Assembly: GCA_022360595.1 (NCBI GenBank)
Contig: JAKSCN010000672.1
Span: forward strand, 1-35,278
Direction of reading: 5' to 3'
DNA length: 35,278 bases
Source of the DNA: Chromatiales bacterium
Lineage (GTDB): Bacteria > Pseudomonadota > Gammaproteobacteria > Chromatiales > Chromatiaceae
Every line of letters begins with the position of its first letter. Position 1 is the stretch's first letter. Positions 1 to 35,278 of this stretch are shown here, one piece after another. The notes below the pieces were generated by a model that saw only the letters and a list, made by a program, of their open reading frames with translations, did not search any database and was not told where the DNA came from. A program made the translations under genes and the position numbers.

Positions 1-1
1 G

Positions 2-211
2 GGCTTCATGTATCTTGAGGGGGAGTGTGTCGAGAAAAACCCCACCAAGGCCGTAGAGTGGTTTACCAAAGCGGCTGAACAGGGGATGGCCGGCTCTCAA
101 TGCACCCTTGCGATGCTCTATGAAGAGGGACGGGGCGTCGAAAAGGATATGGAAGAGGCGAAAAAGTGGTATGCCATGGCAGGCTTTGATGAGAAGAGCG
201 GCGCCGTCTGA
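2..211 (+). CDS. Sel1/TPR-like repeat protein, C-terminal fragment (continues upstream of window)
   Basis: Frame open from the window edge; sequence GFMYLEGECVEKNPTKAVEWFTKAAEQGMAGSQCTLAMLYEEGRGVEKDMEEAKKWYAMA has the Sel1 repeat pattern (A..LG.MY..G.GV..D..KA..W..KAA.QG). Confidence 0.9.
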   Translation, partial: GFMYLEGECVEKNPTKAVEWFTKAAEQGMAGSQCTLAMLYEEGRGVEKDMEEAKKWYAMAGFDEKSGAV

Positions 212-248
212 AGGTTACGTGTTGGCTGTTACTGTGTAGTGGCTCCCT

Positions 249-1271
249 ATGCTGGATCGTGATAACCAGTTTCCTGACCGGCAGACGGTGATTCGTGGTA
301 AGCGACTGGATGGGGGTGTCACTAAACAGCCGCAGGAGAGCCGTTCTCGTTCCGGCAAAAAGCCGTCAACGCAATCCCCCCAGAAACCGCCATCACCCTC
401 TGTAGGGAAACGTATTCCCGCCGCGTTTCTCCTTTTAGGTTTTGTGTTCGCTTTGATCACCTTGTCCGGATCCTATTTGGATGAGGCTGCCCAACTGTTG
501 GATCGGTTGTGGAGTGATCAACAGCCAGGCCGGAAACCCGTGCAGCAACCGGCCCCATCCGCGTCGCGCACCCACGCCCAAGTAGCCGATTCGAATAGGC
601 AGTCGGAGGAGACTACCCGGAAGCAGGTGGCTGAACCCATTGCCGAAGGTGACCTCACACTTTCGATTGGCAAGGTGTTTCGCCCTGTCGGTTTTGTTGT
701 AGCGGCGCGTTACAAAGACATTCCTCTGTTCGATCAGCCTGATCGTCTGTTTAAACGCCTGCCTGAGCTTTCGGGCGCCGGGGAAAAATATGGTGTGATT
801 GAGCTGCAAGGCGGTCAACAGTATCGTTTTGTGCTGGATATGGCGCCAAAAGGGTATCGCCTCTATTTGGATCGAAACCGCAATGGTAATCTGCGTGATG
901 ATGGCCCTGCGGTGGTCAATGCGGGGAAGGGGCTGTTTGCCAATAAGCTGGTCTTCTCACTGGCCAAGGTGACCGGTATTCCTAAATTGCAGGGAGACTA
1001 TACGCTGTGGCTGTTTGCCAATAATCAGAGTTGGCAAAACAGTAGCCTGCGGGCCTACTCCAGAACACAACTGTCAGGACAGTTACGCCTGAATGGCAAG
1101 GTGTACCGCGCCTATCTGACCGATAGCCCTTCCATGGATGCCAACTACGGTAATGATGGTCTCGGTATTGATCTGAATGAGAATGGTAAGATTGAAACGG
1201 TGGAGTATCTGCCCCCAGGGGGGCAGATCAAGGTGGCAGGTGTTACCTATCGGGTGAAGTTCACCCGATAA
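249..1271 (+). CDS. Uncharacterised single-pass membrane-anchored protein with EF-hand-like loops
   Basis: 340-aa ORF; one hydrophobic segment (IPAAFLLLGFVFALITLSG), Pro/Ser/Gln-rich linker, C-terminal domain containing DRNRNGNLRDD and DLNENGKIETVE. The exact start codon is uncertain. Confidence 0.75.
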   Translation: MLDRDNQFPDRQTVIRGKRLDGGVTKQPQESRSRSGKKPSTQSPQKPPSPSVGKRIPAAFLLLGFVFALITLSGSYLDEAAQLLDRLWSDQQPGRKPVQQPAPSASRTHAQVADSNRQSEETTRKQVAEPIAEGDLTLSIGKVFRPVGFVVAARYKDIPLFDQPDRLFKRLPELSGAGEKYGVIELQGGQQYRFVLDMAPKGYRLYLDRNRNGNLRDDGPAVVNAGKGLFANKLVFSLAKVTGIPKLQGDYTLWLFANNQSWQNSSLRAYSRTQLSGQLRLNGKVYRAYLTDSPSMDANYGNDGLGIDLNENGKIETVEYLPPGGQIKVAGVTYRVKFTR

Positions 1272-1298
1272 CTGATGTAGAACGCACTGCGCAGCTCT

Positions 1299-2360
1299 CT
1301 ATCGGTTGCGGCGTTTTTCGACGGCTTCGGCCAACTCATGCAGCAGTGGTTCACTGTCTTCCCAGGCGATGCAGGCGTCGGTGATGCTCTGGCCGTAGAC
1401 AAGCTCTTGGTTGGCCCGCCAGTCCTGCCGGCCGGCAACGAGGAAACTTTCGATCATCGCCCCCATAATGCGCTGGTCACCGCGTGCGATTTGTCCCGCC
1501 ACATCACGACCCACATCGATCTGCTTCTGGTGGCGCTTGCGGGAATTGGCGTGGCTGAAGTCGATCATCATGCGGGGTTTGAAACCGCTGTTTTCCATCT
1601 CTTCCGAAGCGATATTGATACTTTCGGTGTCGTAGTTGGGGCGGTTGCCACCGCGCAGAATGACATGGCAGTCGTCATTGCCGCTGGTGGAGAAGATCGC
1701 CGAGAAACCATCTTTGGTGACCGAGAGAAAGTGATGCGGTTGGGAGGCGGAGCGGATCGCATCGAGTGCAATTTTCAGTGTGCCGTTTGTGCCGTTCTTA
1801 AAACCGACTGGGCAGGAGAGTCCGGAGGAGAGTTCTCGGTGGCCCTGGCTTTCGGTGGTGCGTGCACCGATCGCTCCCCAACTGATTAGGTCGGCTATAT
1901 ATTGGGGGCTGATCAGGTCAAGAAACTCGGTCCCCGCCGGGATACCCATATTATTGACGTCGAGCAGCAGTTGTCTAGCCTGGCGCAACCCTTTGTTGAT
2001 GTGAAAGGTGCCGTCCAGGTCGGGGTCGTTGATCAGCCCTTTCCAGCCGACAGTGGTGCGCGGCTTTTCGAAATAGACACGCATGACAATCAGCAGATTC
2101 TCTTTCAGCGCCTGTTGGGCTTGTTGCAACTTTTCAGCGTAGTCACGCGCCGCGTTGGGATCATGTACCGAGCAGGGGCCGATCACTACCAGCAGGCGGT
2201 CATCCTCTTCGTGCAGGATTCGGTGGATTGCCTGCCGGGTCTCTGCCACAGTGGTGGCGGCCTGATCGGTAATGGGAAACTCTGAGATCAACTGGGCGGG
2301 GGAGACTAGCTCTTTAATCGCACGGATTCTCAGGTCGTCGGTTTCTGGACGTGTGGTCAT
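1299..2360 (-). CDS. 3-deoxy-7-phosphoheptulonate (DAHP) synthase, class I (AroF/G/H family)
   Basis: 353 aa with VIGPCSVHDPNAARDYAEKL, RVYFEKPRTTVGWKGLINDPDLDG, GARTTESQGHRELSSGLSCPVGFKNGT, IDFSHANSRKRHQKQ. Confidence 0.97.
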   Translation of the reverse strand: MTTRPETDDLRIRAIKELVSPAQLISEFPITDQAATTVAETRQAIHRILHEEDDRLLVVIGPCSVHDPNAARDYAEKLQQAQQALKENLLIVMRVYFEKPRTTVGWKGLINDPDLDGTFHINKGLRQARQLLLDVNNMGIPAGTEFLDLISPQYIADLISWGAIGARTTESQGHRELSSGLSCPVGFKNGTNGTLKIALDAIRSASQPHHFLSVTKDGFSAIFSTSGNDDCHVILRGGNRPNYDTESINIASEEMENSGFKPRMMIDFSHANSRKRHQKQIDVGRDVAGQIARGDQRIMGAMIESFLVAGRQDWRANQELVYGQSITDACIAWEDSEPLLHELAEAVEKRRNR

Positions 2361-2510
2361 GGCTCTCTGTGTCTGTTGGGGAAAAGAGCCGATTGTATAG
2401 TGATTGTGCAGAGCCCAACAAGATAAACTGCGGCAACGGCTCTGAAAAGCGTGCTATAACATCAATTTGATCCACTCTGACCCTAGTGATATTTTTAGAA
2501 AGGTAAGCGC

Positions 2511-3185
2511 ATGGAAAACCTGACTCTGGTTATTGGTAACTGCAACTACTCCTCCTGGTCGTTGCGTCCCTGGCTGTTTTTGCAGCAGCATCAAATCCCT
2601 TTTCACGAGCAGCGGGTTACCTTATCTGAGTCAACGACCTTGGAGCAGCTATCCAGCTTCTTTTCCGGCGATAAGGTGCCGATACTGATCACTGGTGAGC
2701 AGCAGATTTGGGATTCACTGGCTATTTTGGAGTACCTGGCGGAATCTTTCCCTGAGTGTGCAGGCTGGCCGGCTGATGCCAAGGCGCGTGCCGTCGCCCG
2801 TTCAGTGAGTGCAGAGATGCACTCCAGCTTTTTCAATCTCCGTGGTGGTATGCCAATGAATTGCCGTAAGCGCTTTCCGGGTTTTCCACTCACGCCTGAG
2901 ATACAAGCGGATGTTGATCGTATTTGTGAGATTTGGCGCTACTGCCGGGAGCAGTTTGGACAAAATGGTCCTTGGCTGTTTGGTGATTTCTCAATTGCCG
3001 ATTGTATGTATGCACCGGTGGTTATCCGGTTCGTCGGCTACGATGTTGCGCTGGATCCGGTTTCCCAAGCCTATGCGGATCATCTCTATAACACTCCTTC
3101 GCTGCAGGCCTGGATCAACTGCGGTAAAGCCGAGATCGAGGTGATTGAGGAAGAGGAGGTCGATTGGAATAGCGAGCCTGTTTAG
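2511..3185 (+). CDS. Glutathione S-transferase family protein
   Basis: 224 aa; N-terminal thioredoxin-fold pattern LVIGNCNYSSWSLRPWLFLQQHQIPF..., VPIL...IWDSLAILEYLAE, and C-terminal FSIADCMYAPV. Confidence 0.93.
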   Translation: MENLTLVIGNCNYSSWSLRPWLFLQQHQIPFHEQRVTLSESTTLEQLSSFFSGDKVPILITGEQQIWDSLAILEYLAESFPECAGWPADAKARAVARSVSAEMHSSFFNLRGGMPMNCRKRFPGFPLTPEIQADVDRICEIWRYCREQFGQNGPWLFGDFSIADCMYAPVVIRFVGYDVALDPVSQAYADHLYNTPSLQAWINCGKAEIEVIEEEEVDWNSEPV

Positions 3186-3200
3186 TCCCGCCACTCCTTA

Positions 3201-3228
3201 GGCCCTGCCTCTGATGAGAGGCAGGGCC
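3201..3228. terminator. Hairpin between convergent GST and cytochrome c genes
   Basis: Perfect 12-bp arms GGCCCTGCCTCT-gatg-AGAGGCAGGGCC, 15 nt after the GST stop. Confidence 0.7.
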
Positions 3229-3236
3229 AACGCTGC

Positions 3237-3551
3237 TCATTTATGGGTGAGCATCCAGCTAATAACCGTTTTGATATTTTCAAGTGATGCCGGGCTGGGT
3301 GGCATCGGTACTTCTCCCCATTTGCCTCCCTGGCTGCCGGATTTTACGGTGGCCGCCAGTTCATCAACGATACCCTCCTGGTCGGCATATTTTCCGGCGA
3401 TATCTTTAAAAGAGGGGCCAACCAGTTTAGTTGTGGCGTTATGGCAACCCAGACAGCCTGACTGCATCGCTATATTGTTGTCTGCATGAATAGCCTGAGA
3501 AGCTAGCAGTGATAGTGCGGCCGCCAATGGGAAAATGACACTCTTCTTCAT
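3237..3551 (-). CDS. Small monoheme cytochrome c (c551/c552-like), exported
   Basis: Start reassigned to MKKSVIFPLAAALSLLASQAIHA (signal peptide); one CLGCH heme motif; KLVGPSFKDIAGKYA and C-terminal MPP motif (GEVPMPPSPASL). Confidence 0.9.
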   Translation of the reverse strand: MKKSVIFPLAAALSLLASQAIHADNNIAMQSGCLGCHNATTKLVGPSFKDIAGKYADQEGIVDELAATVKSGSQGGKWGEVPMPPSPASLENIKTVISWMLTHK

Positions 3552-3959
3552 TATCTTAATCCGTCGTGTGTTGATTGATTGGAGGAGGTGTAGAGCGGTG
3601 TTTGCAGTGGGATGCTGCCTATTACTGCTCCCCATATTTCAAAAAACTTACTCTATGTAGCGACCGGAAAATTAATTTATTGATTCTTTGGAGGAGAATT
3701 TTCCCTTTCCTTGATTTATCTCAACCGTGCGAAAAATAAGGTTTTTTCGTATAAGGCAAAATCTTTAATCAAGAAAATCGATGGGGGATTAAAAACTTAT
3801 TGGATTAATTTCGCTAAAGAAAACGATTAAGCCAGCCGTAAGATCAACTCAAGAACGAGAAAAAAACTCATCTTAAACGAATAAGGTGAAGTGTGGTTTT
3901 TTGCCGATATGCCCCAGGAGTTGGGCATAGAAAGCATATTTTTCGGAGACAGCATTGTT

Positions 3960-6287
3960 ATGCGGATTAAAGCCAAAATTACTTTGGGTGCAGCAGTACT
4001 CAGCATTATTCCAGTGCTCATTGCCAGTCTCGCCATTGGTTGGTTAGCAATAGACAGCAGTCATGTGGCGCTTGAGGAGACAGCGAGAGACCGACTCACA
4101 GCGTTACGCGATACCAAGAAAGAGCAGATTGCAGATTACTTTCAAACTATCGAAGACCAGATATTAAATTTGTCCGTTTCCAATGAGGTGGTCGAAGCGA
4201 CAGAAGGATTTATCGAATCCCTTTCCACGCTACGTGGAGATTATACGAATGCTGATGTTACAAAATTACGGGAAGAGCTGGCCAGTTACTACCGCAGTGA
4301 CTTTGCCAATACATTCAAGACACGTAACTCAGGAGATAGTGTCGAGGTTGATACGCTGTTGAGAGGACTCGATGCAGACGCCGTGGTTCTGCAGCACCAG
4401 TTTATCAAAGCGAATAATTACCCCTTGGGTGAGAAAGATAAATTAATCGATCCCCAAAACGGCACTAAATATGGCGAAATGCATCGCCATTTCCATCCAT
4501 ACTTTAGAGATTTTCAGCAGCGCTTTGGTTATTACGACATTTTCATTGCCGATGCTGAAAGTGGCCGGATTATCTACTCTGTCTTCAAGGAACTTGATTT
4601 CGCGACCTCTCTGAAAACCGGGGCTTATGCAAACTCAGGTATTGGTAAAGTGTTTCAGGAGGCCAGCCGGGCTAGCACCTCTGAGGCTGTTGCGATGTCT
4701 GACTTTGCACCTTATCTACCCTCTTACCAGGACAACGCCTCTTTTATCGCCACCCCCATCTATCGCGGCAATAAAAAGATAGCGGTCTTGATATTTCAGA
4801 TGCCCATTGATCGTATCAATGCGGTGATGACCATGAATGGCCACTGGAAAGATGTAGGCCTCGGTGACTCAGGTGAAACCTATCTGGTCGGGCCAGATAA
4901 GCTGATGCGCAGTGTTAGCCGTTTTCTGCTGGAAGACAAAGAGGGTTACTTCAATGCACTGGCCGCTGCTAATACGGAGCAGCGCACTATTGATTTAATC
5001 AGGGTGAAAGATACCTCCATTGGGTTACAGGCAATTGATACCGAAGGTACCCGTTCGGCCCTCTCCGGGACTAGCGGTTTCTCGATTTTTCCCGACTATC
5101 GTGGTGTTGAGGTGCTCTCCTCCTATGCGCCCATTGAATTGGGCGGAAAGAACTGGGCGATCATGGCTGAGATAGATAAGGCTGAAGCGTTCAGTGCGGC
5201 AGATAGCCTGGCTTCCCAACTGATGATGATGGCAGCAGGTGTGAGCGTTGTACTCATCGTACTGGCAGTCTCTGGTGGATTCTGGTTTGCCAATTCACTA
5301 TCCAGTCCGATTCAGTACTTGGCGGAGACTATCACCGAAGTTGAAAATAGCTCAGACCTGACTCACCAGGTTGATATGAAACGCAATGATGAGCTGGGGA
5401 TGGCAGCTAATGCCTTCAACAGCATGGTGGCGAAATTCCGTGACAGCCTGAACCGGGTATCGGATATGACCCACCAATTGGCGGCAACAGCGGAAGAGAC
5501 ATCGGTTATTACCGAACAGACCAACGAGGCCGTGCAGCAGCAGTTGAATGAGACTACCCATGTGGCAACCGCCATGACAGAGATGGGGTCAACGGTGCAA
5601 GAGGTGGCTGCCAGCGCCAACAATACTGCTCATGCCGTATCCAAGGCTAATGATCAAGCTGCGGAAGGTCAGCGCACCATGCAGGATACCATAGCCCAGA
5701 TACAGCGATTGGCTAGTGAAGTGGAGAGTGCGGCTGAAGTGATTCGCCAACTGGAGAAACACAGTGAAGAGATCGGCTCGGTACTCGATGTGATCAGCAA
5801 CATCGCTGAACAGACCAATCTGTTGGCGCTCAATGCAGCGATTGAAGCGGCGCGCGCGGGTGAGCAAGGGCGAGGTTTTGCGGTGGTCGCTGACGAGGTG
5901 CGTAACCTGGCCAGTAAAACCCAGGTCTCCACCGAAGAGATCAACCAGATGATTCAGAAATTGCAGAATGGTTCAGGTCAAGCGGTGAGCGCCATGAATC
6001 AGAGCCAGACTGTGGCGGGCAGTGCCGCTGAACAGGCGGTCAAAACCGGGGAGGCGCTAAGCGTCATTGCCGAGGCGGTGACCCATATCAACGATATGAG
6101 TACCCAGATCGCCAGTGCGGCTGAAGAGCAGAGCGCGGTAGTCGCTGAGATCAATCAGAATATTGTTCAGATCAGTGACTCAACTGAGCAGACTGCTACC
6201 GGGGCCAATCAAACCGCTGAGGCTAGCGGAGACTTGGCGCGGCTCGCTTCAGATCTGCAAGGTCTGGTTGGTCAGTTCAAGGTGTAA
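3960..6287 (+). CDS. Methyl-accepting chemotaxis protein (periplasmic sensor, HAMP, MCP signalling domain)
   Basis: Start reassigned to [30 protein letters not shown]; second TM near residue 430; HAMP; conserved hairpin tip [37 protein letters not shown]. Confidence 0.96.
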
Positions 6288-6336
6288 GGTTTTCACTCTA
6301 AGTAGTAGCAATGGAGATGTAGCGCCAAGGATGGTT

Positions 6337-6351
6337 GCCCACTAGGTGGGC
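6337..6351. terminator. Hairpin downstream of the chemoreceptor gene
   Basis: GCCCAC-TAG-GTGGGC perfect 6-bp stem 50 nt after the stop codon; no U-tract. Confidence 0.35.
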
Positions 6352-6418
6352 GATATGCTGTAACCCCTAAACTGGGGACTGGTGGAAGTTGTAGTGGCCA
6401 GGGATGGCTATCAATATG

Positions 6419-6835
6419 CTATTTGGTCAAGGAGAGAAAAAGCTGCGGCAGCTTTTCGGGTAGGCGCTGGATATTGTCAATAACCGCATACTGGTTGCCG
6501 AAGATATCCGTCACATACTCATCTGCATGAGGGTCGAGGTTGACGCAATAGGTGTAGATGCCCTGCTGATCCAACTCTTGTACCGCCTTTCGGGTATCCT
6601 CTATCAGCATTCGCTCATCAGTGATATCGATATTGGATGGCTCACCGTCAGTGAGTATCAGCATCAGTTTTTTGTCGGCCTTACGCGCTTCCAGATAGTG
6701 GGCGGCGTGGCGCATTGCAGCGCCCATGCGAGTAGAGTAGCCGGCCTCCATGGCTGCCAGACGGCCTTTGATCCAATCATTCCAATGTTCTGTGTACCCT
6801 TTAATTATGAAATCGTTTGCTTGTGGGGGACACAC
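6419..6835 (-). pseudogene. C-terminal vWA remnant of a CbbO/NorD-family protein (RuBisCO activase adaptor-like)
   Basis: YSTRMGAAMRHAAHYLEARKADKKLMLILTDGEPSNIDITDERMLIEDTRKAV matches the CbbO/NorD vWA C-terminus (TRMGAAIRHA..., LLTDG.P...D, IEDTR.AV). Only about 138 aa remain; the frame is closed by TGA just upstream and the N-terminal half of the vWA fold (DxSxS) is absent. Confidence 0.75.
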
Positions 6836-6836
6836 T

Positions 6837-7004
6837 TTATCCAGTCAAAGCGCCGTGACAGACCTTAAATTTTTTCCCTGAGCCGCAGGAGCAGGGGGCG
6901 TTTCTCCCGACAGCCGTAAAGTCCAATTCTTGTCGTGTATTTTGCGCATCGTCTGAGTAATGCCGAGGATGAAAATGGGTTGTTCCATATCTATTTAGGG
7001 TCTG
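6837..7004 (-). pseudogene. SEC-C zinc-motif remnant (resembles the SecA C-terminal tail)
   Basis: Manual minus-strand translation ends [24 protein letters not shown], a SEC-C motif (CxCxSGxxxxxCH). No in-frame ATG between the upstream TAA and the motif. Confidence 0.6.
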
Positions 7005-7010
7005 TTAACA
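6995..7010 (+). repeat. Copy of dispersed TTAGGGYCTGTTAACA repeat
   Basis: TTAGGGTCTGTTAACA; related copies near 11687, 27755, 28275 and 34701. Confidence 0.6.
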
Positions 7011-7062
7011 CTAGTTTGACCATCACAGTCAGGACCATTTTAATGGTGATTTACGTACGGCA

Positions 7063-7090
7063 TAAAAAGCCCTGCCGAAGCAGGGCCTTC
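7063..7090 (-). terminator. Rho-independent terminator of cbbM
   Basis: Minus-strand stem GCCCTGC-TTCG-GCAGGGC followed by TTTTTATG, 25-50 nt after the cbbM stop. Confidence 0.85.
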
Positions 7091-7114
7091 AGGGGTTCTA
7101 AATGAGAGGGCCGC

Positions 7115-8500
7115 TTATTTGTGAACACCCAGTTTTTCACGCCAGCCGGGGAACAGGTTGTCGGCGTCGCCTGGGAAGGACTCGAAGGCACGTGCGAACT
7201 CTTTGTGCTCTTTCGCGTATTCAATCGGGTCCGCACCCTCTTTCCAGCACTCATAGGCCTGGCGCAGTGAGGTGGCCCCCGCCGCTGGACTGTCAATGTG
7301 ACCGTAAGAGCCACCACCTGAGGTGTTGATGACATTACCGTGCCCCAGGTTCTCGAAGAAGCCTGGCAGACGCAGTGCGTTCATACCGCCGGAGATGATG
7401 GGGGTAGTCGGCTTCATGCCGTACCACTTCTGGTGGTAGACAGGACCCTGACACTCATCACGCTCGATCATATAGGCAATATTTTTGTCAGAGGCGTCAC
7501 CTTCCATCTTCCCGTAACCCATAGTGCCTACGTGGATACCGGAGGCGCCCTGCAGACGCGCCATCTTGGCCAGAACGAATGCGGAGTAACCGCGGTTGGA
7601 TGATGGTGAAGTCACCGCACCGTGACCGGCACGATGGTAGTGCAGGTACTGGTTGGGGTATTGGCGACGAGCGGTAGTCACCATGCCTGGGCCGCCAACG
7701 TAACCGTCAACCAGGAAAGCAACCTTGTCTGCATCGGGACCGAAGGTCTCAAGGATGAAATCGGCGCGAGCACACATCTCGTAGTGATCATCGGCCGTGA
7801 TGTTGGCAGAGAACAGTTTGGCCTGGCCGGTTTCGTCCTGAGCGCGTTTCATGGCGTCGTAAACCAGCGGGTAAACCTTCTTGGCAGGGCAGAAGACCTG
7901 ATTGCCCTGAGGCTCGTCGTTCTTGATGAAATCACCCCCCAGCCAGAACTGGTAGGCCGCTTCGGCGAATGGCTCTGGGCGCAGACCCAGCTTCGGTTTA
8001 ATGATGGTACCCGCGATGTAGCCGCCATCCTTGATCGGGCGGCCCAGAATACGCCACATATCGCTGATATCCTTTGAAGGGCCATCGAACAGTTGAATAG
8101 CGCGAGGAGGCATGTAGAAGTCGATCATTTTACCGTATTCGACGTCGCCCATACCCTGGTTATTACCGATACAGAGCGTCAGGAATGAGACAATCATCAT
8201 GCGGCCGTCGGTAATGTTGCGATCGAACAGCTCCAGAGGATAGGCGATACGCATATCCTCGTTGGCTTCGTCGATGTGGTAGACCAGAGCATCAACACCC
8301 TTGGTGAAGTCGTCGGTGGTGCAGACTTCCACGTTAGTGCCGGTAGAGGACTCTGCGGCAAAGTGGGCAGCAACTTCCAGGTAACCGTAGCCGGCAGCGG
8401 GCTTCATTTTGTAGGCAACGAGGATGTGGTTGCCACCTTCGATCAGATCCTCTTCTTTCAGGCTAAGATCTGAATAACGGGATGATTGGTCAAGGGCCAT
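7115..8500 (-). CDS. cbbM: Ribulose-1,5-bisphosphate carboxylase/oxygenase, form II
   Basis: 461 aa; [108 protein letters not shown] are form II signatures. Confidence 0.98.
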
Positions 8501-8677
8501 GGTATTAACCTCATAATATAATAGTTGCTTGTTCCAGCTTTTCTTTATTTTATGAAAGCCGGTTAAACATCCCTGTTATATGTGTGGTAACTGGAAGTTT
8601 CTCTCGCTATAAACAAAATTAAAAGTTTTTGACTGGTGTGATAAGCTTGGCTTTATATCAAGTGGAGTTTGTCCCCT

Positions 8678-9637
8678 ATGCACCTCACTATTCGCCAGTT
8701 AAAGGTTTTTGAAGCGGTAGCTACTCACCTAAGTTTTACCAAAGCGGCTGAAGAACTATACCTGAGTCAGCCTGCCGTCTCCATGCAGATCAAACAGTTG
8801 GAAGAGAATGTTGGGTTGCCCCTGTTTGAGAAGCTGGGTAAGAAGATCCATTTAACTGAAGCCGGCATGGAGTTGCATCACTATGGCCGTTCCATCTTCA
8901 AGCAACTTGATGAGATGGAAGAGGTATTGGAGTCGATGAAAGGGCTGAGCCGTGGTCGTCTGGATATTGCGGTGGCCAGTACCGTCAACTATTTTGCGCC
9001 ACGCGCCTTGGGTGCATTTTCACGCCGCTATCCGGGGATTAGTCTCTCGCTGGAGGTGACCAACCGCGAAAGTCTGATGCGCATGCTGGAGCAGAACGTC
9101 AAAGACCTGGTGTTGATGGGGCAGCCACCGGAGGATATCGATCTGATCTCCGAACCTTTCATGGACAATCCACTGGTGATTATTGCACCGCCGGACCACC
9201 CGTTGGCAAAGGAAAAAAATATATCCCTGGAACGTATTGCCGAAGAGACCTTTCTAATGCGCGAAGCGGGCTCGGGTACTCAGCTTGCCATGAGTCGTTT
9301 TTTTCAGAGCAAGGGACTTGAGATACAAAAGGGTATGGAGATGACCCGTAATGAAGCGATCAAGCAGGCAGTGCGCGCCGGTCTGGGGTTGGGTATTGTC
9401 TCTGTTCACACTATTGAGCTGGAGGTCGAGAGCGGGCGTTTGGTTGTGCTGGATGTTGAAGACTTTCCTATTCGCCGCAAGTGGTTCATGGTACATCGCA
9501 ACGGTAAACGCCTGTCACCCTCGGCTCGCGCCTTCCGCGACTTTCTATTGGGCGATGGTGTGCAGGAATCTCTTGCATTAGCGGGTGGCGCGCCCTCTAT
9601 TTTATCAAGCGTATTATCCTTGGATGAGGTAAAATAA
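8678..9637 (+). CDS. cbbR: LysR-type regulator, CbbR
   Basis: MHLTIRQLKVFEAVATHLSFTKAAEELYLSQPAVSMQIKQLEENVGLPLFEKLGKKIHLTEAG; divergent from cbbM, the canonical cbbR position. Confidence 0.92.
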   Translation: MHLTIRQLKVFEAVATHLSFTKAAEELYLSQPAVSMQIKQLEENVGLPLFEKLGKKIHLTEAGMELHHYGRSIFKQLDEMEEVLESMKGLSRGRLDIAVASTVNYFAPRALGAFSRRYPGISLSLEVTNRESLMRMLEQNVKDLVLMGQPPEDIDLISEPFMDNPLVIIAPPDHPLAKEKNISLERIAEETFLMREAGSGTQLAMSRFFQSKGLEIQKGMEMTRNEAIKQAVRAGLGLGIVSVHTIELEVESGRLVVLDVEDFPIRRKWFMVHRNGKRLSPSARAFRDFLLGDGVQESLALAGGAPSILSSVLSLDEVK

Positions 9638-9763
9638 CGCCTTTTTCCGCTGTACTTTGATAGCCGCTATCAGAGTGGTTTTGCAGGCGACGCAACTCTT
9701 AAGTTGGAAGCTTGTCAGACTCTCTGCATTGTAGTAACTGTAGCTTTTTGACCTGGATTTACT

Positions 9764-11680
9764 ATGTCCCATCATCAGGATTCCACCGGTGATAAACCAA
9801 CCATAAAACGGTCACTCCTGGAGAGTATTGATCTGCCCGCTGACCTGCGCCAGTTACCCGAAAGTCAACTGTCGGCATTGGCCAGTGAGTTGCGGGAATT
9901 CCTGATTAATAGCGTCTCCCAGACAGGCGGACATCTGGCCGCCGGCCTGGGCGTGGTGGAGCTGACTGTGGCGCTCCACTATGTCTTCAATACTCCGGAA
10001 GATCGCTTGGTGTGGGATGTCGGGCACCAGGCGTATCCCCATAAAATCTTAACCGGTCGACGCGAGCAGATGGCGACGTTGCGCCAATATGAAGGCATTT
10101 CCGGTTTCCCGCGTCGGGAAGAGTCCTCTTACGATACCTTCGGTACCGGTCACTCCAGCACCTCTATTGGTGCTGCGTTGGGTATGGCTGCCGCCGCTAA
10201 ACAGACAGGTGATAAGCGCCATATGGTGGCAGTGATCGGTGATGCTGCGATTGGTGGTGGCATGGCCTTTGAGGCGATGAATCACGCCGGCGCTTTGGAT
10301 CTTGATCTATTGGTCATTCTTAATGACAACGATATGTCGATCTCGGCGCCTGTGGGTGCGGTGCGTAATCATCTGGCCCGAGTGCTGTCGAGTAAGTTCT
10401 ATACCCAGGTGCGTGAAGGTGGCAAGAGCGCTCTGAGCAAAATGCCACATATCAGTGAACTGGTAGGGCGTTGGGAAGAGCACATGAAGGGCATGGTGAT
10501 GCCCGGTACGCTTTTCGAAGAGCTGGGTTTTAACTATATCGGTCCGATCGATGGTCATGACTTGGATACCCTGGTTGCCACTTTGAACAATATGAAAGCG
10601 ATGCCGGGGCCTCGTCTGCTGCATGTGGTGACCCAAAAAGGGCGTGGCTACAAACCGGCCGAAGGCGACCCCTGCGTTTACCATGGTGTCACGCCTTTCA
10701 ATCTGGAGACCGGCAAGATGGACAAGCCGCCTGCCAGCGGTCCCACCTATACCCAGGTGTTTGGCGAGTGGCTGGTGGATCTGGCCGATGAAGATGAGCG
10801 TTTGGTGGCGATCACCCCGGCGATGTGTGAAGGCTCAGGCATGGTTCGTTTCTCCAAGGCCTTTCCTGATCGTTATTATGATGTGGGTATTGCCGAACAG
10901 CACGCGATCACCTTTGCGGCCGGTATGGCTTGTGAGAAGGTGAAGCCCGTTGTAGCCATCTACTCCACTTTTTTACAGCGTGGCTACGATCAGTTGATCC
11001 ATGATGTTGCGCTACAGAATCTTGATGTCACCTTTGCCGTCGATCGCGCCGGGCAGGTTGGGGCGGATGGTGCTACCCATGCGGGTAGTTTTGATCTCAG
11101 CTACGCACGCGCTATTCCCAATTTGGTGGTGATGGCTCCAGCCGATGAGAATGAGTGCCGCCAACTGCTGCAGACCGCTTATGAGTATCAAGGACCAGCG
11201 TTAGTGCGCTATCCGCGTGGAACCGGTCCGGGCGCTGCTGTTGAATCCACTTTACAGTCTCTGCCTTTTGCCAAAGGGGAGATTCGCCGTCAGAGTGAAA
11301 ATGGGGATGATGGTGTCTGTTTGCTCGCCTTTGGCAGTATGCTTGCGCCGGCCATGGAGGTGGCAGAACAACTTGATGCCAGTGTTATCAACATGCGCTT
11401 TGTAAAGCCGCTGGATGAAGCGTTGGTGCGTCAGATGGCGGACAGCCATAAACTCTTGGTAACGCTGGAAGAGAATGTGGTGATGGGCGGTGCGGGTTCT
11501 GCGGTGAATGAGTATCTTGCGGCCATCCAGCACCCGGTCAAGATTTGTAATCTGGGGCTACCCGATCACTTCATTGAGCACGCCACCCCCGCGCAACAGT
11601 TGCGTGATGCGGGTTTGGACAGTGCCGGAATTCTTCAGCAGATCACTGCACTACTGGAAGATAGCCCTACCCTGTGTTAA
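9764..11680 (+). CDS. dxs: 1-deoxy-D-xylulose-5-phosphate synthase
   Basis: 638 aa; [86 protein letters not shown]. Confidence 0.97.
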
Positions 11681-11702
11681 CAGGCCTTAGGGCCTGTTAA
11701 CA
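11675..11702. repeat. Inverted pair of the TGTTAACAGGCC / GGCCTGTTAACA dispersed repeat at the dxs 3' end
   Basis: TGTTAACAGGCC-TTAG-GGCCTGTTAACA, 12-bp perfect arms; the dxs stop codon (11678-11680) is inside the left arm. Confidence 0.75.
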
Positions 11703-11719
11703 GATCCTAGATATTAGCA

Positions 11720-11774
11720 GACCATACGGTAAATAAAGTAAGGCTCAGGGGCTTACTTTATTTACCGTATGGTC
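11720..11774. repeat. Long perfect inverted repeat between dxs and the first DUF945 gene
   Basis: GACCATACGGTAAATAAAGTAAG-gctcagggg-CTTACTTTATTTACCGTATGGTC: 23-bp perfect arms, 9-nt loop. Confidence 0.9.
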
Positions 11775-11807
11775 CACCAGTTCTCAATTCGCTATAACGA
11801 CTGTCTT

Positions 11808-11813
11808 TATAAT
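11808..11813 (+). promoter_or_regulatory. Putative -10 (TATAAT) of DUF945 gene 1
   Basis: TATAAT ending 36 nt before the ATG; the same motif and spacing recur upstream of the paralog at 13581. Confidence 0.5.
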
Positions 11814-11849
11814 CACTCGGTTTTAGAAAAACCAATCAGGAAGAAAAAT

Positions 11850-13250
11850 ATGAAAAAAGTATTGCTGGGCGCTTTGGTCTTAGTAGCTGCGACATCACTT
11901 GGGCTGCCAGGGTACCTCGGGAGCCAGGTAGAGCAGCGTTATCAGGCGCAAATTGATGAATTAAAGAAGGCAGGTTTTACGGTGCTGGATCACCGCTATG
12001 AGCGGGGTTGGTTTGGTGCTGTGGCTGAGACCCGGATGGGTATGCCTATTCCCACTGAAATGGAAGAACTTGTAACAGAAGAGGTGATGAATCAACTGGC
12101 GATTACCTGGCAGAGTGATCTTAGCCACGGCCCTTGGTTAAGCACCCCTTTTTCGGGATTGGCTGAGATAGACACCAAAGTGGTCACTGGCGACGACAGT
12201 CCTTTCGTACTGGATGAATCAGCCAATATCCACACCTTGATTGCATGGGATGGCTCTGGCGAAGCACAGGTTGATCTGCCTAAGTTAGTGTTCAAGGTAG
12301 AAGAGGATGAGGCGCTCATCTTTAACAGCTTGCAGGGAACAACGCAGTTTGACAGCGCATTGAATGAGATCGACTCCGAGGGAAGCATGTCATCGCTACA
12401 GTTTGTCGATGGTGACAAACAAGGCTTCACCATGCAGGGTATTCGGATTGAGTCCAGCACCCGCCCTGGTAACTCGGGATTGAATTTGGGGAATAGCGCT
12501 ATTACTGCTGATAGTCTGTCACTGCAACTGCCTACGGCAGGTGATATCGTGCTGACCAAAGTTGGCATTGACGTTTCTGGTAGCGAACAGGGGGAGCAGG
12601 TAAAGGCTGGCGTGGGCTACAACTTCCAGCAGCTTGACTTCGGTGGTCAACAGCTCGGCCCGGGTGAATTGCAGATCACTATCGATAACCTGCCCGCCAG
12701 CGAGCTGCTGAAGATGCAGCAAGGTATGGAAGAGATTCGCGCTAACCCAAGTGTATTTGAGCAGCAGGAGATGATGATGGCATTACTGCTCAGCAGCGGC
12801 CCTGAATTTCTCGCCAGTGATCCCAAGCTCTCCATTGATAAACTGCATTTGAAAACGCCTGAAGGAGAGGTGAATGGTGATTTCTCGCTCCAATCTGTTG
12901 GGTTAGCGTGGAACGATGTCAGTAATCCTGCGGCGATTGTAGAGCGCTTGCAGGGGGCTGCAAAGTTCTCCCTTCCGCGGGCCTATCTCGATAAAATCCT
13001 GTTGAATATGATGACCGATCAATTGCGCATGCAAGAGCTGATAACGATGGAGCAGGGTGGTGAGGCTCAAGATCCGGCGGCAATCGAGGAACAGGCGAAA
13101 ATGATGGCCAACATGCAGATCGAAATGATGGTAGGGCAGGGTTTTCTGCAGCAGACCGATGGTTTGATCAGTTCCACCGCCAAGCTGGATGGTGGCAAGC
13201 TGACGGTGAATGGCAATGCGATTCCACTCCCGATCCCCGGCGTTCAATGA
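11850..13250 (+). CDS. DUF945 (YdgA-like) family protein, copy 1
   Basis: Start reassigned to MKKVLLGALVLVAATSLGLPGYLGSQVEQRYQAQIDELKKAGFTVLDHRYERGWFGAVAETR; N-terminal signal/anchor and YdgA-like RYERGWF region. Confidence 0.85.
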   Translation: MKKVLLGALVLVAATSLGLPGYLGSQVEQRYQAQIDELKKAGFTVLDHRYERGWFGAVAETRMGMPIPTEMEELVTEEVMNQLAITWQSDLSHGPWLSTPFSGLAEIDTKVVTGDDSPFVLDESANIHTLIAWDGSGEAQVDLPKLVFKVEEDEALIFNSLQGTTQFDSALNEIDSEGSMSSLQFVDGDKQGFTMQGIRIESSTRPGNSGLNLGNSAITADSLSLQLPTAGDIVLTKVGIDVSGSEQGEQVKAGVGYNFQQLDFGGQQLGPGELQITIDNLPASELLKMQQGMEEIRANPSVFEQQEMMMALLLSSGPEFLASDPKLSIDKLHLKTPEGEVNGDFSLQSVGLAWNDVSNPAAIVERLQGAAKFSLPRAYLDKILLNMMTDQLRMQELITMEQGGEAQDPAAIEEQAKMMANMQIEMMVGQGFLQQTDGLISSTAKLDGGKLTVNGNAIPLPIPGVQ

Positions 13251-13285
13251 GCAACGGCATATAGTCTCTGACTGATCAGAGACCG

Positions 13286-13322
13286 ACAGCATTAAGCCGC
13301 CATTTGGGCGGCTTAATGCTGT
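13286..13322 (+). terminator. Terminator-like hairpin after DUF945 copy 1
   Basis: ACAGCATTAAGCCGCC-atttg-GGCGGCTTAATGCTGT, 16-bp perfect arms. Confidence 0.7.
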
Positions 13323-13580
13323 TAGCGGGCTTCGAACACACTCTTTACTTATATATAAAGCACTACCAATGGGTGCCTCTTATTCCATTTGGTAAACAAA
13401 AATTGTACCGGTCAGGCATGGCTGGAGCAGTTTTTCCTGTATACTCCGCCCCATAGAGCACGCCACCTCTTGCGCAGCAATTGCGTATGGCGATAACGAT
13501 AACATTTAGCGGCAGATTTCGTACTGCTGATAAATGCCTATAACATGCCTTAGGTCTCATTTGACTAAAGAGGCCGTCTC

Positions 13581-13586
13581 TATAAT
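13581..13586 (+). promoter_or_regulatory. Putative -10 (TATAAT) of DUF945 gene 2
   Basis: GTCTCTATAATCAGCCG parallels GTCTTTATAATCACTCG of copy 1; same distance to ATG. Confidence 0.5.
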
Positions 13587-13622
13587 CAGCCGATTGTTAT
13601 CAAAATGTTCAGGAAGAAAAAG

Positions 13623-15014
13623 ATGAAGAAAATATTGCTGGGAGCTTTGGTCTTAGTAGCTGCGATATTAGTTGGTTTGCCAGGTTACCTTGGAAGCCAG
13701 GTTGAACAACGCTACCAGGCGCAAGTTGACCAAATAAAGAGAGCTGGCTTTAAAGTGCTGGATCAACGCTATGAACGGGGTTGGTTTGACGCTGTCGCAG
13801 AGACCCGACTTGGTCTGTTGTTGCCCACGGAGTTGGAGGCAGAGATGGATGAGGAGGTGACGTTTACAATCCAGAGTGATATCGCCCATGGGCCCTGGTT
13901 GAGTGCGCCCTTCTCCGGTCTGGCTGAGATTAATACCCGAATTCTGGTCGATGATAAAAGTATCTTCCCGGAAGATTACCCCGCTAAGATTAATACACTG
14001 GTTGCAATGGATGGCTCAGGAGAGACATTGATTGACTTTCCCAAGCACATGATGGAGAAAGAAGAGAGCAAAATCGACTTTGGCGGCTTACAAGGCACGG
14101 TGCAGTTTGACAGCACTTTCAAAGAGGTCGACATGCAGTTGACTATGCCGTCGGTGCTGATTTCCGAAGACAATGCGCAGGGGTTTGCCATCCAGGGTGT
14201 GCGTATTGACACCCGCTCCCGCCCAGGTAGCTCAGGTCTTGCGCTGGGTGGTGGCGCGGTTGTTGTCGACAGCATGACGGTAGAGGTGCCGGAAGGTGGT
14301 AAGTTCGAACTGGCCAAGCTGGAGATTGAAGCGGCCAGCAGTGAGCAGGGGGAAGATAAGGTGAGTGCTGGCGCCACCTATCGTTTTCAACTGCTGGATC
14401 TGGAGGGGCAGCAGTATGGTCCGGCTGAGATGCAGATTACAGTCGACAACCTGCCGACCAGCGTGTTGCTGGAGATTCAGAAGGGTATGGAAGAGATCCA
14501 GGCCAATCAAAGCTCCATTGAGCAGCAGCAGATGGCGATGATGACAATGCTGTTCAGCAGTGGTCCTGAATTTATAGCCAGTGATCCTAAACTGTCGATC
14601 AATAAACTGTATTTGAAAACTCCGGAAGGGGAGGTGAAGGGTGACTTCTCACTTCAGTCTGTTGGTCTGGAGTGGAAAGATATCAGTAACCCGGCGGTGA
14701 TTATGGAGCGGTTGCAAGGTGCAGCGCAGCTCACTGTTCCCCGGGCCTATCTGGATAAAATTTTGCTGGAGCGGATGACCAATGAGTTGCGCACTCAGGA
14801 GCTGTTGGCGCTGGAGCAGGGTGCTGAGCCTCAGGATCAGGCCTCGATTGAGGAGCAGGCAAAAATGTTGGCCAATATGCAGATTGATATGATGCTCGGC
14901 CAGGGTTTCCTGCAGCAACAGGATGGTATGATCAGTGCCTCCGCCAAGTTGGATGGTGGTCAACTGACCGTCAATGGCAAGGCCATCCCACTCCCTGTCC
15001 CAGGTGCTCAATGA
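13623..15014 (+). CDS. DUF945 (YdgA-like) family protein, copy 2
   Basis: MKKILLGALVLVAAILVGLPGYLGSQVEQRYQAQVDQIKRAGFKVLDQRYERGWFDAVAETR; co-linear with copy 1 along its full length. Confidence 0.85.
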   Translation: MKKILLGALVLVAAILVGLPGYLGSQVEQRYQAQVDQIKRAGFKVLDQRYERGWFDAVAETRLGLLLPTELEAEMDEEVTFTIQSDIAHGPWLSAPFSGLAEINTRILVDDKSIFPEDYPAKINTLVAMDGSGETLIDFPKHMMEKEESKIDFGGLQGTVQFDSTFKEVDMQLTMPSVLISEDNAQGFAIQGVRIDTRSRPGSSGLALGGGAVVVDSMTVEVPEGGKFELAKLEIEAASSEQGEDKVSAGATYRFQLLDLEGQQYGPAEMQITVDNLPTSVLLEIQKGMEEIQANQSSIEQQQMAMMTMLFSSGPEFIASDPKLSINKLYLKTPEGEVKGDFSLQSVGLEWKDISNPAVIMERLQGAAQLTVPRAYLDKILLERMTNELRTQELLALEQGAEPQDQASIEEQAKMLANMQIDMMLGQGFLQQQDGMISASAKLDGGQLTVNGKAIPLPVPGAQ

Positions 15015-15055
15015 GTGGCAATCAAGGTTTGACGCCACGGGCTGTCAGAGACTGA

Positions 15056-15090
15056 CACTAAAAAGCCGCCATAGAGGCGGCTTTTTAGTG
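15056..15090. terminator. Bidirectional terminator between DUF945 copy 2 (+) and phosphoribulokinase (-)
   Basis: CACTAAAAAGCCGCC-ataga-GGCGGCTTTTTAGTG; GC stem flanked by A/T runs on both sides. Confidence 0.88.
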
Positions 15091-15108
15091 CGGCGTATTT
15101 TATTTTGT

Positions 15109-16002
15109 TTAGAGGCCGCGCTCCTCCATCATCTGTTCAATGATCGGTTGTAGAATGATCTCCATGGAGAGACCCATTCTGCCGCCAGGCACTACGATGG
15201 TGTTGCGACGTGACATAAATGAGCCGTCCAGCATCGCCAGCAGTTTGGGGAAGTCGACATTAAACTTCTTCGGGTTGCGGAAGCGGATGACTACAAAGCT
15301 CTCATCTGGTGTGGGGATGTCACGGGCGATGAAGGGGTTTGAAGTATCCACGGTAGCAACACGCTGGAAGTTGATGTCGGTGCGTGAGAACTGCGGCGTG
15401 ATGTAGTTAATGTAGTCGGGCATGCGACGCAGGATAGTGTCGATGATCGCCTCGGCTGAATAACCACGTTCAGCATTGTCACGGTGGATCTTCTGAATCC
15501 ACTCCAGGTTAACGATAGGCACTACCCCAACACCCAGGTCAACGTGCTGTGCGACATTGTGCTCTTTTGTGCAAGTGAGGCCGTGCAGGCCCTCGTAGAA
15601 CAGCAGATCGGTACCTGCTTTGATATCTTCCCATGGGGTAAATTCACCGGCCTTTACATTCAGGCTCAGGCGCCCATTGTGAAATTCAGCCTCTTCCGCA
15701 CTGTGGATGTAGTAGCGTTTTTTTCCGGTGCCGCTTTCGCCATAGGAGCGGAACAGGGTTTCCAGAGAGGCAAAGTCATTGGCATTGGGTCCAAAGTGGC
15801 TGAAATTGGTATCGCCTTCTGCTTCGGCTTTTTTTACCGCTTCACGGAACTCCATGCGGTTCAGGCTGTGAAAACTGTCGCCCTCGATTATTGCTGCCTT
15901 GAAGCCATCACGGAAAAAGATGTGCTCAAATGCGCGCTTTACTGTAGTTGTGCCTGCGCCAGATGAACCCGTAACGGCAACAATTGGGTGTTTTTTCGAC
16001 AT
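15109..16002 (-). CDS. prk: Phosphoribulokinase
   Basis: MSKKHPIVAVTGSSGAGTTTVKRAFEHIFFRDGFKAAIIEGDSFH (P-loop), LLFYEGLHG, VPIVNLEWIQKIHRD; good RBS (GAGGG) before the reassigned ATG. Confidence 0.95.
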   Translation of the reverse strand: MSKKHPIVAVTGSSGAGTTTVKRAFEHIFFRDGFKAAIIEGDSFHSLNRMEFREAVKKAEAEGDTNFSHFGPNANDFASLETLFRSYGESGTGKKRYYIHSAEEAEFHNGRLSLNVKAGEFTPWEDIKAGTDLLFYEGLHGLTCTKEHNVAQHVDLGVGVVPIVNLEWIQKIHRDNAERGYSAEAIIDTILRRMPDYINYITPQFSRTDINFQRVATVDTSNPFIARDIPTPDESFVVIRFRNPKKFNVDFPKLLAMLDGSFMSRRNTIVVPGGRMGLSMEIILQPIIEQMMEERGL

Positions 16003-16203
16003 GACAATTCCCTCGAACAAGTAAGGTATGGCTTACATTCTGACAGCGCCAATCATAAAGAAAAAATAACAATATTCTCTGGTTTATATAGGAAATACTT
16101 ATGATGGGGTAGTCATACAGCGCTGATTACCCCGATTTATAGATGTTAAACAAGGGTAACTAACTGAAGTATAAAGAAAAAATAATTTAAGAATTTTTCT
16201 ACT

Positions 16204-17643
16204 TTAGAACAGTGCGCTGTTGAGCTGCAGGTGTAATTCGACGGCTGCAATGTAACCGAGCAGGAGAAACGGTAGCCATTTTAGATGGCTAAAGAAGGTG
16301 TAAGCACCTTTCGCCTGGCTCATGAAAGCGATACCGGCGGCCGAACCGATCGAGAGCAGGTTGCCGCTGATGCCGACGCTGAGGGTGACCAACAGCCACT
16401 GGCCGACGGACATGCTGGGCGCCATATTGAGTACGACGGACATGGCCGGGATGTTCTCAACAATGGCGGAGAAGAGGCCCGCGCTTACGTTGGCTGAGGT
16501 GGTTCCCAGGTTGGTGTAGAGAAACTCAGAAGCAAGAGTCATATAGCCGAGATACCCTAAACCACCGGCAGCCATCAGTGAACCGTAGAGAAACAGCAGG
16601 GTATCCCACTCGGCGCGAGCGACGCCAAGGAAAATATCAAAGGGCTGTTTGCCATCAACAGGGACGGGAAGTCCCAGTTGCTCCTCACCGTTGTTATATG
16701 CTTCGGGATTGCGGTAGGTACGCTTCAGGTAGAACCCGTAGATCTGCAAGTAGGAGAGTCCGGTCATCATACCGATGACTCCCGGCAGACCAAGCAGATT
16801 CTGAAATGTCACAGCGGTGAATAGGGTGGCGATGAACAGCAGGAAAATGTGCAGGGCGCCGCGACGCATAAAGACATATTTGTGCGGCACCTGAATCTTC
16901 TTGTCCGGCAGGGCAAAACTCATGGCGGTTGCCGGAATCAGGTAACCAACTAGTGCCGAAGGGAGCAGGTGAAAAAATGACCAAAAGTCGACGGGGCCGT
17001 TGGTTGCTTCAATTTGCTGCTGCCATACCATCAGGGTGCTGATATCCCCAAAAGGGCTGAAAACACCACCGGCATTGCTGGCGATCAGCACGTTCAGACA
17101 GCCAAGGCCAACAAACTGGTGGTTCTTTCCACCAATAGCGATGATCATGGCGCCAAACAGTAGCGCAGTGGAGAGATTGTCGAGCAGAGGTGATAGTACA
17201 AAACTGGCTGCGCCGGTGAGCCAGAAGACCCGGCGTACCGTATAGCCCCGGGTGCTGAGCCAGTTCTGGATGGATTGGAAAACCTTGCGCTCGTCCAGGG
17301 CGTTGATATAGGTCATTACCACCAGCATGATCAACAGCAGTTCGGCGTACTGGACTAGGTTGCGCCGTACTGTCATCTCGGCTTCCTGGCTGAGTCCCAT
17401 CTGTCCGGCGGCCCAGGCGATGATGCCCCAGATCAATCCTGCGGCCAGCAGCATTGGTTTGGATTTGCGTAGCTGAGTGAACTCTTCGCTTATAGCAAGC
17501 ACTAGTGCAATAAAGAAGATGGCGATGCAGAGATCAACAACCCAGTGCTGATAGTGAATGATCGGCGGCTTTTCTAAGGGGCCGGCAATGCTGAGTAGTG
17601 GCAGGGCGAATAACAGAATTGCTGCTAAAACTCTCTTTTCCAT
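16204..17643 (-). CDS. Na+/H+ antiporter NhaD family, copy 1
   Basis: 479 aa polytopic; YAELLLIMLVVMTYINALDERKVF, SPLLDNLSTALLFGAMI, NAGGVFSPFGDISTLMVWQ, AIVENIPAMSVVL. Confidence 0.93.
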   Translation of the reverse strand: MEKRVLAAILLFALPLLSIAGPLEKPPIIHYQHWVVDLCIAIFFIALVLAISEEFTQLRKSKPMLLAAGLIWGIIAWAAGQMGLSQEAEMTVRRNLVQYAELLLIMLVVMTYINALDERKVFQSIQNWLSTRGYTVRRVFWLTGAASFVLSPLLDNLSTALLFGAMIIAIGGKNHQFVGLGCLNVLIASNAGGVFSPFGDISTLMVWQQQIEATNGPVDFWSFFHLLPSALVGYLIPATAMSFALPDKKIQVPHKYVFMRRGALHIFLLFIATLFTAVTFQNLLGLPGVIGMMTGLSYLQIYGFYLKRTYRNPEAYNNGEEQLGLPVPVDGKQPFDIFLGVARAEWDTLLFLYGSLMAAGGLGYLGYMTLASEFLYTNLGTTSANVSAGLFSAIVENIPAMSVVLNMAPSMSVGQWLLVTLSVGISGNLLSIGSAAGIAFMSQAKGAYTFFSHLKWLPFLLLGYIAAVELHLQLNSALF

Positions 17644-17702
17644 CTTCGTTGTATTTTTTTAGTTTAAAGTGGATGCCAAACCATGGTGGCAAGATTTAAA
17701 CA

Positions 17703-17728
17703 AAACACCCCCAATAAAGGGGGTGTTT
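17703..17728 (-). terminator. Terminator hairpin downstream of nhaD-like copy 2
   Basis: AAACACCCCC-aataaa-GGGGGTGTTT with T-rich minus-strand continuation (GTTTTGTTTAAAT). Confidence 0.8.
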
Positions 17729-17752
17729 GATTTGCTACAAGTCGATACGCGA

Positions 17753-19201
17753 TTAGAACGCTCCGGCATTGACCCACATGTGCACCAGAATACTGGCGCC
17801 GTAACCGAGGGCAATGACCGGTGTCCACTTCAGGTGCCCAAAAAAGGTGTATTTGCCGCGGGCCTGGCCCATCAATGCAACACCCGCCGCAGAGCCGACA
17901 GAGAGCATGGAGCCACCGACACCGGCGGTCAAGGTGACCAGCAGCCACTGGCCCATCGACATGTCGGGCATCATGGTGAGAACCGCAAACATCACGGGGA
18001 TGTTATCGACAATAGCCGAGAGTATACCCACCATTACGTTGGCATAGGTTGGACCCCAATCGATATACATGATCTGAGAGGTGACAGCCAGGTAGCCGAT
18101 GAAGCCGAGGCCGCCGACACAGAGAACAACGCCGTAGAAGAACAGCAGGGTATCCCACTCGGCGCGGGCCACTTTATTGAATACGTCGAAGGTGACCATG
18201 TCGCCCATTTGGCCGTCATGCTCCATCTCGGTCTCATCATCCTGCGTAGGCTGCGGATGGTCTTTGTAATAGGTCTTCTTCAGGTAGTAGCCGAAGAACT
18301 GCAGATAGGCCAAGCCCGTCAACATCCCGATAACCGGTGGCATATGCAGGAAGTTGTGGAAGCTTACCGCAGTCACAATAGTGAGCAGGAACAGCACGAT
18401 AATACGCTTTGCACCACGTTTCATCGTAACTGCTTCGCCGCCGCCAACGGGGTTTTCGTTGGGTACGGCAAAGATCATGATGGAAGCGGGAATCACCCAG
18501 TTCACCAGTGATGGCAGGAACAGTGCGAAGAAAGCCCAGAAGTCGACGGGGCCCTGGGCGGTAACGACATTTTTCTGCCAGACCATCAGAGTGGTGATGT
18601 CGCCAAATGGGCTGAAGGCGCCCCCCGCATTGGCGGCGACGACGATGTTGACACAGCCGAGCAGAACAAACTTTGTGTTGTCGCCGGCCACTGCCATCAC
18701 GACGGCACACATCAGTAGGGCGGTGGTCAGGTTGTCGGCGATCGGTGAGATGAAAAACGACAGTATGCCGGTAATCCAGAACAGTTGGCGAAAGCTAAAA
18801 CCCTTCTGTACCAGCCAGGAGCGGAGCGCTTCGAACACATTACGCTCATCCATGGCGTTAATATAGGTCATGGCTACCAGCAGGAATAGCATCAACTCTG
18901 CGTATTCGAGCAGGTTGTGGCGGACAGCCTGTTCCGCTTCAGTGGTAAAGCCGTGGCTATAGTAGACCCCGGCAATCATCGCCCAGATGATACCGGCGGC
19001 GAGCATGACCGGTTTCGATTTTCTTAAGTGTGTGAACTCTTCTGCCATGACTAGCAGATAGGCAACCGCAAACACCGCGATACTGGCGTAGCCGACCCAA
19101 TGATTGGTCAGGTCCATGGTTTCACCACCACCGCCCCCCGCGGCCAGTGCCAGCCCCGGTAGTAGCAGCATTATGAGTGCACTTAAAAAATTTCTAACCA
19201 C
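17753..19201 (-). CDS. Na+/H+ antiporter NhaD family, copy 2
   Basis: 482 aa polytopic; YAELMLFLLVAMTYINAMDERNVF, SPIADNLTTALLMCAVV, NAGGAFSPFGDITTLMVWQ, AIVDNIPVMFAVL. Confidence 0.94.
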   Translation of the reverse strand: MVRNFLSALIMLLLPGLALAAGGGGGETMDLTNHWVGYASIAVFAVAYLLVMAEEFTHLRKSKPVMLAAGIIWAMIAGVYYSHGFTTEAEQAVRHNLLEYAELMLFLLVAMTYINAMDERNVFEALRSWLVQKGFSFRQLFWITGILSFFISPIADNLTTALLMCAVVMAVAGDNTKFVLLGCVNIVVAANAGGAFSPFGDITTLMVWQKNVVTAQGPVDFWAFFALFLPSLVNWVIPASIMIFAVPNENPVGGGEAVTMKRGAKRIIVLFLLTIVTAVSFHNFLHMPPVIGMLTGLAYLQFFGYYLKKTYYKDHPQPTQDDETEMEHDGQMGDMVTFDVFNKVARAEWDTLLFFYGVVLCVGGLGFIGYLAVTSQIMYIDWGPTYANVMVGILSAIVDNIPVMFAVLTMMPDMSMGQWLLVTLTAGVGGSMLSVGSAAGVALMGQARGKYTFFGHLKWTPVIALGYGASILVHMWVNAGAF

Positions 19202-19539
19202 AGTTTTGCTCCATTTTTAGGAAAATTTATTGGTTACATCAATGTATCTGGTCAACTGGAGACGGTCTGTGTCGGATGAGCGACGCTCCCTGGCGGCTGT
19301 CATCAGTCGTTCAGATAGTGTTACGGCTGGCTTTTATATCACTTTAGAGATAAATACGGGAGGAGTTTAATTAGTATTGGGCCATTTGGGTATCGATTTT
19401 TTTAATCCAAGCCCATGATAACCCAATAGAAATTGCGAGAATGCCAAAATGGAGGGTATTTTGGGTTGTCCGCAGACAGCCTGATGACTGCCTGCGGAGC
19501 ACGTGAAACTGAATCTGATTATTCAGTGCAAGGGGGGAA

Positions 19540-20880
19540 TTAAAGGCGCGCCTCACTCCAGGCAATGCGCTTGGGTGCTTTCAGCTCATCCGGTAGCGCT
19601 TTCATCTGTTTCACCAATCCTGGCCAGAGCAGGTTGTAGAATAGCTCGGCCCGTACCGAGTCCACTCGGCCTTTTACGGTGAAGTCGTAACTCAATACCC
19701 GCTCTTCAAACGGTTTGAGGCGCGTGTTTTTACCGACTTGAGTCGCTTGGGGCGGTGGAGCGGGCTGGCCGCTGTCGTCGGTCATGGTGTAGACGAAGAA
19801 CGCCTGTGGATCTTCCTTGGCTGGGTGTTTCTGGTAGTTCTGCCAGAGCACATTGCCTTTGGCATCCAATGCAGTCACTTTGAGCACCATATTGCGGAAA
19901 GGGGCCCCAGTTGGAACATTGTGAGGCTGGAGGTTCTTGATGGTGACCTTAGCACTGGCGTTGTCGCCACTGGCGTTGGCTTCCAGAGTCATTTTCACCG
20001 AGCGTTTCAGCATGCCCAGGTCATGCCCGCCTCCCATGGCGTGGCTGGTGACACCGTTGACCACCGGCATGTGGCAGGATTGGCAGGTCTCCTGGCTGCC
20101 CCCTTCGGCAATTTCATCGCCGGTCTGGCACAGCGGAGTGTTTTTGGGGTTATGGCGCTTGTCGTGGCAGCCCAGGCAGGCATCTGAGCTCTGCAGTGTG
20201 GCGTTTTGCTGCATCGGCAGATTCAGATCAGCGGCCTCCTCGGCGGTGATGTAGGGTTGTTTGCTGTTGTCGAGTCCCAGGTGTGGGTTCAGCTCACCTT
20301 CATCTTCGATCGCCGCGCGCAGTTTATCGGCGGCTGCTCCTTGTTCGTGCAGAAAACCGTTGGGCCCCTGGAGCTGATCTGAGAATTCGTAGGCGGCAAC
20401 GCCCAGTTGGAATTTGCCTTTCTTACCGTGAATGCCTTTGTATTTGGCCATGCTGTGGCATGAGACGCAGTTGATCCCTTCAGAGTAGGCCGGTAGTGCA
20501 TCCAGTTTGGTCTTTTTATCCAGTGCCGCGTTTGGTGCGTGGCACTGCAGACAGACGGGGTACATCCCGTTTTTGCTGGTTACCCCCTCTTTGGTCGGGT
20601 CGCCTACCAATTTCTTGTAAAAGGCGCCGTGGATGGGATCTTTCAGTGCGGTGCTCTGGGCGTGCATCGAACCTTTCCACTGTTTGTAGATCGCCTTATG
20701 GCAGTCTTTACAGGCTTCGGCGCTGACGTGATGCAGTGGCACCTCTTCACCATCCACAGTGGCTGCTTGCAGTGGGGCCTGGAGGGTCAGGCCAAAGGTG
20801 AGGGCTAGAGTGGCTTGAAGTAGCCGGGTGGATATTTGCCTTTTACGGCTCAGGGCGTGCAGCCTCCGTCTCATTGTCAT
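19540..20880 (-). CDS. Exported pentaheme c-type cytochrome (cytochrome c554-like N-terminal region)
   Basis: N-terminal signal sequence; five CxxCH motifs (CKDCH, CLQCH, CVSCH, CLGCH, CQSCH); C-terminal beta-rich region without hemes. Confidence 0.92.
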   Translation of the reverse strand: MTMRRRLHALSRKRQISTRLLQATLALTFGLTLQAPLQAATVDGEEVPLHHVSAEACKDCHKAIYKQWKGSMHAQSTALKDPIHGAFYKKLVGDPTKEGVTSKNGMYPVCLQCHAPNAALDKKTKLDALPAYSEGINCVSCHSMAKYKGIHGKKGKFQLGVAAYEFSDQLQGPNGFLHEQGAAADKLRAAIEDEGELNPHLGLDNSKQPYITAEEAADLNLPMQQNATLQSSDACLGCHDKRHNPKNTPLCQTGDEIAEGGSQETCQSCHMPVVNGVTSHAMGGGHDLGMLKRSVKMTLEANASGDNASAKVTIKNLQPHNVPTGAPFRNMVLKVTALDAKGNVLWQNYQKHPAKEDPQAFFVYTMTDDSGQPAPPPQATQVGKNTRLKPFEERVLSYDFTVKGRVDSVRAELFYNLLWPGLVKQMKALPDELKAPKRIAWSEARL

Positions 20881-20957
20881 TATAAGCTCCTATATGAGGT
20901 GGTGGTTCTGTTGTAGTTGTGGTCGGGGTGTACCCGGAGGATAAGATACTCAGTTGC

Positions 20958-20998
20958 AAAGAGGGGCGAATTAACAATTGTCATTGACTCCCCTCTTT
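20958..20998. repeat. Inverted repeat upstream of the multiheme cytochrome gene
   Basis: AAAGAGGGG ... CCCCTCTTT, 9-bp perfect arms, 23-nt spacer. Confidence 0.6.
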
Positions 20999-21133
20999 CA
21001 AATGATGCTGACAGTGTGATTTTACGTTGGCACTCGAATCAATTGGCGATCGTGAGATTTGCCGTTAATGTCTTCTAAAACGCGGCAAAACCCACAGTTG
21101 GGAAGTCTGCAGGTGGGGTGTTATAGGAAAAAA

Positions 21134-21150
21134 TGCCGATTTAATCGGCA
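21134..21150 (-). terminator. Rho-independent terminator overlapping the stop codon of the DUF3047 gene
   Basis: Minus strand: TGCCGATT-A-AATCGGCA followed directly by TTTTTT; the TAA stop is within the stem/loop. Confidence 0.8.
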
Positions 21151-21800
21151 GAGAAATAGATGTCGCCGTAATAGGCGGTGGCTTGTTGCCCGGAGTTGTC
21201 GGTGTCTGTCATCAGGGCAACGGTGGTGATTTTATCAAACTCATCGCCAAACAGTGCCTTGAAATCCTCTTTGACATTACGCTTTTCGGTGATCCATTGG
21301 CCGCTTTGCCGGTCGCCTGATTGCAATGCGATCATTCTGGCGTTGCCGGTATAGACGTTGTGCCAACGGGTACCGGTCGGCTGATTGCTCGACCAGACGT
21401 AGTTGACCGCTTTGGTGCTCCAGGGGAAGAACCCCTCTTTCACCACATAGATACGGGCGGGGTAGTCGTCTCCCTCTTTGCTCTGCTCGTCCACGCCATT
21501 GAGGACTTTATCGACCCGCCAGCGCCAGTTCAGGTAGGGAGTGCGATTGAGATCAACGGTAATCGATTTAAACAGACCGGAAGCGGCGTTGCTGCTTTGG
21601 GCTTTGATGATCTGCTGTCCATCCGACTGCTGGAGCTGGTACTGGGTGCGGTTTTTGAACTCGTGCTCCTCCCACCCGTCGAGGCCGGTGCTGGAGAAGC
21701 TTCCAATGTGGAGTGATTCAGCCCAGGAGCTGGTCATTATCATCAGTGAACCGACAGCGGCACTCGCACACATAAGTGTTAGGCGTGCTCCATAAGTCAT
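21141..21800 (-). CDS. DUF3047 family exported protein
   Basis: 219 aa; signal-like N-terminus; PYLNWRWRVDKVLNG...GDDYPARIYVV, NYVWSSNQPTGTRWHNVYT typical of DUF3047. Confidence 0.85.
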   Translation of the reverse strand: MTYGARLTLMCASAAVGSLMIMTSSWAESLHIGSFSSTGLDGWEEHEFKNRTQYQLQQSDGQQIIKAQSSNAASGLFKSITVDLNRTPYLNWRWRVDKVLNGVDEQSKEGDDYPARIYVVKEGFFPWSTKAVNYVWSSNQPTGTRWHNVYTGNARMIALQSGDRQSGQWITEKRNVKEDFKALFGDEFDKITTVALMTDTDNSGQQATAYYGDIYFSAD

Positions 21801-21863
21801 GCTCTTCCCCTCCCCGTAGGTCTGTTCATTAACCGACTTTGGCGGGCTGGGAAAGTTCCTCGA

Positions 21864-23276
21864 TCAGGGCGTTGGTGGGAGTGCCTTGCCGGGGTTGAGT
21901 ATACCGTTGGGGTCGAACTGTTTACGGATGTCGTTCATCAATCGCAGTGTAACCGGGTCGATTTCGCGTCCGACAAAATCGCGCTTTTCCAGCCCCACCC
22001 CGTGCTCTCCCGAGATAGTGCCACCCAGCTCCAGGACGCTGTTGAACATGCTGTCCAACGCCTGATGGGCACGTGCCATCTCCTCCGCATCATCAGGATT
22101 GGCAAGCAGATTGACATGGATGTTTCCGTTGCCGGCATGGCCAAAATTGACAATGGTAATTCCGGTCTGTTGGGAGAGTATCTCCAGTCGCTCGATCAGA
22201 TCGGGAATACGTGAAACCGGCACCACCACATCTTCGTTGATTTTTTTGGGTGCGACATTGCGCAAAGCGGGGGAGAGCGCTTTGCGGGTTTTCCAGAGCT
22301 TGGCGACCTCGGCATCGGTACGGGCAACGGTCAGCTCCAGCAGGCCATCTACTTGTGCTGCGTCGCTGACTGCCTGCACGGCGTGATCCAGATAGTGGCT
22401 GGGGCCATCCACCTCGATCATCAGCATAGCACCGACTTCCGGGGCCAACTGCAGGTCGGAGTAGCTGCGCACCATCTCTATGGCGCGTCCGTCCATGAAC
22501 TCCAGGGCACAGGGGGTAACGGGTTGCGCCATGATTGCCGAAACGGCTCGGGCAGCGGCATTCACATCGCGATAGCTCACCTGCATGGTGCGCTTTGCTT
22601 CTGCGATTGGGGTCAGCTTGAGTACCGCTTCGGTAATGACTGCCAGGGTTCCTTCCGAGCCGATCAGGAGACGGGTCAGATCGTAGCCGACCACTCCTTT
22701 GGTGGTGATGACTCCGGTCTTGATCTCTTCCCCCAGGCCGGTGACGGCGCGCAAACCAAGGGTATTCTCTCTTGGAGTGCCGTATTTGACAGCCCTGGGG
22801 CCGGCTGTGTTGTAGGCGAGATTACCCCCGATGGTGCAGACCGCTGCACTGGTTGGATCGGGTGGCCAGAAGAAGCCGTGTTCTGCCGCTTGCTGTTGCA
22901 GGGTCTGATTGGTGACGCCCGGTTGCACCCGGGCAATGCGATTGGCCGGATCAATCTCCAGAATCTTATCCATTCGCTCCAGCGATAGAACAACACCGCC
23001 ATGATCCGGCACCGTGGCGCCGGTAGTGCCGGTACCTTTGCCACGGGCGATCAGCGGCAGTTTTTCACGGTTGCAGAGGCGGACAATATCGCGTACCTGT
23101 TCGTGCTCGTAGGCAAAGACAACGGCTTGCGGTAGGGCGTGGCGGCGGCTGTTGTCGTAGCCGTAGGCCCAGCAGTCGGCCGGCGCGGTGAGTACCGACT
23201 CTGCGCCGACTATCTGCTTTAGTTCATCAATCACTTCTTGATCAATCTTTGGCTGTTCCCGTTCAGATGTACTCAA
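21864..23276 (-). CDS. FAD-linked oxidase (GlcD / D-lactate dehydrogenase-type)
   Basis: 470 aa; ARGKGTGTTGATVPDHGGVVLSLERM, NLAYNTAGPRAVKYGTPRENTLGLRAV, FGHAGNGNIHVN, SGEHGVGLEKRDF, DPNGILNPGK. Confidence 0.94.
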   Translation of the reverse strand: MSTSEREQPKIDQEVIDELKQIVGAESVLTAPADCWAYGYDNSRRHALPQAVVFAYEHEQVRDIVRLCNREKLPLIARGKGTGTTGATVPDHGGVVLSLERMDKILEIDPANRIARVQPGVTNQTLQQQAAEHGFFWPPDPTSAAVCTIGGNLAYNTAGPRAVKYGTPRENTLGLRAVTGLGEEIKTGVITTKGVVGYDLTRLLIGSEGTLAVITEAVLKLTPIAEAKRTMQVSYRDVNAAARAVSAIMAQPVTPCALEFMDGRAIEMVRSYSDLQLAPEVGAMLMIEVDGPSHYLDHAVQAVSDAAQVDGLLELTVARTDAEVAKLWKTRKALSPALRNVAPKKINEDVVVPVSRIPDLIERLEILSQQTGITIVNFGHAGNGNIHVNLLANPDDAEEMARAHQALDSMFNSVLELGGTISGEHGVGLEKRDFVGREIDPVTLRLMNDIRKQFDPNGILNPGKALPPTP

Positions 23277-23841
23277 AAACTTTCACCACCTGTTTGACGC
23301 CACGCAGATAACGGATCTTCTCGACCGCGGCGTTGGCCTCCTCTGCGGTTACGAGACCAAGCAGATAGACCACACCGTTTTCGGTGACCACTTTGATTCG
23401 AGTCGGATCAAAGCCGGGGAGTTCAATCTTGGCAAGTGCAACCTTGGCCTTGCTGGTGGTATAGGTGTCGGTGGTGCGCTGGGTCAAACTGGTATTGGGG
23501 GCGACCTGGATCTCGTTCACCACTTTTTTGACGCCGGGTATCTTGCTGGTCAGTTGCTGATAACGGCTGCGGTACTGTTCATTTTCTGCCTGGCCGGTTA
23601 GCAACAGGACATAGTTGTAACTCGTGGCGTTGACGTGGCCGTGTTTTCCCAAGTCGCCATCTTCTGAGATCAGGGTAGCCATCTTCAGCTCGATGCCTTG
23701 GTCGTCGATCACGGTGCCGGCGCTGCGCCGGTCATGTATCACTGCAACGCCGGTTGCCGCACCGCCCACGACGATCGCCGCGCAGCCTTGCAACAGAGTT
23801 ACTGCGGTCAGCACAATCAACGCAATAGAAAGCCGTTTCAT
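23263..23841 (-). CDS. dolP: BON-domain outer-membrane lipoprotein (DolP/YraP family)
   Basis: Lipobox LLQGC; two BON domains (NYVLLLTGQAENEQYRSRYQQLTSKIPGVKKVVNEI; KVVTENGVVYLLGLVTAEEANAAVEKIRYLRGVKQVVKVFEYI); synteny with yraN/diaA. Confidence 0.9.
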   Translation of the reverse strand: MKRLSIALIVLTAVTLLQGCAAIVVGGAATGVAVIHDRRSAGTVIDDQGIELKMATLISEDGDLGKHGHVNATSYNYVLLLTGQAENEQYRSRYQQLTSKIPGVKKVVNEIQVAPNTSLTQRTTDTYTTSKAKVALAKIELPGFDPTRIKVVTENGVVYLLGLVTAEEANAAVEKIRYLRGVKQVVKVFEYI

Positions 23842-23863
23842 CTCTATGTATCCCCTTGTTGTT

Positions 23864-24451
23864 TTAACTGCCCAGCAGTTGTAAATCGATCAAGTCGCAA
23901 AGGCTGTTGAGCGCCACCACATGCACTTCTCGGGCGGTGGAGGCGTGTTCGGTCGGTACGCGAATCTCAACATCGTGCTCACGTAGGTGATCTGCCAGCC
24001 TGCCGGGTTGATTGGCGGTCAGCATCACCACAAACATCTCTCGCTCGTGGGCGGCCGCGACAGCCGCGCAGAGATTCTCCGCATCGTCGTGGCTACTGAT
24101 CACCAGCAGCAGATCGCCAGGGTGGCCAATGGCGTGCAACTGCTTGGCAAACACTTCATCGTAATCGTAGTCACTGGCGATTGCGGTTAGGGTTGATGTG
24201 TCGGTGGTGAGGGCCAAAGCCGGTAATCCGGGACGCTCACGCTCAAACCGGTTGAGCATGTCCGACGAAAAACGTTGGGCGTCGGCAGCACCCGCGCCGT
24301 TGCCACAACAGAGTATTTTGCTCCCCTCGAGTAATCTCTGCACGATGAGACTGGCTGCACGGGCGATAGGTTCCGCCAGAAGGCTCTCCGCCTCCATCTG
24401 GGTTTTAATACTTTGGGCAAACTTCTGTTGTACGTGCTCGACGAGGTTCAT
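23864..24451 (-). CDS. diaA: SIS-domain protein, DiaA/phosphoheptose isomerase family
   Basis: 195 aa; ILCCGNGAGAADAQRFSSDMLNRFERERPGLPALALTTDTSTLTAIASDYDYDEVFAKQL; position between yraN and dolP. Confidence 0.88.
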   Translation of the reverse strand: MNLVEHVQQKFAQSIKTQMEAESLLAEPIARAASLIVQRLLEGSKILCCGNGAGAADAQRFSSDMLNRFERERPGLPALALTTDTSTLTAIASDYDYDEVFAKQLHAIGHPGDLLLVISSHDDAENLCAAVAAAHEREMFVVMLTANQPGRLADHLREHDVEIRVPTEHASTAREVHVVALNSLCDLIDLQLLGS

Positions 24452-24481
24452 GGTCCATTTCCAGATTGACGTGTTGCTATT

Positions 24482-24856
24482 TTAACCTGCCGGTTGGAAG
24501 GCGTCTTTAATCCAGTCGATCTTTTCAGCGTTCTGTCCGCCGATGCTCACCACATCAAAGCGGCAGGCGGGTGGATTGTTGCCAAACCGCTTCTGTAGAA
24601 ACTGGTTGGCAGTGATAATGAGCCGCTGTTGTTTCCGCCGTGTGACGCTGTCCGCGCCTGTGCCGTAATCGCTGCGGCTACGTAACCGCACCTCAACAAA
24701 CACCAGGGTGTTTTGTTCACGCATGATCAGATCGATTTCACCCTGCCGGGTGGAAAAGTTCCGCTCTACAGTCACCAATCCCTGGTGCTCAAGATAGGTG
24801 CAGGCAAGTTGCTCCCCATCATTGCCGGCGACCCTGCCGGACTTTTTCCAGAACAT
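24482..24856 (-). CDS. yraN: YraN/UPF0102 family endonuclease-like protein
   Basis: GNDGEQLACTYLEHQGLVTVERNFSTRQGEIDLIMREQNTLVFVEVRLRS, canonical UPF0102 pattern. Confidence 0.93.
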   Translation of the reverse strand: MFWKKSGRVAGNDGEQLACTYLEHQGLVTVERNFSTRQGEIDLIMREQNTLVFVEVRLRSRSDYGTGADSVTRRKQQRLIITANQFLQKRFGNNPPACRFDVVSIGGQNAEKIDWIKDAFQPAG

Positions 24857-24862
24857 ATTGTG

Positions 24863-26848
24863 TTAGCCCTGATCCTTAACCGGTGCGTTGTCTATGGGGA
24901 CGTTTTGCTGGTCGCTGGGTGTCTCCACCTGCGGAGTGGTGTCATCCAGAATATCGCCTTCCATAAAGAGATCGTTTTGGTCGGTATAACCGATTATTTT
25001 GGGTACGCCCTGCTCGATCTGGGCCCACACCAGACGACGGTGCAGTTGCTTCAGTTCATCCAGGTAGAGCTTGCCGGTGGCGCCCTCGAAGGTTTCCCGG
25101 CTGTTTTCCTGCAGGCGTGCGAGGTGCGGAATAAGCTGGTAGCTATCGATGCCCATGGCGTAGAGTCGTTGAAACAGAGCTGAGCCCGGCTGATAGACAC
25201 TGCTCAGCGCGTCTCGGTTCAGTGGTTGATCTGGGTTGGAGAGCAGGATCCAGGGGATGTCCGGGAAGATCAATCCTTCGATATCCTGGTCTTTGCGTGG
25301 GTCAGGTTCTCCTGAGTAGATATGCGAGGTGGCGTAGACCGGCATATCGGCCGCGTGGTGGAATTGCAACTGCGGGCGAATTTGCCGCGCCGTTTGGGTA
25401 CGGGCGGCAAGGAAGATCATCTCCGCATCACGTCGGCGGCGTGGTTCAAATTCGAGTCTCTTACCCAGCAGCCGTTGTAACCCTTGGCGTCGGCCCGTGC
25501 TCTCATCCAGGTTGAGCAGTGCTTTGATTGAGTCAGAGAAGTCGAACACTGTAGAGTCGTAGCGTTGGGCTTCCGCGAGAATCCCTCCCTGGTCTTCCCA
25601 GCGGTTGCGAAACGCTTCAAGGATACGGTCGCCCCAGTTGTTATCGGGAACCAGCACCACCGCTTTGCGGTGACCATCAATCCAGGCTTTTTCGGCCACC
25701 TGGCGCGCTTCGTCCTCGGGTGATAAACCGAACTGATAGAGATCTTCAGACTGGTCGACCTCAGGTGGCACCTGGTTGAGCGCCAGTACCGGAATCGGCA
25801 GCTCACCGGCGCGGGAGAACTGCTCCACTGCCCCTTTGATCAGCGGGCCGATCACGATATCGGCGCCAGCATCCACCGCCTGTTGGTAGAGCGGCCAGGT
25901 ACTGGCCGGATTGCTGTTGTCGTAGAACACCAGTTTGGGACGCGTGTTGCTGGGTTGGGCATAGTAGGCGGCAAGAATGCCGTTACGCAGCGCATCGGCC
26001 GGTTTTGCGAAGCGCCCGGTTTTCGGCAGCAGTACAGCAATATGGTTTGCCTTGCGGTACTGTGCTTTCAGCTTGCTGAAGTAGCCGTTGAGCAGCTCCG
26101 GCATGGCGGGGTGTTCAGGGTACTGATCCCGCCACTGGTCCAACATGACCTGTAACTGTTGGTTATCTCCCGCGTGGGCCTTGATGACACGGGTCAGCTC
26201 CATCCAGCCGCCCATTGTACCCGGGGGGTAGGGCTGAAACAGCTCCAGAGCCGTATCGGTAAGGACGGCCAAGGTCTCGATAATGGTAAATTGATTGTCG
26301 AGACGGGGCGAGAGCTCCACCAGCAGCAGATCGACTTCACTTAACTCGGCAGCGCTTTCCAGGGAGTTTCCCAAACGCTTGAAGGCGGTTGCCTTGGCGC
26401 GGTGGTAACGCAGCTTCTGATCAACAGTCGCACTCTCTGGTGGGGGGAGTGAGAGTAACTCGAAAGCTTGTTCCGGCTGCTCATCTCTCAGTGTCAATTC
26501 AGCTTCCAGCAACTGCAGCCGGAAGGCCAGCTCCGGGCTAACCATCGGGCGATCAATGTTGGTGATGATCTCGGCGGCTAGTTCCGCCTGATCGGCCAGC
26601 AGGTACTGTTCAGCCGCCGACAGGCGATAACGGTCACCATCGATACCTGGGATATTGGCCGCTAACTGTTGGAAGGTGGCTGCCGCGCGGGGGTGGTCTC
26701 CAACAGCGGCCAGCTGTTCGGCTTGGTTGAAAAGTTGCTGATCGACACTTGCCGCCGGAGTTGGTTGGTCAATGACATTAACATCGTTACAACCGCTGAG
26801 CGACAGCAACAGTAGAATAGTGAGAGAATAGTAATACTTTGATCGCAT
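24863..26848 (-). CDS. lpoA: Penicillin-binding protein activator LpoA (lipoprotein)
   Basis: Start reassigned to MRSKYYYSLTILLLLSLSGC (lipobox); HIAVLLPKTGRFAKPADALRNGILAAYY, DIVIGPLIKGAVEQF; divergent to rsmI. Confidence 0.93.
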   Translation of the reverse strand: MRSKYYYSLTILLLLSLSGCNDVNVIDQPTPAASVDQQLFNQAEQLAAVGDHPRAAATFQQLAANIPGIDGDRYRLSAAEQYLLADQAELAAEIITNIDRPMVSPELAFRLQLLEAELTLRDEQPEQAFELLSLPPPESATVDQKLRYHRAKATAFKRLGNSLESAAELSEVDLLLVELSPRLDNQFTIIETLAVLTDTALELFQPYPPGTMGGWMELTRVIKAHAGDNQQLQVMLDQWRDQYPEHPAMPELLNGYFSKLKAQYRKANHIAVLLPKTGRFAKPADALRNGILAAYYAQPSNTRPKLVFYDNSNPASTWPLYQQAVDAGADIVIGPLIKGAVEQFSRAGELPIPVLALNQVPPEVDQSEDLYQFGLSPEDEARQVAEKAWIDGHRKAVVLVPDNNWGDRILEAFRNRWEDQGGILAEAQRYDSTVFDFSDSIKALLNLDESTGRRQGLQRLLGKRLEFEPRRRRDAEMIFLAARTQTARQIRPQLQFHHAADMPVYATSHIYSGEPDPRKDQDIEGLIFPDIPWILLSNPDQPLNRDALSSVYQPGSALFQRLYAMGIDSYQLIPHLARLQENSRETFEGATGKLYLDELKQLHRRLVWAQIEQGVPKIIGYTDQNDLFMEGDILDDTTPQVETPSDQQNVPIDNAPVKDQG

Positions 26849-26903
26849 GGTCAATTTCAGACAGGCACGAGGCGGTGAATGAGTAACATAAGTGAGGTGA
26901 GTT

Positions 26904-27758
26904 GTGTCCATTGAGTCAGGTGTTCTCTATGTGGTGGCAACACCTATCGGTAACCTCGGCGATCTCACTCCCCGCGCTGAACAAATCCTTAAGTCAGTTG
27001 CATTAATTGCAGCAGAGGATACCCGCCATAGCAAACCATTGCTACACCATTTCGGCATAACTACGCCAATGCTCGCATATCACGAGCATAATGAGCGTCA
27101 GGTCATGGATAAATTGCTGCAGCGGTTACGGGAGGGTGATGATATCGCGCTGATTTCCGATGCCGGTACACCACTCATCAGCGACCCCGGTTTTCCCCTG
27201 GTGCGAGCTTGTCGTGAGCAAGGTGTGAGGGTGAGCCCTGTTCCAGGTGTCAGTGCCGCTATCACTGCCCTGTCGGTGGCGGGGTTGCCCACTGACCGTT
27301 TTGTTTTCGAAGGTTTTCCGGCGCGCACTCAAGCGGCCCGGCTCAAGCAGTTTGAAGCGCTGCAAGATGAACAGCGTACCATTGTGTTCTATGAATCAAG
27401 CCACCGGGTTTTGGTGTCGCTGCAAGATATTGCCCAGGCCTTTGGTGCAGATCGGCTGGTGGTACTGGCGAGGGAGTTGACCAAGACCTACGAGACCGTA
27501 TTGGTTGATCCGGTTGGAAAGCTGATTGAGCAGGTCCGGCAGGACAGTATGCAGCAGAAGGGGGAATTTGTACTGCTGATCGCGGGATACAGCCGTACGC
27601 AAGAGGATGGGCTTGAGCCCCAGGTTGAACGGGTCATGCGGATTCTGTTGGCTGAAATGCCGGTGAAGCAGGCGGCGGCGATTGCGGCGAAACTGACGGG
27701 AGAAAAGAAGAACAAGCTTTATCAGCAGGCGTTGGTTTGGCAGAAAGAGTCATCTTAG
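26904..27758 (+). CDS. rsmI: 16S rRNA (cytidine-2'-O)-methyltransferase RsmI
   Basis: GVLYVVATPIGNLGDLTPRAEQILKSVALIAAEDTRHSKPLLHHFGI, ISDAGTPLISDPGFPLVRAC, VPGVSAAITALSVAGLPTDRFVFEGFPAR. Confidence 0.97.
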   Translation: MSIESGVLYVVATPIGNLGDLTPRAEQILKSVALIAAEDTRHSKPLLHHFGITTPMLAYHEHNERQVMDKLLQRLREGDDIALISDAGTPLISDPGFPLVRACREQGVRVSPVPGVSAAITALSVAGLPTDRFVFEGFPARTQAARLKQFEALQDEQRTIVFYESSHRVLVSLQDIAQAFGADRLVVLARELTKTYETVLVDPVGKLIEQVRQDSMQQKGEFVLLIAGYSRTQEDGLEPQVERVMRILLAEMPVKQAAAIAAKLTGEKKNKLYQQALVWQKESS

Positions 27759-27789
27759 GGCCTGTTAACAGGCCCTAAGATGACTCTTT
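27744..27789. repeat. 46-bp perfect palindrome containing the rsmI stop codon and two TTAGGGCCTGTTAACA copies
   Basis: AAAGAGTCATCTTAGGGCCTGTTAACAGGCCCTAAGATGACTCTTT equals its own reverse complement. Confidence 0.95.
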
Positions 27790-27850
27790 ACGTATAAGGC
27801 AACTTCCTTCTGGAGAGAAGGTGTTTGTTGCGGGGAACTGCGGGCGTTGG

Positions 27851-27973
27851 TCAGGCGAAAATGTTAACCAGTGCTGCGGCGACAGTCAGCATGATGGCTG
27901 ACTCTATGAGCACCGGAGACCATTCGAAAATTGGTGGATTGGTAATCTCCGCTTTTGCTGATGCTAGACACAT
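27851..27973 (-). CDS. Putative 40-aa membrane micro-protein
   Basis: Manual minus-strand translation: MCLASAKAEITNPPIFEWSPVLIESAIMLTVAAALVNIFA*; preceded by AAGGAG 6 nt before the ATG; hydrophobic C-terminal helix candidate. Below the ORF-track size cutoff. Confidence 0.5.
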   Translation of the reverse strand: MCLASAKAEITNPPIFEWSPVLIESAIMLTVAAALVNIFA

Positions 27974-27993
27974 GTCAATCTCCTTGTATAATT
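27965..27993 (+). promoter_or_regulatory. Putative sigma-70 promoter driving the RHH gene
   Basis: TAGACA - 17 nt - TATAAT on the + strand; overlaps the start region of the divergent micro-ORF. Confidence 0.55.
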
Positions 27994-28074
27994 GTTGCAT
28001 CACTATTGTGAGTTATTTGTATACACAAATGATGGCACTTGAATGTGGAAAAATCAACCACTCAAGGTGAAGAA

Positions 28075-28230
28075 ATGTCAAAAAATAAGATCATCAACAT
28101 CAGAATTGAGTCAGAGCTCAAAAAACAGGCGAAGAAGTTGGCTCAGGAGGAGGGGCGGTCTCTCTCCAATTGGGTGACATGGTTGATTCAGCGGGAAGTA
28201 AAAGAGAAAGGGCAGCAGGATACCAAGTAG
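28075..28230 (+). CDS. Ribbon-helix-helix (Arc/CopG-like) DNA-binding protein
   Basis: MSKNKIINIRIESELKKQAKKLAQEEGRSLSNWVTWLIQREVKEKGQQDTK; beta strand (IINIRI) plus two helices typical of RHH; RBS AAGGTGA. Confidence 0.82.
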   Translation: MSKNKIINIRIESELKKQAKKLAQEEGRSLSNWVTWLIQREVKEKGQQDTK

Positions 28231-28274
28231 TTCATTGTGCCGCTTTTAGCGGATGTGTTGTTTGTGGTTCTGGG

Positions 28275-28290
28275 TAGGGCCTGCTAACAC
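28275..28290 (+). repeat. Copy of dispersed TAGGGCCTGYTAACAC repeat
   Basis: TAGGGCCTGCTAACAC, one substitution from the other copies in the shared core. Confidence 0.55.
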
Positions 28291-28338
28291 TCTGATTCGA
28301 GTATCTCAGTTTTCAAGGCGACAGTTTTTAGGGATAAA

Positions 28339-28375
28339 AACACCCCCTATCCGGATTAGCCGGATAGGGGGTGTT
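28339..28375 (-). terminator. Rho-independent terminator of sodB
   Basis: AACACCCCCTATCCGG-attag-CCGGATAGGGGGTGTT; minus-strand T-run (TTTTTATCCC) follows. Confidence 0.88.
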
Positions 28376-28384
28376 ATGTCTGTA

Positions 28385-28963
28385 TTAGGCGAAGTTGCTG
28401 GCTACATAATCCCAATTGATGATGTTCCAGATCTCTTCCAGATACTTCGGACGCGCGTTGCGGTAGTCGATGTAGTAGGCGTGTTCCCAAACATCGATGG
28501 TCAGCAGAGGTGTTTTGCCATCGGTCATCGGGTTAGCGGCATTTGAGGTGTTGACGATCTCAACACTACCGTCAGCGTTTTTCACCAGCCAAGTCCAGCC
28601 AGAACCGAAGTTGGTCGCAGCGGAGGTGGAGAACTTCTGCTTGAACTCGTCGAAAGAGCCGAAAGCGCTGTTGATAGCGTCGGCCAGTGCGCCAGTGGGT
28701 GCGCCACCGCCGTTTGGACTCAGGCAGTTCCAGTAGAAAGTGTGATTCCATACTTGAGCTGCGTTGTTGAAAATACCACCAGCGGACTTCATGACGATCT
28801 CTTCCAGTGAGGCGTTTTCAAACTCAGTACCAGGAACCAGATTGTTCAGGTTGGTGACATAAGTCTGATGATGCTTGCCGTAGTGGTACTCGATAGTCTC
28901 TTGTGAAATGGTGGGTTCGAGTGCGTTTTTTTCGTAAGGCAAAGCGGGTAATTCATGTGCCAT
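28385..28963 (-). CDS. sodB: Superoxide dismutase, Fe-type
   Basis: 192 aa; [92 protein letters not shown]. Confidence 0.96.
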
Positions 28964-29153
28964 TTTTTATCTCCTGATATGACAGTTTTTAAATTTTCGA
29001 TTTTGGAAATATAGGTCAGGTGGTAAAACCTACCAAAATCCTAGGTAAAATTTAGATGCATTCTAAATCCAGGGTCACTGCAATGCAAGGTGATTCCCCG
29101 ACAACCACTGCAGATTCATACCTGGGGGCGCTTGATCTCAATTTCCAGGGCTA

Positions 29154-29837
29154 TCAACTTGTAGACCAAGCTGCGCTATCTACCAGGAGTGTAGCTTCTC
29201 CCTGGGGATGAAGCTGGGCTACTGGCAGCGGTGTGCCATCACGCCACTGCTGTAGGGCCTGGCGTTTACCTGCCCCCGTGACCAGCAGCAGTAGTTGGCG
29301 GCAACGGTTTAAGGCAGTGTAGTTGAGACTGACTCGCTCTGGCGGTGGCTTTGGTGCATCGGATACGGCCACCACGGATTTTTCAGCGGGGTGTTGGTGA
29401 TCGGGAAACAAGCTGGCTGTGTGGCCATCTTCTCCCATACCGAGCAGAATCAGATCAAAAGGGAGTATCGCTTCAATCAGTGTGGCATAACTGGTGGCAG
29501 CTTGTTCGGCACCCAAATGAGCGGGTATGGGGTGAACCTGATGGGTTGGAATAGGCACCTTATTGGTTAGCGTTTCGGCCGCCATTCGGCTGTTGCGTTC
29601 AGGATGCTCTGGAGGTAGGCAGCGTTCATCACCGAAGTAAAGATGCCACTGTTGCCATGAAGTTGCGTGTTGGGTGAGCAGTTGGTAGCACCGTGCTGGT
29701 GTGCTGCCTCCCGCCAAGACCATGTGGAAAGCGCCACGTTCGTGTATAGCTTCCGCTGCCGCGGCGATAATCAGATCCGCTGCGGCAGTGGCAACTGCTT
29801 CCGGTGTGGTAAAAACCTGGGGGGTGATCTGCATCAA
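29154..29837 (-). CDS. pgl: 6-phosphogluconolactonase
   Basis: 227 aa; [64 protein letters not shown]; overlaps the zwf stop. Confidence 0.95.
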
Positions 29838-31318
29838 TCCTGTTCCGGGTCAAGGGTGTGGCGCCACCGCTGAGACTCTTTTTCAAACAGCCTTCGGCTC
29901 TCCTCCGGTCCCCAGCTGCCGGCTGGGTAGGTCTGGATAAAATCCCGCTCGGTGGACCAGACCTTGAGCACCGGGTCGACCACCTGCCAGGCGTACTCCA
30001 CTTCGTCATAGCGCAGAAACAGAGAGCGATCTCCCTCGATGATATCGAGCAGCAGGTCTTCATAGGCGTCAGTGCGCGCTTCATCGATACGGCGCAGGCT
30101 GGCGTCAAGGCTGGTCGGGCGGGTCTTCATCTCCAGCCCCGGTTCTTTAACCGTCATCTCCACCCGCAGACAGTCGGAGGGCTGAATGCCGAGTAGCACC
30201 CAGTTTTGACGCATCTGATTATATTGGTTGTCGCGAAAAAACTGCTGGGGTGGATGGCGAAAGCAGATGGAGACAATCGATTGGCTCTCAGCCATCCGCT
30301 TGCCGGTACGCAAGTAGATGGGTACACCGCGCCAGCGCCAGTTGTCGATGTAGAGTTTCAGTGCGGCGTAGGTTTCAGTGACGCTATCTGTAGGGACGTT
30401 CTCCTCTTGCAGATAACCAGGCACCTTCTCTCCATCCACCACACCATCAGTGTATTGAGCGCGAAAGGCGTGGGCATGCACCGCTTTGGGGGGAATGGGG
30501 CGAACCGATTTCAGTACCTTCACCTTCTCATCGCGCAGGGATTCTGAGTCCATAGAGGCGGGTGGCTCCATGGTCACCAGTGTTAACACCTGCAGCAGGT
30601 GGCTCTGGATCATATCCCGCATGGCGCCGGCGTCGTCATAAAAAGCCGCGCGACTGCCTACGCCAAACTGTTCGGAGTGGGTGATCTGAATGTGTTCGAT
30701 GTAGTTACGGTTCCACAGTGGTTCCATCATGGTGTTGGCAAAGCGGAACACCAATACGTTCTGAACCGTGCCTTTGCCCAGGTAGTGGTCGATGCGGTAG
30801 ATCTGATCTTCCCGCAGATAGCGGCTGATGCGCTGTTGCAGGGCTTTCGCGCTCTCCAGGTCGTAGCCGAAGGGTTTTTCAATCACCACCCGCTTCCAGC
30901 CGTGGTTCTCCTCCAGCAGTCCGGCTTTGCTCAACTGCTCGGCCACCACGCCGAACTCAGCGGGTCGGATTGCCATGTAGTAGGCGATATTGTCAGGGAA
31001 ATCGCTGTTGTCGATGAGCAATTCGCGCATGCGTTGGTAGCTGTCAGGATCGGTGATGTCTCCACGGAAGTAGCGGATACGTTGGCTGAACTTGGCGAAG
31101 AGTGCCTCGTCCAGGCCATCCCGAGCCTTGTTGGTAACCCAATCTTTGACTTCCGCATGGCAGCGCTCATCGTCCCAGTCGCGCCGTCCCACGGCGACAA
31201 TCCGGGTCTCATCATTGAGTTTGCCGGCTGATTCCAGATGGTAGAGGGCCGGCATCAGCTTGACCCGGGAGAGGTTGCCGGTGGCGCCAAAGATCACATA
31301 GGTGCAGGGATATGACAT
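29834..31318 (-). CDS. zwf: Glucose-6-phosphate 1-dehydrogenase
   Basis: 494 aa; [62 protein letters not shown]. Confidence 0.98.
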
Positions 31319-31330
31319 AGGTGACTCCGG

Positions 31331-32779
31331 CTAAACGTCGTAGGTGGTGGATGCTGCTGATCCGCCCTGGCCACTCCAATCGGTGTGGAAAAACTGGCCG
31401 CGGGGCTGATCGACACGCTCATAGGTGTGGGCGCCAAAATAGTCGCGCTGGGCCTGCAGCATATTGGCGGGCAGGCGGCCGCTGCGATAACCTTCGAAGA
31501 AGGTGAGGGCAGCGTTCATCGCCGGTAGTGGCAGACCCAGTTCAATACCGCGGATTACCGTACGGCGCCAGCCGGGGAGTGTCTCCTGAATGGCCTGGAT
31601 GAAAAAGTCATCCATTAGCAAGTTTTCCAGGCTGGCATTCTGCTCAAAGGCCTGCTTGATGTTATCGAGAAAGCGGCTGCGGATGATGCAGCCGCCGCGC
31701 CACATCAGCGCGATATCGCCGTAGCTGAGATTCCAGTTGTACTCTTTGGCAGCCTCTTGCATCAGCATGTAGCCTTGGGCATAGGAGATGATCTTGGCGG
31801 CATAGAGGGCGTCGTGCAGGTCGCGCACTGCCTTTTTCGGGTCACCCTGAAATACAGTATCCGGCGGGCCGTAGATTGTCTCGGCACGCAGGCGTTGTTC
31901 TTTCAGGGCTGAGAGGCAGCGGGCAAAAACCGCTTCGGTAATCAGGGTCAGCGGCATTCCCAGCTCCAGGGCGCTGATACCGGTCCACTTGCCGGTTCCC
32001 TTCTGCCCGGCGGTATCGAGAATCTTATCGATGAGCGGTTTACCGTCTTCGTCTTGTACGCTGAGAATATCGGCAGTGATCTCTATCAGGTAGGAGTCGA
32101 GTACCCCCTTGTTCCACTCGGCAAAGACCGGTTGGATCTCCGGGACGGGTAGCTCCAGTCCACTCCGCATCAGGTGGTAGGCTTCGCTGATTAGCTGCAT
32201 GTCACCGTATTCGATGCCGTTGTGGACCATCTTGACGTAGTGACCGGCGCCCCCTTCCCCCACCCACTGGCAGCAGGGTTGGCCATCGACTTGCGCGGCA
32301 ATGGCCTGGAATATCTCCCGTACCTGGGGCCAGGCGGCAACGTCACCGCCGGGCATGATGGAGGGGCCATGGCGGGCGCCCTCTTCGCCGCCGGAGATAC
32401 CGCAGCCGAGAAAATGCAGCCCGCTGGCGGCAACGCTCTTCACGCGTCGGTTGGTGTCGGTAAAGCGGGAGTTGCCGCCGTCGATGATAATGTCGCCCTT
32501 ATCCAGCAATGGGATAAGCTGTTCGATCATCTGGTCGACCGGTTCGCCGGCACGGATCATCAGCATGATTTTGCGCGGGGATTTGAGCGATGCCACCAGC
32601 GATTCAAGAGAGTCATGGCCGCTGATCTCTCTCCCTGCCGCCGAGCCGTTGATGAACTGATCTGTCTTGGTTGAAGAGCGGTTGTAGACAGCGACGCGAT
32701 AGCCGTGGTCACTCATGTTCAATACCAGGTTTTGTCCCATCACCGCGAGGCCGATCAATCCGATATCTGCCTGTTGCAT
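31331..32779 (-). CDS. gnd: 6-phosphogluconate dehydrogenase, decarboxylating
   Basis: MQQADIGLIGLAVMGQNLVLNMSDHGYRVAVYNRSSTKTDQF, FLGCGISGGEEGARHGPSIMPGG, GAGHYVKMVHNGIEYGDMQLISEAY; RBS GGAGAG before the reassigned ATG. Confidence 0.98.
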   Translation of the reverse strand: MQQADIGLIGLAVMGQNLVLNMSDHGYRVAVYNRSSTKTDQFINGSAAGREISGHDSLESLVASLKSPRKIMLMIRAGEPVDQMIEQLIPLLDKGDIIIDGGNSRFTDTNRRVKSVAASGLHFLGCGISGGEEGARHGPSIMPGGDVAAWPQVREIFQAIAAQVDGQPCCQWVGEGGAGHYVKMVHNGIEYGDMQLISEAYHLMRSGLELPVPEIQPVFAEWNKGVLDSYLIEITADILSVQDEDGKPLIDKILDTAGQKGTGKWTGISALELGMPLTLITEAVFARCLSALKEQRLRAETIYGPPDTVFQGDPKKAVRDLHDALYAAKIISYAQGYMLMQEAAKEYNWNLSYGDIALMWRGGCIIRSRFLDNIKQAFEQNASLENLLMDDFFIQAIQETLPGWRRTVIRGIELGLPLPAMNAALTFFEGYRSGRLPANMLQAQRDYFGAHTYERVDQPRGQFFHTDWSGQGGSAASTTYDV

Positions 32780-32915
32780 ACTGCTCTCCTGTATCATTGC
32801 TGCTGCGTCGTGGAAGTCCCCGATTTGAAATGGAGACGGTTGGCGTTAGAGTATGGCACCAGTTGTATGATGTCGCCATGGCAATCAATGAATAGATGTG
32901 AGTGGAGAGTCGCAA

Positions 32916-34700
32916 ATGTGCGGGTTATGTGGTGAATTGCGGTTTGATGGGCAGATGCCCGATATGGGTATGATCCAGCGTATGACCGCCAGACTGGAGA
33001 AGCGCGGCCCGGACCACGGCGGTTGTTACAGTGACGGCCCGTTGGGCCTGGGGCATCGGCGTCTGTCGATTATCGATCTGACTGAACACGCTCATCAGCC
33101 CATGACGGATCAGGAGCTGGGCTTGGCACTGGTCTTCAACGGGGCGATCTACAACTATCCGCAGCTTCGTGAAGAGCTGAAAACCAAGGGTTATCATTTC
33201 TTCTCCGATGGGGATACCGAAGTAATCCTGAAGGCTTATCACGCCTGGGGAGAGCGCTGTGTCGAGCGTCTGCATGGGATGTTCGCCTTTGCGATCTGGG
33301 ATCAGCGCAGCGAGACCCTGTTTGCAGCCCGCGACCGTTTGGGGATCAAGCCTTTCTACTATAACCAGCAGCAGAGCTGCTTCCGTTTCGCCTCCAATGT
33401 GCAGGCTATTCTGGCCGGCGGTGGGGTGGATACCTCTATTGATGCCGTCGCGCTGCATCACCAATTTACCCTGCATGCGGTAATCCCCGCCCCACGTACC
33501 ATCCTGAATGGGGTGCGTAAGCTGCAGCCGGGGCACTGTATGACTGTCAAGGCGGATGGCAGTGTCAGGACGCGCCGATACTGGCAGTTTCCGGCAACCC
33601 GTCCAGAGCAGCCGGTGAGCGAAGATGAGTGGCTGGAGCATATTCACGAAGCGCTGCGCGAAGCGGTGCGTAAGCGCAATGACATCGCTGATGTGCCGGT
33701 GGGCGTGCTGCTGTCGGGTGGGCTCGACTCCAGTCTGCTGGTGGGGTTGCTGGCGGAGATCGGTAAGAGCGATATTCGTACCTTCTCAATCGGTTTCGAG
33801 GATCATCCGGATGAGAAGGGCAGCGAGTTTGAGTACTCCGACCAAGTGGTGGAGCGCTATGCCACCAACCATCGTAAATTCCACATTCCCAACAGTGAGG
33901 TGCTAAAGCGGTTGCCCGAGGCGGTGGATGCGATGGCCGAGCCGATGTTTGGTCAGGATGCGGTTGCCTTCTATCTGCTCTCCGAGCAGGTCTCGAAAGA
34001 GATCAAGGTAGTGCAGTCGGGGCAGGGCGCTGATGAGGTATTTGGGGGCTACTTCTGGTATCCGCGTATGATGTCGGAGACTGACGGTACTCCCGTTGAG
34101 CGATTTGCACGCCACTATTTCGATCGTGATCACGAGGAGTATCTGCACACGGTATCGGCCGCTTATCGTGGTGAAGATTATACCTCTCAGCGGGTGGCCG
34201 AACTCCTTGCTGAGCCTGACGCGGACACTTTTATGGATGCGGTGCTGCGCATGGATGTCACCACCTTGATTGTCGATGACCCGGTGAAGCGGGTCGATAA
34301 TATGACCATGGCCTGGGGATTGGAGGCGCGCGTACCGTTTCTGGATCACGAACTGGTGGAGCTGGCGGCGCGTTGCCCACCCGAGTTTAAACTGCGTGAG
34401 GGGGGTAAGTATCCGCTCAAAGCGATTGCCCGTGGCCTGATTCCCGACTCGGTCATCGATCGACCCAAGGGGTACTTCCCTATGCCGGCGCTGAAGTATG
34501 TGCGGGGTGATTTTCTTGATTTCATGCGCGACATCCTCAACTCTCAGGCCTGCCTGAATCGCGATCTCTACTCGCGTGCTTATGTCGATATGCTGTTGGC
34601 GGCGCCCGAGATGCACCACACCCGTCTGCAGGGCAGCAAACTTTGGCATCTGGCGTTGCTCGAATTCTGGTTGCAGCGGAATGTGGATGACCAATCTTAG
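32916..34700 (+). CDS. Asparagine-synthetase-like class II amidotransferase (probable N-acetylglutaminylglutamine amidotransferase, AsnO type)
   Basis: Start set at 32916 so that Cys2 is N-terminal (MCGLCGELRFDGQMPDMGMIQRMTARLEKRGPDHGG); class II glutaminase domain, VLLSGGLDSSLLVGLLAE PP-loop, TMAWGLEARVPFLDHELVE. Confidence 0.85.
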   Translation: MCGLCGELRFDGQMPDMGMIQRMTARLEKRGPDHGGCYSDGPLGLGHRRLSIIDLTEHAHQPMTDQELGLALVFNGAIYNYPQLREELKTKGYHFFSDGDTEVILKAYHAWGERCVERLHGMFAFAIWDQRSETLFAARDRLGIKPFYYNQQQSCFRFASNVQAILAGGGVDTSIDAVALHHQFTLHAVIPAPRTILNGVRKLQPGHCMTVKADGSVRTRRYWQFPATRPEQPVSEDEWLEHIHEALREAVRKRNDIADVPVGVLLSGGLDSSLLVGLLAEIGKSDIRTFSIGFEDHPDEKGSEFEYSDQVVERYATNHRKFHIPNSEVLKRLPEAVDAMAEPMFGQDAVAFYLLSEQVSKEIKVVQSGQGADEVFGGYFWYPRMMSETDGTPVERFARHYFDRDHEEYLHTVSAAYRGEDYTSQRVAELLAEPDADTFMDAVLRMDVTTLIVDDPVKRVDNMTMAWGLEARVPFLDHELVELAARCPPEFKLREGGKYPLKAIARGLIPDSVIDRPKGYFPMPALKYVRGDFLDFMRDILNSQACLNRDLYSRAYVDMLLAAPEMHHTRLQGSKLWHLALLEFWLQRNVDDQS

Positions 34701-34716
34701 TGTAAACAGGCCCTAA
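34701..34716 (-). repeat. Copy of dispersed TTAGGGCCTGTTWACA repeat (inverted orientation)
   Basis: TGTAAACAGGCCCTAA immediately after the amidotransferase stop codon. Confidence 0.55.
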
Positions 34717-34760
34717 TCTTTAATGGATTGGCTGTCTATTTAATATGGAGAGATGTTCGA

Positions 34761-35216
34761 ATGACAACCTTTAGTCTGTTGATGACCTTGCATATTGTCG
34801 CCACCATCGTCTGGGTGGGCGGAATGTTTTTTGCCCATATGGCGCTGCGCCCGGCTGTGAATGATCTGCTGGAGCCTCCCGTGCGCCTGCCTTTGATGCA
34901 CCGAGTGTTGAGCGGTTTTTTTCCTTGGGTGTGGGTGGCTATTGCATTGCTGCTGATCACCGGCTATTGGGTGTTTTTAGGTATATGGGGTGGCAAGGCC
35001 GGACTCCATGTGCATAGCATGATGGGCATCGGTTTGGTGATGATGGGGATCTTCGCATACATCTATTTTGTGCCCTTTAGGCGTATGGGTAAGGCGCTCA
35101 ATGATCAAGATATTCCTGTTGCCGGGCAGCAGATGGCTAAAATCCGTGCTTTAATTGGGGTTAACCTGGTGTTAGGTCTGATCACCTCGGTGGTTGCCAC
35201 GGCGAAGCTGTTTTGA
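34761..35216 (+). CDS. CopD-like integral membrane protein (about 4 TM)
   Basis: MTTFSLLMTLHIVATIVWVGGMFFAHMALRPAV, WVWVAIALLLITGYWVF, HVHSMMGIGLVMMGIFAYIYF; start reassigned from the track's 34728. Confidence 0.8.
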   Translation: MTTFSLLMTLHIVATIVWVGGMFFAHMALRPAVNDLLEPPVRLPLMHRVLSGFFPWVWVAIALLLITGYWVFLGIWGGKAGLHVHSMMGIGLVMMGIFAYIYFVPFRRMGKALNDQDIPVAGQQMAKIRALIGVNLVLGLITSVVATAKLF

Positions 35217-35278
35217 TCTTGAAATGCCGCAGTAACATCCCCATTCAGTGTTATTAACTATTATATTTGGAGTGTGAA

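Follow-up and report, generated by a model that had tools for sequence, protein, structure and literature searches.

Two small divergent genes between rsmI and sodB

The window, that is, the whole 35,278-nucleotide stretch of DNA analysed here, is contig C239 of a 3.8-Mb gammaproteobacterial genome that is 94% complete, and its rsmI (26904-27758)-sodB (28385-28963) interval contains two small genes that are transcribed away from each other (Table 1). The minus-strand ORF of 40 amino acids preceded by AAGGAG, which was reported by the first-pass annotation, was found as described in both the sequence and the ORF list; its ATG occupies 27973-27971, its stop codon ends at 27851, and its translation is MCLASAKAEITNPPIFEWSPVLIESAIMLTVAAALVNIFA. 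The gap to a divergent gene for a 51-aa ribbon-helix-helix (RHH) protein, given earlier as about 100 bp, measures 101 bp between the two ATGs. The RHH ORF, which also has an ATG start, begins MSKNKIINIRIESELKK, and its full translation is MSKNKIINIRIESELKKQAKKLAQEEGRSLSNWVTWLIQREVKEKGQQDTK. On the other side of the microprotein gene, the inverted repeat at the end of rsmI has the loop TGTTAACA, includes the rsmI stop codon, and resembles a terminator on both strands. Its predicted RNA fold has an energy of -38.6 kcal/mol (z -10.8), and the repeat probably ends both the rsmI and the microprotein transcripts. An Rfam search of the window gave no match.

Table 1. Features of the rsmI-sodB interval (positions in the window)
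Feature	Position	Strand	Basis
Inverted repeat, perfect, 19 bp, terminator-like, at end of rsmI, 3' of microprotein gene	27744-27789		Direct reading; RNA fold
Microprotein gene, 40 aa, stop included	27851-27973	-	ORF, divergent relatives, purifying selection, AlphaFold2, hydrophobic segment
Shine-Dalgarno AAGGAG of microprotein gene, 6 nt 5' of ATG	27980-27985	-	Direct reading
Operator palindrome ATTTGTATACACAAAT, core 28018-28027, proposed RHH binding site	28015-28030		Conserved core in relatives
-10-like CATCAT of putative microprotein promoter	28029-28034	-	Matches conserved -10 column of relatives; weak match in window
-35-like TTGATT of putative microprotein promoter, 17-bp spacer to -10	28052-28057	-	At conserved TTG position of relatives
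Shine-Dalgarno AAGGTG of RHH gene, 5 nt 5' of ATG	28064-28069	+	Direct reading
RHH DNA-binding protein gene, 51 aa, stop included	28075-28230	+	NCBIfam, Pfam, model closest to Arc repressor

A search with the single 40-aa sequence detected only the microprotein itself, the matches in other genomes (E 0.08-0.9) being at chance level, because the microprotein diverges fast; its identity to relatives is 23-41%. The aligned members follow the consensus MNxxxAKxELxxxPPxVxxxxLxxEAxxxV..., in which M1 and A6 are invariant and E9, L10, and E24 are conserved in at least 90%. Members are 39-43 aa long and carry a single hydrophobic helix (mean best 17-residue hydropathy 2.35). The AlphaFold2 model of the window protein (mean pLDDT 88) has helices at residues 3-11 and 18-39, and the hydrophobic segment spans residues 20-36. 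Lysine and arginine are absent after residue 22 in 43 of 44 members, whereas residues 1-22 contain 2.9 of them on average; by the positive-inside rule the protein is therefore predicted to be N-in, with a cytoplasmic N-terminus and a single, tail-anchoring span. When 38 members were scanned against Pfam and NCBIfam, only stray single matches (E 0.065-0.079) were obtained, and there was no match in the PDB; the family is absent from these three libraries.

The RHH protein passed the cut-offs of NCBIfam NF041551 (32.4 bits, cut-off 30), the family of the YlcI/YnfO RHH proteins of E. coli prophages, and of Pfam HicB (23.3, cut-off 21), and fell just under that of RHH_5 (25.1 versus 26). Its AlphaFold2 model (mean pLDDT 81) was closest to Arc repressor (TM 0.71, probability 1.00), although the Foldseek E-value was only 0.05 for so short a chain. 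The N-terminal strand is unformed in the monomer model, as would be expected for a dimeric fold. In all homologues, which are approximately 47-54 aa in length, there is little beyond the bare DNA-binding core. Minimal RHH repressors of the Arc/CopG type are about 45-53 aa long, consist of the bare RHH fold, and autoregulate at short palindromes, often at tandem sites; the protein encoded here resembles them in being a bare core whose best model matches are Arc chains. The literature on YlcI/YnfO is essentially empty, and the papers found describe no microprotein partner for this family.

Conservation and co-inheritance of the pair

The RHH alignment was scanned against 85,462 species genomes, which yielded 51 loci; close RHH relatives account for 50. 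A divergent microprotein gene was present at 41 of these 50 loci, which were found by RHH sequence alone; at one locus the contig breaks off, and the remaining eight lacked the microprotein. The carriers of the pair, marine and symbiotic gammaproteobacteria, are Chromatiales-type sulfur oxidisers and symbionts, Halieaceae, and Arenicellales. Within the window genome's own family, which, judging from identical sequences, also includes the Solemya velum gill symbiont (G008, locus L043), six relatives each have a 39-40 aa ORF of the same build divergent from the RHH gene. In profile searches that started from the microprotein side, matches at E below 1e-8 were obtained in 16 of the 212 genomes of the own family, a class sample of 370 genomes added five more, and the Halieaceae contributed 19 of 140. 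The RHH gene lay divergently beside 38 of these 40 strong matches, and the five class genomes with the microprotein were the five with the strongest RHH matches. The distance matrices of the two proteins correlate with r 0.52, whereas permutations reached at most 0.19. Over 18 pairs, pooled pN and pS were 0.19 and 0.56 for the microprotein and 0.095 and 0.59 for the RHH protein; on these ratios, both genes are under purifying selection.

These comparisons bear on whether the ORF is a gene at all. One could envisage that it is spurious and that the conserved element is merely the regulatory region of the RHH gene, given that the window copy taken by itself has few near relatives and belongs to no database family. 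Such a reading is barely credible and is already refuted by the comparative data: microprotein profile E-values reach 1e-17 in other genomes, residues are conserved with dN well below dS, the length is constant at 39-43 aa and the start is kept across diverse lineages, and a stand-alone second copy of the microprotein gene exists (see below). Stops, frameshifts, or absent conservation in relatives had been named at the outset as grounds for abandoning the ORF; the relatives were examined for these, and the ORF withstood the comparison. A chance ORF is ruled out by conservation and selection. Judged from its profile relatives, which in many genomes have an RHH homologue as divergent neighbour, and from its substitution pattern, the micro-ORF is a real coding gene, well beyond chance, and the comparative data support the view that the membrane microprotein and the divergent RHH gene are a functional pair.

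The spacer palindrome and the promoters

The palindrome in the window belongs to a motif shared by the relatives. TGTRTAYACA, or a form with one mismatch, was found in 49 of 53 spacer regions, compared with about one expected from mononucleotide shuffles. The longer motif AATGTRTAYACATT had 38 close matches in 446 kb of loci; every one fell in the spacer upstream of the RHH gene and none elsewhere in those loci. A reversed control pattern gave four matches overall. The exact core occurs only once in the 35-kb window (0.03 expected), and a pattern search found the exact 16-mer once in the whole window genome. Two sites are present in some lineages, about 40 bp apart in Halieaceae and 11 bp apart in several Chromatiales-type loci. 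The median distance from the operator centre to the microprotein ATG is 33 bp; in the window it is 49 bp rather than approximately 33. Loci that have the RHH gene but no microprotein mostly keep the operator, as expected if the RHH protein controls its own gene.

In the relatives, a conserved -35 column (TTG, 30 bp before the core) and a TATA-like -10 column lie just upstream of the operator, and the operator would therefore overlie the start of transcription. A site over the transcription start is a textbook position for repression. The corresponding microprotein promoter of the window is probably TTGATT (28057-28052)/CATCAT (28034-28029), a weak match. The first-pass annotation had instead placed a promoter for the RHH gene, TAGACA-N17-TATAAT, over the start of the micro-ORF, and proposed interlocking control signals. 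The two hexamers are present, but at 27965-27992 with a spacer of 16 nt and not 17, and one such promoter was found where shuffles of the 700-bp region gave a mean of 1.0; a match that frequent in shuffled sequence is no evidence on its own. We rejected this promoter as being at chance level. The conserved signals, namely the operator and the minus-strand promoter, lie not over the micro-ORF start but in the 101-bp spacer.

The sole other site in the window genome with a single mismatch to the operator is on contig C85 (7549-7564; G000, L119:1501-1516), upstream of a 147-aa ORF that has a signal-peptide-like start and is located near a reverse-transcriptase-like ORF. On the strength of this site, the 147-aa ORF is a possible second target of the RHH protein.

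Incomplete loci and the likely function of the pair

Natural deletions of either partner were found among the relatives, along with one microprotein copy that appears to be regulated in trans. The microprotein and operator are kept in G038 (locus L093; assembly 94% complete) and the microprotein, with a GTG start, in G713, where both the RHH gene and the operator are gone at the Halieaceae position; the RHH gene was not found genome-wide in either, as far as metagenome assemblies, which may miss RHH genes, allow such calls. The G713 copy may be decaying. A Dyp-type peroxidase-like ORF lies downstream at L093. G592 has a second, stand-alone microprotein gene (L128) with no RHH gene adjacent; an operator precedes the ATG of this copy by about 32 bp, and the only RHH gene in this genome sits at the first copy, which hints that the second is controlled in trans. 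Conversely, the RHH gene stands without the microprotein at L025, L028, L034, L035, L042, and L070 of the L030 synteny group, with a stop-broken microprotein remnant beside it at L035; no intact microprotein copy was found elsewhere in the genomes of these loci. Because the RHH gene has been kept without the microprotein in this clade, it may have further targets. In a sister genome of the same genus (G001; L150), an Hsp20-like gene occupies the space between rsmI and sodB and the pair is missing; the module was thus acquired or lost in one piece.

The first-pass annotation left two options, a toxin/antitoxin-like pair or a regulated membrane microprotein. Under the former, the microprotein would be a membrane toxin that the RHH protein restrains, either through protein binding, as by a type II antitoxin, or through transcriptional repression only. 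A small hydrophobic protein adjoining a small RHH protein, a patchy distribution (16 of 212 genomes in the own family, for example), and the RHH-only loci and decayed remnant at L035, which resemble orphan antitoxins, are all in keeping with this idea, and the pair shares an RHH domain, small size, and a palindromic site with type II systems whose antitoxins are RelB-, ParD-, or VapB-like. Unlike in those systems, however, the RHH protein lacks the C-terminal extension by which RHH antitoxins hold their toxins, the genes are divergent at every locus with both and do not form one operon, and the microprotein is unrelated to known toxins. Moreover, the microprotein occurs where no RHH gene was found genome-wide (in G038 and, with its possibly decaying copy, G713), plasmid and phage records contained no copies of the pair, its position beside phoU has long been kept in Halieaceae chromosomes, and there was no PADLOC match. 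Two defining features of a classical type II system, the toxin-binding region and the shared operon, thus fail, and type II control fits poorly with stand-alone microproteins; we regard the toxin-antitoxin explanation as disfavoured and, in either form, unlikely. The regulated-microprotein option fits clearly better, because the RHH protein has little more than the DNA-binding core and because a few genomes retain the microprotein although no RHH gene was found in them. Plasmid and phage records, having returned no match, likewise gave no sign of a mobile-element or phage origin.

We therefore favour, with reasonable confidence, a two-gene module in which a minimal repressor of the Arc/CopG type controls both itself and a divergent, N-in, single-span membrane effector. 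RHH dimers would bind TGTRTAYACA just downstream of the microprotein -10 box and block transcription, and the same operator, lying in the upstream region of the RHH gene, would let the RHH protein limit its own synthesis. Upon derepression, by some signal or by simple dilution, the 40-aa protein would insert so that its short AKxEL helix stays on the cytoplasmic side and one helix, bearing the conserved Glu, spans the membrane, where the protein would most likely act on a larger membrane complex, either as an accessory or as a modulator. What is observed comprises the genes, how they are conserved and inherited together, the selection on them, and the position and spacing of the operator; binding of the RHH protein to the operator, repression as the direction of control, the topology, and the effector role are what we infer from these sequences.

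CydX, AcrZ, MgtS, and YohP have fewer than 50 aa and one membrane helix, and small regulators of this kind mostly associate with larger complexes or modulate them (PMC11539335, PMC7267776, PMC12719787). The microprotein is like them in size and in its single membrane helix; it differs from them in having a divergent RHH gene of its own together with an operator, and no sequence relationship was detected. The module also differs from Arc/CopG systems, in that its RHH protein has a divergent membrane microprotein as partner and the operator TGTRTAYACA, and in that it is chromosomal in free-living and symbiotic gammaproteobacteria, with no example among phage or plasmid records. A search of the literature outside subscription holdings revealed no report of such a pair or operator. 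The pair does not have the look of a chance ORF; it appears to be a genuine regulatory module of two genes that has not been described. Genome annotation often overlooks small membrane proteins, and how they are controlled is seldom apparent; in this case the comparison of genomes yields the microprotein family, its dedicated regulator, and the operator motif and spacing together, and the motif makes the microprotein findable in genomes where gene callers skip it.

Repressor and microprotein might also be coupled more directly. The cytoplasmic AKxEL helix could bind the RHH protein, tether it at the membrane, and lift repression, which would create a feedback or sensing circuit. The conserved cytoplasmic motif (A6, E9, L10), predicted to be helical, and the co-divergence of the two proteins are consistent with this; co-divergence, however, is also expected from shared ancestry, and the microprotein occurs alone in G038 and G713 and the RHH gene alone in the L030-type clade. 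We consider this anti-repressor loop improbable. It is doubtful, too, that the pair is a self-contained switch in which the helix of the tail-anchored microprotein captures the RHH protein, so that a state of the membrane or an event there directly sets transcription of the pair and of other genes bearing the operator, possibly in connection with phosphate uptake where the pair lies beside pst-phoU; if true, this would be an as yet undescribed type of membrane-to-DNA switch.

The genes adjoining the pair differ between lineages, and hence no membrane partner is indicated, except for the recurring phoU position in some of them. At most Halieaceae loci, at L044 (Arenicellales), and at L023, a pst phosphate-transport operon has the pair at its 3' end, in most cases next to phoU; the pst and phoU names were assigned by inspection of sequence and not by family search. 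The arrangement at L023 is the inverse of that in Halieaceae, and the Halieaceae, L044, and L023 groups cluster in the tree of the pair; the adjacency may be an old linkage or the result of repeated insertion, and, as it recurs in one clade, it may reflect shared ancestry. The link to phosphate is suggestive only, a lead and not evidence. The pst-phoU arrangement was seen at L033, L044, L023, L058, L060, L064-L071, and other Halieaceae loci, and opposite orientations occur among them.
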